The position numbers and the translations under genes were made by a program. A stretch of 64,000 nt of DNA from Dialister hominis (GTDB lineage Bacteria; Bacillota; Negativicutes; Veillonellales; Dialisteraceae), in assembly GCF_007164725.1 (NCBI RefSeq), contig NZ_AP019697.1:62001-126000 (forward strand). Direction: 5' to 3'. The notes under the pieces are model-generated. The model saw only the letters and a program-made list of their open reading frames with translations. It searched no databases and was not told where the DNA came from. Shown piece after piece: positions 1 to 64,000 of this stretch (the first letter of the stretch is position 1; the number at the start of each line of letters is the position of its first letter).

Positions 1-1506
1 TAACTCGGCTTTTACAGAATCTATCCCTTTTCTGACGATTCTTTTGTACCATCTGTCATGTTTCATGATTCCAAAAGTTCCTTCAGCCTGGATTGACCGG
101 TTCATTCTTAGCAGGGCTCCATGGATGCTTTCCAGATTATCCTGAACCTCCTGGTACATGTTATTCCGTTCTCTGCTCAATGAGATTCTTTTGTTCTTCG
201 GGGTCTTTTTACATTGCTCTGCCAGCGGGCATCCTTGGCAGTCTTCGCATTCAAATACTTCCTCCTGCCTGCCGTATAAGTTCCCTCTGACCAGATGTCT
301 ATAGATAAATTTGAAAGCCCTGTCATTTGGACAACGGATGGTTCCATTCTCATCAACTCTAAAGTTTATTGGCCGAAACGGATTGGTATGGTATTTCTTG
401 TCTTTCGTTTCTTTCTTGTACATGGGGAATTTCATATACTTTTCCATACCGTGCTGCTCGCAATAGATGTAATTGTTGAAAGATCCATATCCTGCATCTG
501 CCACAGGATACTTAGGATAAGCCCCATAGACTTCGTGGAATTCCTCCATCAGCGGTACGAAGCAATCCATATCTGAACGATACTGGTTAACATCAATTAC
601 GGCAATAAATTCATCGGCAACACCTATTTGGACATTGTATGCAGGCAGAAGCTGATCATTTCCCATGTAGTCCGACTTGATTCGCATGAATGTTGCATCC
701 GTATCGGTCTTCGAATAACTGTTTCTGGAAGTACCGCATATCTGTATCTTCTCAACATATTCTTCAAGTTTTGATGTATATGCCTTAAGCTGCTCATACT
801 TGCGTTGATGATCGGACTTGCGATGCCCGCTTCCATGAACAAAGGCCGTCTCATCAATCTGCCAGATTTCTTTTAATTTATCCAATACCAGACGCAGATA
901 GTCCGGAGCGTATTCTGTATTGATGTTTACACTCATATGGTCATACTTAAGATCATCATTGAGTAACTCAAAAAGGCTGGTAATCTTGGCAAAATGCTTG
1001 TAGCGGGATTTTTCAGCGGATTTCTTCCATACCCAGCTGTATTTATTTGCGTTCGCTTCAAACTTGGAACCGTCAATATATATATGCTGCAAATCCACGT
1101 TGAGTTTGCCGCAGAGTTCTTTCGTAATTGAATAAAAGATATCCTTGAGAGAATACTTAAGAAAGCCCTTCACGAAATGACAGAATGTCCGATAGGATGG
1201 GGCTTCATAATTCATCAGGTACATATATCTGATATTAACCCTGCAATTATCTTCAAGTTTTCTAAAAGAGCAATATCCTTCTTCTGCGAAACCATAGATG
1301 ATCGTTTTCAGCATGTTGACGGGATTATACCTGGGTCTGCCAGCGCCACGCGTCGGTATGTAACGAAGGTACTTTTTAAGATCGATTTCCTCCATAAATC
1401 TGTCATACATTAAAACAGGATCATCGACATTGAGAATCTCAGAGGGAAACATTGGCAAAATGCCTTGTTCTGCGGTAAAATGATTGCTAGTGTTGTTATT
1501 TTTCAT
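1..1506 (-). CDS. IS1182-family transposase, C-terminus beyond the window
   Basis: Reading the minus strand from the ATG at 1506-1504 gives an open frame to the window edge matching the 525-aa transposase at 57735-59312. About the last 25 residues are missing because of the edge. The visible part includes the N-terminal DUF772-like region, the catalytic motif IDGSKFEANAN and the four-cysteine knuckle CEDCQGCPLAEQC typical of this family. The start follows the IS-internal hairpin in both copies. No internal stop was noticed, so the gene is probably intact and cut only by the window. Confidence 0.85.
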   Translation of the reverse strand, partial: MKNNNTSNHFTAEQGILPMFPSEILNVDDPVLMYDRFMEEIDLKKYLRYIPTRGAGRPRYNPVNMLKTIIYGFAEEGYCSFRKLEDNCRVNIRYMYLMNYEAPSYRTFCHFVKGFLKYSLKDIFYSITKELCGKLNVDLQHIYIDGSKFEANANKYSWVWKKSAEKSRYKHFAKITSLFELLNDDLKYDHMSVNINTEYAPDYLRLVLDKLKEIWQIDETAFVHGSGHRKSDHQRKYEQLKAYTSKLEEYVEKIQICGTSRNSYSKTDTDATFMRIKSDYMGNDQLLPAYNVQIGVADEFIAVIDVNQYRSDMDCFVPLMEEFHEVYGAYPKYPVADAGYGSFNNYIYCEQHGMEKYMKFPMYKKETKDKKYHTNPFRPINFRVDENGTIRCPNDRAFKFIYRHLVRGNLYGRQEEVFECEDCQGCPLAEQCKKTPKNKRISLSRERNNMYQEVQDNLESIHGALLRMNRSIQAEGTFGIMKHDRWYKRIVRKGIDSVKAEL

Positions 1507-1528
1507 TGTAAAAAATTATAACACGAAA

Positions 1529-1570
1529 GGCTCTGCCCCGGACCAAATGATCCGGGGCAGAGCCTTTTTT
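1529..1570. terminator. Hairpin inside the IS1182 terminus
   Basis: A perfect inverted repeat with arms built on GGCTCTGCCCCGG is followed by TTTTTT on the plus strand. It lies between the IS end and the transposase start and probably insulates the transposase from outside transcription. The same hairpin is at 57676-57711 in the other copy. Confidence 0.6.
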
Positions 1571-1622
1571 GTTGGGATGAATTTTGTCACATCCCCTTTT
1601 TTGATGCACGAAAGCGGCCGTG

Positions 1623-1702
1623 ACTCCGCTCAGATTTCGCGAGAAACGCAAAAATCGGGGTCTCAGAGCGATTTGCAGAGATTGCGCGGGAAGAAGGTCG
1701 AA
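1623..1702 (+). repeat. Short direct repeat, copy A
   Basis: About 80 bp beginning ACTCCGCTCAGATTTCGCG and ending near GCGCGGGAAGAAGGTCG recurs, with scattered differences, at 2193-2275. No convincing protein is encoded in either. It could be a dispersed intergenic repeat of this genome or a remnant of a duplicated gene end. Confidence 0.6.
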
Positions 1703-1770
1703 GGCCGCCTTAAACCTGCTGAAGCGGACAGGGCGCTTGATGGATACAGCCTTTCCTCAGATGCCGGGCT

Positions 1771-1820
1771 GGCTGCCCCCCGACGGAGGGAAGTGGCGCC
1801 GTCAGGCGACGAAAGGGGGG
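1771..1820. repeat. Dispersed GC-rich intergenic repeat
   Basis: The sequence CTGCCCCCCGACGGAGGGAA followed by a small hairpin (GCGCCGTCAGGCGAC) and GAAAGGGGGG resembles 61937-61980. Both lie in gene-free DNA next to insertion sequences. Function unknown; it looks like a small dispersed element. Confidence 0.45.
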
Positions 1821-2192
1821 TAGGAGGGATTTACGAAAGGTTTCAAACAAATAAGAACTGAGCTTTTTCTTTTATTCCGCATGAAGCTGTCTCCGTTAGG
1901 AGAAAGTGGACCGTATACTGATTGACTCTATATTAATATCGGTACTGGCTCAATGGTCCTGTACGGGCCGAAAGAGGTGCATTTTCTACGAGTATTAGCG
2001 AGCACTCGCCTTCCCTGACAGGAAAGCACTTCCTCTTGCGCCGAAAGTGTTTCGATTCCACAAGCCTTGCCTCTGTTTTCCTGGTTTCAGATAACGCCGG
2101 GCACCTATGCCGGAATCCCCGTGCTGAATGCTTCCTGAAGGAGGGACTGTAAACATGACTGCATTTGCAGCTTCCTTGACGCAGAGGCGCGG

Positions 2193-2275
2193 CCCCACTC
2201 AGATTTCGCGAAAAACGCAAAATTTAGGGACTCAGAGCGATTTGCTGATATTGCGCGGGAAAGAAGGACGACGAA
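2193..2275 (+). repeat. Short direct repeat, copy B
   Basis: Second member of the pair with 1623-1702. Shared stretches include CTCAGATTTCGCG, AACGCAAAA, CTCAGAGCGATTTGC and TTGCGCGGGAA. The 1597-2820 interval holds no gene that I can support; the open frames in it are short and lack ribosome binding sites. Confidence 0.55.
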
Positions 2276-2730
2276 ATAGAAACGCGCTTTAGAGGCGCTC
2301 TCAGGGGCAAAAATGAAAGAAAGCATGAAAGCGGATGAAATCCGTCGATATCCGAAGCGATTCATGATAAAAAATGATGGAAATCTGTCATGAAAGATAG
2401 GAATTGTTTGCCATTCGCAACAAAAATAAGGAAAAATCGGAAAAATCTTTTATAAAATAAATCTATTGGTAATTATAGAGAAACCATGAAATGAGCGGAT
2501 TTTTCCAAGAAGTATCGTATACAAACTATTCTTTGTTTAGGGCTGACAAAAGTTAACGGCCAAAAGATGTTTTCCTATTAGAAATGAGAGATTTTTGCAT
2601 GAAAAAGCTATTAATCGGGCGTATAGGTTAGATTTTAAGTTATGTATCAAATAAATTGATAAGTGAGTGAAAGTCATCGAGCCGAAAATATCCGTTGAGA
2701 TTCAGCGAGATAAACGAAGATAAAATGCAT

Positions 2731-2778
2731 AAACATAGTACACATACCTAAAAAACGGTAAAAGTACTATGTTTTTTT
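2731..2778 (+). terminator. Rho-independent terminator in the gap before cassette 1
   Basis: AAACATAGTAC (2731-2741) pairs with GTACTATGTTT and is followed by a T-run. It would stop transcription coming from the IS1182 side before the first cassette. The stem also contains an ATAG-type sequence like that recurring in the other inter-cassette gaps. Confidence 0.65.
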
Positions 2779-2820
2779 GTAAATTCCGTGCTTTTCTTGT
2801 ACCATTAACTCAGACGCTTC

Positions 2821-2920
2821 ACAGGGGAGCGTACTTCAAGGCGGACCCGGCCGGGAACCCGGGACGTAGAAAAAGGAGGATAGCAGTCCGGTTGGTTTCC
2901 AGAATTATGAGGGGGCTCAT
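2821..2920 (+). promoter_or_regulatory. Conserved cassette leader RNA, copy 1 (most divergent)
   Basis: Core AAAGGAGGATAGCAG at 2872-2886 is preceded by a GC-rich hairpin region (GGACCCGG...CCCGGGAC) and followed by a GGGCTCAT box at 2913-2920. The upstream AGGTGC box of copies 2-6 is not recognisable here. Although the core looks like a ribosome binding site, no start codon follows at the right distance, and the transporter begins about 190 nt downstream with its own GGTGG site. This supports an RNA regulatory role. Confidence 0.55.
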
Positions 2921-3080
2921 CAAGATCCGCGTTCTGCAATATTAATTTCTTAAATCAGTTACTTAATGAGTTAGATGGATTAGAGCATGGACCTCTTCAC
3001 TTTTCTGGAAAATACTCTTGGCCGCAAAAAGCGGCAGGCATTCTTTGAAAACAAGAATAACAATAAGAAAGGTGGTTTTT

Positions 3081-4370
3081 ATGGATCCAGCGATTATCAC
3101 ACTATGTGTGCTTGCGGTTGCAGCATTCCTGTTCGTCACCGAACTGATTCCGCTGGCTGTCACAGCTATGGCAGCTTGTACCGCACTGGGCATTCTGGGA
3201 GTACTTCCGTCTAAACAGGTATATGCGGGACTCTCAAACTCCACAGTCGTACTCTTCGGCGGCATGTTCGTCATCGGCGCGGCTATGTTCAAGACAGGCC
3301 TTGCCGAAGCAATCGGCGTAGCCGTCGTCAAGAAGGCAGGAACGAATGAGATTCCGCTCATGGCAGCTATCATGCTCGTCACGATCGTTCTCTCCTCCCT
3401 ATCCTCCAACACTGGTACCGTAGCTTGCCTGATGCCGGTTATCGTAGGCATCTGCCAGGCAGCTAAGATTCCGGCATCCAAGGAACTCATGCCTCTGGCT
3501 ATCGCTGCTAACGTCGGCGGCACGATCACCATGATCGGTACCCCGCCAAACGTCATCGTTACCGGCGCCCTCGCAGCAGCAGGACTCCCGACCTTCGGAT
3601 TCTTCGAATTCGCTAAGATCGGTGTGCCGCTCTCCATCATCATTCTCCTCTACACACTCTTCGTAGGCCGTCACTTCCTGCCGGAAAAATCCGCAGGCCA
3701 GATGGACGAAGAAGCAGTGAAGGCTGCTAAGGAAGAGGCAGGCGCAGGCGGAGATGCTCCGAAGAGCAAAACAAAGATGTGGATTTCCGGCCTGATCCTG
3801 ATCGGCGTCGTTCTGGCTATGGCTCTTGGTCTCAAGAACCTGCCGCTCCACACCGCTGCCGTTACCGGCGCTATTCTCTGCGTCATTACCGGATGCCTCA
3901 AGGAAAAAGAAGCATATGCAGGTATTGACTGGGTAACCATTTTCCTGTTCGCAGGCATGCTTTCCGTTGCAACCGCAATGGACAAGACCGGCGCAGGCAA
4001 ACTGATTGCTGATACCGTCGTAGGTATGATGGGCGCAAACCCGAACCCGTATGTCCTGACAACAGTACTGTTCCTGATTTCCAACATTCTCACGCAGTTC
4101 ATGTCCAACACCGCATCCGCAGCGCTCCTCGCTCCGATCGGAATTTCCATTGCACAGTCCATCGGCGTCGATCCGAAACCGGTTCTGATGGCACTCGGCA
4201 TTGCGGCATCCTGCGCATTCGCCACACCAATGGCTACTCCGCCAAACACCCTCGTCCTCGGACCTGGCGGATTCTCCTTCAATGACTACGTCAAAGTCGG
4301 CGTTCCGATGTGCGTGCTGTCTCTTGTAGTCAGCGTTATCATCATCCCGATCATGTGGCCATTTCATTAA
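3081..4370 (+). CDS. DASS/SLC13-family carboxylate transporter, cassette 1
   Basis: 429-aa integral membrane protein of the divalent anion:Na+ symporter (DASS/SLC13) type. Both family SNT signatures are present (SSNTGT at about residue 109 and MSNTAS at about 342), each followed by a TPPN loop (about 154 and 386); in the family these form the substrate and sodium sites. A charged linker (about 203-231, MDEEAVKAAKEEAG) separates the two halves. The ATG at 3081 is chosen because AAAGGTGG lies just upstream and every paralogue begins MDPAI. The partner OadB-type pump suggests a decarboxylatable substrate such as succinate; that is inference. It could instead carry malate, citrate or another carboxylate. 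Confidence 0.88.
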   Translation: MDPAIITLCVLAVAAFLFVTELIPLAVTAMAACTALGILGVLPSKQVYAGLSNSTVVLFGGMFVIGAAMFKTGLAEAIGVAVVKKAGTNEIPLMAAIMLVTIVLSSLSSNTGTVACLMPVIVGICQAAKIPASKELMPLAIAANVGGTITMIGTPPNVIVTGALAAAGLPTFGFFEFAKIGVPLSIIILLYTLFVGRHFLPEKSAGQMDEEAVKAAKEEAGAGGDAPKSKTKMWISGLILIGVVLAMALGLKNLPLHTAAVTGAILCVITGCLKEKEAYAGIDWVTIFLFAGMLSVATAMDKTGAGKLIADTVVGMMGANPNPYVLTTVLFLISNILTQFMSNTASAALLAPIGISIAQSIGVDPKPVLMALGIAASCAFATPMATPPNTLVLGPGGFSFNDYVKVGVPMCVLSLVVSVIIIPIMWPFH

Positions 4371-4412
4371 TTGTGAATCGTCCTTGAAGGGCAAGATGCT
4401 TCTGCATCTGAC

Positions 4413-4456
4413 GAAGGAGGGGTCCGGATTTTCCCGAATCCCTCCTTCCTTGTTTT
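4413..4456 (+). terminator. Hairpin between transporter and oadG, cassette 1
   Basis: GAAGGAGGG (4413-4421) pairs with CCCTCCTTC (4440-4448), then TTGTTTT. It sits in the 143-bp gap inside the apparent operon, so it may reduce oadG/oadB expression relative to the transporter. Confidence 0.65.
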
Positions 4457-4513
4457 AAGCGGCTCTGCCGCGGGCATCCTTAGATGCCTTATCGTAGAAA
4501 GGTGGATTAATAC

Positions 4514-4642
4514 ATGGCAACTCCAAGCCCGCTTTCCATTTGTCTCACCAACATGGTAATCGTGTTCGCCGTTCTGATTTTCCTGGCGTTCGTTATCCAG
4601 CTCATTCATGTTATTGACCCGACAAAGGCAAAGAAAAAATAA
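4514..4642 (+). CDS. OadG-like single-span membrane peptide, cassette 1
   Basis: 42-aa peptide starting MATPSPLSICLTNMVIVF, with one hydrophobic helix (about residues 10-32) and a basic tail ending KAKKK. Size, single span and position directly before an OadB-type gene match the gamma/OadG-type small subunit of Na+-pumping decarboxylases, which assembles with the beta subunit; the classical OadG is roughly twice as long, so this is a minimal version. The ribosome site AGAAAGGTGG precedes the ATG. oadB starts 21 nt after its stop. The assignment rests on context and topology because the peptide is too short for firm homology. Confidence 0.75.
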   Translation: MATPSPLSICLTNMVIVFAVLIFLAFVIQLIHVIDPTKAKKK

Positions 4643-4663
4643 TCAAATAGGAGGATACTAAAT

Positions 4664-5788
4664 ATGGACGGCTTTATGAGAGCACTTGCTTCCGTATGGA
4701 CAGACTCTGGCTTTGCCTCTCTGACCTGGGAAAACATTGTTATGATTTTAGTAGGACTTGTCCTGCTGTACCTGGCAATTGCAAAAGAATATGAACCTCT
4801 TCTGCTTCTGCCAATCGCATTCGGCGATATTATGGCTAACTTCCCGAACACCGGCTTTGAAACCGATATGGGCGTTATGATGGCCATTGGATTTGGTATT
4901 AAGTATGAAATTTTCCCGCCGCTGATTTTCATGGGCGTAGGTGCCATGACGGACTTTGGTCCGCTTATCGCTAACCCGAAAATGGTTTTTCTGGGCGCTG
5001 CAGCTCAGATCGGCGTATTCGTAGCCCTTGCAGGCGCTATGCTCCTCGGCTTCAATGTCCAGGAAGCAGCTTCCATCGGCATCATCGGCGGCGCTGATGG
5101 CCCGACCGCTATTTACCTGACAACTAAACTGGCTCCACACCTCTTGGGTGCTATCGCAGTTGCCGCTTACTCTTACATGTCCCTGGTTCCGCTGATTCAG
5201 CCACCGATCATGAAACTTTGCACCACCAAAGAACAGCGTCAGATCCGCATGGTCAACCTTCGTCCTGTAACCCACTTCGAAAAAGTTGCATTCCCGATCG
5301 TCGTTGCTATCGTAGTTTCCCTGCTTCTGCCGCCAGTAGCAGCCCTGATGGGATGCCTCTGCCTCGGCAACCTGTTTGAAGTTTCCGGTGTTACCGCTCG
5401 TCTGTCCGATACCGCTCAGAACGCACTGTGCAACATCGTTACCATTTTCCTTGCAACCGGCACAGGCCTGACCATGACCGGCGACAAGTTCCTTCGTATC
5501 CAGACCATCGAAATCATCGTTCTCGGCCTGATCGCATTCGCAGCTGGCACCGCTGGCGGCGTCCTCTTCGGCCAGATCATGAGAATCGCATCTGGCAACA
5601 AGGTAAACCCGCTGATCGGTTCCGCGGGCGTATCTGCAGTTCCGATGGCAGCTCGTGTTTCCCAGGTTGTAGGTCTGAAGGATAACCCGTCCAACTACCT
5701 GCTGATGCAGGCAATGGGCCCGAACGTAGCAGGCGTTATCGGTACTGCAGTAGCAGCCGGCACCATGCTCGCACAGTTCGGAGGCTAA
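4664..5788 (+). CDS. Sodium-pump decarboxylase beta subunit (OadB/MmdB type), cassette 1
   Basis: 374-aa multi-span protein of the OadB/MmdB/GcdB family, which carries out carboxybiotin decarboxylation coupled to Na+ export. The functional residues known from Klebsiella OadB are present: the Asp of GGADGPT (D145) and the N-x3-G-x4-S motif [10 protein letters not shown] (N315, G319, S324). The start follows AGGAGG closely. No alpha (carboxyltransferase) or biotin-carrier gene is next to it, so it must work with subunits encoded elsewhere. Whether the substrate is oxaloacetate, methylmalonyl-CoA or another acyl-CoA cannot be read from the beta subunit. Confidence 0.92.
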
Positions 5789-5836
5789 GACTGGAATTCT
5801 TCGGTCTTATCGCATAAAAGCATATCGCTTATAACG

Positions 5837-5886
5837 AAATCCGCAGAAAGAAGAGACTTCCGTCTCCGATTTCCGCGGATTTTTAT
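5837..5886 (+). terminator. Terminator after cassette 1
   Basis: AAATCCGC (5837-5844) pairs with GCGGATTT (5875-5882), enclosing an inner GAGAC/GTCTC stem, then TTTATTT. It closes the cassette. Confidence 0.75.
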
Positions 5887-6322
5887 TTCTAATAATTTTT
5901 TAGATTTTGACGGTTTTTGTCACTTTTATTGTCAACTTTGCATAGATTGCGACGTTTTTACTGAGAACGATTTTGATGATAATTATTATCACTAGCCGAA
6001 TTAATAAATAGATAGCTATGAAATGAAAATATTCAATCTGATTTCAGGAAAATAGAAAGTATAAGATGGAAATGCTTAGCAATTATATAGCATCCTAAGA
6101 TATAGATACCTATATTTTATTGCATAGTATACGACAGATACGCTCAATGATGCGCAAAGTGAATACATAGAGATGAGATAGGAATGATTAGCAAAGTTTA
6201 TAAATGGAATGGGATTAATTATAAACTAAATATAACGTAAGTATAACAGAAACGATTAGAAAACGATTGAAACGAGGGAAAGCGAGTTTGAAAAAATTGT
6301 TTCCCATATATACAATGGGTTC
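5887..6322 (+). promoter_or_regulatory. AT-rich control region before cassette 2
   Basis: No gene is seen in these 436 bp. The region contains CATAGTATAC at 6123-6132 and a related TATAGCATCCTA near 6085. Similar ATAG(T/C)ATAC sequences recur in the other inter-cassette gaps. No single promoter stands out among many AT-rich hexamers. Confidence 0.4.
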
Positions 6323-6444
6323 AGGTGCATGTGCCGGAGGGGGAAATCCGGTACAAATCCAGGACCTGCTCCGGGTCGTCAGAAAGGAGGATAGCAGGTT
6401 TCCAAGGAGCTATTTCAGTTTCCGGGGGAAACAGAAGGATTCAT
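6323..6444 (+). promoter_or_regulatory. Conserved cassette leader RNA, copy 2
   Basis: Boxes in order: AGGTGC (6323-6328), a CCGGA/TCCGG hairpin, a second hairpin (GACC, loop TGCTCCG, GGTC), the core AAAGGAGGATAGCAGG (6383-6398), then GGATTCAT (6437-6444). CCTGC before the core can alternatively pair with GCAGG at its end, which would give two exclusive folds. The transporter starts about 130 nt further on. Confidence 0.6.
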
Positions 6445-6574
6445 CTATCTATCCAGCTATTATCAATCATATATATGAATCCCACACTCTTCCGGGAAAT
6501 TCTTCCAATTCCGCTTTCCAAAGCACCCAAGGAAAGCCCGTGGAATGAAAAATGAATAAGGAAGGTGAACATTC

Positions 6575-7864
6575 ATGGATCCAGCTATAACCACCCTGTG
6601 TGTACTCGCAGTGGCAGCATTCCTTTTCGTAACCGAGCTGATCCCTCTGGCTGTCACAGCAATGGCAGCTTGTACCGCACTGGGCATTCTGGGCGTACTT
6701 CCGTCCAAGCAGGTCTATGCAGGTCTCTCCAATTCCACCGTCGTACTTTTCGGTGGTATGTTCGTTATCGGCGCAGCTATGTTCAAAACTGGCCTCGCTG
6801 AAGCAATCGGCGTTGCAGTAGTTAAGAAGGCAGGTACAGGCGAAATTCGTCTGATGGGCGCAATCATGCTCGTCACCATCGTACTGTCCTCCGTATCGTC
6901 CAACACCGGTACAGTTGCTTGCTTGATGCCAGTTATCATCGGTATCTGCCAGGCAGCTAAAATCCCGGCATCCAAAGAATTGATGCCTCTGGCTATCGCT
7001 GCTAACGTCGGCGGTACCATCACCATGATCGGTACCCCGCCAAACGTCATCGTTACCGGCGCTCTGGCTGCAGCAGGACTCCCGACATTCGGATTCTTCG
7101 AATTCGCTAAGATCGGTATTCCGCTGTCCATCATCATCCTTCTCTACACCCTGTTCGTTGGCCGTCACTTTCTGCCGGTTCATAACGCAGGCGACATGGA
7201 TGAAGAAGCTGTCAAAGCAGCTAAAGAAGAAGCAGGCTCCGCTGGAGATGCTCCGAAGAGCAAAACAAAGATGTGGATTTCCGGCCTGATCCTGATCGGC
7301 GTCGTTCTGGCTATGGCTCTTGGTCTTAAGAACCTCCCGCTGCACACCGCAGCAGTTACCGGCGCAATCCTCTGCGTCATCACAGGCTGCCTGAAAGAAA
7401 AAGAAGCATATGCAGGCATCGACTGGGTAACAATCTTCCTGTTCGCAGGTATGCTTTCCGTTGCAACAGCAATGGATAAGACCGGCGCAGGCAAACTGAT
7501 CGCTGATACTGTCGTAGGTATGATGGGATCCAACCCGAACCCGTACGTCCTGACCGCTGTACTGTTCCTGATTTCCAATATCCTGACACAGTTCATGTCC
7601 AACACTGCATCTGCAGCACTCCTGGCACCGATCGGTATTTCCATCGCTCAGGAAGTAGGATGCGATCCGAAACCAGTACTGATGGCACTTGGTATCGCAG
7701 CTTCCATGGCATTCGCAACACCAATGGCTACTCCGCCAAACACCCTGGTACTTGGACCTGGCAACTTTACATTTAACGATTATGTAAAAGTCGGCGTTCC
7801 GATGTGCTTGCTTTCCTGGGTAGCTTGCGTAGTCATCATCCCGATCTTCTGGCCATTCCATTAA
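6575..7864 (+). CDS. DASS/SLC13-family carboxylate transporter, cassette 2
   Basis: 429 aa, closest to the cassette 1 protein and sharing its SNTGT and SNTAS signatures, TPPN loops and linker length. Differences are mainly conservative, for example HNAGDMDEE for KSAGQMDEE in the linker and SIAQEVGCD for SIAQSIGVD. GGAAGGTG lies 9-10 nt before the ATG. With cassette 1 it forms one sub-pair of the array, distinct from the 430-aa versions in cassettes 3-6 that carry one more linker residue. Sodium-coupled uptake of the same carboxylate class is likely but unproven. Confidence 0.88.
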   Translation: MDPAITTLCVLAVAAFLFVTELIPLAVTAMAACTALGILGVLPSKQVYAGLSNSTVVLFGGMFVIGAAMFKTGLAEAIGVAVVKKAGTGEIRLMGAIMLVTIVLSSVSSNTGTVACLMPVIIGICQAAKIPASKELMPLAIAANVGGTITMIGTPPNVIVTGALAAAGLPTFGFFEFAKIGIPLSIIILLYTLFVGRHFLPVHNAGDMDEEAVKAAKEEAGSAGDAPKSKTKMWISGLILIGVVLAMALGLKNLPLHTAAVTGAILCVITGCLKEKEAYAGIDWVTIFLFAGMLSVATAMDKTGAGKLIADTVVGMMGSNPNPYVLTAVLFLISNILTQFMSNTASAALLAPIGISIAQEVGCDPKPVLMALGIAASMAFATPMATPPNTLVLGPGNFTFNDYVKVGVPMCLLSWVACVVIIPIFWPFH

Positions 7865-7908
7865 TCGGCTGGAACGATTAAACGATTAAGCAACATATCA
7901 ATGATGAG

Positions 7909-7947
7909 GATCTCTTCCGGCCTGGCCGGAAGAGGCTCCTTATTTTT
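7909..7947 (+). terminator. Hairpin between transporter and oadG, cassette 2
   Basis: CTCTTCCGG (7912-7920) pairs with CCGGAAGAG (7926-7934) around the loop CCTGG, followed by CTCCTTATTTTT. This is the clearest terminator-like member of the intra-cassette hairpins. Confidence 0.7.
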
Positions 7948-7992
7948 ACTCTCGAACGAGAGTTTCTCGCAGATAGAAAGGTGGATTAATAC

Positions 7993-8121
7993 ATGGCAAC
8001 TCCAAGCCCACTTTCCGTTTGTATCACCAACATGGTTATTGTATTCGCAGTTCTGATTTTCCTGGCTTTCGTCATTCAGCTGATTCACGTCATCGACCCA
8101 ACCAAGAACAAGAAGAAATAA
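7993..8121 (+). CDS. OadG-like single-span membrane peptide, cassette 2
   Basis: 42 aa beginning MATPSPLSVCITNMVIVF and ending in a lysine-rich tail (KNKKK). One hydrophobic span, then a short positively charged cytoplasmic end. It is preceded by AGAAAGGTGG and followed after 32 nt by oadB. Relative to cassette 1 only a few residues differ. Proposed role: small anchoring or assembly subunit of the sodium-pumping decarboxylase. Below the length cut-off of most gene finders, so likely to be missed in automatic annotation. Confidence 0.75.
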   Translation: MATPSPLSVCITNMVIVFAVLIFLAFVIQLIHVIDPTKNKKK

Positions 8122-8153
8122 TTCAATAACTATATTAATAGGAGGATACAAAT

Positions 8154-9278
8154 ATGGATGGCTTTATGAGAGCACTCGTTTCCGTATGGACAGACTCCGG
8201 CTTTGCCGCTCTGACCTGGGAAAACGTGGTTATGATTCTGGTAGGACTTGTCCTGCTGTACCTGGCAATCGCAAAAGAATATGAACCTCTTCTGCTTCTG
8301 CCAATCGCATTCGGCGATATTATGGCTAACTTCCCGAACACCGGCTTTGAAACCGATATGGGCGTTATGATGGCCATTGGATTTGGTATTAAGTATGAAA
8401 TTTTCCCGCCGCTGATTTTCATGGGCGTAGGTGCCATGACGGACTTTGGTCCGCTTATCGCTAACCCGAAGACGGTTCTTCTGGGCGCAGCTGCTCAGAT
8501 CGGCGTATTCGTCGCTCTGGCCGGCGCTATGATGCTCGGCTTCAACGTTCAGGAAGCAGCTTCCATCGGTATCATCGGTGGTGCTGACGGCCCGACCGCT
8601 ATTTATCTGACAACTAAACTGGCTCCACACCTCTTGGGTGCTATCGCAGTTGCCGCTTACTCTTACATGTCTCTGGTTCCGCTGATTCAGCCGCCGATCA
8701 TGAAGCTCTGCACCACAAAAGCACAGCGCTCCATTAAGATGGTCAACCTTCGTCCTGTAACTCACTTCGAAAAGGTTGCATTCCCGATCGTCGTTGCTAT
8801 CGTAGTTTCCCTGCTTCTGCCGCCAGTAGCAGCCCTGATGGGATGCCTCTGCCTCGGCAACCTGTTTGAAGTTTCCGGTGTTACCGCTCGTCTGTCCGAT
8901 ACCGCTCAGAACGCACTGTGCAACATCGTTACCATTTTCCTTGCAACCGGCACAGGCCTGACCATGACCGGCGACAAGTTCCTTCGTATCCAGACCATCG
9001 AAATCATCGTTCTCGGCCTGATCGCATTCGCAGCTGGCACCGCTGGCGGCGTACTGTTCGGCCAGATCATGAGAATCGCATCTGGCAACAAGGTAAACCC
9101 GCTGATCGGTTCCGCGGGCGTATCTGCAGTTCCAATGGCAGCTCGTGTTTCCCAGGTTGTAGGTCTGAAGGATAACCCGTCCAACTACCTGCTGATGCAG
9201 GCAATGGGCCCGAACGTAGCAGGCGTTATCGGTACTGCAGTTGCTGCAGGCACCATGCTCGCACAGTTCGGAGGCTGA
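8154..9278 (+). CDS. Sodium-pump decarboxylase beta subunit, cassette 2
   Basis: 374 aa with the family's Na+/carboxybiotin residues in GGADGPT and [10 protein letters not shown]. The predicted protein appears identical to the beta subunits of cassettes 5 and 6, although the DNA differs at many synonymous positions in the second half of the gene, where it instead resembles cassette 1. That mosaic pattern points to gene conversion between cassettes. It keeps the acidic residue of [10 protein letters not shown] near residue 55, which cassettes 3 and 4 replace by Cys. AGGAGG precedes the ATG. Confidence 0.92.
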
Positions 9279-9298
9279 TCGTAAGATCAAACGAATTG

Positions 9299-9331
9299 AA
9301 AAGACGCGTCTCTTCGGAGGCGCGTCTTTTT
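9299..9331 (+). terminator. Terminator after cassette 2
   Basis: AAAAGACGCG pairs with CGCGTCTTTT around TCTCTTCGGAGG and runs into TTTTT. The TCTCTTCGGAGG loop is shared with the terminators after cassettes 4, 5 and 6. Confidence 0.8.
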
Positions 9332-9912
9332 GTGCGATCCGGGGCTTACGGCAGGGAAAAAAGGAAATAAAGAGGACAGGATAAGGCCAGGAAAGGGAAG
9401 TATATCAAAATGCGAAAAAATGGAACAAATAGTATACCTTCTATAAAAAAGAAAGCTGTAAATAATGACAGGCAAGTGCAGATTCAGGAACATGAATAAA
9501 ATCGGTAAATACAGGGATTTCCTGAGATATCACCGCTATATAAACAACGCTTATAAGCCTTTATCGTAAATGTTGATAGGCATTCATTTAGATATGCATA
9601 CTGTGTAATAGTTAAATGGTACTTAAAATTACATAGTATACATAATGAATTTGCAGAAATACCGCTGCAAAATATCCGTAAATATAAAGATAGTATACTA
9701 TGCAATTCGAGAATGACGGGATTTCTGGCCAATAACGGCATTTTGCATTTAGTCAGGATGTAAAAGCAAATAGAAATACTGCGCAAATAAGGAAGTGTGA
9801 CAAAATATGTCATAATCAATTTTAAAATGCAAAATAAACGCGGTAAATACAGGGGTTTCTAGGTTTTGTATACAGCTTGAAAAAAGGGTATCCCGTGCTT
9901 AGAATTATCCAT
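9332..9912 (+). promoter_or_regulatory. AT-rich control region before cassette 3
   Basis: About 580 bp without a supported gene. It contains three ATAGTATAC-type sites: 9429-9437, 9632-9641 and the fuller palindrome ATAGTATACTATG at 9690-9702. There is also a perfect inverted repeat TGACA-AAATA-TGTCA at 9798-9812. These are candidate operator sites; the binding protein is unknown. Confidence 0.45.
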
Positions 9913-10033
9913 AGGTGCCTATGGATTGCAACTGAAAATCCATAGATAAGGGTTCGACCCCGGGACCATTTTAGAAAGGAGGATAGCAGGTTCTTCAGGG
10001 GAGTCGTTTTCCGGAAATTATTTCGGGATTCAT
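9913..10033 (+). promoter_or_regulatory. Conserved cassette leader RNA, copy 3
   Basis: AGGTGC (9913-9918), hairpin CTATGGATT/AATCCATAG, second hairpin GGTTC-GACCCCG-GGACC, core AAAGGAGGATAGCAGG (9975-9990), then GGATTCAT (10026-10033). The GGTTCGACCCC string looks like a tRNA T-arm but its pairing is explained better as the second hairpin, whose arms covary among copies. Confidence 0.6.
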
Positions 10034-10166
10034 TCGATTCAAGCTATTTTTATCAAACAATTTTATATGAGTCTCCAAAAATCTTCCGGAAACATTCTTT
10101 GACGAGCATCCTCCCGCACCGGTTGGGAAGCCGGTCAAAGAATCATCACTAAGGAAGGTGAAAATT

Positions 10167-11459
10167 ATGGATCCAGCCATTATCACACTGTGTGTCCTGG
10201 CGGTTGCAGCATTCCTGTTCGTTACCGAACTGATTCCGCTGGCAGTCACAGCTATGGCAGCTTGTACCGTTCTCGGTATTCTGGGCGTTCTTCCTGCTAA
10301 ACAGGTATATGCAGGTCTGTCCAACTCCACCGTCGTACTCTTCGGCGGTATGTTCGTCATCGGTGCTGCTATGTTCAGAACCGGCCTTGCAGAAGCAATC
10401 GGCGTTGCCGTTGTTAAGAAAGCAGGAACAAGCGAAATCCGTCTGATGACCGCTATTATGCTTGTAACCATCGCTATGTCCTCTGTTTCTTCCAACACCG
10501 GTACCGTTGCCTGCCTGATGCCAGTCGTTATTGGTATCTGCCAGGCTGCAAAGGTATCTGCTTCCAAGGAATTAATGCCTCTGGCAATCGCTGCTAACGT
10601 CGGCGGCACCATCACCATGATCGGTACCCCGCCAAACGTTATCGTTACCGGCGCACTGTCCGCTGCAGGACTCCCGACCTTCGGTTTCTTCGAATTCGCA
10701 TACATCGGCATTCCGCTGTCCATCATCATTCTGGTTTGGATGGTAACCATTGGCCGCCATATGCTCCCGGCTCACAATGCTGGCGAAATGGACGAAGAAG
10801 CAGTTCAGGCTGCTAAGGAAGAAGCAGGTGCTTCTGACGATAAGGCTCCAAAGAGCAAGACAAAGATGTGGATTTCTGGTCTGATCATGCTGGGCGTTGT
10901 AGTCTGCATGGCTCTTGAACTCCCGACCGTTCCGCTGCAGACCGCAGCAGTAACCGGCGCAATCCTCTGCGTCATCACCGGCTGCCTCAAAGAAAAAGAA
11001 GCTTATGCTGGTATCGACTGGGTAACAATTTTCCTGTTCGCTGGTATGCTCGCTGTAGCTGATGCTATGGAAAAGACCGGCGCAGGCAAACTGATCGCTG
11101 ACACCGTTGTCGGCGCAATGGGCGCAAACCCGAACCCGTACCTCCTGACCGCTGTACTGTTCCTGATCTCCAACGTTCTGACACAGTTCATGTCCAATAC
11201 CGCTGCTGCAGCTCTGCTTGCACCAATCGGTATCTCCATCGCACAGTCCATCGGATGCGATCCGAGACCTGTACTGATGGCACTTGGTATCGCAGCTTCC
11301 ATGGCTTACGCAACACCAATGGCTACTCCGCCAAACACACTCGTCCTTGGACCTGGTAACTTTACATTCAACGATTATGTAAAAGTTGGTGTTCCGCTCT
11401 GCCTGATTTCCTGGGTTGCCTGCGTTATCATCATCCCGATCTTCTGGCCATTCCATTAA
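10167..11459 (+). CDS. DASS/SLC13-family carboxylate transporter, cassette 3
   Basis: 430 aa with SNTGT and a slightly altered second signature, SNTAAAA in place of SNTASAA. The membrane region before the linker reads IILVWMVTIGRHMLP, shared in type with cassette 4 rather than 1-2, and the linker is AGASDDKAPKSK. The ATG at 10167 is preferred over an in-frame GTG nine bases upstream because AAGGAAGGTG is then correctly spaced and the protein begins MDPAI like its paralogues. The AVADAMEKTG segment (others VATAMDKTG or VATAMEKTG) makes this the most divergent copy in the second half. Confidence 0.88.
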   Translation: MDPAIITLCVLAVAAFLFVTELIPLAVTAMAACTVLGILGVLPAKQVYAGLSNSTVVLFGGMFVIGAAMFRTGLAEAIGVAVVKKAGTSEIRLMTAIMLVTIAMSSVSSNTGTVACLMPVVIGICQAAKVSASKELMPLAIAANVGGTITMIGTPPNVIVTGALSAAGLPTFGFFEFAYIGIPLSIIILVWMVTIGRHMLPAHNAGEMDEEAVQAAKEEAGASDDKAPKSKTKMWISGLIMLGVVVCMALELPTVPLQTAAVTGAILCVITGCLKEKEAYAGIDWVTIFLFAGMLAVADAMEKTGAGKLIADTVVGAMGANPNPYLLTAVLFLISNVLTQFMSNTAAAALLAPIGISIAQSIGCDPRPVLMALGIAASMAYATPMATPPNTLVLGPGNFTFNDYVKVGVPLCLISWVACVIIIPIFWPFH

Positions 11460-11504
11460 TTTGAAATGTCCTTGAAGGATGAAACAATCTGAGTTTTACC
11501 AGAA

Positions 11505-11542
11505 GGGCGCTTCCGGCCCCCGGCCGGAAGCCGTCCTTATTA
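11505..11542 (+). terminator. Hairpin between transporter and oadG, cassette 3
   Basis: GCTTCCGGCC (11509-11518) pairs with GGCCGGAAGC (11522-11531), then CGTCCTTATTATT. The weak T-run suggests partial termination or an RNA stability element. Confidence 0.55.
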
Positions 11543-11611
11543 TTAACCCCGATGCGGATTTGCCGCAGGGAGGTGCTCCGGCGCCTCTTCAATAGAAAGG
11601 TGGATTATTAC

Positions 11612-11749
11612 ATGGAAACTCCAGGCCCACTTTCGATTTGTATCGTCAACATGGTTATTGTATTTGCTGTACTGACCGTTCTTGCTTTCATCATTCAGCT
11701 GATTCACGTTGTGGATCCAACCAAGAACAGCGTAGCAAAGAAGAAATAA
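11612..11749 (+). CDS. OadG-like single-span membrane peptide, cassette 3
   Basis: 45 aa starting METPGPLSICIVNMVIVF, with one membrane helix and tail KNSVAKKK, three residues longer than in cassettes 1, 2, 5 and 6. Start set by GAAAGGTGG. oadB follows after 31 nt. As with its paralogues the assignment to the OadG-type small subunit is based on length, topology and gene order. Confidence 0.75.
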   Translation: METPGPLSICIVNMVIVFAVLTVLAFIIQLIHVVDPTKNSVAKKK

Positions 11750-11780
11750 TTCAATAACTGGAAAATAGGAGGATACGAAC

Positions 11781-12905
11781 ATGGATGGCTTTATAAGAGC
11801 ACTTGTTTCCGTATGGACAGACTCTGGCTTTGCCTCTCTGACAATCGAAAACATCATTATGATTCTGGTAGGACTTGTCCTGCTGTACCTGGCAATTGCA
11901 AAAGACTATGAACCTCTTCTGCTTCTGCCAATCGCATTTGGTTGTATTATGGCTAACTTCCCGAATACCGGTTTCGAAACCGATATGGGCGTTATGATGG
12001 CCATTGGTTTTGGTATTAAGTACGAAATTTTCCCGCCGCTGATTTTCATGGGCGTAGGCGCAATGACAGACTTTGGTCCATTGATTGCAAACCCGATGAC
12101 CATGCTCCTGGGCGCAGCTGCTCAGATCGGCGTATTCGTAGCACTGGCTGGTGCTATGGCTCTTGGCTTCAATGTTCAGGAAGCAGCTTCCATCGGTATC
12201 ATCGGTGGTGCTGACGGCCCGACCGCTATTTACCTGACAACTAAACTGGCTCCACATCTGCTGGGTGCTATCGCAGTTGCTGCTTACTCTTACATGTCCC
12301 TGGTTCCGCTGATTCAGCCGCCAATCATGAAGCTCTGCACCACAAAAGCACAGCGCTCCATTAAGATGGTCAACCTTCGTCCGGTTACCCATTTCGAAAA
12401 GGTTGTATTCCCGATTGTCGTAGCAATTGTCGTTTCTCTGCTTCTGCCGCCAGTAGCAGCCCTGATGGGATGCCTCTGCCTTGGCAACCTGTTTGAAGTT
12501 TCCGGTGTTACCGCTCGTCTGTCCGATACCGCTCAGAACGCACTGTGCAACATCGTTACCATTTTCCTTGCAACCGGTACTGGTCTGACCATGACTGGCG
12601 ACAAATTCCTCAACGTTAGAACCCTTGAAATCATTTTCTTGGGCCTCGTAGCATTCGCAGCTGGCACCGCTGGCGGCGTACTGTTCGGCCAGATCATGAG
12701 AATCGCATCTGGCAACAAGGTAAACCCGCTGATCGGTTCCGCGGGCGTATCTGCAGTTCCAATGGCAGCTCGTGTATCTCAGATCGTTGGTCTGAAAGAC
12801 AACCCGTCCAACTACCTGCTGATGCAGGCAATGGGCCCGAACGTAGCAGGCGTTATCGGTACTGCAGTTGCTGCAGGCACCATGCTCGCACAGTTTGGAT
12901 CTTAA
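11781..12905 (+). CDS. Sodium-pump decarboxylase beta subunit, cassette 3
   Basis: 374 aa. Keeps GGADGPT and [10 protein letters not shown]. Distinctive changes are [19 protein letters not shown] (Cys for Asp near residue 55), [10 protein letters not shown] near the N-terminus, [17 protein letters not shown] around residues 277-292, and a C-terminal FGS rather than FGG. It is thus the most diverged of the six array beta subunits, consistent with an older copy less affected by conversion. The upstream AGGAGG is well spaced. Expected role: the membrane Na+ pump of a biotin-dependent decarboxylase. Confidence 0.92.
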
Positions 12906-12966
12906 TCCGGACCGGATTTAAAGAAGCAGAATGTTTCCTCCTGAAAAGGAGTCTTGGGAATCCAAT

Positions 12967-13011
12967 CCTCTCCCTTCCCTGGAGAAGGGGGAGGGGGATT
13001 ATCCCTTTTTC
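12967..13011 (+). terminator. Terminator after cassette 3
   Basis: CCTCTCCCTTC (12967-12977) pairs with GAAGGGGGAGG, followed by a second small GGGATTATCCC hairpin and TTTTT. It differs from the TCTCTTCGGAGG type used by cassettes 2, 4, 5 and 6. Confidence 0.65.
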
Positions 13012-13487
13012 TAAAATTTCATCAAAAATTCTTTAAAAATTCTTTTCGAAAGATAGAAAAAAGTAAATGCAAAAGAATTGCGATAAAATCTAAGAAAACT
13101 GAACATTTTTGCTTGGTATAAACGATATTTATAAAGAGTTATCGCAATTATTGATATATTGGAATTTATATAGCATACAATGTTTTGCATAGGTTTACCT
13201 TATAAAGCATAGACTACTATGCTTAAAATGCAAAAACATATATCCAAAAGCAAGTGTCTTGAATATATAGTATGCAATGTAATTCGACGAAATCACACTT
13301 TCCGAATGGAAGGTGCTTTTTTATTGCCTGCAAATGGATTGGCAAATGAAAATAAGGTGCAGGAAAATGAGAGTACCAGAATTTGTCATGGATTATGATT
13401 TAATGCTAAATACTCCCATTTGGACAAGAAAACGGGCGAAAATGGGAGCTATTGAAAAGGCAGGGAATGGACGTTATCATTACACAT
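13012..13487 (+). promoter_or_regulatory. AT-rich control region before cassette 4
   Basis: About 476 bp with no supported gene. TATAGCATACAATG (from 13169) and ATATAGTATGCAATG (from 13263) are variants of the ATAG(T/C)ATAC motif found in the other gaps. Confidence 0.4.
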
Positions 13488-13612
13488 AGGTGCCTATGGA
13501 TTGCAACTACAAGTCCATAGAAATGCAGATCCTGTCCCGGGATCATCAAAAAAGGAGGATAGCAGGTTCACCAGGGAATACATCGTTTTCCGGAATATGT
13601 TTCGGGATTCAT
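13488..13612 (+). promoter_or_regulatory. Conserved cassette leader RNA, copy 4
   Basis: AGGTGC (13488-13493), hairpin CTATGGA/TCCATAG, second hairpin GATCC-TGTCCCG-GGATC, core AAAGGAGGATAGCAGG (13551-13566), GGATTCAT (13605-13612). Compared with copy 3, the second hairpin changes from GGTTC/GGACC to GATCC/GGATC while keeping pairing, which is compensatory change. Confidence 0.62.
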
Positions 13613-13743
13613 GGAATTCAGCTATTTTCATTAAAAATTACATATGAGTCTCCAAAAATCTTCCGGAAATCTTCTCCGGCTCTCCGCCTCCCGCACCGCG
13701 CAGACAAAGAGCCAGAGATACATCACTAAGGAAGGTGAAAATT

Positions 13744-15036
13744 ATGGATCCAGCCATTATCACACTGTGTGTCCTGGCGGTTGCAGCATTCTTGTTCGTT
13801 ACCGAACTGATTCCGCTGGCAGTCACAGCTATGGCAGCTTGTACCGTTCTCGGTATTCTGGGCGTTCTTCCTGCTAAACAGGTATATGCAGGTCTGTCCA
13901 ACTCCACCGTCGTTCTGTTCGGCGGTATGTTCGTCATCGGTGCTGCTATGTTCAGAACCGGCCTTGCAGAAGCAATCGGCGTTGCCGTTGTTAAAAAAGC
14001 AGGTACTGGCGAAGTTCGTCTGATGGCAGCAGTTATGCTCGTTACCATCGCTATGTCCTCTGTATCTTCCAACACCGGTACAGTTGCATGCTTGATGCCA
14101 GTAGTCATCGGTATCTGCCAGGCAGCTAAAGTTCCGGCTTCCAAGGAATTGATGCCACTGGCTATCGCTGCTAACGTCGGCGGCACCATCACCATGATCG
14201 GTACTCCGCCAAACGTTATCGTTACCGGCGCTCTGGCTACAGCAGGACTCCCGACTTTCGGATTCTTCGAATTCGCTTACATCGGTATTCCGCTGTCCGT
14301 CATCATCCTCGTATGGATGCTGACCATCGGCCGTCGTATGCTCCCGGCTCACAATGCTGGCGAAATGGACGAAGAAGCAGTTCAGGCTGCTAAGGAAGAA
14401 GCAGGTGCTTCTGACGATAAGGCTCCAAAGAGCAAGACAAAGATGTGGATTTCTGGTCTGATCATGCTGGGCGTTGTAGTCTGCATGGCTCTTGAACTCC
14501 CGACCGTTCCGCTGCAGACCGCAGCAGTAACCGGCGCAATCCTCTGCGTCATCACCGGCTGCCTCAAAGAAAAAGAAGCATATGCTGGTATCGACTGGGT
14601 AACAATCTTCCTGTTCGCTGGTATGCTTTCCGTTGCAACCGCTATGGAAAAGACCGGCGCAGGCAAACTGATTGCTGACACCGTCGTAGGTATGATGGGT
14701 GCAAACCCAAGCCCGTACCTCCTGACCGCTGTTCTGTTCCTGATTTCCAACGTTCTGACACAGTTCATGTCCAACACCGCATCCGCAGCACTTCTTGCTC
14801 CGATCGGTATCTCCATCGCTCAGACAATCGGATGTGATCCGAAACCTGTACTGATGGCACTTGGTATCGCAGCTTCCATGGCATTCGCTACACCAATGGC
14901 TACTCCGCCAAACACACTCGTCCTCGGACCTGGTAACTTTACATTCAACGATTATGTAAAAGTTGGTGTTCCGCTCTGCCTGATTTCCTGGGTTGCCTGC
15001 GTTATCATCATCCCGATTTTCTGGCCATTCCATTAA
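13744..15036 (+). CDS. DASS/SLC13-family carboxylate transporter, cassette 4
   Basis: 430 aa with SNTGT and SNTAS signatures and both TPPN loops. The first 80 codons and the linker are nearly identical in DNA to cassette 3, while the second half (VATAMEKTGAGKL, SNTASAALL, AFATPMATPPN) resembles the other cassettes, so the gene looks mosaic. GAAGGTG precedes the ATG; an upstream in-frame GTG at 13735 is less likely. Function as proposed for the other array transporters. Confidence 0.88.
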   Translation: MDPAIITLCVLAVAAFLFVTELIPLAVTAMAACTVLGILGVLPAKQVYAGLSNSTVVLFGGMFVIGAAMFRTGLAEAIGVAVVKKAGTGEVRLMAAVMLVTIAMSSVSSNTGTVACLMPVVIGICQAAKVPASKELMPLAIAANVGGTITMIGTPPNVIVTGALATAGLPTFGFFEFAYIGIPLSVIILVWMLTIGRRMLPAHNAGEMDEEAVQAAKEEAGASDDKAPKSKTKMWISGLIMLGVVVCMALELPTVPLQTAAVTGAILCVITGCLKEKEAYAGIDWVTIFLFAGMLSVATAMEKTGAGKLIADTVVGMMGANPSPYLLTAVLFLISNVLTQFMSNTASAALLAPIGISIAQTIGCDPKPVLMALGIAASMAFATPMATPPNTLVLGPGNFTFNDYVKVGVPLCLISWVACVIIIPIFWPFH

Positions 15037-15074
15037 TCCGGAATGTCCCTGAAGGGCAAAAGATTTGAGTTCTA

Positions 15075-15119
15075 AAGGAAGGAGCTTCCGGCCTTGGCCG
15101 GAAGCGTCCCTTTCTCTTT
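15075..15119 (+). terminator. Hairpin between transporter and oadG, cassette 4
   Basis: GGAGCTTCCGGCC pairs with GGCCGGAAGCGTCC, flanked by AAAGG and CCTTT, then CTCTTT. Strong stem in the 151-bp gap. Confidence 0.6.
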
Positions 15120-15187
15120 AACCGCGTGTAGCGGTCCCACACATTGGGTGCAGCACGCACCCATCAATAGAAAGGTGGATTTATTAC

Positions 15188-15325
15188 ATGGAAACTCCAG
15201 GCCCACTTTCGATTTGTATCGTCAACATGGTTATTGTATTTGCTGTACTGATCGTTCTTGCATTCATCATTCAGCTGATTCACGTTGTGGATCCAACCAA
15301 GAACAGCGTAGCAAAGAAGAAATAA
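15188..15325 (+). CDS. OadG-like single-span membrane peptide, cassette 4
   Basis: 45 aa, METPGPLSICIVNMVIVF..., differing from cassette 3 at about one residue (VLIVLAF for VLTVLAF). One hydrophobic helix and the basic tail SVAKKK. GAAAGGTGG upstream; oadB 31 nt downstream. The near identity to cassette 3 supports descent of cassettes 3 and 4 from one duplication. Confidence 0.75.
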   Translation: METPGPLSICIVNMVIVFAVLIVLAFIIQLIHVVDPTKNSVAKKK

Positions 15326-15356
15326 TTCAATAACTGGAAAATAGGAGGATACAAAC

Positions 15357-16481
15357 ATGGATGGCTTTATAAGAGCACTTGTTTCCGTATGGACAGACTC
15401 CGGTTTCGCTGCTCTGACATGGGAAAACATCGTTATGATTCTGGTAGGACTTGTCCTGCTGTACCTGGCAATTGCAAAAGACTATGAACCTCTTCTGCTT
15501 CTGCCAATCGCATTTGGTTGTATTATGGCCAACTTCCCGAATACCGGTTTCGAAACCGATATGGGCGTTATGATGGCAATTGGTTTTGGTATTAAGTATG
15601 AAATTTTCCCGCCGCTGATTTTCATGGGCGTAGGCGCAATGACAGACTTTGGTCCGCTTATCGCTAACCCGAAGACCATGCTCCTGGGCGCAGCTGCTCA
15701 GATCGGCGTATTCGTAGCACTGGCTGGCGCTATGGCTCTTGGCTTCAATGTTCAGGAAGCAGCTTCCATCGGTATCATCGGTGGTGCTGACGGCCCGACC
15801 GCTATTTACCTGACAACTAAACTGGCTCCACATCTGCTGGGCGCTATCGCAGTTGCCGCTTACTCTTACATGTCCCTGGTTCCGCTGATTCAGCCGCCAA
15901 TCATGAAGCTCTGCACCACAAAAGCGCAGCGCTCCATTAAGATGGTCAACCTTCGTCCTGTAACCCACTTCGAAAGGGTTGTATTCCCGATCGTCGTAGC
16001 AATTGTCGTTTCTCTGCTTCTGCCGCCAGTAGCAGCCCTGATGGGATGCCTCTGCCTTGGCAACCTGTTTGAAGTTTCCGGTGTTACCGCTCGTCTGTCC
16101 GATACCGCTCAGAACGCACTGTGCAACATCGTTACCATTTTCCTTGCAACCGGCACAGGCCTGACCATGACCGGCGACAAGTTCCTTCGTCTCCAGACCA
16201 TCGAAATCATCGTTCTCGGCCTGATCGCATTCGCAGCTGGCACCGCTGGCGGCGTCCTCTTCGGTCAGATCATGAGAATCGCATCTGGCAACAAGGTAAA
16301 CCCGCTGATCGGTTCCGCAGGCGTATCTGCAGTTCCGATGGCAGCTCGTGTATCTCAGGTTGTAGGTCTGAAAGACAACCCGTCCAACTACCTGCTGATG
16401 CAGGCAATGGGCCCGAACGTAGCAGGCGTTATCGGTACTGCAGTTGCTGCAGGCACCATGCTGGCTCAGTTCGGAGGCTGA
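15357..16481 (+). CDS. Sodium-pump decarboxylase beta subunit, cassette 4
   Basis: 374 aa with GGADGPT and [10 protein letters not shown] intact. It carries the Cys version [10 protein letters not shown] like cassette 3, but from roughly the last third onward its DNA is almost the same as in cassettes 5 and 6, including the sequence after the stop. It therefore looks like a hybrid between the cassette 3 type and the cassette 5/6 type. AGGAGG precedes the start. Confidence 0.92.
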
Positions 16482-16503
16482 TCGTAAGATCATCCCGAGC
16501 AAT

Positions 16504-16534
16504 AAAAACGCATCTCTTCGGAGGTGCGTTTTTT
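16504..16534 (+). terminator. Terminator after cassette 4
   Basis: AAAAACGCA pairs with TGCGTTTTT around TCTCTTCGGAGG, with a T-run. The duplication boundary lies at its first bases. Confidence 0.8.
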
Positions 16535-17124
16535 GTTTGCCTTTTTGTCTGCGCTGATGAATGGCTGACCGGCAGGAGAGGAAAAGAAAAGTGGAAAAAG
16601 GATCCGGAAGGGGAAAGGCGTGAAAGGGAATGAAAAGGATCCGATTTTGGAAAAATGCTGCGAGTGGTCATGGTTTTGCATTAAGGAAGTCCGGTATTAT
16701 CGGACAAAGTGCGCTGCTGATGGCAGATATAACCAGTCTAATGGGAATGGATATAATGAACCTTTATAGCATACTATATAAAAAATCTGATACGTAATTC
16801 TTAGGAAGACCTTAAAACTGACTGAAAAAATCTCGAAATAATACATAGCATACATATCTAACACATGGATTTGATTCACAAATGCAATAAATTCGAAAAA
16901 CAAATAGATAACGATGCTATCTATTTGCAGGTACATTTTTTAAGAAAAGTTTATGTTTGCATTTGCAGACGAAAAGGGCCCGTTTTTGGAGCTCTTTTTT
17001 TTGCGTTTTTAATGCACTTGCAACCGAATATCATTTAAAATTTCAAAAATCGAAGAGGGAAATTATGTTCCGGGTGGCCGAAAAGCGTTTGAAAATTCAA
17101 ACCTTGGCCGTTACAATAGGCAAC
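16535..17124 (+). promoter_or_regulatory. Control region before cassette 5
   Basis: About 590 bp without a supported gene. TATAGCATACTATATA (16765-16780) and ACATAGCATAC (16843-16853) are the local members of the recurring motif. Short open frames here have no ribosome sites and are repeated only because the DNA is duplicated. Confidence 0.4.
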
Positions 17125-17285
17125 AGGTGCTCACGAAATGCAAGTATCTTGCAATATCCGACAGCAGGTGTCAGATTTCATGGACTTGTATTTGTGCGAT
17201 AGTGATCCCCTCCCCGGGGGATATCCGAAAGGAGGATAGCAGGTTGACCAAAGGGGAGATGTTCCGGATGGATTTCGGGGCTCAT
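17125..17285 (+). promoter_or_regulatory. Conserved cassette leader RNA, copy 5
   Basis: AGGTGC (17125-17130), a longer variable region, second hairpin GATCCCC-TCCCC-GGGGGATATC, core AAAGGAGGATAGCAGG (17228-17243) and GGGCTCAT (17278-17285). The distance from AGGTGC to the core is about 40 nt longer than in copies 2-4, so the first stem is expandable. Confidence 0.6.
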
Positions 17286-17417
17286 TCAGTGTCAAGCATT
17301 TATCTTTCAATCACAATTTCATATGAGTCTTTTAATCTTTCCGGAATGAAACCGGACGACATGACTTCCACCTGAGCCGCGTCTTCCGGGGAAAACATTT
17401 TAGGAAGGTGAACATTT

Positions 17418-18710
17418 ATGGATCCAGCTATTATCACACTGTGCGTGCTGGCAGTCGCTGCTTTCCTGTTTGTTACCGAACTGATTCCGCTGGCTGTTAC
17501 CGCAATGGCAGCCTGCACCATGCTCGGTATTCTGGGAGTTCTCCCGGCAAAACAGGTTTACGCAGGTCTTTCCAACTCCACAGTCGTACTCTTCGGCGGC
17601 ATGTTCGTTATCGGCGCTGCTATGTTCAAGACTGGCCTTGCTGAAGCAATCGGCATCGCAGTCGTTAAGAAGGCAGGCACAGGAGAAATCCGTCTGATGG
17701 GCGCTATCATGCTCGTTACGATCATCCTGTCTTCCGTTTCCTCCAACACCGGTACTGTTGCGTGCCTGATGCCAGTTATCGTCGGCATCTGCCAGGCAGC
17801 TAAAATCCCGGCTTCCAAGGAATTGATGCCTCTGGCAATTGCTGCTAACGTCGGCGGCACCATCACCATGATTGGTACTCCGCCAAACGTCATCGTTACC
17901 GGCGCACTGTCCGCAGCAGGACTTCCGACCTTCGGATTCTTCGAATTCGCATACATCGGCATTCCGCTGTCCGCTATCATTTTCTTCTGGACACTCTTCG
18001 TAGGCCGTCACTTCCTGCCAGACAAATCTGCAGGTGCTATGGACGAAGAAGCAGTCAAGGCTGCTAAAGAAGAAGCAGGCGCAGGCGATGACAATGCTCC
18101 AAAGAGCAAAACAAAAATGTGGATTTCCGGTCTCATCCTGATTGGCGTCGTACTCGCTATGGCTCTGGAACTCCCGACACTTCCGCTGCAGACTGCTGCC
18201 GTTACCGGCGCAATCCTCTGCGTCATCACTGGATGCCTCAAGGAAAAAGAAGCTTACGCTGGTATTGACTGGGTAACAATCTTTCTGTTCGCTGGTATGC
18301 TTTCCGTTGCAACCGCTATGGAAAAGACCGGCGCAGGCAAGCTGATCGCTGACACCGTTGTCAACATGATGGGTGACAATCCGAACCCGTACGTCCTGAC
18401 CGCTGTACTGTTCCTGATCTCCAACGTTCTGACACAGTTCATGTCCAACACTGCATCCGCAGCACTGCTTGCACCAATCGGTATTTCCATCGCTCAGTCT
18501 ATCGGCTGCGATCCGAAACCGGTTCTGATGGCTCTTGGTATTGCAGCTTCCATGGCATTCGCAACACCAATGGCTACTCCGCCAAACACTCTGGTCCTCG
18601 GACCTGGCGGATTCTCCTTCAACGATTATGTCAAAGTCGGCGTTCCGATGTGCCTGATCTCCTGGATCGCGTGCGTCATCATTATCCCGATTTTCTGGCC
18701 ATTCCATTAA
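17418..18710 (+). CDS. DASS/SLC13-family carboxylate transporter, cassette 5
   Basis: 430 aa. Signatures SSNTGT and MSNTAS and both TPPN loops are intact. Distinguishing features are IGIPLSAIIFFWTLFVGRHFLPDKSAG before the linker, linker AGAGDDNAPKSK and VVNMMGDNPNPY in the second half. AGGAAGGTG is properly spaced before the ATG. The encoded protein is identical to cassette 6, so dosage rather than specificity separates these two copies. Confidence 0.88.
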   Translation: MDPAIITLCVLAVAAFLFVTELIPLAVTAMAACTMLGILGVLPAKQVYAGLSNSTVVLFGGMFVIGAAMFKTGLAEAIGIAVVKKAGTGEIRLMGAIMLVTIILSSVSSNTGTVACLMPVIVGICQAAKIPASKELMPLAIAANVGGTITMIGTPPNVIVTGALSAAGLPTFGFFEFAYIGIPLSAIIFFWTLFVGRHFLPDKSAGAMDEEAVKAAKEEAGAGDDNAPKSKTKMWISGLILIGVVLAMALELPTLPLQTAAVTGAILCVITGCLKEKEAYAGIDWVTIFLFAGMLSVATAMEKTGAGKLIADTVVNMMGDNPNPYVLTAVLFLISNVLTQFMSNTASAALLAPIGISIAQSIGCDPKPVLMALGIAASMAFATPMATPPNTLVLGPGGFSFNDYVKVGVPMCLISWIACVIIIPIFWPFH

Positions 18711-18753
18711 TCCGGAATGATCGTGAAGGGTCAGCGTATCTGACACGAAGAAA

Positions 18754-18780
18754 GGATCCGGGGCTTCCCGGGTCCGGACT
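18754..18780 (+). terminator. Hairpin between transporter and oadG, cassette 5
   Basis: GGATCCGGG (18754-18762) pairs with CCCGGGTCC, followed by GGACTTCACTTATTTT. The T-run is distant, so termination would be weak. Identical at 22407-22433. Confidence 0.45.
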
Positions 18781-18848
18781 TCACTTATTTTCAAGCGGCT
18801 TTGCCGCAGGCATCTTTGATGCCGTATCGTAGAAAGGTGGATTTATAG

Positions 18849-18977
18849 ATGGAAACTCCGGGCCCACTTTCAATTTGTATTACCAACATGGTTATTGTAT
18901 TTGCCGTACTGATTTTCCTGGCATTCGTTATTCAGCTCATCCACGTTGTGGATCCGACCAAGAATAAGAAAAAATAA
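18849..18977 (+). CDS. OadG-like single-span membrane peptide, cassette 5
   Basis: 42 aa, METPGPLSICITNMVIVF..., with tail KNKKK. It combines the METPGP start of cassettes 3-4 with the short tail of cassettes 1-2. GAAAGGTGG precedes the ATG and oadB follows after 32 nt. Proposed small membrane subunit of the Na+-pumping decarboxylase. Confidence 0.75.
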   Translation: METPGPLSICITNMVIVFAVLIFLAFVIQLIHVVDPTKNKKK

Positions 18978-19009
18978 TTCAATAACTCAATAATTAGGAG
19001 GATACAAAC

Positions 19010-20134
19010 ATGGATGGCTTTATGAGAGCACTCGTTTCCGTATGGACAGACTCCGGCTTTGCCGCTCTGACCTGGGAAAACGTGGTTATGATTCTGGTAG
19101 GACTTGTCCTGCTGTACCTGGCAATCGCAAAAGAATATGAACCTCTTCTGCTTCTGCCAATCGCATTCGGCGATATTATGGCTAACTTCCCGAACACCGG
19201 CTTTGAAACCGATATGGGCGTTATGATGGCCATTGGATTTGGTATTAAGTATGAAATTTTCCCGCCGCTGATTTTCATGGGCGTAGGTGCCATGACGGAC
19301 TTTGGTCCGCTTATCGCTAACCCGAAGACGGTTCTTCTGGGCGCAGCTGCTCAGATCGGCGTATTCGTCGCTCTGGCCGGCGCTATGATGCTCGGCTTCA
19401 ACGTTCAGGAAGCAGCTTCCATCGGTATCATCGGTGGTGCTGACGGCCCGACCGCTATTTACCTGACAACTAAACTGGCTCCACACCTCTTGGGTGCTAT
19501 CGCAGTTGCCGCTTACTCTTACATGTCCCTGGTTCCGCTGATTCAGCCGCCAATCATGAAGCTCTGCACCACAAAAGCGCAGCGCTCCATTAAGATGGTC
19601 AACCTTCGTCCTGTAACTCACTTCGAAAAGGTTGCTTTCCCGATCGTCGTAGCAATCGTCGTTTCCCTGCTTCTGCCGCCAGTAGCAGCCCTGATGGGAT
19701 GCCTCTGCCTTGGCAACCTGTTTGAAGTTTCCGGTGTTACCGCTCGTCTGTCCGATACCGCTCAGAACGCACTGTGCAACATCGTTACCATTTTCCTTGC
19801 AACCGGCACAGGCCTGACCATGACCGGCGACAAGTTCCTTCGTATCCAGACCATCGAAATCATCGTTCTCGGCCTGATCGCATTCGCAGCTGGCACCGCT
19901 GGCGGCGTCCTCTTCGGTCAGATCATGAGAATCGCATCTGGCAACAAGGTAAACCCGCTGATCGGTTCCGCGGGCGTATCTGCAGTTCCGATGGCAGCTC
20001 GTGTATCTCAGGTTGTAGGTCTGAAAGACAACCCGTCCAACTACCTGCTGATGCAGGCAATGGGCCCGAACGTAGCAGGCGTTATCGGTACTGCAGTTGC
20101 TGCAGGCACCATGCTGGCTCAGTTCGGAGGCTGA
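19010..20134 (+). CDS. Sodium-pump decarboxylase beta subunit, cassette 5
   Basis: 374 aa, apparently identical in protein to cassettes 2 and 6. The first half of the DNA follows cassette 2 (for example the stretch from GCACTCGTTTCC to the GGTGGTGCTGACGG region) and the second half follows cassette 4, giving a clear breakpoint pattern expected of gene conversion or unequal crossing-over. Catalytic motifs GGADGPT and [10 protein letters not shown] are present. AGGAGG upstream. Confidence 0.92.
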
Positions 20135-20156
20135 TCGTAAGATCATCCCGAATGAT

Positions 20157-20187
20157 AAAAACGCATCTCTTCGGAGGTGCGTTTTTT
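20157..20187 (+). terminator. Terminator after cassette 5
   Basis: Same stem as after cassette 4 (AAAAACGCA/TGCGTTTTT). Confidence 0.8.
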
Positions 20188-20777
20188 GTTTGCCTTTTTG
20201 TCTGCGCTGATGAATGGCTGACCGGCAGGAGAGGAAAAGAAAAGTGGAAAAAGGATCCGGAAGGGGAAAGGCGTGAAAGGGAATGAAAAGGATCCGATTT
20301 TGGAAAAATGCTGCGAGTGGTCATGGTTTTGCATTAAGGAAGTCCGGTATTATCGGACAAAGTGCGCTGCTGATGGCAGATATAACCAGTCTAATGGGAA
20401 TGGATATAATGAACCTTTATAGCATACTATATAAAAAATCTGATACGTAATTCTTAGGAAGACCTTAAAACTGACTGAAAAAATCTCGAAATAATACATA
20501 GCATACATATCTAACACATGGATTTGATTCACAAATGCAATAAATTCGAAAAACAAATAGATAACGATGCTATCTATTTGCAGGTACATTTTTTAAGAAA
20601 AGTTTATGTTTGCATTTGCAGACGAAAAGGGCCCGTTTTTGGAGCTCTTTTTTTTGCGTTTTTAATGCACTTGCAACCGAATATCATTTAAAATTTCAAA
20701 AATCGAAGAGGGAAATTATGTTCCGGGTGGCCGAAAAGCGTTTGAAAATTCAAACCTTGGCCGTTACAATAGGCAAC
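20188..20777 (+). promoter_or_regulatory. Control region before cassette 6
   Basis: Duplicate of 16535-17124, with the TATAGCATAC motif at about 20418 and ACATAGCATAC at about 20496. No gene seen. Confidence 0.4.
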
Positions 20778-20938
20778 AGGTGCTCACGAAATGCAAGTAT
20801 CTTGCAATATCCGACAGCAGGTGTCAGATTTCATGGACTTGTATTTGTGCGATAGTGATCCCCTCCCCGGGGGATATCCGAAAGGAGGATAGCAGGTTGA
20901 CCAAAGGGGAGATGTTCCGGATGGATTTCGGGGCTCAT
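20778..20938 (+). promoter_or_regulatory. Conserved cassette leader RNA, copy 6
   Basis: Identical to copy 5; core AAAGGAGGATAGCAGG at 20881-20896. As part of the recent duplication it adds no independent evidence for the structure. Confidence 0.6.
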
Positions 20939-21070
20939 TCAGTGTCAAGCATTTATCTTTCAATCACAATTTCATATGAGTCTTTTAATCTTTCCGGAAT
21001 GAAACCGGACGACATGACTTCCACCTGAGCCGCGTCTTCCGGGGAAAACATTTTAGGAAGGTGAACATTT

Positions 21071-22363
21071 ATGGATCCAGCTATTATCACACTGTGCGTG
21101 CTGGCAGTCGCTGCTTTCCTGTTTGTTACCGAACTGATTCCGCTGGCTGTTACCGCAATGGCAGCCTGCACCATGCTCGGTATTCTGGGAGTTCTCCCGG
21201 CAAAACAGGTTTACGCAGGTCTTTCCAACTCCACAGTCGTACTCTTCGGCGGCATGTTCGTTATCGGCGCTGCTATGTTCAAGACTGGCCTTGCTGAAGC
21301 AATCGGCATCGCAGTCGTTAAGAAGGCAGGCACAGGAGAAATCCGTCTGATGGGCGCTATCATGCTCGTTACGATCATCCTGTCTTCCGTTTCCTCCAAC
21401 ACCGGTACTGTTGCGTGCCTGATGCCAGTTATCGTCGGCATCTGCCAGGCAGCTAAAATCCCGGCTTCCAAGGAATTGATGCCTCTGGCAATTGCTGCTA
21501 ACGTCGGCGGCACCATCACCATGATTGGTACTCCGCCAAACGTCATCGTTACCGGCGCACTGTCCGCAGCAGGACTTCCGACCTTCGGATTCTTCGAATT
21601 CGCATACATCGGCATTCCGCTGTCCGCTATCATTTTCTTCTGGACACTCTTCGTAGGCCGTCACTTCCTGCCAGACAAATCTGCAGGTGCTATGGACGAA
21701 GAAGCAGTCAAGGCTGCTAAAGAAGAAGCAGGCGCAGGCGATGACAATGCTCCAAAGAGCAAAACAAAAATGTGGATTTCCGGTCTCATCCTGATTGGCG
21801 TCGTACTCGCTATGGCTCTGGAACTCCCGACACTTCCGCTGCAGACTGCTGCCGTTACCGGCGCAATCCTCTGCGTCATCACTGGATGCCTCAAGGAAAA
21901 AGAAGCTTACGCTGGTATTGACTGGGTAACAATCTTTCTGTTCGCTGGTATGCTTTCCGTTGCAACCGCTATGGAAAAGACCGGCGCAGGCAAGCTGATC
22001 GCTGACACCGTTGTCAACATGATGGGTGACAATCCGAACCCGTACGTCCTGACCGCTGTACTGTTCCTGATCTCCAACGTTCTGACACAGTTCATGTCCA
22101 ACACTGCATCCGCAGCACTGCTTGCACCAATCGGTATTTCCATCGCTCAGTCTATCGGCTGCGATCCGAAACCGGTTCTGATGGCTCTTGGTATTGCAGC
22201 TTCCATGGCATTCGCAACACCAATGGCTACTCCGCCAAACACTCTGGTCCTCGGACCTGGCGGATTCTCCTTCAACGATTATGTCAAAGTCGGCGTTCCG
22301 ATGTGCCTGATCTCCTGGATCGCGTGCGTCATCATTATCCCGATTTTCTGGCCATTCCATTAA
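21071..22363 (+). CDS. DASS/SLC13-family carboxylate transporter, cassette 6
   Basis: 430 aa, identical in translation to the cassette 5 transporter. The DNA is identical over the gene as far as I compared it. It carries its own copy of the leader and ribosome site, so it should be separately transcribed. In short-read data these two copies would collapse, so the copy number deserves checking against coverage. Confidence 0.88.
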   Translation: MDPAIITLCVLAVAAFLFVTELIPLAVTAMAACTMLGILGVLPAKQVYAGLSNSTVVLFGGMFVIGAAMFKTGLAEAIGIAVVKKAGTGEIRLMGAIMLVTIILSSVSSNTGTVACLMPVIVGICQAAKIPASKELMPLAIAANVGGTITMIGTPPNVIVTGALSAAGLPTFGFFEFAYIGIPLSAIIFFWTLFVGRHFLPDKSAGAMDEEAVKAAKEEAGAGDDNAPKSKTKMWISGLILIGVVLAMALELPTLPLQTAAVTGAILCVITGCLKEKEAYAGIDWVTIFLFAGMLSVATAMEKTGAGKLIADTVVNMMGDNPNPYVLTAVLFLISNVLTQFMSNTASAALLAPIGISIAQSIGCDPKPVLMALGIAASMAFATPMATPPNTLVLGPGGFSFNDYVKVGVPMCLISWIACVIIIPIFWPFH

Positions 22364-22406
22364 TCCGGAATGATCGTGAAGGGTCAGCGTATCTGACACG
22401 AAGAAA

Positions 22407-22433
22407 GGATCCGGGGCTTCCCGGGTCCGGACT
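22407..22433 (+). terminator. Hairpin between transporter and oadG, cassette 6
   Basis: Duplicate of the 18754-18780 hairpin. Confidence 0.45.
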
Positions 22434-22501
22434 TCACTTATTTTCAAGCGGCTTTGCCGCAGGCATCTTTGATGCCGTATCGTAGAAAGGTGGATTTATA
22501 G

Positions 22502-22630
22502 ATGGAAACTCCGGGCCCACTTTCAATTTGTATTACCAACATGGTTATTGTATTTGCCGTACTGATTTTCCTGGCATTCGTTATTCAGCTCATCCACGTT
22601 GTGGATCCGACCAAGAATAAGAAAAAATAA
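22502..22630 (+). CDS. OadG-like single-span membrane peptide, cassette 6
   Basis: 42 aa, identical to the cassette 5 peptide (METPGPLSICITNMVIVF..., KNKKK tail). Same spacing to oadB (32 nt) and same GAAAGGTGG ribosome site. Confidence 0.75.
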   Translation: METPGPLSICITNMVIVFAVLIFLAFVIQLIHVVDPTKNKKK

Positions 22631-22662
22631 TTCAATAACTCAATAATTAGGAGGATACAAAC

Positions 22663-23787
22663 ATGGATGGCTTTATGAGAGCACTCGTTTCCGTATGGAC
22701 AGACTCCGGCTTTGCCGCTCTGACCTGGGAAAACGTGGTTATGATTCTGGTAGGACTTGTCCTGCTGTACCTGGCAATCGCAAAAGAATATGAACCTCTT
22801 CTGCTTCTGCCAATCGCATTCGGCGATATTATGGCTAACTTCCCGAACACCGGCTTTGAAACCGATATGGGCGTTATGATGGCCATTGGATTTGGTATTA
22901 AGTATGAAATTTTCCCGCCGCTGATTTTCATGGGCGTAGGTGCCATGACGGACTTTGGTCCGCTTATCGCTAACCCGAAGACGGTTCTTCTGGGCGCAGC
23001 TGCTCAGATCGGCGTATTCGTCGCTCTGGCCGGCGCTATGATGCTCGGCTTCAACGTTCAGGAAGCAGCTTCCATCGGTATCATCGGTGGTGCTGACGGC
23101 CCGACCGCTATTTACCTGACAACTAAACTGGCTCCACACCTCTTGGGTGCTATCGCAGTTGCCGCTTACTCTTACATGTCCCTGGTTCCGCTGATTCAGC
23201 CGCCAATCATGAAGCTCTGCACCACAAAAGCACAGCGCTCCATTAAGATGGTCAACCTTCGTCCTGTAACTCACTTCGAAAAGGTTGCTTTCCCGATCGT
23301 CGTAGCAATCGTCGTTTCCCTGCTTCTGCCGCCAGTAGCAGCCCTGATGGGATGCCTCTGCCTTGGCAACCTGTTTGAAGTTTCCGGTGTTACCGCTCGT
23401 CTGTCCGATACCGCTCAGAACGCACTGTGCAACATCGTTACCATTTTCCTTGCAACCGGCACAGGCCTGACCATGACCGGCGACAAGTTCCTTCGTATCC
23501 AGACCATCGAAATCATCGTTCTCGGCCTGATCGCATTCGCAGCTGGCACCGCTGGCGGCGTCCTCTTCGGTCAGATCATGAGAATCGCATCTGGCAACAA
23601 GGTAAACCCGCTGATCGGTTCCGCGGGCGTATCTGCAGTTCCGATGGCAGCTCGTGTATCTCAGGTTGTAGGTCTGAAAGACAACCCGTCCAACTACCTG
23701 CTGATGCAGGCAATGGGCCCGAACGTAGCAGGCGTTATCGGTACTGCAGTTGCTGCAGGCACCATGCTGGCTCAGTTCGGAGGCTGA
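22663..23787 (+). CDS. Sodium-pump decarboxylase beta subunit, cassette 6
   Basis: 374 aa, protein identical to cassette 5. One synonymous difference was noticed (GCA instead of GCG in the Ala codon of TTKAQRS). Motifs GGADGPT and [10 protein letters not shown] present. It is the last gene of the array; the sequence after its terminator is unrelated to the other cassette flanks. Confidence 0.92.
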
Positions 23788-23809
23788 TCGTAAGATCATC
23801 CCGAATGAT

Positions 23810-23840
23810 AAAAACGCATCTCTTCGGAGGTGCGTTTTTT
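23810..23840 (+). terminator. Terminator after cassette 6
   Basis: Same AAAAACGCA/TGCGTTTTT stem; lies in the 39-bp remnant of a further repeat unit. Confidence 0.8.
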
Positions 23841-23847
23841 GTTTGCC

Positions 23848-24335
23848 AAAGTGGAGAAGGCTTAGACTTATAGGACATTTCGTGTTGGTTTTAGGGCCGA
23901 TGGAGCCAGTGTTTATCAGGCTTTATCGGCAATTTAAGATTTCATGGGAAATTGCAGGGGGTATCGCGTAAATAGACTTACCTGTAAAGGCAGGGGGCAG
24001 GAATCCAATATACCGTTCGCCCTTATCAAGGAAAATAAGGGCAAGGCAAGCTTGAAATGAGTCCTTTTGCTTCAAGCCGCAGGACTGTCTCTGCCGGAGA
24101 AAGTGATTCTGCTGCCAGTGGATTTTTTGATAGAAGGAATGATGACTCATATACTTTTGCAAGAATCGATGAAGGTTAATCCGGTAAAGGCAGTATGATC
24201 TCTCGGATTGCAACCCCGCCTTCCCACGCGGTCAGCGCTGTGGATAGGAAGGCAGATGCAGGCTGGCCTTGGTTTTAATTTTTGCTCCTCTCTGAAAATC
24301 TTCCGTTTTGCTGCCTGGGTGCATGGAAATTTTTT
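23848..24335. other. Gene-free junction between cassette array and ISL3 element
   Basis: No supported gene in about 490 bp. Open frames here are short and without ribosome sites. A CTGTCTCTGCCGGAGAAAGTG string near 24087 resembles CTGTCTCCGTTAGGAGAAAGTG near 1887, possibly another small dispersed repeat. Confidence 0.4.
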
Positions 24336-25797
24336 GGCTCTTCACGGAAATTTGGGGGATGAATAATTTTTAGGTAAAGAATGGAATCGGATAAGGGTAA
24401 AGAAATAATCCATGTTTCGGTACCCATATCCGATTCTTTTTAGTACCTTGATCTTATTATTGAATCCTTCAAGCTTCCCCGTATTGATAGGATACAGGGC
24501 ATGAGCAGCCAGTCCCTTGATTCGCTTCTGCTTTTGCCGGGCAAACTTTACCAGGGCAGGAATCCCGCTCTCCAGTCCAGCCTGAATCCATTTTGTCCAT
24601 CCGGCGAGAGCTTCTTCATAGTCAGTCAATGTGAACAGACGAGTCATCTCCTGCTTCATGGCATAACAAATCGCCAAATCCCTATGCTCGCTCAGGATAT
24701 CCAACAGATGAGTTTTCTGCCTTTCATTCAGGTGGTCGTCCTTCTTTAACAGTATCCATCGGGATTTCTTCAATTCGGTATAAAGCTTCCTTTCTTCATG
24801 GCTCTTTTCCCTGGACATCTTCTGGAGCTCTGGATTATTAGTTTCTTTCGTATATTCCTTTAATGCTTCTGCTTCCTGCCTATGCTTTTGTGCTTCCTCC
24901 AGGCGCACGGCTCCCATAACATCACGCCCAAACTGTGCCTGCATATGGTACCGGTCATAAACGATGGGGGCCTTCGGACAATATTTCTGGAACAGCCTGT
25001 TAAAGGATGCGTTCATATCCATGGCCACCGCTTTTAGCCTGGAAAGAAGCGAAAGGCCAATGCTCTTAAAGAAGTGCTCAAAATCTGACATGGAGCGGCC
25101 CAGGCCGGCCCACAAGATGAATCCCGTTTCCAAATCCATAACGCAGGTGGCATAGCGATGGCCCTTATGGATAGCGAACTCATCTACGGCCAAATACCGT
25201 GGGCGATAGTTACTTTTCTTCAGGCAGGTTTCAAAGGCAGCCAACGCCTTATCCATGATATGCTTTTGTATTTTCTGTATGGTACTCCAATGTACAGAGA
25301 GCATGGCCGAAATGGCAGAAATGGATGTATGACACTTAAGCAGATGGATAATCCACAAGGCCATATCCCAAGTAACGCGTGTGAAAGGGCATTGGCAGGG
25401 GATATCTTCCGTTATGGTCTTCCCGCAGGATGTGCAGCGGAATCTGTGCCCCGAGAACTCTATATACTTCTTTTGCTTAGGAAGATCTGGAAAATCCTTG
25501 ATGAGTACAGAAAAAGCCCCATAACTATACATACGGGAGTGACAGTGCGGACAGGAAAAATCTCTGGCAGTCCGTAGACTGGTAACTCGGGTATGGCAAT
25601 GAGGATTTGGATGGTTAGTGATATTTTCTGTACGATAATATTGACAATTAAAAGTGATTTCATTATGGTAATAAAAGAGCATTATTCGACCTCCGTGCGT
25701 AGTTTTAGGCAACTTACATTTTGGAGTAGATAATGCTCTTTTTCAATGCCAATTTTATATGTTATTATTTTTATCCCACAAAAAAGCGTGAAGAACC
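24336..25797 (-). mobile_element. ISL3-family insertion sequence, complete, copy 1
   Basis: 1,462 bp bounded by imperfect inverted repeats: GGCTCTTCACGGAAATTTGG at the left edge and, read from the other end, GGTTCTTCACGCTTTTTTG. It is flanked by a perfect 8-bp target duplication AATTTTTT (24328-24335 and 25798-25805), the size expected for ISL3. The second copy at 53159-54620 differs by a handful of bases. Confidence 0.92.
24342..25682 (-). CDS. ISL3-family transposase
   Basis: 446 aa from the ATG at 25682, which follows CGGAGGTCGAATA; a TTG 30 bases upstream is a weaker alternative. The N-terminal part has a zinc-ribbon pattern (CPHCHSRM and FRCTSCGKTITED), then a helix-turn-helix region and the DDE domain with Asp in LAVDEFAIHKGH, Asp in VAMDMNASF and Glu in TGKLEGFNNKIK, followed by the family's GYGYRNMDYF. 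Intact and probably active, given the perfect target duplication and the presence of near-identical copies. Confidence 0.92.
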   Translation of the reverse strand: MLFYYHNEITFNCQYYRTENITNHPNPHCHTRVTSLRTARDFSCPHCHSRMYSYGAFSVLIKDFPDLPKQKKYIEFSGHRFRCTSCGKTITEDIPCQCPFTRVTWDMALWIIHLLKCHTSISAISAMLSVHWSTIQKIQKHIMDKALAAFETCLKKSNYRPRYLAVDEFAIHKGHRYATCVMDLETGFILWAGLGRSMSDFEHFFKSIGLSLLSRLKAVAMDMNASFNRLFQKYCPKAPIVYDRYHMQAQFGRDVMGAVRLEEAQKHRQEAEALKEYTKETNNPELQKMSREKSHEERKLYTELKKSRWILLKKDDHLNERQKTHLLDILSEHRDLAICYAMKQEMTRLFTLTDYEEALAGWTKWIQAGLESGIPALVKFARQKQKRIKGLAAHALYPINTGKLEGFNNKIKVLKRIGYGYRNMDYFFTLIRFHSLPKNYSSPKFP

Positions 25798-26270
25798 AAT
25801 TTTTTCACCTGTCATCATTCATTTGCGGGATTATCCCCTGACCGGCACCTGTCTTTTCTCTGAGACGAGTGCTTCGCGTAGAATGCTGCCGTGAAAATGC
25901 ATATGTTGTTGTTCCATCCTTTGCCCGGGAAGGTATTGGTGGAGCCTCTTTCAGGTACAAAAAGTACAGCAAAATCTCTTCTGCTGCAGGAATACAAAAT
26001 AGTAAAAAGCAGCCGGTAAATATTCATTCTTTGATAGTGAAAAGGTTCATTTATCAAATAGAGCAAAGGACAGACGATTTCCTAGAAGAAGTAGTTCCTG
26101 TCAAAAGTTCATCTGCTGCCAGATGGGAATGCATTGTATGAATAATTCTTAAATACTTTGTATGTCTCTTGACAGGGACATGGCAAACATGATAGATTTC
26201 CGAAAGAATGCTTCGGATGGAGAATAACGGAGGGTTTTCTATAAAAAGGGGCGCAAGGGACGGTATTCCT
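25798..26270. other. Gene-free region between ISL3 and the GcdB-like locus
   Basis: About 470 bp with no gene I can support. Short open frames on both strands lack ribosome sites. The ISL3 insertion lies about 475 bp from the next promoter. Confidence 0.4.
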
Positions 26271-26299
26271 TTGCCAAATCGGGTCCGTTGCATTATAAT
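26271..26299 (+). promoter_or_regulatory. Sigma-70-type promoter for the 26343 gene
   Basis: TTGCCA (26271-26276), 17-base spacer, TATAAT (26294-26299). The gene starts 43 bases after the -10 box. Confidence 0.7.
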
Positions 26300-26342
26300 A
26301 GAAGTACTGGTATGATATACACGTAGAAGGAGTACTAACAAG

Positions 26343-26654
26343 ATGCAAATGATCGATCTGTCGGACGTGCATGATTTCAGCGCGGCCCGGTTCATACTTT
26401 ACTGGGTGGTGGCTTCTGTCGTAGCCGTCATCGTAGCTTACAGCATCGGACAGGAAAGAAAACTTAAATGGTTCAAGCCAAGAAGCTCTAACGGATTCAT
26501 GGTTCGCCGCGGACCTTTGGGAAATTTCAGTCTGCTGGGCGTACCGCATTCCAAGGAAGGCGTTGCCATCACAGCTGGCATTTTCATCGGAGCCGGCGTT
26601 ATCTGGGCAATTCTTGTATTCATGATTCTTCCGGCGCTTGGATACAACATTTAA
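26343..26654 (+). CDS. Unknown two-span membrane protein preceding a beta-subunit gene
   Basis: 103 aa, not recognised. Two hydrophobic segments (about residues 13-36 and 76-98) flank a basic loop containing KLKWFKPRSSNGFMVRRG. AGAAGGAG precedes the ATG. It comes directly before a GcdB-like beta subunit and a 41-aa peptide, so it may be an accessory membrane subunit of that decarboxylase, replacing the OadG-like peptide of the array cassettes. A transcription terminator lies between it and the beta-subunit gene. Homology to the delta/gamma subunits is not visible. Confidence 0.65.
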   Translation: MQMIDLSDVHDFSAARFILYWVVASVVAVIVAYSIGQERKLKWFKPRSSNGFMVRRGPLGNFSLLGVPHSKEGVAITAGIFIGAGVIWAILVFMILPALGYNI

Positions 26655-26711
26655 TTCCATAATACGGTTTCCTGCGTATGGCACAGGGGTAGGAAATCAT
26701 CCTGAAAATAG

Positions 26712-26744
26712 GACCTGGCATTGAAAAATGTCGGGTCTTTTTTT
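26712..26744 (+). terminator. Terminator or attenuator before the GcdB-like gene
   Basis: GACCTGGCATT (26712-26722) pairs with AATGTCGGGTC, then TTTTTTT. As in the array cassettes, a terminator sits between the small membrane gene and the next gene. Confidence 0.75.
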
Positions 26745-26800
26745 AGGTTTAAGGAAAGTAGTGCCGGTTATTTCTTTTTATTCAAGGAGGTCTTATTGGT

Positions 26801-27952
26801 ATGGCAAATTGGGAATCAGTTCTTGAGGAACTATTTACGGGCGTCATGGGGATGCAGGATCCGACGGTATGGATCATGTTCCTCATCGGCGGGCTCCTCA
26901 TCTGGCTGGGAGTGAAGAAGGACTATGAGCCTATGCTTCTCTTCCCGATGGGGGTCGGATGTATCCTGGCGAACATCCCCGGACATTTTGCGGTCATCCC
27001 GACGGGAGGCGGTGAACCAGGTTTCCTGACGGTGCTCTATAATGCAGGCATCGCCAACGAGCTTTTCCCTGTCCTGATCTTCATCGCCGTCGGTGCGATG
27101 TGTGATTTCACACCGCTCATCCGCGCTCCGTACGTCATGCTCTTTGCAGCGGCAGCGCACTTCGGTATTTTCGCGGCAGCGCTTCTCGCCGCTATGGTCG
27201 GCTTCCCGTTCAATGAAGCTGCATCAATCGGTATCATCGGTGCTGCTGACGGCCCGACCACCATCTTCGTCGCACAGAAATTTGCGACAAATCTTCTGGC
27301 TCCGCTGACGGTCACGGCGTTCTGCTACATGTCCCTCGTGCCGATCATCCAGCCGCCGATCGTCAAGCTTATGACGACAAAGCATGAAAGAAGAATCCGC
27401 ATGGGATTCAAGGAAGAAAAGCCTGTCTCCTGGACAGCGAAGTTCCTCTTCCCGTTCATGGTCGTTCTTTTCGCGGGCATCCTTGCTCCGATTTCCGTAC
27501 CGCTTATCGGTGCGCTCATGTTCGGCAACATGCTGAAGGTTTCCGGCGTCTGCGATTCCCTGTCAAATGCTGCGCAGAATGAGCTGTCCAACCTCGTGAC
27601 ACTCTTCCTCGGCATCACCGTCGGCGCTACAATGACAGCTGAAAACATCCTTACATTCGACGTACTGAAGATCCTGGCCCTGGGCGCTGTTGCCTTCGTA
27701 TTCGATACCGTGGGCGGCGTTCTCTTTGCCAAGATTGCCAACCTCTTCCTGAAGAAGAAAATCAACCCGATGATCGGCGCATGCGGCATTTCCGCATTCC
27801 CGATGTCCGGCCGTGTCATTGCGAAAATGGCGCTCAAGGAAGACCCGACAAACTACATCATCCAGCATGCCATGGGCGTCAACGTGGCAGGCCAGGTTGC
27901 TTCCGTCGTAGCCGGCGGTCTCGTTCTTGCATTGATCCCTGTATTAGGATAA
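26801..27952 (+). CDS. Sodium-pump decarboxylase beta subunit, GcdB-like
   Basis: 383 aa, a divergent member of the OadB/GcdB family and not an array copy. It has GAADGPTTIF for the Asp motif and NPMIGACGISAFPMSGR for the N-x3-G-x4-S motif, and a longer loop after the second span (HFAVIPTGGGEPGF, about residues 66-79), a loop type I associate with glutaconyl-CoA decarboxylase beta subunits. CAAGGAGG precedes the ATG. It is followed within 10 bases by a small membrane peptide gene. Substrate undetermined; the catalytic subunits are not in the window. Confidence 0.88.
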   Translation: MANWESVLEELFTGVMGMQDPTVWIMFLIGGLLIWLGVKKDYEPMLLFPMGVGCILANIPGHFAVIPTGGGEPGFLTVLYNAGIANELFPVLIFIAVGAMCDFTPLIRAPYVMLFAAAAHFGIFAAALLAAMVGFPFNEAASIGIIGAADGPTTIFVAQKFATNLLAPLTVTAFCYMSLVPIIQPPIVKLMTTKHERRIRMGFKEEKPVSWTAKFLFPFMVVLFAGILAPISVPLIGALMFGNMLKVSGVCDSLSNAAQNELSNLVTLFLGITVGATMTAENILTFDVLKILALGAVAFVFDTVGGVLFAKIANLFLKKKINPMIGACGISAFPMSGRVIAKMALKEDPTNYIIQHAMGVNVAGQVASVVAGGLVLALIPVLG

Positions 27953-27962
27953 GGAGGAAACT

Positions 27963-28088
27963 ATGAGCTCTGTTGAATCAGCCATTTACCTGATGGTCAT
28001 CGCGTATCCCATGGTTTTCATCGTCATGGGGCTCTTTGTGGCATTGACCTACTTGCTGAATAAAGCATTCCCGTACAAAGGGGAATAA
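27963..28088 (+). CDS. 41-aa single-span peptide, possible OadG-like subunit
   Basis: MSSVESAIYLMVIAYPMV..., one hydrophobic helix (about residues 8-30) and a short tail ending YKGE. The start follows AAGGAGG and lies 10 bases after the beta-subunit stop, so translation is probably coupled. Unlike the array peptides it lies after the beta-subunit gene and has no lysine tail. Assignment as a small decarboxylase subunit is inference from position. Confidence 0.6.
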   Translation: MSSVESAIYLMVIAYPMVFIVMGLFVALTYLLNKAFPYKGE

Positions 28089-28176
28089 AAGAGAGGGTCG
28101 GCGGGGATATTTCCTGTCCGTCCCTTTTGCGTTATAATAAGAAATGTGATAATAATTCTCTATTAGGAGGTATGAC

Positions 28177-29550
28177 ATGAAAGAAACATACAGCAGAACC
28201 AAGTCCGTATGGCAGCGCATGGACGAAACCGAACGCAAAGCCGTCATGGACTATGGCGAAAAGTACAAAGCATTCCTTGATACAGCCAGAACAGAAAGAC
28301 TGGCAGCCAAAGAAATCATCCGTCAGGCAGAAGCAAAAGGCTTTAAACCTGTCTATGATATGAAATCCCTGAAAGCAGGCGACAAAGTATACTGGAACCA
28401 GAAGGATAAGTCCGTCATCCTGGCCGTCATCGGTGAAGAACCGGTCCATGAAGGCATCAAGATCGTCGGCTCCCACATCGACTCCCCGCGTCTGGACCTC
28501 AAGGCAAACCCGGTCCATGAACAGGAAGGCGTCGTATACTTCCGCACCCATTACTACGGTGGCATCAAGAAGTACCAGTGGACCTGCATTCCGCTCGCTC
28601 TGATCGGCGTCGTATACACCAAGGACGGCAGAAAAGTGGAAATCAATATCGGCCTGAAAGATAGCGACCCGGTATTCTACATTTCCGATCTCCTCATCCA
28701 CATGGCACAGGACCAGATGAAGAAATCCCTCGCAGAAGGCATCACAGGCGAACAGCTCCAGCCGATCATCGCTACCAACTCCGATGAAAACCAGAAGCCG
28801 AAGGAAGCTCTCATGAAGATGTTCAAGGACACCTACGGCATCGAAGAAGAAGACTTCGCAGCTGCTGAGCTCGAACTCGTACCGGCTGAAAAGAGCCGTG
28901 ACGTAGGCTTCGACCGTTCCCTCATCGCATCCTATGGCCAGGACGACAGAGTCTGCTCCTATGCAAACCTGGAAGCCATCCTCGATGCAAAGCCGGGCGT
29001 CAAGACACAGGCAGCTCTCCTGACAGATAAGGAAGAAATCGGATCCTACGGCAACACCGGCATGGAATCCTCTTACTTCGTCAAATTCGTCATGAAGCTC
29101 CTCTCCCTCCAGGGACAGAACACCATCCTTGATTTCTATGAAACCATGGAAAACAGTGAAATGCTCTCCGCAGACGTCAACTCCTGCCTGGATCCGATGT
29201 TCCCGGAAGTATCCGAAAAAGACAACGCATCCTTCCTGGGCTACGGCATCAACCTGACCAAGTACGGCGGATCCCGCGGCAAAGCAGGCAGCAATGATGC
29301 CAATGCTGAATTCCTCCAGAAGATCCGCACCATTTTCAACGAAGCAGGCGTATGCTGGCAGATCGGTGAACTTGGCAAAGTAGACCAGGGCGGCGGCGGA
29401 ACGATTGCATTCATGATGGCAGACTGGGGCGCTGAAGTCGTAGACTGCGGCACAGCCATGCTCTCCATGCACGCACCGTACGACCTCCTCTCCAAGGCTG
29501 ACGCTTACGAAACCTACCTCGCTTACAAAGCATTCTTCGAAAGCAAGTAA
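28177..29550 (+). CDS. M18-family aminopeptidase
   Basis: 457 aa, cytosolic zinc metallopeptidase of the M18 type that removes N-terminal residues from peptides. Metal-binding and catalytic motifs: GSHIDSPRLDLK (H100, D102), LTDKEEIGSYGNTGMESS and the glycine-rich GGSRGKAGSNDANAEF, with a C-terminal MHAPYDLLSKAD. The length is normal for the family. AGGAGG precedes the ATG by 8 bases, and a TATAAT (28133-28138) lies 38 bases upstream, although no good -35 accompanies it. It is transcribed alone and is followed by a terminator. Confidence 0.92.
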   Translation: MKETYSRTKSVWQRMDETERKAVMDYGEKYKAFLDTARTERLAAKEIIRQAEAKGFKPVYDMKSLKAGDKVYWNQKDKSVILAVIGEEPVHEGIKIVGSHIDSPRLDLKANPVHEQEGVVYFRTHYYGGIKKYQWTCIPLALIGVVYTKDGRKVEINIGLKDSDPVFYISDLLIHMAQDQMKKSLAEGITGEQLQPIIATNSDENQKPKEALMKMFKDTYGIEEEDFAAAELELVPAEKSRDVGFDRSLIASYGQDDRVCSYANLEAILDAKPGVKTQAALLTDKEEIGSYGNTGMESSYFVKFVMKLLSLQGQNTILDFYETMENSEMLSADVNSCLDPMFPEVSEKDNASFLGYGINLTKYGGSRGKAGSNDANAEFLQKIRTIFNEAGVCWQIGELGKVDQGGGGTIAFMMADWGAEVVDCGTAMLSMHAPYDLLSKADAYETYLAYKAFFESK

Positions 29551-29572
29551 TTGATAAGAGCAATATAAAGAA

Positions 29573-29598
29573 GGGCCCGGGAAACCGGGTCTTTTCTT
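29573..29598 (+). terminator. Terminator after the aminopeptidase
   Basis: GGGCCCGG pairs with CCGGGTC around GAAA, then TTTTCTT. Confidence 0.75.
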
Positions 29599-29832
29599 AT
29601 GCCCGAAATGCCATTTCTTCCTGGCAGCAGTTCAGTTTTTGATGGTATATAAAAACCCGCACTTTCTCCATTTCCTTGCTCTCCGGAATAATCCGTATCT
29701 TTCTTATGTAAGAAAAATATATAGTAAGGAACGGTTTTTCTTTTCCGTTCCTCGTTTCCGTGGTATACTTTCAATAATCAATACTTTCGATAAAGAGTTT
29801 ATCGATGGAGAATAGGAGCATGGGAGGTACTT

Positions 29833-31821
29833 ATGGAAAAAGAAAGGAAAGAAGTCCGCATCGAAGACGCGATGGCGGAGAAGGAGGCCCTGGACAAGAA
29901 GGCACAGGAAATCCTTGAGGAGAAGGACGCGGATTCGCGTCTGCGCGTTTACAAGGGGCCGCTCGGGAAGGCAATCATCGTCCTTCTCTGTGTCTGGACC
30001 GCATTCCAGCTTTACTTCACGACGATCGGTGCCATCAGCGCAGTGAATCTTCGCGCGATCCACACGATTTTCCTGCTCGTCTTTACATTCCTTCTCTTCC
30101 CGACGTTCAAGTCGGAGACGAGGAAACGGAAGATTCCGCCGATATGGGATATCGCATTCATCCTGGGCTCGGTCGGTTCCTTCGGTTACCTGATCTTGAA
30201 TTTCACGCGCATTGCCCAGACGGGCGGGCGCATCAATAATATGGAAATCGGCATTGCGCTTGTCGGCATCGTCTGCGTCTTTGAAGCAGCGCGCCGCGCA
30301 TCAGGAAATCTGGCCATACTGGCTGCTCTTTTCCTGGCATACAACTGGTTCGGTGCCTACCTTCCGGGATACCTCGGTCATAACGGATTTACGCTGAAGC
30401 GTGTCCTCATCACCCAGTTCTGGGGTACAGAGGGCGTCCTTGGCACAGGCGTCGGCGTTTCTGCGACGTATATTTTTCTCTTCGTTGTCTTTGGCGCTTT
30501 CCTGAAGCACAGCGGATTTTCCAAATTCATCAATGATTTCTCGCTGACACTTGTCGGTCAGACATCTGGCGGCCCTGCGAAGGTGGCTGTCATTGCATCC
30601 GGCCTCATGGGCATGATTAATGGTTCTGCGATAGCGAATGTCGCAACGACCGGCACGATCACGATTCCTCTCATGAAGCGTACGGGTTACAAGAAGGAAT
30701 TTGCGGGCGCTGTCGAAGCCGTCGCATCGACGGGCGGCCAGTTCACGCCTCCGATCATGGGCGCTGTCGGCTTTGTCATGGCAGAATTCCTGAACCTGTC
30801 TTACACCTACGTAGCGCTTGCCGCAGTGACCCCTGCGCTTCTCTACTACATTGGACTTCTTCTTGCCGTCCACTTCGAGGCAAAGCGTCTCGGCCTTTCC
30901 GGCATTGCCAAGGAAAATATTCCTGACGTGAAGATCGTCCTCAAGGAGCAGGGACACCTGGTTCTTCCGCTCATCAGCTTGATCGGCCTCATGTTCGCAG
31001 GCTTCACGCCGCTCTATGCCGCTGTCATTTCCATCTTTGTCACAATCGGCGCCAGCTGGCTCCGCAAGGATACGAGAATGACACCGGACAAGATTCTGGC
31101 GGCTGTCGTCGAAGGCTCGCAGAGCGCGATTTCTGTCGGTGTCTGCTGCGTTATCATCGGCGTCATCATCGGTACAGTCACACTGACTTCGATGGGGCTC
31201 AACATGGGCTACCTCATCCTGTCCATCGTTCATAACGATAACCTTTACCTCGCAGGCTTCCTCGTCATGATCATGTCCGCCATCCTTGGCATGGGCGTTC
31301 CCGGTGTTGCCGCCTACGTCATCGTGCAGGCCGTCGCTGTTCCTGTCCTGATCAAGGCAGGGGCTATGCCTCTCATCGCGCACCTTTTCTGCCTGATCTA
31401 TGCCTGCCTTTCCAATATCACCCCGCCGGTCGCTATGTCTGCGTACGTCGCATCCGGCATTGCAGGATCCGACCAGACGAAGACGGGCCTCTGGGCCGTC
31501 CGGCTGGGGCTCATCGGCTTCATCATTCCGTTCTTCTTCCTGAATAATCCGGTCCTTCTGATCGGCGTCGACAAGACAGCGACCGTGTGGGCGACGCTCT
31601 GGTGCGTCTTCACCGCTGCCGTCGGCACCTTTGCCCTCGTGGCAGGCCTGGAAGGATGGATCTTAAGGAAAGCATCGTGGATCGAAAGAATTATTCTCAT
31701 TGCATCCTCGCCGTTCCTGCTCTTCCCGGGGTCTCTCACGGATCTTGCAGGAGCCGTTGGCCTCATCGGCGTCATTGCATTCCAGTATTTCCACAAAAAG
31801 AATGGGGAAAATGCAGCTTAG
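29833..31821 (+). CDS. TRAP transporter fused permease (DctQM type), TAXI class
   Basis: 662-aa integral membrane protein of the fused 4TM/12TM TRAP permease type. The N-terminal 40 residues are charged and cytoplasmic; the DctM-like part contains GLMGMINGSAIANVATTGTITIP and EAVASTGGQFTPPIMGA, family hallmarks. Together with the TAXI binding protein 98 bases downstream it forms a Na+- or H+-driven secondary uptake system. TAXI-TRAP substrates in relatives include glutamate and other organic acids; nothing here fixes the substrate. GGGAGG precedes the ATG. GC-rich codon use matches the neighbouring genes. Confidence 0.92.
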   Translation: MEKERKEVRIEDAMAEKEALDKKAQEILEEKDADSRLRVYKGPLGKAIIVLLCVWTAFQLYFTTIGAISAVNLRAIHTIFLLVFTFLLFPTFKSETRKRKIPPIWDIAFILGSVGSFGYLILNFTRIAQTGGRINNMEIGIALVGIVCVFEAARRASGNLAILAALFLAYNWFGAYLPGYLGHNGFTLKRVLITQFWGTEGVLGTGVGVSATYIFLFVVFGAFLKHSGFSKFINDFSLTLVGQTSGGPAKVAVIASGLMGMINGSAIANVATTGTITIPLMKRTGYKKEFAGAVEAVASTGGQFTPPIMGAVGFVMAEFLNLSYTYVALAAVTPALLYYIGLLLAVHFEAKRLGLSGIAKENIPDVKIVLKEQGHLVLPLISLIGLMFAGFTPLYAAVISIFVTIGASWLRKDTRMTPDKILAAVVEGSQSAISVGVCCVIIGVIIGTVTLTSMGLNMGYLILSIVHNDNLYLAGFLVMIMSAILGMGVPGVAAYVIVQAVAVPVLIKAGAMPLIAHLFCLIYACLSNITPPVAMSAYVASGIAGSDQTKTGLWAVRLGLIGFIIPFFFLNNPVLLIGVDKTATVWATLWCVFTAAVGTFALVAGLEGWILRKASWIERIILIASSPFLLFPGSLTDLAGAVGLIGVIAFQYFHKKNGENAA

Positions 31822-31918
31822 GAATGCGGATTTCTAAAAAGAATAGTATAATGAAACTAATCGATAAAGTCTCCGGCTAAGGAACCCGGAGCATTAGGAG
31901 CATAGGAGGAAAAGTAAA

Positions 31919-32926
31919 ATGGGCAAATGGAAAAAGACAATGGCAGCAGCGGCAGCAGCACTCGTTTTGACGGCTGCATTTGCAGGATGCGGAGATGAAA
32001 AGAGCAGCGGACAAGCACAGTCGAAGCCGGCAGCAGGCCAGACAATCCGCATCAACTTCCCGACTGCAGGCGCATCCGGTGCACTCTATGCCGTAGGCGC
32101 AGCCATCACGAATATGTGGAGCCAGAATATCCCAGGCATGCAGGCAGCCAGCCAGGCCTCCGCAGGCGGCGTCGCGAACCTCAATATGGTCTCTGACGGC
32201 GAAGCGCAGGTATCGATTGCGATTTCCAGCAACGTGTACCAGTGTCTGAACGGTACTGACAGCTTTGAAGGCCATGCGTACAAGGACCTCAAAGCCATCG
32301 GCGGACTTTACCTCAACCCGAACCAGGTTGTTGCCGCAGCCAATACGAATATCAACAGCCTCGAAGGCTTCAAGGGCAAGAAATTTGCCGTAGCTTCCGC
32401 AGGGTCTTCCGTTTATAACGAATGCGACGTCCACTTCACGGCGGCCGGCATGAAGTTCCCGGAAGACATCCAAGCGGAATACATCACCTTCACCGACGCA
32501 GCCGACATGCTGCAGAACGGATCCATCGACGGCGCATGGATCATGTCCGGCGCACCGGCCTCTGCCGTCACCCAGGCACTGACAAGCGGTGCTCACCTCG
32601 TCCCGATCCCGAACGAGCTCATTGAAAAGCTGAAAGCGAAGTACCCATGGTACACCAGCTACACCATCAAGGCAGGCACATACCCGAATCAGAATGAAGA
32701 CGTGAATACGTCCGCCATCAAGATGGTCATGTTCTGCCGCGGCGATCTGCCGGACGATGTCGTCTACCAGATGACGAAGACACTCTGGGAACACATGGAT
32801 GAACTCGGCCAGTCCCAGAAGAACCTGAAGGGCCTCACCGCAGCGAATGCCGTCAAGGATATCGCAGGCGTTCCGCTCCATCCGGGCGCTGCGAAGTACT
32901 ACAAGGAAATCGGCGTACTGCAGTAA
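31919..32926 (+). CDS. TAXI-family TRAP transporter solute-binding lipoprotein
   Basis: 335 aa. A signal peptide with lipobox TAAFAGC (Cys23-24 region) indicates an anchored periplasmic lipoprotein. The mature part shows TAXI-family features: INFPTAGASGALYAVGAAITNMW near the N-terminus and repeated SxGGVANL- and GSSVYNE-type ligand loops. It captures substrate for the permease just upstream. AGGAGG lies close to the start. A stop-and-go gap with a weak TATAAT near 31848 may give this abundant component extra transcription. Confidence 0.9.
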   Translation: MGKWKKTMAAAAAALVLTAAFAGCGDEKSSGQAQSKPAAGQTIRINFPTAGASGALYAVGAAITNMWSQNIPGMQAASQASAGGVANLNMVSDGEAQVSIAISSNVYQCLNGTDSFEGHAYKDLKAIGGLYLNPNQVVAAANTNINSLEGFKGKKFAVASAGSSVYNECDVHFTAAGMKFPEDIQAEYITFTDAADMLQNGSIDGAWIMSGAPASAVTQALTSGAHLVPIPNELIEKLKAKYPWYTSYTIKAGTYPNQNEDVNTSAIKMVMFCRGDLPDDVVYQMTKTLWEHMDELGQSQKNLKGLTAANAVKDIAGVPLHPGAAKYYKEIGVLQ

Positions 32927-32938
32927 AATAATCATCAG

Positions 32939-32986
32939 AAGGACATGAGAAGGACCGCAAAGGGTTCCGCTCATGTCCTTTTCTTT
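32939..32986 (+). terminator. Terminator after the TRAP operon
   Basis: AAGGACATGAG pairs with CTCATGTCCTT and continues into TTCTTTTC. Confidence 0.8.
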
Positions 32987-33043
32987 TCTCAATCTCTTTC
33001 CTGTGCTACAATGGGACAAATGGAAGAAAATGGGAGGTACAAC

Positions 33044-33496
33044 ATGATTCATAAATTTCATCCGGACAAGAACAGATGGGATGGAGTAGAACCCCATATC
33101 TATAAGGAAAACCCGGGCGTATTCCGCAAAGTGACCAAGCAGATCCTTTTTGACAATGAAAACGACCTGCCGGTGCAGTTCCGTTATTTCCAGGTGGAGA
33201 AGAACGGCTTCTCTTCGCTTGAGCATCATAAGCACATGCATGCTGTCATGATTTTCAAAGGAAAAGGCCATGTCCTTCTGGGCAATCAGGTCTATGCTGT
33301 CGAAGAGGGAGATTTCCTGACGATTGCCCCCTGGCAGTGGCACCAGCTCAGGGCGGACCGCGGAGAAATCCTTGGTTTCCTCTGTCTTGTCAACCACGAC
33401 AGGGACATCCCGAAGTATCCGACAGAAGAGGATCTGGCGGAAATCAGGAAGAACCCGGAGGCGGCCGCTTTCCTTGACGGGACACTGAAAGACTAG
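33044..33496 (+). CDS. Cupin-domain protein
   Basis: 150 aa from the ATG at 33044, chosen because GGGAGG lies 7 bases upstream; the longer frame from 32945 would run through the terminator. A single cupin barrel is indicated by EHHKHMHAVMIFKGKGHVLLG and GDFLTIAPWQWHQ, with several metal-binding histidines. Many such small cupins bind metals or act as sugar isomerases or sensors; no specific reaction can be assigned. It stands alone, between two terminators. Confidence 0.8.
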   Translation: MIHKFHPDKNRWDGVEPHIYKENPGVFRKVTKQILFDNENDLPVQFRYFQVEKNGFSSLEHHKHMHAVMIFKGKGHVLLGNQVYAVEEGDFLTIAPWQWHQLRADRGEILGFLCLVNHDRDIPKYPTEEDLAEIRKNPEAAAFLDGTLKD

Positions 33497-33575
33497 TGTT
33501 TTGCGCCTATGCGCTAAAGGTATAGTGAACTATAACATATGGTTATTTTACATATAGTAGATTTGGGATTATAGT

Positions 33576-33604
33576 AAATGCAGGGGGAAAGCTCCTGCAT
33601 TTTT
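33576..33604 (+). terminator. Terminator after the cupin gene
   Basis: AAATGCAGG pairs with CCTGCATTT around GGGAAAGCT, then TTT. Confidence 0.7.
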
Positions 33605-33711
33605 AGTGCGCCCGAGAGGCGCAGGGAGTCCCCTTCATTAAAATAAAGATCAATTTTTCATCTGCATTTGGAAAAGGGACCGGGAGACCGGCCGCCAAAG
33701 GAGAAAGAATT

Positions 33712-34713
33712 ATGGCAGAAGTAAAACCAGGAACCGGCGGAGATCATTACATTCCGTACGAAGAAAGAAAAGGAAATGAATCGATCGTCTATTTCACAAG
33801 AGACCTTTCCGCCGAAGGGCTCAAGAAGATTTATGAAAAGATTAGTGCAAACCTGACAGGCAAGATCGCCGTCAAGCTGCACACCGGCGAAAAGCACGGC
33901 CCGAACATCCTGCCGCGCCCGTGGGTCAAGGAACTCCTTGAAAAGGAAATCCCGGATGCCACGATCATCGAAACAAACACCTATTATGAAGGCGACCGCT
34001 ACACGACCGCCCAGCACAGGGAAACGCTGAAGGTCAATGGCTGGACCTTCGCACCGGTCGACATCATCGACGACGAATCCCACGGCACCACGATGCTTCC
34101 GGTCAAAGGCGGCAAATGGTTCGACGCTATGTCCGTCGGCAAAGGCCTTCTGGACTATGATTCCTTCCTGGCTCTCGCCCATTTCAAGGGCCATACCCAG
34201 GGCGGTTTCGGCGGATCCAACAAGAATATCGGCATCGGCTGCGCAGACGGCCGCATCGGCAAAGCCATGATCCACACCTATGAAGGACAGGATCAGTGGT
34301 CGATCGGCACCGAAGAATTCATGGAAAGAATGACCGAATCTACAAAAGCAACTATCGACCATTTCGGCAAGAAGATCGCTTATATCAATGTCATGAGAAA
34401 TATGTCCGTTTCCTGCGACTGCGAAGGCGTCGCCGCCGCTCCTGTTGTAACCCCGAACGTCGGCATCCTTGCTTCCCTTGACATCCTCGCTGTCGACCAG
34501 GCTTGCGTTGACTGCGTCTATGCCATGAAGGAAGAAGACCATCACGACCTCGTGGAACGCATGGAATCCCGTCACGGCCTGCGCCAGCTGACCTACATGA
34601 AGGAACTGGGCATGGGATTTGACCGCTACGTCCTGATCGACCTCGACAATGGCGAAAAACGCATCGATGCGAAAGAAGCCGTCAAGGGCGTCAAACCATT
34701 CGTCAATGAATAA
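33712..34713 (+). CDS. DUF362-domain protein
   Basis: 333 aa. Family features include KIAVKLHTGEKHGPNILPRPWVKELL and the conserved HFKGHTQGGFGGSNKNIGIGCADGRIGKAMIH segment. Family members often carry ferredoxin-type clusters, but this one shows no CxxCxxC cluster, only isolated cysteines (SCDC). Function unknown. AAGGAG precedes the ATG. The stop overlaps the start of a HAD phosphatase by eight bases, so the two are translationally coupled and may act in one pathway. Confidence 0.82.
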   Translation: MAEVKPGTGGDHYIPYEERKGNESIVYFTRDLSAEGLKKIYEKISANLTGKIAVKLHTGEKHGPNILPRPWVKELLEKEIPDATIIETNTYYEGDRYTTAQHRETLKVNGWTFAPVDIIDDESHGTTMLPVKGGKWFDAMSVGKGLLDYDSFLALAHFKGHTQGGFGGSNKNIGIGCADGRIGKAMIHTYEGQDQWSIGTEEFMERMTESTKATIDHFGKKIAYINVMRNMSVSCDCEGVAAAPVVTPNVGILASLDILAVDQACVDCVYAMKEEDHHDLVERMESRHGLRQLTYMKELGMGFDRYVLIDLDNGEKRIDAKEAVKGVKPFVNE

Positions 34714-35431
34714 GAAGGGCTGGCTTTCACAGGCCGGGGACACGATCATCTTTGATATGGACGGCACGCTCATCGACTCCGTCGGAGTATGGAATGATGT
34801 CGACGCTGCCCTCATCAAGGAGCTCGGAGGCCCCGAAGAGGATCCGTCCTTCACGCAGAGGAGAAGGGATGAGCTCCTGACCCGTTTCCGCGCTGACGAC
34901 GATCCCTACGTTTCCTACTGCGGAGAGCTGGGAAAGATTTACCATTCAGACAAATCCGGCAGGGACATCATGAAGCGCCGTTATGAAATCGCGCAGGATT
35001 TCCTTGTGAACCGCGTCGACTACAAGGAAGGTGCGCCTGAGCTCATCAAGAAGCTCGCTTCCCTTGGGAAGACACTCGTCATTTCCACGACGACAAAACG
35101 CGCGAACATGGAAGTCTACCGGACAAAGAACAGGAACATCCGCGAGAAAGCGCCCGTCGACAAGTACTTCGTGAAAATCTACACGAGGGAAGATGCCGAG
35201 CGCATCAAGCCGGACCCGCAGATCCATGAAAAGCTCCTTGCTGAAATGGGAAAGAAACCGGAAGACTGCTTCATTTTCGAAGACTCCCTGATCGGCGTCA
35301 GGGCGGCAAAGGCAGCCGGCATTCCTGTCGCTGCGATTTACGACAAGTATTCGGACGCAGAGAGAGAGGAAATCAACGCTCTGGCGGATATGACCTTCGA
35401 TTCCTCTGCCGATGTCCTCAAAAATATGTAA
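34706..35431 (+). CDS. HAD-superfamily phosphatase (phosphoglucomutase/phosphatase-like)
   Basis: 241 aa. HAD motif I is IFDMDGTLIDS near the N-terminus, motif II LVISTTTKRAN, and motifs III-IV KPDPQIHEKLL and CFIFEDSLIGVRAAKAAGIPV. The helical cap between motifs I and II places it with small-molecule phosphatases or mutases. The start ATG at 34706 lies within the last codons of the DUF362 gene. Substrate unknown. The next gene is separated by its own promoter. Confidence 0.85.
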   Translation: MNKKGWLSQAGDTIIFDMDGTLIDSVGVWNDVDAALIKELGGPEEDPSFTQRRRDELLTRFRADDDPYVSYCGELGKIYHSDKSGRDIMKRRYEIAQDFLVNRVDYKEGAPELIKKLASLGKTLVISTTTKRANMEVYRTKNRNIREKAPVDKYFVKIYTREDAERIKPDPQIHEKLLAEMGKKPEDCFIFEDSLIGVRAAKAAGIPVAAIYDKYSDAEREEINALADMTFDSSADVLKNM

Positions 35432-35448
35432 TATCGATAAAAACAGCT

Positions 35449-35477
35449 TTGACAGGGAATGGCCATAATGATAATAT
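35449..35477 (+). promoter_or_regulatory. Promoter of the Mn2+-riboswitch mntP unit
   Basis: TTGACA (35449-35454), 17-base spacer, TAATAT (35472-35477). The riboswitch begins about 14 bases further. Confidence 0.75.
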
Positions 35478-35490
35478 AAATGACAATGTG

Positions 35491-35602
35491 TGAGGGAGTA
35501 GCAGCCCTTGGGCGAAACAGTCAACATACTGGTCATGGTACCTGGCTGTATTCAGAATCGCGAGACTCACGCGTACGGTTTTCGTGCGCGTGGGTCTTTT
35601 TT
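35491..35602 (+). ncRNA. yybP-ykoY manganese riboswitch with terminator
   Basis: Contains the class boxes in order: GGGAGTAGC (from 35494), GTCAACATACTGG (35519-35532), ACCTGGCTGT (35540-35549) and a GCGAGACTC 3' box. The 3' box overlaps a terminator stem, ACTCACGCG pairing with CGCGTGGGT, followed by TTTTTT. In this family Mn2+ binding stabilises the aptamer and prevents termination, so high Mn2+ turns on the exporter that follows. Confidence 0.92.
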
Positions 35603-35627
35603 GTTCGTATTGGATAGAGGGATCATT

Positions 35628-36194
35628 TTGAGCTTTTGGCTTTTTCTGAGCAATCTTCTTCTTGGCGCAGGCCTTGCCATGGACGCCTTTTCCGTTTCGC
35701 TGGCAAACGGCCTGCAGGAACCGTACATGAAAAGGAGGAAGATGACGCTGATCGCCGGTGTCTTTGGATTTTTCCAGTTCGCGATGCCATTTATCGGCTG
35801 GATTTGTGTCAATATGCTTATCGGTGTGTTCCAGTTTCTCTGGCCGCTCATTCCGTGGATTTCCCTCATCCTTTTCTGCGCCATCGGCGGTTTCATGATC
35901 AAGGACGGACTGACGGGCGAAGAAGAAGCCGTCCATTCGCAGGTTTATATGAAGGCGCTCCTCCTGCAGGGGATTGCGACCTCCATCGACGCCCTTTCCG
36001 TCGGCTTTACGATTGCAGAATACGATGCATCCGACGCGCTCCTTGCTAGCCTCATCATCGGCATCACCACCTTCTTCATCTGCATCGCAGGCCTCATCCT
36101 GGGCAAGACATTCGGCATGAAGCTTGCGGACAAGGCCATCATTTTGGGCGGTATCATCCTGATTGCGATCGGCATTGAAATCTTCATCGGCTAG
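35628..36194 (+). CDS. mntP: Manganese efflux pump MntP
   Basis: 188 aa, the usual MntP length. Six-helix protein made of two repeated three-helix units, each with an acidic motif: AMDAFSVSLANG near the N-terminus and SIDALSVGFTIAEYD in the second half. It exports Mn2+. The TTG at 35628 is taken as the start because AGAGGG lies a few bases upstream and the family length fits; frames further upstream would run into the riboswitch terminator. The Mn2+ riboswitch directly upstream confirms the assignment. Confidence 0.93.
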   Translation: MSFWLFLSNLLLGAGLAMDAFSVSLANGLQEPYMKRRKMTLIAGVFGFFQFAMPFIGWICVNMLIGVFQFLWPLIPWISLILFCAIGGFMIKDGLTGEEEAVHSQVYMKALLLQGIATSIDALSVGFTIAEYDASDALLASLIIGITTFFICIAGLILGKTFGMKLADKAIILGGIILIAIGIEIFIG

Positions 36195-36282
36195 TTTGCC
36201 GTAATAATTATTTCATGGTAATATAGTAGAGATTACTGGCAGCAGCCGGCGTTTTAGTTCTGCTAAGGAAAGGCTGGGAAGC

Positions 36283-37434
36283 ATGAATATCGAGCGGTTT
36301 GGCGTGGAAGAATGGATGGACAAGTACGAATCGGATGCAAAATACAATATCACCGACACCTGCGCCCGTCCCATGACGCTGAAGGAACTCTTTGCCCTTG
36401 CGGGAGAAGACAGGGAAGATTTCGTGGAAGCTCTCTTTGAGAAGGAGCAGTCCTACGGAAGCATTTACGGCCTTGCCTCTCTCAAGGAAGAAATCGCCGG
36501 GCTCTATGAGACGATCACCCCGGACGATATCCTTACCCAGCATGGCGCGACCGGCGGAAACCAGCACGTCCTTTTCTCCCTCGTACGTCCCGGAGACAGG
36601 GTCGTCGCTTTTTCCCCGAGCTACCAGCAGTTTTACTCGACGCCCCGCGCTCTTGGAGCCAATGTCACGGTGCTGAAGCTCCGACGAAGCAATGGATTCC
36701 TTCCCGATCTTGACGAACTCAGGAAAGCCGCTGCAAGGGGCCTCCGCCTCATCTGCATCAACAATCCGAACAACCCGACCGGTTCCCTCATCCCAGAAGA
36801 CATGATGAAGGAAATCGTCGAGATTGCAAGGAGCTCCGGCACCTACATCCTCTGCGATGAAGTCTATGCCGGCGTTTCCATCGAAGGCGCTGCCTGCCCA
36901 TCGATTGCCGACCTTTACGAAAAAGGCATCGCGACAGGCTCCATGTCCAAAGCCTTCTCTCTGGCAGGACTCCGCCTCGGATGGCTGGCAACAAAGAGCC
37001 AGGAAGCCCTCCGCCAGTTCAAGCGCGTCCGGGACTATGACCTTGTCAGCTGCGGACTTTTCGATGAGGAAACGGCAGCCCTTGCGCTCCGCCATAAGGA
37101 AAAAATCCTTGAAAGGAACCGCGCTATCCTCCGCGAAAACCTTCCCATCCTCGATGCATGGGTCAAGGAGGAGCCGCGCACTTCCTACGTCAGGCCGAGA
37201 GCCGGCACGATGGCGCTTGTCTACTATGACCTTGACATCGACTCCGACATTTTCAGTCAGAGAATGTTTAAGGAAACCGGCGCATTCGCTGTCCCGGGCA
37301 CCTGCTTTGAGGAAAGAAGAGCCCTCCGCATCGGCTACGGCCATGATGGAGAAGCCCTGAAGGAAGGCCTTTCCGTCGTCAGCTCCTTCATGAGGAAGCT
37401 GGAAGAAGAAGGAATCCCAGTCATAAAAGAATAA
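36283..37434 (+). CDS. Class I/II PLP-dependent aminotransferase
   Basis: 383 aa, fold-type I PLP enzyme. NNPNNPTG (about 160-167), CDEVY (about 191-195) and the Schiff-base lysine in GSMSKAFSLAGLRLGW (K223) are present. The C-terminal RIGYGHDG carries the carboxylate-binding Arg. Substrate pair not predictable; it could be an aspartate/alanine-type transaminase or a C-S lyase relative. It stands alone between the MntP gene and a structured leader for the DMT pair. Confidence 0.87.
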   Translation: MNIERFGVEEWMDKYESDAKYNITDTCARPMTLKELFALAGEDREDFVEALFEKEQSYGSIYGLASLKEEIAGLYETITPDDILTQHGATGGNQHVLFSLVRPGDRVVAFSPSYQQFYSTPRALGANVTVLKLRRSNGFLPDLDELRKAAARGLRLICINNPNNPTGSLIPEDMMKEIVEIARSSGTYILCDEVYAGVSIEGAACPSIADLYEKGIATGSMSKAFSLAGLRLGWLATKSQEALRQFKRVRDYDLVSCGLFDEETAALALRHKEKILERNRAILRENLPILDAWVKEEPRTSYVRPRAGTMALVYYDLDIDSDIFSQRMFKETGAFAVPGTCFEERRALRIGYGHDGEALKEGLSVVSSFMRKLEEEGIPVIKE

Positions 37435-37443
37435 CCAATACCC

Positions 37444-37551
37444 CTTGTCCCGCCACCGGGTTGGACAAGATGGACGGAAGTCCGAAGGTGTTTCAGCAGT
37501 TCTCCGTAGGTACGGCACAGCCGGGAGAGAACAGCTGGAGCACCTTTTTTT
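37444..37551 (+). promoter_or_regulatory. Three-hairpin leader ending in a terminator, before the DMT pair
   Basis: CTTGTCC/GGACAAG (37444-37469), GGAC-GGAA-GTCC (37472-37483), then a long stem GGTG...CAGC...GTTCTC with GAGAAC...GCTG...CACC (37487-37544), interrupted by symmetrical internal loops and followed by seven Ts. It may simply terminate the aminotransferase gene, but the ordered hairpins and the long loop (CGTAGGTACGG) suggest a cis-regulator of the transporter genes. No riboswitch class was recognised. Confidence 0.5.
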
Positions 37552-37584
37552 AATCATAAATGGAAAATGGAAAGAGGTATCGTT

Positions 37585-38016
37585 ATGGAATTATTTGCCC
37601 TATGGTGGCCGGTCGCACTCGTCGTCGGCGCCGATGTCATTTACCAGGTCTGCGCGAAGAAACTCTCCTCGCATGCCAGCCCCATGGCAGCCCTGGGTGT
37701 CACCTATATCGCAAGCGCCATCGTCTGCGCCGTTCTTTTTGAAATCATGGTGCCGGGAAAGAGCATCTTTGCCGAGCTCCTCCTCGTCCAGCCTGCGGCT
37801 ATCGTCGTAGGCGCTGCCATTGCAGGCCTTGAAGTCGGATCCATTTACATGTACAGGGCAGGCTGGCCGATGAACGTGGGTTTCATCGTCTACACCGCCT
37901 CCATCGTCGTCGTCCTTGCCATCGTCGGAAGCGTCTTCTACGGAGACTCGATGAGCTGGATGCGCCTTGCCGGCATCCTTCTCACACTGACCGGCATGTT
38001 CTGCATCGTGAAATAG
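37585..38016 (+). CDS. Half-size EamA/DMT-family transporter, first of a pair
   Basis: 143 aa with about five hydrophobic helices, equivalent to one EamA repeat. The ATG at 37585 is chosen because AGAGGT precedes it; the upstream ATG at 37567 lacks such a site. Conserved pieces include DVIYQVCAKKLS and GLEVGSIYMYRAGWPMNVGFIVYTAS. The following gene encodes a similar protein 9 bases later, so the pair probably forms a heterodimer of the sort seen among paired small multidrug-resistance-like transporters. Substrate unknown. Confidence 0.8.
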   Translation: MELFALWWPVALVVGADVIYQVCAKKLSSHASPMAALGVTYIASAIVCAVLFEIMVPGKSIFAELLLVQPAAIVVGAAIAGLEVGSIYMYRAGWPMNVGFIVYTASIVVVLAIVGSVFYGDSMSWMRLAGILLTLTGMFCIVK

Positions 38017-38025
38017 GAGGGGACT

Positions 38026-38457
38026 ATGTTTAAATTCTGGTGGCCGATCGGCCTTATCATCTTATCAAGTGTCGGATACCAGGTCGGGCTGAAGGAAGTC
38101 TCGACCGGTATGGATCCCTTCGTCGCGCTCGTCGTGACCTACCTCGTCGCATCCGCCGTTTCCTTTGCCATTTACTTCATCCAGGGGACAGGGGAAGCAG
38201 GATGGAAGAAGGACATCTTCACCATCAATCCGGCGGCCCTCGGTCTTGGCGCTGCCATCGTCGGCATCGAGCTTGGGAACGTCTACATGTACCAGGCAGG
38301 CTGGACCGTCAATACCGCCTTCATCGTGTCGAACGGCCTTATCGTCCTCGCCCTCATGGTCATGGGGACCCTCCTTTACGGAGAAAAGATCACCCCGAGG
38401 AAGATCCTGGGCGTCGTCATTTCCATGGCAGGCATCGCCGCCATCACATTGGGCTGA
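38026..38457 (+). CDS. Half-size EamA/DMT-family transporter, second of a pair
   Basis: 143 aa, homologous to the preceding protein: SSVGYQVGLKEVS for DVIYQVCAKKLS, and GIELGNVYMYQAGWTVNTAFIVSNG for the corresponding segment. About five membrane helices. AGGAGG lies 6-7 bases before the ATG, and the 9-base gap points to cotranscription. Two matching half-transporters with probably opposite membrane orientation is the likely arrangement; inside/outside charge bias should be checked. Confidence 0.8.
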   Translation: MFKFWWPIGLIILSSVGYQVGLKEVSTGMDPFVALVVTYLVASAVSFAIYFIQGTGEAGWKKDIFTINPAALGLGAAIVGIELGNVYMYQAGWTVNTAFIVSNGLIVLALMVMGTLLYGEKITPRKILGVVISMAGIAAITLG

Positions 38458-38482
38458 CAAGTATTTCCGTCTGTTGTATAAT
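38454..38482 (+). promoter_or_regulatory. Promoter of the helicase gene
   Basis: CTGACA (38454-38459), 17-base spacer, TATAAT (38477-38482), partly inside the end of the previous gene. Confidence 0.7.
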
Positions 38483-38511
38483 GAAATAAGAATATCAGTT
38501 CGGAGGGAAAT

Positions 38512-40662
38512 ATGGACATACTGGAAGGACTCAATGAGAAACAGATCGAAGCCGTCACCACGACAGAAGGCTACGTGCGCGTCATCGCAGGCGCAGGCTC
38601 GGGCAAGACACGCGCCCTTGCCAGCCGTTTCGCCTACCTTGTGAACGACCTCGGCATCATGCCAGGCCACATACTCTGCGTCACATTCACGAATAAATCC
38701 GCACGCGAAATGGCCATGCGCATCCACCGCCTGACCGGCGACAACGACACAGGATACATCAATACATTCCACGGCTTCTGCGTCTCCGTCCTGCAGGAAG
38801 ACAGCTTTGCCGTTTCCTATCCGAAGAATTTCCTCGTCATCGACAACTCCGACATCGATGAGATGCTCGCCATCATTTATGAGGAAATGGGCCTCACCCT
38901 GCGCGACATGCCCTTCAACAAAGCGCGCGACATGATCGAAATGAAGAAGTGCGTCTGGGAACCGGAATACTACAAGGACATGATTGCCATGCCGCTTCAG
39001 GTCCTCTATGAAAGGTACCATACCGCGACGACCGTCCAGGACATCATTTTCTACGGCTACCTGTACCAGGAAAAGAAATGCTTCGCTCTGGACTACAACG
39101 ACCTCATCAAATTCACGCTCTACATCTTTGAGGAAAATGAGGAAATCCGCCTCAAGTGGCAGAAGCTCCTCGAATACATCATGCTCGATGAATTCCAGGA
39201 TATCGACCCGCTTCAGTACAAGCTGATGGAAGCCCTCTGCGGCTACCACAACAACCTCTTCATCGTCGGCGATCCCGACCAGACCATTTACACATGGCGC
39301 GGCGCCAATATCCGTTTCCTTCTGGACTTTGACAAGAAATTTCCAAACGTCAAGACCATCCTCATGAATGACAACTACCGCTCAAGCCCTGAAATCCTTG
39401 CTGCGGCAAACTCCCTCATCGCCAAGAACAAGAACCGTTTCAACAAGAACCTCATTGCCCACAGGCCAAGCGGGCCGAAGGTCACCTGCTTCATGGGAAA
39501 GACAGCGGGCGAGGAAGCAGACCGCGTGGCAAAGGAAATCATAGAGCTCCATAAGAAGGGCGTCCCGTACAAGGACATCACGCTCCTTTACCGCGCCCAC
39601 TACGTCACAAGGAACCTCGAGGAAAAGCTCCTCAAGAAGAAAATCCCGTACACCATTTACAGCGGCACGCAGTTCTTCGGAAGGATGGAAATCAAGGACG
39701 CCCTCTGCTACCTGCGCATGATTGTCAGCCAGGACGACATGGCTTTCCGGAGAATCATCAATAAGCCGAAAAGAAATATCGGGCAGCGCCGCATGGAATT
39801 CCTCACGAATTACGCCTCTGAAAACGGCTGCACACTCTTTGAAGCCCTCAGGAAGAATGTCGAGGAACCCACGCTGAAACGCACAGGCGCCGCCGATTTC
39901 ATCGAACTCATCGATACCTTTGCCAAAGACAGCGAAGGGAAACCCGTCTCCGAGGTCCTCTCTGCCATCCTTGACGAAAGCGGGTACGAGAAAATGCTTC
40001 GCACTGAAGGCAGCCAGGAACGTCTCGACAATCTGGCGGAACTCAAGCAGTCTGTCTTCGAATATGAAACCACCTGCGGCGAAGAGACGAACATCGTCCA
40101 TTATCTGGAGCACGCTGCCCTTTTCTCAAGCATGGACACCGGCGAAGGACAGGACAAAGTGAAGCTCATGACCGTCCATACCGCCAAGGGCCTTGAATTC
40201 CCGTACGTCTTCATCTGCGGCATGAACGAAGGCATCTTCCCGTCAAGGAAGACAAGGACAGTGAATGGCATGGAAGAAGAAAGACGCCTTGCCTTCGTTG
40301 CCATGACAAGAGCCGAAAAAGCCCTCTACATCACGGAAGCCGGCGGCGCCAACCTCGACGGCTCGCCAAGATACCCGTCAAGATTCATCCTGGACATCGA
40401 CAGGGACAAGCTTGAATTCGATTCGCCCGTCGATGAACAGCTCATGAAGGAAACCATGGTCTACGTAGGAAGATCGACCGCCTTCCTGCAGGAAGACAAA
40501 GACGAAACAACCATGGAAGCAGGCACCCGCGTCCGCCATCCCGTCTTCGGCCCGGGCACCATCGTCGAAGTCGATGGAAGCGCCCATGCCTACCTCATCA
40601 AATTTGACAGCATGCCCACCATGCGCCAGATCTCCTTCCACGCAAGACTGTTCAAATTGTAA
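38512..40662 (+). CDS. UvrD/PcrA-family ATP-dependent DNA helicase
   Basis: 716 aa, superfamily 1A 3'-5' helicase. Walker A AGAGSGKTR (about 26-34), motif Ia VTFTNKSAREM, motif II LDEFQD (about 225-230), motif III GDPDQTIYTWRGA, motif IV region NYRSSPEIL, motif V TVHTAKGLEFPYVF and motif VI RRLAFVAMTRAE. The C-terminal VRHPVFGPGTIVEVDG resembles the Tudor-like RNA-polymerase-binding end of PcrA, which favours PcrA over Rep. Role: replication and repair. GGAGGG precedes the ATG. Confidence 0.92.
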   Translation: MDILEGLNEKQIEAVTTTEGYVRVIAGAGSGKTRALASRFAYLVNDLGIMPGHILCVTFTNKSAREMAMRIHRLTGDNDTGYINTFHGFCVSVLQEDSFAVSYPKNFLVIDNSDIDEMLAIIYEEMGLTLRDMPFNKARDMIEMKKCVWEPEYYKDMIAMPLQVLYERYHTATTVQDIIFYGYLYQEKKCFALDYNDLIKFTLYIFEENEEIRLKWQKLLEYIMLDEFQDIDPLQYKLMEALCGYHNNLFIVGDPDQTIYTWRGANIRFLLDFDKKFPNVKTILMNDNYRSSPEILAAANSLIAKNKNRFNKNLIAHRPSGPKVTCFMGKTAGEEADRVAKEIIELHKKGVPYKDITLLYRAHYVTRNLEEKLLKKKIPYTIYSGTQFFGRMEIKDALCYLRMIVSQDDMAFRRIINKPKRNIGQRRMEFLTNYASENGCTLFEALRKNVEEPTLKRTGAADFIELIDTFAKDSEGKPVSEVLSAILDESGYEKMLRTEGSQERLDNLAELKQSVFEYETTCGEETNIVHYLEHAALFSSMDTGEGQDKVKLMTVHTAKGLEFPYVFICGMNEGIFPSRKTRTVNGMEEERRLAFVAMTRAEKALYITEAGGANLDGSPRYPSRFILDIDRDKLEFDSPVDEQLMKETMVYVGRSTAFLQEDKDETTMEAGTRVRHPVFGPGTIVEVDGSAHAYLIKFDSMPTMRQISFHARLFKL

Positions 40663-40743
40663 TCTGTAATCAAAAAAGGCTGCACAGATAACAATTCCCT
40701 CACAAAAATAAAAAAAGTATACTTTCGGATAATACACAACCGA

Positions 40744-40783
40744 CATTCCCTGTTTTATAACTAAGACAGGGAATTTTATATTG
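40744..40783 (+). terminator. Hairpin before the autotransporter gene
   Basis: ATTCCCTGT pairs with ACAGGGAAT around TTTATAACTAAG, then TTTATATTG. It could end the helicase transcript or be a leader hairpin of the next gene. Confidence 0.5.
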
Positions 40784-40792
40784 TTCTAAAGA

Positions 40793-43700
40793 ATGAGGCG
40801 AATGGGAATGAAAAACGGGAAGGTTTTCTTAAGGCTGTCAGTGATAGCTCTTCTCTTAGCCTGCACATCAGGGACGATAGTACAGGCAGAAGATGTATCC
40901 GGCAAAGTGAATGAAGTTTCAGAAAGTGCGGAAGATACTGTCTACGGCGGAAATGCCGCAGACGGCAGCGCATTGAATAATCAGCTCTCCATCACGAAAG
41001 AAGCATCCGTCAATGGATCCGCATACAGCGGCTATTCATCAAACGGAGAAGCTTCCGGAAATACTTTGAAAATCACGAGGACAGGAACCATCTACGAGAG
41101 CGCGGAAGGCGGCTACGTGAATTCTGGAAGCGGAGCAGTCTCATGCAATAAAGTTTTCATGGAAAGCGGCGAAGTAGTACAATCTATCAACAGCGGCAGT
41201 ACGGGCGGCAGCGGTGACGCCACAGGAAACAGCATCGAATTAAGCGGCGGGACAGTTACGGTTTCTGTCTACGGCGGTGTTTCCGCAGGAGGTAATGCGA
41301 AGGGAAACAGCGTGACGATCGGGGGCGGCAGCATTGATGCAAAAGCCGGGAACGTTTATGGCGGCGTGACTTTGACGAGTGAGAGCGCCGAATCGTCAGG
41401 AAATTATCTTTATATCAAAGAATCCGGCACGGTTGACGCGAATGCTTATGGCGGTTATTCCGGTTTCGGCTCAGCTCTGAAAAATATAGTGACGATGACA
41501 GGCGGCACCGTGGGAGACTGCCTCTATGGAGGCCGCGTCTCTGAAAAAAGCAATGGCGAAGCTTCCTACAATGAAGTGACCATAAGCGGCGGCACAGTTT
41601 CTAATGATGTCATCGGAGGCTATTCTCAAAATGGCGATGTCATCGGGAACAAGGTTACCGTGGAAGGCACGGCCACAGTAAAGGGAACTGATTACAGCGA
41701 TGTTTATGGCAGCTACTCAATAGACGGCAAAGCTTCTGGCAATCAGGTGCAAATGACAGGCGGCAGCGTGCAGAGTGAAATCAGCGGTGCCTTCTCTTAT
41801 AAAGGCGATGCCATAAATAATACTCTGACAATATCAGGCGGAACCGTGGATGGTTATGCATCCGGCGGCTCTTCAGACGCTGGTGCTGTGACAGGAAATA
41901 TCATTACAATCAGCGAAAATGGTACAATAAAAAATGATGCAGTGGGAGGCCTTTTGTCTGAAGGAACCAAGGGTACCTCAGGAAACCAGGCCATCATGAC
42001 CGGAGGCAGTGTCGGCGGAAATCTGATTGGCGGATATATCATGATAAGCAGTCCGTCAAATGCGGATAATACCGTCACCGTGACAGGCGGGACATTCGGT
42101 GAAGAAACGAGCGTCTATGGCGGGTATACAGAAGAAGGCGATGCTTCCGGAAACAAAGTGACGATCCAGGATGTGACCGTCAATGGCTATGCCGAGGGCG
42201 GCTATTCAGGCGGCGGTTCCGTGACGGGCAATACGCTTGCCATCAGCGGCAATTCCTATGTTAAAGAAAATGCATATGGAGGCCTTCTTTACTTTGCAGA
42301 TGGCACCGTTTCTGGAAATAAAGTACTCCTGAGCGGCGGTACCGTTTCCGGTCAGGCGGCCGGCGGTATGTCCTTCCTTGGTGATGCAGTAGAAGTTTCA
42401 GGCAATGAAATCACTGTGACAGGCGGCACCATCGAAGAAGGTGTGTATGGCGGCCTTGCGCAGCTTGGCGGCAATGCTTCGGGCAACACCGTGACAATCA
42501 GCGGCGGAACCATTAATAAGTATGTATACGGCGGCAGCGCCGATTCCGGCACGGCTTCGAATAATACAGTCAATATTTACGGAGGCACCTTCAAATCAGA
42601 TACCAGGCTCTATGGCGGTTTCTCTGATGACAGCAGCGGCAATACACTGAATTTCTATACGAAAGGCATAACCGTAGACAAGCTCGGTTATTTCCAGAAT
42701 CTGAGTTTCTATGTCCCGGAAGATACGACGGCAGGAGAAACGATCCTGACCGTGACAAGCACGGCTGACGTCAGCGGTGCATCCATCAGGGCATCCGTCT
42801 ACGACTCCATGAAGATGAGCCCCGGCGATACGATCACGCTGATCGACGGCAGGAGCGGCCTTACAGCTGAGGACACAGACTATGGCATGATGAGCGGCAG
42901 CAGCACGGTCACGGACGCTGCGTTCCTCAGAAGAGAAGTGAATATCCGGAAAGACGGAGACAAGGTCATCCTCGAAGTTCCTGAGGACAGCGTACCATCC
43001 CTCCTTTCTGACACGAAACTCCTCGCCGAAGCAAGGGAAGCTTCCATTGAGACACTTTGGAATGCGTCCGACATAGTCTTCTCTTTCGTACTGGTGGATT
43101 CATGCCGTACGCATCCATCGGCGGCTTCGATCTTCGCCATGAAACGGGATCGTATATCGATACGGCCGGCCTGAATGCGAACATCGGCTTTGCCCGCCAG
43201 TACGAAAGAGAAGACTATGTCGATACACTGATGCCATTCTTCGAATACGGCAGGAGCAACTACACCAGCCACCTGGATGATGGTGCAAGAGCCGATGGCG
43301 ATCAGCACTATACAGGAGCAGGCGTACTCTACCGCCGCGACCGTAAAGACGGACTCCACTATGAGGCACTCGTCCGCGCAGGCCATCTCTCCGGTGACTT
43401 CAAAGGAAAGATTGACGGCTATGACGCCTCCTACGACAGCGGCGCTCCATATATCGCCGCCATAGCAGGCCTTGGCAAAGTCGTTACCAGAGACACTAAC
43501 TCCTTAGACTATTATGGCAAATTCTTCTGGACGCACCTTGGAAGCGACAACGTCCGGATTGATAATACATTAGGCAGTTCCCGGTATGATTTCGATTCCA
43601 TCGATTCCTACCGTACAAGACTCGGCGTAAGATGGACGAAAGACATTTCCGACATCGGATCCTGCTACGCAGGCATCGGCTGGGATTATGAATTTGACAG

Positions 43701-43893
43701 CAAGGCAAGAGCCAGCTACAGGAGCTTCAATACTCCAAGTCCTTCCGCAGAAGGATCGAGCGGCTTCCTCGAACTTGGCTGGAAGAGCAGACTGACAAAA
43801 GAAAACCCGTGGGGCGCAGACGTCAACGTCACAGGCTGGGCTGGAAAACAGCGCGGCGTGACCTACACACTCTCCGTCTCAAGAGCATTTTAA
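40793..43893 (+). pseudogene. Autotransporter adhesin, split by a frameshift before the beta-barrel
   Basis: The first frame (40793-43174, 793 aa) has a signal peptide (LLLACTSGTIVQAE region) and a long passenger of repeated units of about 20-45 residues on the pattern SGGTV..VYGGYS..G.ASGN.VTI, typical of beta-helix autotransporters. It continues to ..EASIETLWNASDIVFS and then runs into unrelated sequence and a stop. The C-terminal barrel is in another frame (to 43893): GGFMPYASIGGFDLRHETGSY... ending ..YTLSVSRAF with the terminal Phe required for outer-membrane insertion. One base lost (or two gained) around 43080-43100 explains both. It may be a true pseudogene, a reversible phase switch or a sequencing error. 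Confidence 0.82.
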
Positions 43894-43952
43894 TTGATGA
43901 AGGTTATCTCCCTCTCCCAAGGGAGTTAACTGATAGATTCCCACCCACTTAT

Positions 43953-44054
43953 GGAAAAGCAGGCATACTCCACCTTCCCGGGAGATGCCTGCTTTTCCAA
44001 TGCAAAAAAAAAGGCTGTGGCAAAATGATTAACCATTTTGCCACAGCCCCTTTT
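43953..44054. terminator. Double bidirectional terminator between convergent genes
   Basis: First hairpin GGAAAAGCAGGCA/TGCCTGCTTTTCC (43953-43998). Second hairpin GGCTGTGGCAAAATG with its complement (44013-44048), flanked by an A-run on one side and T-run on the other, so it works for both strands. The second stem resembles the terminal sequence of the IS1182 element at 59416-59454. Confidence 0.8.
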
Positions 44055-44062
44055 AAATGCAA

Positions 44063-45373
44063 TTATTCTTCCGTCCCTTCGAGCTGCTTGCCCGGATTGA
44101 CGAAGAGCCATGCTGCGATGGCAATGATGCCAAAGAGTGCGGTGTAGGTGAATGCATTGTTCCAGCCATAGTTGGTGACGAAGAATGCAGTGACGATCGG
44201 AGCGAGGACGCCGCCGACATTTCCCCAGAGGTTCATCCAGCCGGATACGGAGCCGGTGTACTTGCCGCCGAGGGAAATAACAGTGGACCAGCTGGCGCTC
44301 ATGGAGAAGCCGAGTGCGCCTAAGGAAACGCTCATCCAGAAAATCGTTGCTGCTGCGCCGCTTGCGGTATGCGCTGCGATGTAAAGACCGAGGGAGGTGA
44401 CAGCGACGCCTGCCATAGCGGTGAAAGTACGCATGGTGTACTGGCGGCTTGAGTTCTTGCTGTGTGCCATACGGTCAGAGAGGAAGCCGGCGGTGAATAC
44501 CATAGCCATCAGTGCGAGCCACGGGAAGGAAGCCCAGATGCCCATAGATTTCAGGGACAGGTTGTGGACTTCAGTCAGGTAGAGAGGCAGCCATGCGAGG
44601 AATACGTACATGATGTAGTCGACGACGAAGAACTGGATGCCCAGTGCCCAGAACTGACGGGAACGGAGAAAACGGCCCCAGGGAGCAGATTTCTTTTCTG
44701 CGGAGAGGCTGCGTCCTTCATTGATGAATGCTGCTTCTTCCTCATTGACATACGGGCTGTCCTTTGGATTGTCCTGCGCATAGCGGTGCCAGACCCAGGC
44801 GAGGACGCATCCTGCCAGACCGAAGATGATGAAGACAGCATGCCAGCCAAGAGCGGCGATGAGAGCGACGGTAACCATCGGGCCGATGACGGGTCCGAAG
44901 AAAGTGCCCAGAAGGATGGCGCTGCTTGCCTTGCCTTTTTCATCCTTGTTGAACCAGTTGAAAGTCGCCTGCCCCAGAGACGGGAAAACAGGACCTTCAC
45001 CAAGACCGAAAGCCAGACGGACAGCGGCAAAGCTTGCCTTGCCCTGAGCAAAAGCGGTGAGCGCTGTGAAGACAGACCACCAGAGTATAGCGCCGGCGCC
45101 GGTTTTGCGCAGGCCGAAACGTTCAGCGAGCATGCCGCCAGGGACCTGCATCAGCGCATAGCCTGCGAAGAAGCAAGTCTGGAGGAAGCCCATATCCATT
45201 TTATCAAAGCCAAATTCCTGCATAATGACAGGGGTTGCGACGGACAAATTGACCCGGTCCATGTAAGCGACGAAGCTGATCAGGAAAATAAGGAAGGCAA
45301 TCTTCCAGCGAAAATTAGTCATAGTACGTGTTTTGGCCTGCGGAACGGCGTCCGCGGTGATGGTTCTTTCCAT
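44063..45373 (-). CDS. MFS transporter, anion:cation symporter type
   Basis: 436 aa with twelve predicted spans. The N-terminal AYMDRVNLSVATPVI and GMLAERFGLRKTGAG match the ACS-type MFS subfamily, whose members take up sugar acids, sialic acid or small organic anions; YTGSVSGWMNLWGNVGG is another typical region. The start at 45373 follows AAAGGGG. The gene is preceded by a T-box leader, so its expression should respond to a particular uncharged tRNA. That suggests transport of an amino acid, precursor or related compound rather than a sugar acid. Confidence 0.87.
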   Translation of the reverse strand: MERTITADAVPQAKTRTMTNFRWKIAFLIFLISFVAYMDRVNLSVATPVIMQEFGFDKMDMGFLQTCFFAGYALMQVPGGMLAERFGLRKTGAGAILWWSVFTALTAFAQGKASFAAVRLAFGLGEGPVFPSLGQATFNWFNKDEKGKASSAILLGTFFGPVIGPMVTVALIAALGWHAVFIIFGLAGCVLAWVWHRYAQDNPKDSPYVNEEEAAFINEGRSLSAEKKSAPWGRFLRSRQFWALGIQFFVVDYIMYVFLAWLPLYLTEVHNLSLKSMGIWASFPWLALMAMVFTAGFLSDRMAHSKNSSRQYTMRTFTAMAGVAVTSLGLYIAAHTASGAAATIFWMSVSLGALGFSMSASWSTVISLGGKYTGSVSGWMNLWGNVGGVLAPIVTAFFVTNYGWNNAFTYTALFGIIAIAAWLFVNPGKQLEGTEE

Positions 45374-45437
45374 AATCAGATACCCCTTTCATTAATCATT
45401 TTGAATCCTTATCCTTTTCCTCACATGCATCAAGGGT

Positions 45438-45722
45438 GCAAAAAGCCCCTGCTGCTCTTTATAGAGCAACAGGGGCGAAGGTTCGCGGTACCACCCTGTC
45501 ATTATTCTTTGTGCTGATGACAGACTGCCTGTAACGAAGGCTTGCGGCTGTATCTGGGAATCCCGGGTGCTCCTCGATACAGCGACTCCCAAGTGATATG
45601 GAAATGGATCCGATCCGCCGGTTCTCAGCTTTCCCGGCTCTCTGTAAGATACTTGATGTCCAATCCCAGCTTGTTCATTGTCTCTTAGCGGTACTATTGT
45701 CAACGGTACCTTGGTAGTGAGT
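45438..45722 (-). ncRNA. T-box riboswitch upstream of the MFS gene
   Basis: On the minus strand, a stem I region with AGAGAGCCGG...GAGAACCGGC is followed by the T-box AGGGTGGTACCGCG (complement at about 45484-45498) and then a terminator GCCCCTGTTGCTCT... with its complement and a T-run (45440-45476). The TGGT in the antiterminator bulge predicts a tRNA with discriminator base A. The specifier codon is not resolved by eye: ATC and TTC are visible near the expected place (about 45590-45610). Confidence 0.88.
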
Positions 45723-45729
45723 TGGGTTC

Positions 45730-45758
45730 ATTATCCATGAAACGGAGAAACTTGTCAA
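45730..45758 (-). promoter_or_regulatory. Promoter of the T-box transcript
   Basis: Minus strand TTGACA (45758-45753), 17-base spacer, GATAAT (45735-45730). Confidence 0.75.
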
Positions 45759-45858
45759 GAAGAATTTACTCATTTTTATAAAGTGTACTATATATCTCCT
45801 CAAAAAGGGCTGAAGATGGCACTTTTTAAGCCCTTCCCATGCTAGAATGTCCCAAATC

Positions 45859-45897
45859 AAAAAGAGCCATGAAATGATTTCCATTTCATAGCTCTTC
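45859..45897 (-). terminator. Terminator of the ABC transporter operon
   Basis: On the minus strand AAGAGCTATGAAATG pairs with CATTTCATGGCTCTT, followed by TTTGA. It lies immediately after the last ABC gene. Confidence 0.75.
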
Positions 45898-45900
45898 TTA

Positions 45901-46713
45901 TTATGCGAATAAGGATTCCGGGAAAACTTTATTCTTTCCTTCCCTGATCGTGAATGTACACGCGAGGAGTTTCCTTGAGTAGGGGGCCTTCGCTTCGTTC
46001 AGGTCATGAATCGTTTCATGAATGACGCCCTTCTTCATGACGGCGATGGTATCGCAGAAAAGGTTCGCAAGCGCCAGGTCGTGGCAGATGAATAGATAGG
46101 CGACGCCTGTTTCCTTCTGCAGCCTTGAAAGCAGCTCGATGATTGTCTTCTGGACGGACATATCAAGCGCTGACGTGGCTTCATCGCAGATGATGAGCTT
46201 CGGCTTCAGAACCAGAGCGCGAGCAATCGCGATACGCTGACGCTGGCCTCCTGAAAGTTCAGAAGGGTAGCGGTTGATGAAATCTTCCGGAAGGTCGACC
46301 TTCTTCAGCATTTCAGCAGCCTTCTTGTCGATATCCTTACTGGCGATGAGTCCGAAATTCATGAGCGGCTCGCAGATGATATCCGCGATGCGTTCCTTCG
46401 GATTGAAAGCAGAGGATGGATCCTGGAAGACCATCTGGATGGCGCGGCGGCTCTCGCGGAGTGCTTTGCCCTTCAGATTCGTCACGTCTTTCCCTTCAAA
46501 GTACACCTTTCCCGAATCGGGCTGGTGGATGTGCGTCAGTATGCGGGCAAGCGTCGACTTGCCGCTTCCGGATTCACCAACGAGGCCGAAGGTTTCTCCT
46601 TCATGGATCGTGATCGACACATGGTCAGCCGCCTTGACGGGAATGCCGTCTTCAGGATGGAAGGTGAGGCATATGTCCTCCGTTCTCAGCAGTTCTTTTC
46701 CATCAAGTCTCAT
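45901..46713 (-). CDS. ABC transporter ATPase, oligopeptide/nickel type (DppF-like)
   Basis: 270 aa. Walker A GESGSGKST, signature LSGGQRQRIAIARAL, Walker B LIICDEATSALD and a His switch (FICHDLAL). The position as second ATPase after a DppD-like protein is standard for peptide/nickel/opine importers. Its start overlaps the end of the DppD-like gene by four bases, indicating coupled translation. Shorter than typical DppF (about 320 aa) because the C-terminal oligopeptide-type extension is short. Confidence 0.9.
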   Translation of the reverse strand: MRLDGKELLRTEDICLTFHPEDGIPVKAADHVSITIHEGETFGLVGESGSGKSTLARILTHIHQPDSGKVYFEGKDVTNLKGKALRESRRAIQMVFQDPSSAFNPKERIADIICEPLMNFGLIASKDIDKKAAEMLKKVDLPEDFINRYPSELSGGQRQRIAIARALVLKPKLIICDEATSALDMSVQKTIIELLSRLQKETGVAYLFICHDLALANLFCDTIAVMKKGVIHETIHDLNEAKAPYSRKLLACTFTIREGKNKVFPESLFA

Positions 46714-47471
46714 GACAATACGCCTCCCGGGTCTGGAACAGCTGCTAGAAGCAGCTTGGTATACGGATCTTTCGGATGATAAATGACTTTTTCGGCGCTT
46801 CCGTATTCGACGGCATTTCCATCCTTCATGACAAGGATGGTATCCGCCATGTACGAGGCAAGGGCCATATTATGTGTGACGACGATGATGGCCGTGTCCG
46901 CGCGGGCACAGACGTCCATCATTTCACGGACAACGACAGCCTGATTCGTGACATCCAGGGCAGACGTCGGTTCATCGGCAAGAATCAGCTCGGGATGAAT
47001 CGCCATCGCCATTGCAATCCCGACTCTCTGGCGCATGCCGCCTGACAGTTCGAAGGGATAGCTCTTGAGGATGCCGGCCGGATCAGGAAGGCGCACCTGC
47101 GAAAGGAGATTCGTCATGCGGTCTTCCGCTTCGCCTCCCGTGATGCCGTGGGCAGCGAGGTATTCGGAAAATTCCGTCCCGATCGTGCGGATCGGGTTCA
47201 GCATGGCGCCGCTGTCCTGAAAGATGAAGGACGTCTTCTCGCGGATCGTCTTCGTCTCCGATTCCTTCCCTTCAAAAAGGATGTGTCCGCCTGTCACTTG
47301 TCCCTGCCTTGGCAGGATATGGCCGACAGCGCGGAGGACGGTCGTCTTCCCCGAGCCGGATTCCCCGATGATGGCAAGAATTTTCCCTTTGTCCACGGAA
47401 AAGGATACCCCGTGGACGACGGGATTTCCTTTGCCGTATGAAATGGACAGGTCATTGACTTCTAAAAGCAT
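46710..47471 (-). CDS. ABC transporter ATPase, oligopeptide/nickel type (DppD-like)
   Basis: 253 aa. Walker A GESGSGKTT, signature LSGGMRQRVGIAMAM, Walker B LILADEPTSALD. It pairs with the next ATPase to drive the importer. The protein ends soon after the nucleotide-binding domain and lacks the C-terminal Cys-rich extension of DppD/OppD that binds an Fe-S cluster, which resembles NikD-type subunits. Gene order on the minus strand is permease, permease, binding protein, ATPase, ATPase. Confidence 0.9.
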   Translation of the reverse strand: MLLEVNDLSISYGKGNPVVHGVSFSVDKGKILAIIGESGSGKTTVLRAVGHILPRQGQVTGGHILFEGKESETKTIREKTSFIFQDSGAMLNPIRTIGTEFSEYLAAHGITGGEAEDRMTNLLSQVRLPDPAGILKSYPFELSGGMRQRVGIAMAMAIHPELILADEPTSALDVTNQAVVVREMMDVCARADTAIIVVTHNMALASYMADTILVMKDGNAVEYGSAEKVIYHPKDPYTKLLLAAVPDPGGVLS

Positions 47472-47504
47472 GGCAGCTCCTTTATGAATGAAAGAATGAA
47501 ATGA

Positions 47505-49079
47505 TTACTTGGAAGCCGGTGTGATCTTGTCGGTGATCCAGTAGTAGTCACACGGCTTGATATCTGCATGAGCGACAGCAGAGGTGGAAATCATATTGGT
47601 CTGCGGATAACCGAAGACGAGGGTGGCGGAGGTATCCTGCAGAATCTTTTCCATCTGGATGATGATGTCCCTGCGCTTGGCCGGATCGAATTCGCCGGCC
47701 AGCTGATCGGAGAGCGCATCATAAGCCGGGTTGCTGTAGCCGGAACCGTTCTGCGGGTTGGAGCCGTTGACGTTCGTCTTCCAGTACATGTTGAGGAACG
47801 TTTCCGGATCGCCTGCCTGTTCGGTCAGGATGTTGGAAATGAGGAGGTCGTACTCGCCTCTGGTGCCGATGCCGTCAAGGACGTTGTAGTCGACGTTCTT
47901 CAGATTGATCTGGATGCCGACCTTCTTGGCATCAGCCTGGGTAGCTTCAGCAAAGAGCGGCAGTTCAGCACGGCCGGAGTAGTAAACGAAATCAAGGGAG
48001 AGCGGCTTGCCGTCCTTATCGACGATGCCGTCGCCATCCGTATCCTTCCAGCCTGCTTCAGCAAGGAGCTGTTTGGCATGTTCAGGATTGTACTTGTTCG
48101 GATAGGTCTTGGAAAGTCCGTCGAAGTCATAATCGAGGGACGGCGGGAGAGCCGGGCCACCAGGGGTGAATGTATCCTTCAGGAGGACCTTGCAGTATGT
48201 ATCGCGGTCGAGGGATTCGATCAGGGCAGCACGTACGCGCGGATCTGCCAGCGGTTTACCTTCCTTCACGGAAAGACGGGCAAGAACGTCGCGGATGGAA
48301 TCGATTTCAGAGGTGGTGAATTTGCTCTTATCCTTGAAGAGTGCAAGATCGCCAGGCGCAATGTTGACGGCAACGTCGACTTCGCCCTTCTGGAGAGCCA
48401 TGGCGCGTGTAGACGGGTCATCGATTGTATTGACGACAGCATGCTTGTAAGGAACAGCTGCATAGTAATTCGGGTTCGCATCAAGCTCTGTCTTGGCTTT
48501 GGAGAAGCTCTTTACGACATAAGGACCAGTGGAAATCGGGCCCTGCTTGTCGAAGTCCTGCTTTCCTTCAGCAGACGTGTCGACGATGATGAAGAGCGGA
48601 TCGCCCAGCATGCTTGGAAGTGTTGCAATCGGCTTCTTGGTGTAAATCGTGACAGTCTGTCCATCAGCTGTGATATGGTCGAGTGGGAACATAGCCTGGG
48701 CACGCGGCGCTTTAGCAAACGTTCTCTCGATGGATTTCTTGACAGCTTCACCGGTGACAGGATTGCCGTTGGAGAATTTGATATTCTTGATCTTGAATGT
48801 CCAGGACATCTGGTCCGGAGCGACCAGCCAGCTTTCAGCGATCCAGGGTTCCGGGCGCATTTTATCATCAAAGTGGACGAGTGCTTCGCCGACACCGTAA
48901 CGCATGACCTGCCAGCCGAAATAGTTGGCCGTCGGTTCAAGGCTGTCGGCGAAGTTCGTTACGCCGACACGGAGGGTGTCTTTACTCGCGGAGGAAGAAC
49001 TTCCGCCGCATCCGGAAAGACCGAAAACGAGAAGGGCGCAGGCTGCAAGGGCAGCCCCTTTCTTTGCAAATGAATTCAT
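47505..49079 (-). CDS. ABC transporter substrate-binding lipoprotein, family 5
   Basis: 524 aa. Signal peptide and lipobox GLSGC. The mature part carries family 5 landmarks: GVGEALVHFDDKMRPEPWIAESW, WTFKIKNIKFSNG and TGPYVVKSFSK. It binds a peptide, opine-metal complex, or nickel; the sequence does not decide. Unusually it is the third gene of the operon, between the permeases and the ATPases, whereas it is usually first. A gap of 151 bases separates it from the permease gene, enough for an internal promoter. Confidence 0.9.
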   Translation of the reverse strand: MNSFAKKGAALAACALLVFGLSGCGGSSSSASKDTLRVGVTNFADSLEPTANYFGWQVMRYGVGEALVHFDDKMRPEPWIAESWLVAPDQMSWTFKIKNIKFSNGNPVTGEAVKKSIERTFAKAPRAQAMFPLDHITADGQTVTIYTKKPIATLPSMLGDPLFIIVDTSAEGKQDFDKQGPISTGPYVVKSFSKAKTELDANPNYYAAVPYKHAVVNTIDDPSTRAMALQKGEVDVAVNIAPGDLALFKDKSKFTTSEIDSIRDVLARLSVKEGKPLADPRVRAALIESLDRDTYCKVLLKDTFTPGGPALPPSLDYDFDGLSKTYPNKYNPEHAKQLLAEAGWKDTDGDGIVDKDGKPLSLDFVYYSGRAELPLFAEATQADAKKVGIQINLKNVDYNVLDGIGTRGEYDLLISNILTEQAGDPETFLNMYWKTNVNGSNPQNGSGYSNPAYDALSDQLAGEFDPAKRRDIIIQMEKILQDTSATLVFGYPQTNMISTSAVAHADIKPCDYYWITDKITPASK

Positions 49080-49230
49080 GATGTCTCCTTTTTGAAAATA
49101 TAGTGAATAAATCTATAGAAAAGGCAATGGGAAAGAATCATGCGGCTTTTGGGAAGAAGCCGGGTGATCCGAAGGAAACGGGATGGCGGGATGCAAGTGA
49201 GGAGACCTTGCCATTCGTTTCCTGCGCCTT

Positions 49231-50064
49231 TTACTGCTGATCCTGATGCGGGTCAAGGACATCCCGGAGTGCATCGCCCCAGAGATTGAAGACGACGACA
49301 GAAAGGAAAATCGCAAAACCCGGGAAGAACATGAGCCATGGCGCGGTCTGCAGCTGCAGGCGGCCCTCATTCAGCATGAGGCCCCATTCCGGCTGCGGCG
49401 GCTGGCTCCCGAATCCGAGGAAGGAAAGTCCGGCCAGTTCCATCATCATGGCGCCGATATCTGCAGCGGCCGTAATGACGAGAAGGGGAAGGACATTTGG
49501 CAGAATATGATGCAAAAGGATGTGAGTGTGAGTGCCGCCGCTGACAATGGCAGCTTCTACGAATTCACTTTCCTTTAATTTCAAGACGAGCGAGCGAGAA
49601 AGCCGCGCATACTTCGTCCATGTGACGACCGTCAGAGCCAGCATCGCATTGATCAGGGACGGTCCCATGATGCCGGAAATCGCGATCGCAAGGATGATCC
49701 CCGGGAAGGAAATCATCATGTCAGCGATACGCATAATGACGATATCGACGATGCCGCCTGCATAACCGGAAATGACACCGGCTGTCGTGCCGACGACAAA
49801 AATGAGAGCGACAAGGAAGAGGACACTGGAGAGCGAACGCTTAGCACCGCAGAGGATGCGGGAGAAAACATCGCGGCCCAGCTTGTCCGTGCCGAAAATA
49901 TGCGACGAAGACGGAGCCAGATTCGCATCCTTCATGGAAGCGGAAAGCGGATCATAAGGCGCAATGTGCGGCGCAAGGAATGCAATGAGAAGAATAAAAA
50001 GAATCAGGATCGACGTCACGAGGAAAACCCTGTTTTCCCGGAGTCCGCGGGCTATCATGTGCAT
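49231..50064 (-). CDS. ABC transporter permease, DppC/NikC-like
   Basis: 277 aa with six predicted spans. The N-terminal DPLSASMKDANLAPSSSHIFGTDKLGRDVFSRILCGAKRSL segment is the family hallmark, and the EAA loop is EAAIVSGGTHTHILLHHILPN. Its ATG shares a base with the TGA stop of the upstream permease gene (TGATG at 50062-50066), so translation is coupled. It forms the inner-membrane channel with the DppB-like protein. Confidence 0.9.
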   Translation of the reverse strand: MHMIARGLRENRVFLVTSILILFILLIAFLAPHIAPYDPLSASMKDANLAPSSSHIFGTDKLGRDVFSRILCGAKRSLSSVLFLVALIFVVGTTAGVISGYAGGIVDIVIMRIADMMISFPGIILAIAISGIMGPSLINAMLALTVVTWTKYARLSRSLVLKLKESEFVEAAIVSGGTHTHILLHHILPNVLPLLVITAAADIGAMMMELAGLSFLGFGSQPPQPEWGLMLNEGRLQLQTAPWLMFFPGFAIFLSVVVFNLWGDALRDVLDPHQDQQ

Positions 50065-51008
50065 CAGCGGCCTCCTTTCCTCAGCCTGGGATCCAAGTGC
50101 TGATAGGAGAAGTCGATGATGATATTGATCACCATGTACATGAAAGCAATCCAGAGGACGACCGCCTGCACCGTCAGGAAGTCACGGTAGGTGATGGCCT
50201 GCACGATCATGTAGCCAAGGCCCGGCCAGGAGAAAATGATTTCCACGACAGCCGCGCCCCCAAGAAGCGAGCCGAAAGCAAGGCCGAAGAGCGTGATCAG
50301 AGGCAGGAATGCATTAGGAAGGACTTCCTTCCATAGAATCTGGCTCTCGGAAATGCCCCTGGCGCGTGCGCCCATGACATAGTTCTGCTGGAGTTCTTCA
50401 AGAACAGCAGCGCGGACCTGCCTTGTGAACTTGGATGTCATGACAATGCCAAGAGTGACCGTCGGAAGGACGAGATTTTCAAGAGAAATCGTTCCGTCGA
50501 TGATGGAGAAAAGATTCAGCTTCAGTCCGAAAAGCCAGAGGAGCATGAGGCCCATCCAGAAATTCGGGATCGATACGCCGGCAAACGAGAAGAGCCTCAC
50601 GATATAGTCGAAGCGGCTGTTCTGGCGGACGGCAGTGTAAATGCCAAGCGGCACAGAGAAGACGAGCATGAAAATCGAGGAGGAGCAGGCGAGAAGAAGA
50701 GTCGCAGGAAGCGCTTCCAGAATGGCATCCAGGACCGGCTTCTTCATGAGGTAAGAAAAGCCGAAGTTGCCATGCAGTACGCGTCCCAGCCAGTCCAGAT
50801 ACTGGTAAATGAAAGGCTGATCGAGCTCCAGCTCATGACGCAGCGCATCGATTTCCAATTGGCTGACGACGATGTCTTCATTGCCGGCAATCATCTGACG
50901 GACAGGATCTCCCGGGGACAGCATCACGAGACAGAACGTGATGAAGCTGATGCCCAGAAGAACGATCACAATCTCCACAAGGCGCAGGGCCAGTTGTTTC
51001 GGTTTCAA
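50064..51008 (-). CDS. ABC transporter permease, DppB/NikB-like
   Basis: 314 aa from a TTG at 51008, preferred because AGGAGGA lies six bases upstream (complement 51014-51020). An ATG at 51038 would add ten residues but sits only about a dozen bases after the predicted -10 box. Family features: SPGDPVRQMIAGNEDIV near the N-terminus, the EAA loop GARARGISESQILWKEVLPNA and GPGLGYMIVQAIT-type C-terminal region (SWPGLGYMIVQAITYRD). First gene of the operon. Confidence 0.9.
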   Translation of the reverse strand: MKPKQLALRLVEIVIVLLGISFITFCLVMLSPGDPVRQMIAGNEDIVVSQLEIDALRHELELDQPFIYQYLDWLGRVLHGNFGFSYLMKKPVLDAILEALPATLLLACSSSIFMLVFSVPLGIYTAVRQNSRFDYIVRLFSFAGVSIPNFWMGLMLLWLFGLKLNLFSIIDGTISLENLVLPTVTLGIVMTSKFTRQVRAAVLEELQQNYVMGARARGISESQILWKEVLPNAFLPLITLFGLAFGSLLGGAAVVEIIFSWPGLGYMIVQAITYRDFLTVQAVVLWIAFMYMVINIIIDFSYQHLDPRLRKGGR

Positions 51009-51044
51009 AGTCTTCCTCCTGAGATAATAGACAAACATACGTAA

Positions 51045-51078
51045 ACGAACATTTAGTTCGAAAACCCCATAACGTCAA
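51045..51078 (-). promoter_or_regulatory. Promoter with overlapping palindrome, ABC operon
   Basis: Minus strand TTGACG (51078-51073), 17-base spacer, TAAATG (51055-51050). The palindrome CGAAC-TAAAT-GTTCG (about 51046-51060) covers the -10 box and is well placed for a repressor. Upstream lies a hairpin AAAGAACAAGG/CCTTGTTCTTT (51077-51111). Confidence 0.6.
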
Positions 51079-51215
51079 AGAACAAGGCATGCATGCAGGA
51101 CCTTGTTCTTTAAAATGGCAAACTCCGGACTCCCGGCAGTGCCATGCTTGTTTCGTTATCAGATTAGAATTTGTTAAATTAATTATAACATGGTTTCCAT
51201 GGAAATCAATGATAA

Positions 51216-52960
51216 TGTTTGGGGGACGCGGACAAAAAGTTGGACCAATTGACAGAGGTGTCAGGAGGTCAATTTATGTATTCGCATGAAGAGCGCTTAA
51301 AGGCAGTCAAACTGCACGTCGATTCGGGCATGGGGCTCAAAGGCATTATGAGAACGCTCGGCTATCCTCACGACATAAAAGTGTTGCGTCAATGGTGCCG
51401 GGAATTCAAGTTCTCCAGAGAGATTCACGAAGTAGACGGATTTGATGACGGATATTCTCTCAAACAAAAAACATTAGCCGTCAAATACTTCGTAAATTGC
51501 GGCGATCTGCGGCGCACCATCAGGGAAATAGGCTATCCCAGCAGCACGCAGAGATTGAAAATATGGGTTGAGAAATACAACCTTAACGAAAACGATCATT
51601 GGCAAGCTGACCAGAACCCTGTAAAATGGGGGCAAGATCGACAGACGGGAAGCAGTCCACTGATTCAGGAGAATCCATTCGAAGAAATTGAGATAGCCTC
51701 TAACGCTATCTACAAGGACTTAGGCTTCCTCGAGGAATTGTTCCAAAGGAGGCTGGCAACAATGTCTAAAAAGGACTCGGAAGTAACGATTGAATCTTTA
51801 AAAGAAGAAATGCAAGTACTGCTTAGAAATATGGAAAACCTCCGCAAAGAGAATAAAGCATTGCTGAAAGCCAATCAGTCACTGGGAGAGAAGACGAAGT
51901 CTCTTGATGAAAAGTGCCAGACACTTGCGAAAGAGTATAAGGAGCTTGGCGAGCAGACTCTTATTAAACGGATCGAGTACGAAGCCCTCGAGATAGCTGC
52001 AGAAACAATAAAAAAAGAAGAGGGCATCAGTCTAAAAACACTGACCAATCGGGAAAAAGCCATCGTGATTGATGCCCTTCTGAGCCGCAGCAAGTATCCC
52101 CTGAAGAAACTGCTGACGGTGCTAAATATGGCTAAAGCCTCATATTTCTACCAGAAATCCGCTATGAAGGCGGGAGATAAATATGCGGAAATACGCGAAA
52201 CCATCAAAGACAAATTTAAGAAGAACCGGTCGGTTTATGGTTACCGGAGAATCTGGTTAGCGCTCAGAAAAGATGGGAAAATTCTTTCTGAGAAGCTCGT
52301 CCGCCGCTTTATGAAAGAGGATCATCTGGTTCCATACCGCAAAAAAGCTAAAAAGTATAGCTCCTACAAAGGAGAAATTTCACCTGCCCCTAATCTCGTT
52401 AACAGGAATTTTCATGCCGACGAATTAGGAAAGCTGCTTCTCACAGATATTACGGAATTCCACATATCTGCAGGGAAAGTATACCTGTCAGCTATAACTG
52501 ACGTCTTTGACGGCAAGATTGTCGCATGGACGATCGGCACGTCGCCGAATGCCAAACTGGTCAATACCATGCTGGTAAAAGCGAGAGAGGCCCTGGGCGA
52601 TGACAAGCATCCTATCGTTCATTCAGACCGCGGTATACATTACCAATGGCCTGGATGGATCGCCTTGATGAAGAAATTCGGCTGGACAAGATCCATGTCG
52701 AAAAAAGGGTGCTCGCCGGATAATGCTGCTTGTGAAGGTGTCTTTGGAAGAGTAAAAAACGAAATGTTCTATAATAGAAGCTGGATAGGTGTATCCATTA
52801 AAGAATTCATAGCTTACCTAGACGATTATCTTCATTGGTATAATGAAGACCGAATTAAAATTACCTTGGGCGGCATGAGTCCAGTAGAATACAGAGAAAG
52901 CTTAGGGATAATGTAAGTACTACCAGAATGGTCCAAAAAAATATCCGCACCCCCTTGTCA
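51216..52960 (+). mobile_element. IS3-family insertion sequence
   Basis: Ends TG...CA. Left end GGGGGACGCGGA...TTGGACCA and right end, inverted, GGGGGTGCGGAT...TTGGACCA form imperfect inverted repeats of about 30 bp. The element carries one transposase gene. Flanks (..GATAA and ATACC..) do not give an obvious target duplication, so the exact boundary or later changes are uncertain. Confidence 0.8.
51276..52916 (+). CDS. IS3-family transposase, single uninterrupted frame
   Basis: 546 aa from ATG 51276, preceded by CAGGAGGTC. Two N-terminal helix-turn-helix segments (YSHEERLKAVKLHVDSGMG and LKQKTLAVKYFVNCGD), a long coiled coil (about residues 170-245, KEEMQVLLRNMENLRKENKALL), the HTH_21-type region (KNRSVYGYRRIWLALRKDG) and an rve integrase domain with the DDE residues in LLTDITEF, VHSDRGIHY and DNAACEGVFGRVKNE. 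Most IS3 elements make the transposase by -1 frameshifting between two genes; here it is one gene. Confidence 0.92.
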   Translation: MYSHEERLKAVKLHVDSGMGLKGIMRTLGYPHDIKVLRQWCREFKFSREIHEVDGFDDGYSLKQKTLAVKYFVNCGDLRRTIREIGYPSSTQRLKIWVEKYNLNENDHWQADQNPVKWGQDRQTGSSPLIQENPFEEIEIASNAIYKDLGFLEELFQRRLATMSKKDSEVTIESLKEEMQVLLRNMENLRKENKALLKANQSLGEKTKSLDEKCQTLAKEYKELGEQTLIKRIEYEALEIAAETIKKEEGISLKTLTNREKAIVIDALLSRSKYPLKKLLTVLNMAKASYFYQKSAMKAGDKYAEIRETIKDKFKKNRSVYGYRRIWLALRKDGKILSEKLVRRFMKEDHLVPYRKKAKKYSSYKGEISPAPNLVNRNFHADELGKLLLTDITEFHISAGKVYLSAITDVFDGKIVAWTIGTSPNAKLVNTMLVKAREALGDDKHPIVHSDRGIHYQWPGWIALMKKFGWTRSMSKKGCSPDNAACEGVFGRVKNEMFYNRSWIGVSIKEFIAYLDDYLHWYNEDRIKITLGGMSPVEYRESLGIM

Positions 52961-53158
52961 ATACCGAGTAAATGAATGAAATCATAAGAAAATATGAGGA
53001 AATCATGAGAATAACCGAGATTAAGAAACATATCATTTAGAATGACCTGTTTTGCATGTATAAGGCATTTTTATAGTACAGTATAGAAAAATCTCGGATT
53101 CATCGCGGATCCCGGGAACGATTCGAATAAGTGTACACTTAAACATAGAAAAAATTCT

Positions 53159-54620
53159 GGTTCTTCACGCTTTTTTGTGGGATAAAAATAATAACATATA
53201 AAATTGGCATTGAAAAAGAGCATTATCTACTCCAAAATGTAAGTTGCCTAAAACTACGCACGGAGGTCGAATAATGCTCTTTTATTACCATAATGAAATC
53301 ACTTTTAATTGTCAATATTATCGCACAGAAAATATCACTAGCCATCCAAATCCTCATTGCCATACCCGAGTTACCAGTCTACGGACTGCCAGAGATTTTT
53401 CCTGTCCGCACTGTCACTCCCGTATGTATAGTTATGGGTTTTTTTTTGTACTCATCAAGGATTTTCCAGATCTTCCTAAGCAAAAGAAGTATATAGAGTT
53501 CTCGGGGCACAGATTCCGCTGCACATCCTGCGGGGAGACCATAACGGAAGATATCCCCTGCCAATGCCCTTTCACACGCGTTACTTGGGATATGGCCTTG
53601 TGGATTATCCATCTGCTTAAGTGTCATACATCCATTTCTGCCATTTCGGCCATGCTCTCTGTACATTGGAGTGCCATACAGAAAATACAAAAGCATATCA
53701 TGGATAAGGCGTTGGCTGCCTTTGAAACCTGCCTGAAGAAAAGTAACTATCGCCCACGGTATTTGGCCGTAGATGAGTTCGCTATCCATAAGGGCCATCG
53801 CTATGCCACCTGCGTTATGGATTTGGAAACGGGATTCATCTTGTGGGCCGGCCTGGGCCGCTCCATGGCAGATTTTGAGCACTTCTTTAAGAGCATTGAC
53901 CTTTCGCTTCTTTCCAGGCTAAAAGCGGTGGCCATGGATATGAACGCATCCTTTAACAGGCTGTTCCAGAAATATTGTCCGAAGGCCCCCATCGTTTATG
54001 ACCGGTACCATATGCAGGCACAGTTTGGGCGTGATGTTATGGGAGCCGTGCGCCTGGAGGAAGCACAAAAGCATAGGCAGGAAGCAGAAGCATTAAAGAA
54101 ATATACGAAAGAAACTAATAATCCAGAGCTCCAGAAGATGGCCAGGGAAAAGAGCCATGAAGAAAGGAAGCTTTATACCGAATTAAAGAAATCCCGATGG
54201 ATACTGTTAAAGAAGGACGACCACCTGAATGAAAGGCAGAAAACTCATCTGTTGGATATCCTGAGCGAGCATAGGGATTTGGCGATTTGTTATGCCATGA
54301 AGCAGGAGATGACTCGTCTGTTCACATTGACTGACTATGAAGAAGCTCTCGCCGGATGGACAAAATGGATTCAGGCCGGACTGGAGAGCGGGATTCCTGC
54401 CCTGGTAAAGTTTGCCCGGCAAAAGCAGAAGCGAATCAAGGGACTGGCTGCTCATGCCCTGTATCCTATCAATACGGGGAAGCTTGAAGGATTCAATAAT
54501 AAGATCAAGGTACTAAAAAGAATCGGATATGGGTACCGAAACATGGATTATTTCTTTACCCTTATCCGATTCCATTCTTTACCTAAAAATTATTCATCCC
54601 CCAAATTTCCGTGAAGAGCC
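53159..54620 (+). mobile_element. ISL3-family insertion sequence, complete, copy 2
   Basis: 1,462 bp, same length and ends as copy 1 but opposite orientation. The flanks AAAATTCT and AGAATTCT agree at 7 of 8 bases, consistent with an aged 8-bp target duplication. The right end lies only 12 bases before the -35 box of the next gene. Confidence 0.9.
53274..54614 (+). CDS. ISL3-family transposase
   Basis: 446 aa, differing from copy 1 at a few residues (for example YGFFFVLIKDF for YGAFSVLIKDF and SMADFEHFFKSIDL for SMSDFEHFFKSIGL). Catalytic and zinc motifs are unchanged. ATG 53274 follows CGGAGGTCGAATA. Apparently intact. Confidence 0.92.
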   Translation: MLFYYHNEITFNCQYYRTENITSHPNPHCHTRVTSLRTARDFSCPHCHSRMYSYGFFFVLIKDFPDLPKQKKYIEFSGHRFRCTSCGETITEDIPCQCPFTRVTWDMALWIIHLLKCHTSISAISAMLSVHWSAIQKIQKHIMDKALAAFETCLKKSNYRPRYLAVDEFAIHKGHRYATCVMDLETGFILWAGLGRSMADFEHFFKSIDLSLLSRLKAVAMDMNASFNRLFQKYCPKAPIVYDRYHMQAQFGRDVMGAVRLEEAQKHRQEAEALKKYTKETNNPELQKMAREKSHEERKLYTELKKSRWILLKKDDHLNERQKTHLLDILSEHRDLAICYAMKQEMTRLFTLTDYEEALAGWTKWIQAGLESGIPALVKFARQKQKRIKGLAAHALYPINTGKLEGFNNKIKVLKRIGYGYRNMDYFFTLIRFHSLPKNYSSPKFP

Positions 54621-54632
54621 AGAATTCTTTCC

Positions 54633-54661
54633 TTGACACATATGGAAAAGGATGGTAATCT
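54633..54661 (+). promoter_or_regulatory. Promoter of the ZTP-riboswitch unit
   Basis: TTGACA (54633-54638), 17-base spacer, TAATCT (54656-54661). It begins 13 bases after the ISL3 end, so the insertion replaced whatever lay upstream. Confidence 0.75.
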
Positions 54662-54678
54662 AAAGCCACAAACGAAAG

Positions 54679-54779
54679 ACACCGCGGAACTGACGGAATG
54701 ATGTGGAATCGACCACGTGAACCGCGGATGATCTGATTGGCCGACCGTCTGGGCAGGGAAACCTGAACAGGCGGTTTTT
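54679..54779 (+). ncRNA. ZTP (pfl) riboswitch with overlapping terminator
   Basis: Aptamer boxes are AACTGACGGAA (54688-54698), a GTGG/CCAC hairpin, and the 3' element GGCCGACCGTCTGGGCAGG (from 54739). ACCGTCTG of the 3' element also pairs with CAGGCGGT, followed by Ts (54744-54779), forming the competing terminator. ZTP/ZMP accumulates when 10-formyl-tetrahydrofolate is short, so the next gene should be switched on under one-carbon limitation. Confidence 0.9.
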
Positions 54780-54820
54780 GCGTCTTTGGTTTCCCTTCAT
54801 TGTTAAAGTGGAGGGATTAT

Positions 54821-56113
54821 ATGAGAAGAAATCGTTGGTTGATTGCACTCGCTGCGGTCGGAATTCACATCTGCATAGGCAGCGTCTATGCATGGAGCGT
54901 TCTTACAAAGCCGGTCATGGCAGCTATGGGACTGACTCTTAGCGAAACGACATGGGCATTCTCGCTCGCTATTTTATTTCTTGGCATGTCCGCAGGCTTC
55001 CTGGGCGGCTTCGTGGAAAGGATCGGACCATCCCGCAGCGGTCTCGTTTCCGCTCTTTTCTTCGGCACAGGACTTTTGGGGACAGCGCTTGCCGTGCACA
55101 TGCACTCATCGGCGCTCCTTTACCTTTTCTACGGATGCATCGGAGGCATCGGCCTTGGCACCGGATACATCACGCCGGTTTCCACACTCGTCAAATGGTT
55201 CCCGCGCCACAGAGGCTTTGCGACAGGCCTGGCAATCATGGGATTCGGATTTGCCGCACTGATCGCTGGCCCGGTCATGCGCTGGCTCGTTGATACGTAC
55301 GGACTGTTAGAAAACTTCGTCATCCTTGGCTGCGTTTACGCCGTCGTCATGATTGCTTCGGCTTCCTACCTGCGTCCGCCGAAAAAAGGCGAAATTCCTG
55401 CCCTGATCGATGAAGTCCTCGCGCAGGAAGCGGCTCTTGGCAAGAAGAGAACCGTCCTTGGCCCGCAGATGACCAGAAAAGAAGCGATGCATACATGGAA
55501 ATGGTATGCGCTCTGGTGGGTATTCTTTACCAACATTACCTGCGGCATCGGTCTTCTTGCCGTTGCATCCCCGATGGCACAGGAAGTCATCGGCATGACC
55601 CCGGCGCAGGCAGCATCCCTCGTCGGCATCATCGGCATCGTCAATGGCGGCGGCCGTATCGTATGGTCCAGTATTTCCGACTGGATCGGCCGCGGCGTCA
55701 CCTACATGGTATTCTTCCTCTTTGAAGTCTTTGCTTTCCATCAGCTCTCCATTACCAGAGAAGGCTTCATCTTCCAGGCACTCGTTCTTGCCATCATCTC
55801 CTGCTACGGCGGCGGCTTCTCCTGCATGCCGGCATTCCTTTCTGACATCTTCGGCGTACGCCAGCTCGCTTCCATCCACGGATCCATCCTGACTGCATGG
55901 GGCATCGCAGGCGTGGCAGGCCCGCTCATCCTGGCATTCATGAAAGAAACCACCGGCAGCTACAGCGCTACCCTCCAGCTCTTTGCCGGAATGCTCGCCG
56001 TTGCCTTTGTCATCAGCGCCGTCCTCCACTGGAGAAACGAAGTGGACAAGAAACGCTACGTCATGGAAGAAGCATCCAAAGACTCCATCTCCAACATGGC
56101 AGAAGCACATTAA
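54821..56113 (+). CDS. OFA-family MFS transporter (oxalate/formate antiporter type)
   Basis: 430 aa with twelve spans. The family N-terminus is present (WLIALAAVGIHICIGSVYAWSVLTKPV) along with GGIGLGTGYITPVSTLVKWFPRHRGFATGLAIMGFGF, both typical of OFA proteins such as OxlT. ATG 54821 follows GTGGAGGG. The ZTP riboswitch upstream points to a one-carbon role, with formate import being the simplest idea, since formate is the substrate for making 10-formyl-tetrahydrofolate. Export or exchange of oxalate or another acid is the alternative. Confidence 0.87.
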   Translation: MRRNRWLIALAAVGIHICIGSVYAWSVLTKPVMAAMGLTLSETTWAFSLAILFLGMSAGFLGGFVERIGPSRSGLVSALFFGTGLLGTALAVHMHSSALLYLFYGCIGGIGLGTGYITPVSTLVKWFPRHRGFATGLAIMGFGFAALIAGPVMRWLVDTYGLLENFVILGCVYAVVMIASASYLRPPKKGEIPALIDEVLAQEAALGKKRTVLGPQMTRKEAMHTWKWYALWWVFFTNITCGIGLLAVASPMAQEVIGMTPAQAASLVGIIGIVNGGGRIVWSSISDWIGRGVTYMVFFLFEVFAFHQLSITREGFIFQALVLAIISCYGGGFSCMPAFLSDIFGVRQLASIHGSILTAWGIAGVAGPLILAFMKETTGSYSATLQLFAGMLAVAFVISAVLHWRNEVDKKRYVMEEASKDSISNMAEAH

Positions 56114-56142
56114 GCAAATGGGTAATTAAGTAAATATGTAAT

Positions 56143-56189
56143 AAAGGGTTGTGGAAATGTTCAATCATTTCTACAGCCCTTCTTTTTTT
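56143..56189 (+). terminator. Terminator after the OFA transporter
   Basis: AAGGGTTGTGGAAATG pairs imperfectly with CATTTCTACAGCCCTT, then TCTTTTTTT. Confidence 0.8.
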
Positions 56190-56264
56190 GAAGCACAGCG
56201 TTCAATTATTAAAGCAATACACATTTTTCATTAATGAAATCTTATACATATCTCTAATAATTCC

Positions 56265-56293
56265 TTGTTATCCTCTAATCTAGTTGCTATAAT
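56265..56293 (+). promoter_or_regulatory. Promoter of the SLH porin gene
   Basis: TTGTTA (56265-56270), 17-base spacer, TATAAT (56288-56293). The mRNA would carry an untranslated leader of about 75 bases. Confidence 0.7.
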
Positions 56294-56373
56294 AAGACGA
56301 ATCTTTCACTTAGTCTTGAAATATGGCGGTCGGGAGCTGCTGTTTTCAGACTCGTTTGAAAAGGAGTTTAGAA

Positions 56374-57609
56374 ATGAAGAAAATCACCTTGACTGCCATG
56401 GCAGTCCTTGCACTTGGCATTTCTGCCAGCGCAGCCAACCCATTTTCTGATGTGACACCCAATGACTGGGCGTATCAGGCAGTCGTCGATCTGTCCGAAC
56501 AGGGCGTCGTTGTCGGCTATCCGGACGGTACCTTCCGCGGCGAAAGAAACATCACCCGTTTCGAAATGGCACAGATCATTGCACGCATGCTGGCCAATGA
56601 AGATCAGATGAATGCAGAGCAGAGAGCCATGCTGGACAAACTCGCCGGCGAATATGCCGATGAACTTGGAAACCTCGGCGTACGCGTGTCCAACCTTGAA
56701 AAGAAAGTCGGAAACCTTTCCTTCTCCGGCAACAGCCGTGTCCGTCTTCTCCAGTACTATGGTGACAAGGGCGAAGCCGTAGATAAATGGGATGGCCGTA
56801 TGCAGGTTTCCGTCAAGGGCCAGGTCAATGACAGCACCTATGCCTATGGCCGTCTCCGTTACGACATGAACTTCAAGGGAAAAGACAAGCGCGATGCGTA
56901 CATGAATACGCTCTACGTTCACCATGATTTCAATGGCAAAGCAGGACTGACACTCGGCCGCATGGATCTTTTCCTTGGCCAGACCGGACTGCAGTACGAT
57001 GATACCTTCGACGGTGCTATGGCTACCATCGGATCCAAGAAACTCGCCGCTGATATCGGCTATGGCCGTTTCATTGGCGGAAACCTTGGCAAAGCAGATA
57101 CGAAAGAAGAAAGAGCCGCAGCGATTGCCCGCGTATACGGCAAGAGCGGACGTCTGGCTTATGATGCGGAATACATCCAGGGCGAAGACAAGTATGATGC
57201 ACGCATCTGGGGCGCAGGCCTTACTGCCGGCGTGACTGAAGATATCGACATCTTCGGCGACTACTACCAGAACACCGATTACAAGAACGATCCGCAGACA
57301 TGGACAGCAGGCCTCGCATTCGGCCACTACAACATGAAGAAATTTGGCACCTTCCGCATTGCTGGCCAGTACATCAGTGCTGAAAAGGGCTCCTTCCTGA
57401 ACGACACCACCTACACAGCATCCGCAGCAGGCCTTGTAGAAGACAGAAATGATATCAACCGTTCCCGCTTCTGGCTCGCATCTGCCGATCTTGTTCTCAT
57501 GAAGAACGTCCGTCTCCACGGTGAATACGCATTCGATGTCAAGACAAATGGCAAAGCCAAGACCAATTACGACGATCTTGCCACCGTCTCCCTGAACTAC
57601 GTATTCTAA
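56374..57609 (+). CDS. SLH-domain outer-membrane porin (OmpM-like)
   Basis: 411 aa from ATG 56374, which follows AAAGGAG; the longer frame from 56323 would put the signal peptide internally. Signal peptide MKKITLTAMAVLALGISASA, then one SLH domain (NPFSDVTPNDWAYQAVVDLSEQGVVVGYPDG...ITRFEMAQIIARML, about residues 22-75), a short coiled coil (NLGVRVSNLEKKVGNLSF), and a beta-barrel of alternating strands ending in the terminal Phe of LNYVF. In Negativicutes such proteins tie the outer membrane to polyamine-modified peptidoglycan and form pores. This gene is the best lineage marker in the window. Confidence 0.93.
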   Translation: MKKITLTAMAVLALGISASAANPFSDVTPNDWAYQAVVDLSEQGVVVGYPDGTFRGERNITRFEMAQIIARMLANEDQMNAEQRAMLDKLAGEYADELGNLGVRVSNLEKKVGNLSFSGNSRVRLLQYYGDKGEAVDKWDGRMQVSVKGQVNDSTYAYGRLRYDMNFKGKDKRDAYMNTLYVHHDFNGKAGLTLGRMDLFLGQTGLQYDDTFDGAMATIGSKKLAADIGYGRFIGGNLGKADTKEERAAAIARVYGKSGRLAYDAEYIQGEDKYDARIWGAGLTAGVTEDIDIFGDYYQNTDYKNDPQTWTAGLAFGHYNMKKFGTFRIAGQYISAEKGSFLNDTTYTASAAGLVEDRNDINRSRFWLASADLVLMKNVRLHGEYAFDVKTNGKAKTNYDDLATVSLNYVF

Positions 57610-57675
57610 GAAAACGGATGGAATAGATAATTAAATAAAAAAAGGGGATGTGACAAAATTCATCCCAACAAAAAG

Positions 57676-57716
57676 GGCTCTGCCCCGGATCATTTGGTCC
57701 GGGGCAGAGCCTTTCG
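57676..57716. terminator. Hairpin inside the IS1182 terminus
   Basis: Perfect inverted repeat GGCTCTGCCCCGG...; same as 1529-1564 in the other copy. Confidence 0.6.
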
Positions 57717-57734
57717 TGTTATAATTTTTTTGCA

Positions 57735-59312
57735 ATGAAAAATAACAACACTAGCAATCATTTTACCGCAGAACAAGGCATTTTGCCAATGTTTCCCTCT
57801 GAGATTCTCAATGTCGATGATCCTGTTTTAATGTATGACAGATTTATGGAGGAAATCGATCTTAAAAAGTACCTTCGTTACATACCGACGCGTGGCGCTG
57901 GCAGACCCAGGTATAATCCCGTCAACATGCTGAAAACGATCATCTATGGTTTCGCAGAAAAAGGATATTGCTCTTTTAGAAAACTTGAAGATAATTGCAG
58001 GGTTAACATCAGATATATGTACCTGATGAATTATGAAGCCCCATCCTATCGGACATTCTGTCATTTCGTGAAGGGCTTTCTTAAGTATTCTCTCAAGGAT
58101 ATCTTTTATTCAATTACGAAAGAACTCTGCGGCAAACTCAACGTGGATTTGCAGCATATATATATTGACGGTTCCAAGTTTGAAGCGAACGCAAATAAAT
58201 ATAGCTGGGTATGGAAGAAATCCGCTGAAAAATCTCGCTACAAGCATTTTGCCAAGATTACCAGCCTTTTTGAGTTACTCAATGATGATCTTAAGTATGA
58301 CCATATGAGTGTAAACATCAATACAGAATACGCTCCGGACTATCTGCGTCTGGTATTGGATAAATTAAAAGAAATCTGGCAGATTGATGAGACGGCCTTT
58401 GTTCATGGAAGCGGGCATCGCAAGTCCGATCATCAACGCAAGTATGAGCAGCTTAAGGCATATACATCAAAACTTGAAGAATATGTTGAGAAGATACAGA
58501 TATGCGGTACTTCCAGAAACAGTTACTCGAAGACCGATACGGATGCAACATTCATGCGAATCAAGTCGGACTACAAGGGAAATGATCAGCTTCTGCCTGC
58601 ATACAATGTCCAAATAGGTGTTGCCGATGAATTTATTGCCGTAATTGATGTTAACCAGTATCGTTCAGATATGGATTGCTTCGTACCGCTGATGGAGGAA
58701 TTCCACGAAGTCTATGGGGCTTATCCTAAGTATCCTGTGGCAGATGCAGGATATAGATCTTTCAACAATTACATCTATTGCGAGCAGCACGGTATGGAAA
58801 AGTATATGAAATTCCCCATGTACAAGAAAGAAACGAAAGACAAGAAATACCATACCAATCCGTTTCGGCCAATAAACTTTAGAGTTGATGAGAATGGAAC
58901 CATCCGTTGTCCAAATGACAGGGCTTTCAAATTTATCTACAGACATCTGGTCAGAGGGAACTTATACGGCAGGCAGGAGGAAGTATTTGAATGCGAAGAC
59001 TGCCAAGGATGCCCGCTGGCAGAGCAATGTAAAAAGACCCCGAAGAACAAAAGAATCTCATTGAGCAGAGAACGGAATAACATGTACCAGGAGGTTCAGG
59101 ATAATCTGGAAAGCATCCATGGAGCCCTGCTAAGAATGAACCGGTCAATCCAGGCTGAAGGAACTTTTGGAATCATGAAACATGACAGATGGTACAAAAG
59201 AATCGTCAGAAAAGGGATAGATTCTGTAAAAGCCGAGTTATACCTGGTAGCACTTGGCTATAATTTAAGGAAATACATCACAAAAATAATGCGTATAAGG
59301 ATTGCCGCCTAA
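57735..59312 (+). CDS. IS1182-family transposase
   Basis: 525 aa. N-terminal PRYNPVNMLKTIIYGFAEKGYCSFRKLEDNCRVN matches the DUF772 domain, IYIDGSKFEANANKYSW holds the first catalytic Asp, DAGYRSFNNYIYCEQ the second, and EGTFGIMKHDRWYKRIVRKG the Glu. The zinc-knuckle CEDCQGCPLAEQC lies between them. The TTG at 57735 gives MKNNN; it is close to the IS-internal hairpin (57676-57711). Intact. Confidence 0.93.
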   Translation: MKNNNTSNHFTAEQGILPMFPSEILNVDDPVLMYDRFMEEIDLKKYLRYIPTRGAGRPRYNPVNMLKTIIYGFAEKGYCSFRKLEDNCRVNIRYMYLMNYEAPSYRTFCHFVKGFLKYSLKDIFYSITKELCGKLNVDLQHIYIDGSKFEANANKYSWVWKKSAEKSRYKHFAKITSLFELLNDDLKYDHMSVNINTEYAPDYLRLVLDKLKEIWQIDETAFVHGSGHRKSDHQRKYEQLKAYTSKLEEYVEKIQICGTSRNSYSKTDTDATFMRIKSDYKGNDQLLPAYNVQIGVADEFIAVIDVNQYRSDMDCFVPLMEEFHEVYGAYPKYPVADAGYRSFNNYIYCEQHGMEKYMKFPMYKKETKDKKYHTNPFRPINFRVDENGTIRCPNDRAFKFIYRHLVRGNLYGRQEEVFECEDCQGCPLAEQCKKTPKNKRISLSRERNNMYQEVQDNLESIHGALLRMNRSIQAEGTFGIMKHDRWYKRIVRKGIDSVKAELYLVALGYNLRKYITKIMRIRIAA

Positions 59313-59415
59313 GACAATATAATTAAAAGTCTTATGGGGGTAAAAGGGCTTACGCGCATTTTTACGTAAAAGGCTTACAGCAGAGCTAAAAATGATGAAA
59401 TAAAGACGCAAAAAA

Positions 59416-59460
59416 GAGGCTGCAAAAAATGATTAACCATTTTGTCACAGCCCCTTTTTT
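59416..59460. terminator. Terminator overlapping the right IS1182 end
   Basis: GAGGCTG..AAAATGATTAACCATTTT..CAGCCCC forms a stem-loop with A- and T-runs on either side. It would end the minus-strand RuBisCO-like gene transcript and the IS transcript. Its sequence is close to the terminator stem at 44013-44048. Confidence 0.7.
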
Positions 59461-59473
59461 ATTGTCTTATATA

Positions 59474-60658
59474 TTATCTCTGTGCTTCTTCCAGTTTTTC
59501 CAGGAAGAACTTCACATTATCCGTGAGATCCGGGCCTTCTGTCTGAAGAGCACCGCCCACGAGGAAAATCGTATCCGGACCGTAAGTCTGGTACATATTC
59601 TTGAAAAGCTGCCAGCGCATGCCGCCCGAAGGAACGGGGAATATGGAGCGGAGGCCGCCCATCATTTCCGATGTGCCTTCGCAGATCTTCTGGCAGGTAT
59701 CGACAGAGAAGGAGAACCTTCCGCCGAAGCTGGTAAAGATGGCAGCGTCAGCGCCGATCAGGCGGGAGAGCTGTCCATAATAGCAGAAGGGGGACATGCC
59801 GGAATCTTCAGAAAGAACGAGAGAGCCGGAGAAGCATGGATGGAGGAAAATCGGAAGATGGAATTCCGGATCCCTTGCCAGATCGCGGATCAGCGTGAAG
59901 CCGGTGAGAGCCGGAGCGACCATGATGCCGTCTGCCCCGATTTCCTGCGCCTTGTAAGCACGGTCGAGCATCTGCAGGCCGTCAGCCGTGCAGTTGGCGA
60001 TGTACATGCTCTTCTTGCCTGTCTTTTCCTTCGCATCAGCCAGCGCCATGACGCACTGGAGCACTCTTTCTTCGAAAGGAGCATAATCCTGATTCATGAG
60101 AGAATGGTCGTCCTTGATGATCGGGCAGCCGCCAAGAGCGAGCTTGTAAACCATTTCAGCCAGCTCCTTCGGACTCTTGCCGAGCGGCTTGATCGCACTC
60201 ATGAGGATCGGGCCATGTTCCACACCGCACAATTCACGGATGCCTTCGCGGCCGAAACGCGGACCCGGATAATCATTGTACATGAAATCCGGAAGCTCGA
60301 ACGACATCAGGCGGATGCCAGGCTGCAGACTCGTATTTCCGAAGAACATATTGACCAGTTCAGACATTTCATGGCCTACAGCATCCGGATCATACGAAAT
60401 GACAGCGTAGTAAGCACCCGGATCAGCCTTATTGATCGATTCAATCTGGCCGACAATCGTATCTCCGATCGGAGTATCCTCGACCAGCTCATACGGACAT
60501 TCGACCGTCTGCTCCACGCAGATGCCGAAAGCCAGCTTCTTTGCTTCCTCATAATCAGATGCCTTGATGCGGTAGGTTGCTGTAAAGCGGGAAGATGCCT
60601 TCAGATCTTCACTCAGTTCAGCAAATAATTCACTTTCGAAAAAAGGTGTATCGCCCAT
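59474..60658 (-). CDS. RuBisCO-like protein (form IV type)
   Basis: 394 aa, homologous to the RuBisCO large subunit. Active-site equivalents: SAIKPLG for the first lysine, GGCPIIKDDHSL around the carbamylated lysine with His replacing the usual Glu (KDDH for KDDE), HPCFSGS for the His loop, and PVPSGGMRW for the phosphate-binding Ser-Gly-Gly. This is not a CO2-fixing enzyme; related RuBisCO-like proteins act in methionine salvage or sugar-acid (apionate) breakdown. No salvage or sugar-acid genes are adjacent, so the reaction stays open. The start follows AAAGGAG, 29 bases after the glycosyltransferase stop. Confidence 0.88.
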   Translation of the reverse strand: MGDTPFFESELFAELSEDLKASSRFTATYRIKASDYEEAKKLAFGICVEQTVECPYELVEDTPIGDTIVGQIESINKADPGAYYAVISYDPDAVGHEMSELVNMFFGNTSLQPGIRLMSFELPDFMYNDYPGPRFGREGIRELCGVEHGPILMSAIKPLGKSPKELAEMVYKLALGGCPIIKDDHSLMNQDYAPFEERVLQCVMALADAKEKTGKKSMYIANCTADGLQMLDRAYKAQEIGADGIMVAPALTGFTLIRDLARDPEFHLPIFLHPCFSGSLVLSEDSGMSPFCYYGQLSRLIGADAAIFTSFGGRFSFSVDTCQKICEGTSEMMGGLRSIFPVPSGGMRWQLFKNMYQTYGPDTIFLVGGALQTEGPDLTDNVKFFLEKLEEAQR

Positions 60659-60687
60659 GAAAATCTCCTTTCAATTGTGCGTAGAAA

Positions 60688-61644
60688 TTATAAATGATCG
60701 TGCGTTTCACGATAAGGATTATCGGCATGGGAAGCCGTATCATCCTGCAGCCAGTACAGAGGACGATTCTTCGCTTCCTCGAAAATGCGGCCCAGGTATT
60801 CTCCCACAATACCAAGACCCATCAGGTTCAAGCTGCCGAAAATGGAAATCAGGATCGTCATCGTCGCCCAGCCCGGTACAGCCTGTCCTGCAATGACACA
60901 GTACAGTACATGCAGGATCACCAGCACACCGGCCACAGCGGCAAGGACACCGATGTAAAAAGCCATGCGGAGCGGCAGCGTCGAATTCGTGATGATGCCG
61001 TCCATAGCGAAATGAAGCATCTTGCGCATGGAGAACTTCGAAACACCGGCGTGACGGGCCGGCGCCTCAAACTCGATCGAAGTCTGCTTGAAACCAAGGC
61101 CTCCGACAATGCCGCGGATAAAACGGCTGTGTTCACGGAACTTCTTGAAAGTTTCCAGCGCCTTCCTGTCCATCAGACGGAAATCCGAACCGCCGGGAGT
61201 GACACGCGTCGTCGAAATCGCATTGATGAAAGCGTAGTACCCGGCCGAAGTCATCTTCTTCACCGGCCCTGCATCCTCCGTCGTCGTGCGGATCGTCTGG
61301 ACGATATCATACCCCTCCTGCCACTTCTCGATCAGCTTCGGAATCAGTTCCGGCGGATGCTGCATATCCCCATCCATCGTAATCACTGCATCCCCGATGG
61401 CAAAATCCATACCGCAGGTAATGGCGATCTGATGTCCGAAATTCCTGGCAAACGTGAGCGCCCGCACATGAGGGTCACTGTCAGCCAGCTGATGGATCAG
61501 CTCATCCGTCCGATCCTTAGAGCCATCATTGACATAGATGATCTCATAATCCATGTCAACGCCCTTCATGACCTTAGTCACTTCGTCATGAAAGTAAACG
61601 ACGTTTCCTTCTTCGTTATAAACGGGTGTCACGATTGATATCAT
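60688..61644 (-). CDS. Glycosyltransferase family 2, GtrB/DPM-like membrane enzyme
   Basis: 318 aa. GT-A domain with VTPVYNEEGNV, VNDGSKDRT and the metal-binding VITMDGDMQHPPE; the acceptor region includes GGSDFRLMDRKAL. Two C-terminal membrane spans (about residues 230-250 and 262-285) make it a polyprenyl-phosphate sugar transferase similar to GtrB or ArnC. GGAGG precedes the ATG, and an extended -10 (TGCTATAAT on the minus strand, complement near 61684-61692) may be its promoter. The RuBisCO-like gene is probably cotranscribed downstream without an obvious functional link. Confidence 0.88.
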   Translation of the reverse strand: MISIVTPVYNEEGNVVYFHDEVTKVMKGVDMDYEIIYVNDGSKDRTDELIHQLADSDPHVRALTFARNFGHQIAITCGMDFAIGDAVITMDGDMQHPPELIPKLIEKWQEGYDIVQTIRTTTEDAGPVKKMTSAGYYAFINAISTTRVTPGGSDFRLMDRKALETFKKFREHSRFIRGIVGGLGFKQTSIEFEAPARHAGVSKFSMRKMLHFAMDGIITNSTLPLRMAFYIGVLAAVAGVLVILHVLYCVIAGQAVPGWATMTILISIFGSLNLMGLGIVGEYLGRIFEEAKNRPLYWLQDDTASHADNPYRETHDHL

Positions 61645-61936
61645 AATAAATCCTCCAAAATATGAGCTTAAGCGCTATCCTATATTATAGCACAGTGATA
61701 ACGAGCCGGGGCGTCTGCCGCCCCTATTTTCATTTCCGATACTACACGATAAAACTTCCTCTGCCTTTAAATAATGATAAATAAAATATAAATACACAGG
61801 GAGGGGAAGATGGAAATACCATTTCCCGGGCTTCCTTTTCGAGCGCAGCAGGGTTTTACTCGCCTTCCTAGACGGGGAAGGTGCCTATATAAGTTCAAGA
61901 CAAAATAGATTTGATTTTTTTTCATTTCTCATCGCA

Positions 61937-61980
61937 GAGCTGCCCCCAACGGAGGGAAGTGCCCGAAGGGCGAAAGGGGT
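61937..61980. repeat. Dispersed GC-rich intergenic repeat
   Basis: CTGCCCCCAACGGAGGGAAGT, small hairpin GCCCGAAGGGC and GAAAGGGG; counterpart of 1771-1820. Confidence 0.45.
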
Positions 61981-62002
61981 GCAGTTTCTAAAAAGGTCGG
62001 GC

Positions 62003-62044
62003 GGATGAGTTGCATTTCGTCGAGCGAAGCGAGGTAATAAGGTT
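62003..62044. repeat. Repeat shared by both sides of IS110, copy 1
   Basis: GGATGAGTTGCATTTCGTC followed by a variable small hairpin and GGTTTT; counterpart at 63883-63926. Confidence 0.45.
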
Positions 62045-62289
62045 TTCCAACAAGCGGAGCTTGGTTTAAGGGTGTTAACCTTGCTCCGAAGGAGAAGACC
62101 TGCTACACAAGAACAAGCCCCAATTTTAATTTTTTGGTATTTTTTGAATTTCTTATAGAATTTCTTGTCGGATTTCCTGACTGATCCTAACTGATTAGAT
62201 TTTGGAGTTTGGCCGACTAATTCATTGCACTACGAAAAGGCCGATCTCACACTCGGCTTTTTCCGCTTTTCTTTACTTGTTTGCCTTAT

Positions 62290-63513
62290 TTACGCAGCAA
62301 GGCCTAAGTCGCGACACAAATGCATCACCCGGCCGTAGTATATTCGTAAAAACTTAGCCATTCCTGCTACTTTTGCTACTTTTTTATACTTTCCTTCTGA
62401 CTCTTTCTTCTTTATGAACCTATATACTGCATCATCTTTGGGGATTTTATGCATAACTAACGACATCATTACTTGATACAATACTTTCCGCAGCCGCGCA
62501 GGACCTTTCTTTACTATGTGATTCTGCGAGGCTCGGAATTTCCCTGATTCATGTATTGATGGGGTCAGGCCTGCAAAGCAGATCAGAGAATGCTTGTTTT
62601 TAAAACGTCTCACATCTCCGATCTGGGCAATAAGCGCTACTCTGGTAACTCTTCCGACTCCGCCCATCTCGCCGACGAGTTCATATTCCGGCAGATCCTT
62701 GGCTATATCTTCCATTCGTGTTAAACTAGCCATAAGAGCCTCGTCGGCTCTTCTCAGTAATCCGACATACCACATGATGGTTTCTCTAACAATTGGATTA
62801 TTGGGGATGGAAGGGATACCATTCTTTGCTTGAGCGTAGATCGTCGCTGCTTTACTCTCATTGGAACGGTATCCTTTTTCTTCTGCCCATTCGCGATAAG
62901 ATGCGACAAATTCTGCTTCCGATTTAGCAATAATATCCTCAATGTGGCAATACCTTTCCAGGAAATCCAGCAGTTTGTCTTTACCGCTGTTTATGTCGAA
63001 TCCTCCGAAAAGATCGAAGATTCCTGGCATGGTCTGCTCCAATTGACTTTGCAGCTGGAGAAGGATGCGGCTTCTTTCCTCCGAAAAGTTAAGATAAGCA
63101 TCGCAGAGTCTCTTCAAGAGGAAATACTTATCTCCATTAAGATCGAATTGCGGTAACTTTGCCCAATAAGCGATTCCATATCTGGCAATATTCGTGGAGT
63201 CGATGGAGTCTGTCTTTGTGTGTCTGAAGTTCTCTGCCTTATTAAAATTAGCAACCTTCAGAGCGTTGACGACAGATACAAAAATCCCATTCTGCTGCAA
63301 GAAATAGGCTATCGACAGGTGATAGACACCTGTTGATTCCATGACGACTTTTATCTCGTCATACTTTGCTTGTACCCGAATTTCATCGACCAGAGGCTGA
63401 AGTTCCTCTTTTGTGTGCTTAACATCAAAGGGCCTGCAGATGATCTTGTCGCCAGGCGCCATGAAACACACCGTACTTTTTCTTTTGGATACATCAATAC
63501 CTACATAGATCAT
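62290..63513 (-). CDS. IS110-family transposase (DEDD recombinase)
   Basis: 407 aa. N-terminal RuvC-like DEDD domain: D7 in VGIDVSKRK, E59 in VVMESTGVYH, D102 and D105 in KTDSIDSTNIA. C-terminal Tnp_20 domain with GEMGGVGRVTRVALIAQIG (helix-hairpin-helix) and the serine region FAGLTPSIHESGKFRAS. GGAGGTC precedes the ATG. Intact. Members of this family are guided by an RNA encoded in the element's non-coding end. Confidence 0.93.
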   Translation of the reverse strand: MIYVGIDVSKRKSTVCFMAPGDKIICRPFDVKHTKEELQPLVDEIRVQAKYDEIKVVMESTGVYHLSIAYFLQQNGIFVSVVNALKVANFNKAENFRHTKTDSIDSTNIARYGIAYWAKLPQFDLNGDKYFLLKRLCDAYLNFSEERSRILLQLQSQLEQTMPGIFDLFGGFDINSGKDKLLDFLERYCHIEDIIAKSEAEFVASYREWAEEKGYRSNESKAATIYAQAKNGIPSIPNNPIVRETIMWYVGLLRRADEALMASLTRMEDIAKDLPEYELVGEMGGVGRVTRVALIAQIGDVRRFKNKHSLICFAGLTPSIHESGKFRASQNHIVKKGPARLRKVLYQVMMSLVMHKIPKDDAVYRFIKKKESEGKYKKVAKVAGMAKFLRIYYGRVMHLCRDLGLAA

Positions 63514-63780
63514 AAGTGACCTCCTATAAAAGATATTTGTAGTTGGTAGACGCTAATCCTTCACACACTTATTACCACTCAAACTAGTTTTTTTACACGA
63601 ACACGGAGATAAACCTGCCTAACGCGAGCACACATAATAAGGGGAAGGCTGACCCTCTTCTCCACGTCCAGTAAACGGACCGGTGGGTCGCCGTCAAACC
63701 ATCTACTCCCCTAATTATATGCAATAAGTGCAGCGGATAGGAGCGACCTATCTACTACACTTCTATTGTACTAGGTCCGG
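63514..63780 (-). ncRNA. Candidate bridge RNA region of IS110
   Basis: About 270 bp between the IS110 transposase start and the flanking repeats, with no gene and several possible stem-loops (for example GGGGAAGG...CTTCTCC and ACGGACCGGTGGGTCGCCGT). IS110 elements of the IS621 type produce a bridge RNA from this end that selects donor and target DNA. Its presence here is inferred from family and position; no structure was computed. Confidence 0.4.
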
Positions 63781-63882
63781 TCGGAGACCGGGAATGAGAT
63801 GAAGTTCCCTCGCAGCAAAGCTGCGGTTGTACGGTTTTGAACTTAACCTTGCCCTGGAAGGGAAGGTGGCGGCGGAGCCGAC

Positions 63883-63926
63883 GGATGAGTTGCATTTCCT
63901 CAGCCGAAGGCTGGTTGTATAGTTTT
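63883..63926. repeat. Repeat shared by both sides of IS110, copy 2
   Basis: GGATGAGTTGCATTTCCTC, variable hairpin (AGCCGAAGGCT), then TAGTTTTA; counterpart of 62003-62044. Confidence 0.45.
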
Positions 63927-63931
63927 ATTCT

Positions 63932-64000
63932 AGCTCTTCACGGAAATTTGGTGGATGAATAATTTTTAGGTAAAGAATGGAATCGGATAAGGGTAAAGAA
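63932..64000 (-). mobile_element. ISL3-family insertion sequence, copy 3, cut by window edge
   Basis: From AGCTCTTCACGG onward the sequence matches the end of the ISL3 copies at 24336 and 54620, with one difference near the terminus (GGTGG for GGGGG). Same orientation as copy 1. Confidence 0.85.
63938..64000 (-). CDS. ISL3-family transposase, C-terminal fragment at window edge
   Basis: The last 20 codons of the transposase are visible on the minus strand, ending ..YSSTKFP; the terminal proline of SSPKFP in the other copies is changed to threonine. The rest lies beyond the window. Confidence 0.75.
   Translation of the reverse strand, partial: FFTLIRFHSLPKNYSSTKFP

Follow-up and report, generated by a model that had tools for sequence, protein, structure and literature searches.

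ZTP riboswitches are known mainly for the control of purine and folate enzymes; purH, fhs and pfl are their classical targets, and Weinberg et al. (2010), in their main text, give enzymes rather than transporters as the common ones (PMC2864571). The 64-kb stretch of the Dialister hominis genome analysed here (the window) carries such a riboswitch directly upstream of a gene for a membrane transporter, which raises the question of what this protein moves and why its synthesis should follow the state of the folate pool. Our answer is that the riboswitch, acting as an ON switch, quite likely induces formate uptake via this MFS transporter when 10-formyl-tetrahydrofolate (10-formyl-THF) is short. 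A first-pass annotation had placed the unit at 54679-56113, correct within 3 bases, and the features of the locus are collected in the table.

Features of the riboswitch and transporter locus, in positions of the 64-kb window
Feature	Position	Strand	Basis
Putative promoter (TTGACA at 54633-54638, 17-nt spacer, TAATCT with preceding TG)	54633..54661	+	by eye
ZTP (pfl motif) riboswitch aptamer, RF01750	54676..54761	+	cmscan; covarying P1 in relatives
Intrinsic terminator of the leader (stem 54743-54751/54768-54776)	54743..54779	+	minimum-energy fold
Inner hairpin of the leader terminator	54754-54757/54762-54765	+	minimum-energy fold
U tract of the leader terminator	54775-54779	+	minimum-energy fold
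Probable ribosome-binding site (GGAGGG)	54810..54815	+	by eye
12-helix MFS transporter, 430 aa, predicted formate (formate/H+) importer	54821..56113	+	MFS_1, NF049980, structure, neighbourhoods
Probable intrinsic terminator 3' of the transporter gene (stem-loop, then T run)	56144..56189	+	by eye

The riboswitch itself is an ordinary member of the ZTP class, which it resembles in aptamer sequence and fold, in the overlap of its 3' stem with a terminator and in its ON logic. The match to RF01750 is full-length (model positions 1-86 of 86) and scores 55.3 bits (E 2.9e-6) against a gathering score of 39 bits; the earlier reading of complete aptamer boxes is thereby borne out, and the lack of an aptamer fold, which had been named as an objection to it, is not what we found. 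By cmscan this is the sole Rfam match in the window and the sole ZTP match in the 2.41-Mb genome. Among the leaders of 21 relatives, P1 carries compensatory changes, both sides having changed in 9 of 16 predicted pairs. When the stretch 54676-54800 is folded, the 5' arm of the terminator (ACCGUCUG) lies within the conserved 3' box of the aptamer and pairs downstream, ahead of the U tract, so that aptamer and terminator are mutually exclusive. Such an overlap, also claimed in the first-pass annotation, was detected by our own criterion in 64 of 72 homologous leaders, and in the remaining eight the complementary arm is present with a shorter or interrupted U tract. The arrangement is the antiterminator one described for Thermosinus, whose ZTP switch forms a terminator by downstream pairing of P3 nucleotides except when the pseudoknot is held by ZMP (PMC7337938). 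From this shared architecture we infer that the leader is an ON-type switch, and this copy presumably binds the same ligand.

The pairing of switch and transporter is conserved throughout the order. Matches in a sample of 61 genomes were assigned by their coordinates relative to the transporter, fhs, PFL and purH genes, and the 73 ZTP matches, found in 48 genomes, distribute between the transporter (41), purH (15), fhs (14) and pfl (3) with none left over. The classical targets of the class thus recur in this order of gut and oral bacteria, where the commonest target is the transporter; it is the only one in 30 genomes, including that of Dialister hominis. A transporter orthologue exists in 41 of the 61 genomes and has an aptamer directly upstream in all 41, the median distance to the first aligned residue being 77 nt (range 36-151). 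We estimate the probability of such a placement by chance at about 4e-4 per genome, so that the association is not a random one. Two congeneric genomes have neither switch nor transporter. The six genomes of another genus (g11, G034-G039) have fhs and PFL but neither PurH nor ZTP aptamer nor transporter, which is what one would expect if sensing ZMP served no purpose without PurH. One in-frame stop was seen within the matched stretch of the orthologue in G007, G096, G097, G345 and G169. At three Megasphaera-like loci (L093, L097, L098), other ZTP aptamers precede fhs together with a methenyl-THF cyclohydrolase-like gene, and still others stand before a monofunctional AICAR formyltransferase and pyruvate formate-lyase.

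This regulon puts the transporter beside a gene for formate use (fhs), one for 10-formyl-THF use (purH) and one for formate making (pfl). Fhs is encoded in 60 of the 61 genomes, Dialister hominis included, and PFL in none of the 12 genomes of its bacterial family, which therefore has no PFL-derived formate; with PFL absent and fhs present, imported formate would be a sensible source of 10-formyl-THF. A strict complementarity between transporter and PFL was considered and rejected, since many genomes have both and one PFL-containing genus has neither switch nor transporter. The genome of Dialister hominis also contains an FNT-type channel gene (FocA/FdhC/NirC family), so formate may have another entry route, and the idea that the transporter makes up for a lack of FNT channels is not supported. 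The FocA/FdhC formate channels (FNT, PF01226) and the transporter are both predicted to move formate and are unrelated in family and fold.

Orthologues beyond the order allow the transporter to be followed into other gene contexts. In Negativicutes outside the order, cmscan places an aptamer upstream of most sampled orthologues; at L145 it scores below the cut-off and the ZTP boxes are visible by eye, at L112 the upstream region is cut by the contig end, and the switch is absent from L193 and from the copies at 51-59% identity (L209, L210, L211, L228). Outside Negativicutes the sample holds 40 orthologous loci, mostly from Bacillaceae, and none of the 29 run against Rfam has a ZTP aptamer at the gathering cut-off. 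Neighbours of the purT, fdhD or FdhF type, their identities confirmed on examples, occur at 32 of these 40 loci: in 11 the transporter lies directly downstream of purT, which encodes the formate-dependent GAR transformylase, and in 21 it adjoins fdhD and/or an FdhF/YdeP-type oxidoreductase, counts that are not independent because the purT-adjacent orthologues form a single clade and the genomes are related. More distant members at 35-42% identity, from other Negativicutes, adjoin fhs (L219, L220, L230, L232), folD (L222) or fdhD (L221), and L230 has a ZTP aptamer upstream as well. The switch or a recognised one-carbon neighbour is missing at L162, L193, L169, L175, L176, L183, L187, L192, L200 and L201. 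Because several separate kinds of neighbourhood (purT, formate dehydrogenase, fhs, folD) agree, they point to formate, which, by this gene context, is most likely the substrate. An expressed oxalate/formate antiporter gene near a formate dehydrogenase has been described in a metatranscriptome study (PMC11201294). In Salinicoccus kekensis (L186), two tandem transporter copies stand beside fdhD and FdhF-type genes. A small protein without NCBIfam match, which we take to be DUF2294-like, repeatedly separates the transporter from the FdhF-type oxidoreductase in Bacillaceae (L178 at 3316-3678, L188, L203 and others).

The protein belongs to the MFS (PF07690, MFS_1: 120 bits against a cut-off of 33.4), and its nearest solved structures by sequence, SfMCT and OxlT, are also the top Foldseek matches of the predicted model (pLDDT 85.8). 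The model superposes on OxlT with a Z score of 41.4 (3.3 Å over 380 residues) and on MCT1 with one of 43.1 (2.2 Å over 370). SfMCT, the L-lactate/H+ symporter of Syntrophobacter (PDB 6g9x, NF049980), shares about 25% identity with the transporter and is the closest relative to have been characterised. Besides the MFS fold, the two proteins share Tyr381 and, according to pairwise alignments, the carboxylate-binding residues of SfMCT (Tyr116, Asn275 and Arg279 in the transporter); Glu255 and Glu376 occupy the acidic proton-site positions of SfMCT, suggesting that transport may be proton-coupled. They differ where SfMCT has Leu145, Phe359 and Cys362 and the transporter Phe142, Leu357 and Trp360, as well as in the replacement of His250 by Val and of Arg256 by Gln. 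The pocket residues are almost invariant in 72 orthologues, an invariance partly built in for V22, Y23, I139 and F142, since these four lie in the peptide patterns used for retrieving the loci and Leu357 and Trp360 lie outside them. A pocket signature exclusive to the ZTP clade was considered and dropped: the members at 35-42% identity have it too, save for conservative changes at 139 and 246.

The name under which such proteins are annotated would make this one a carrier of L-lactate (or pyruvate), with the ZTP switch tuning carbon supply under folate stress. Indeed, it scores 369.3 bits on the NF049980 model 'L-lactate MFS transporter' (cut-off 320), SfMCT is its best match in both sequence and fold, and the Arg, Tyr and Asn that hold the carboxylate are common to both. 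NF049980 is, however, a broad model, which also admits paralogues with other pockets; the sampled ones have other neighbours, for example CoA-transferase genes in one case and, in others, thiolase-like and acyl-CoA dehydrogenase-like genes named by eye. It speaks against formate that SfMCT carries L-lactate and that linear monocarboxylates with fewer than three carbons do not compete significantly in it (PMC6573034). From the lactate pocket of SfMCT (Tyr119, Leu145, Asn276, Arg280, Phe359, Cys362) the transporter keeps only the Tyr, Asn and Arg, the remaining contacts being Phe, Leu and Trp. The transporter clade further differs from SfMCT in lying among formate and one-carbon genes: purT, fdhD, FdhF, fhs and folD recur as neighbours, and none for lactate metabolism was recognised. 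Since the model is broad and the neighbours are formate genes, we give the annotation less weight, and because lactate would provide no direct supply of 10-formyl-THF, least of all in a family without PFL, we regard lactate as quite unlikely. A pocket with a single arginine would suit several monocarboxylates, and ZTP control would make sense for whatever compound supplies one-carbon units or folate, which leads to glyoxylate, glycolate or p-aminobenzoate as other small carboxylates that the protein could bring in; purT and formate dehydrogenase use formate and none of these three, and this substitution for formate is to our mind unlikely.

The relationship with OxlT (PDB 8hpk, TIGR00890/TIGR04259) bears on direction as well as on substrate. 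OxlT is an oxalate/formate exchanger and gene neighbourhood is unable to tell import from export, so that a protein sending formate out, or exchanging it for oxalate, under folate stress could be imagined. In OxlT, Arg272 and Lys355 are essential, and both are conserved in the OFA family (PMC10070484). The transporter resembles OxlT in fold and in its equivalents of Arg272, Tyr35, Tyr124 and Asn268; it has Trp360 in the place of Lys355, the second base of OxlT, as do almost all orthologues examined, and Leu in the place of Trp352, the pairwise alignments setting Phe142, Leu357 and Trp360 against a Tyr, a Trp and a Lys. The Arg and Lys pair that marks OFA proteins is thus incomplete, and the scores are far below the cut-offs of TIGR00890 (188.3 against 374.85 bits) and TIGR04259 (131 against 335 bits). 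On the TIGR00890 score and the absence of Lys355 we reject a strict oxalate/formate antiporter, and the designation as an OFA-family gene in the first-pass annotation is loose and not supported in the strict sense. Among the listed neighbours we recognised no genes for the breakdown of oxalate, and to lose formate while 10-formyl-THF is short would deepen the shortage; export or exchange is accordingly highly improbable, and we take the direction to be inward. The other half of the earlier proposal, namely that formate is imported for the folate pool, stands as the likeliest purpose, given the ZTP control that it has in common with purH and fhs of relatives, and the purT, formate dehydrogenase, fhs, folD and fdhD neighbours.

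Formate uptake under folate stress would proceed as follows. When 10-formyl-THF falls, PurH stalls and ZMP/ZTP accumulates, as is established for the ZTP riboswitch class. Binding of ZMP/ZTP to the nascent leader would stabilise the pseudoknot and P3, and the stabilised P3 would block the terminator that shares its strand, so that the transporter gene is transcribed. The transporter, of the OFA/SLC16-like branch of the MFS, would then take formate in, probably with a proton, and Fhs would convert formate and THF to 10-formyl-THF, relieving the shortage. In extension of this scheme, we are inclined to think, with less assurance, that a large, mis-named MFS subfamily consists of formate importers with Phe142, Leu357 and Trp360 as diagnostic residues, and that in Negativicutes it was wired to the alarmone ZTP as an uptake arm of the response to folate stress. 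If formate is indeed carried, a subfamily of MFS proteins now labelled as lactate or oxalate carriers would acquire a function, and cross-feeding with formate in the gut would be linked to folate stress. Compared with the ZTP class at large, the Dialister hominis genome stands out in that its only target is a transporter; what emerges is a ZTP regulon with predicted uptake as its main target, and a probable reassignment of the transporter subfamily. Kim et al. (2015) reportedly validated the ZTP riboswitch class. The open-access full text searched yielded no report of a ZTP riboswitch with a formate (or oxalate/formate) transporter; priority for the pairing is uncertain, as the 2015 work may name the gene.

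The immediate surroundings of the unit are rich in mobile DNA. The promoter is a proposal only, because no site at the leader passed the scan for consensus sigma-70 promoters, and the putative terminator behind the gene suggests that the transporter is probably a one-gene transcription unit. On the minus strand, 59474-60658 encodes a RuBisCO-like protein whose best match is a DK-MTP-1-P enolase (MtnW), far under every curated cut-off. An ISL3-family insertion element, without near match within the plasmid collection, occupies 53159-54620, with its transposase at 53244-54614; its terminal inverted repeats are imperfect, and an 8-bp duplication of the target (AAAATTCT/AGAATTCT) is probable. About 12 nt separate the end of the element from the proposed -35 box downstream, and the promoter of the riboswitch therefore seems to have been spared. 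A second end of the same type of element lies in opposite orientation at position 24336, and the open reading frames 51219-52916 and 57735-59312 also resemble transposases, making the region from 51 to 59 kb dense in insertion elements.
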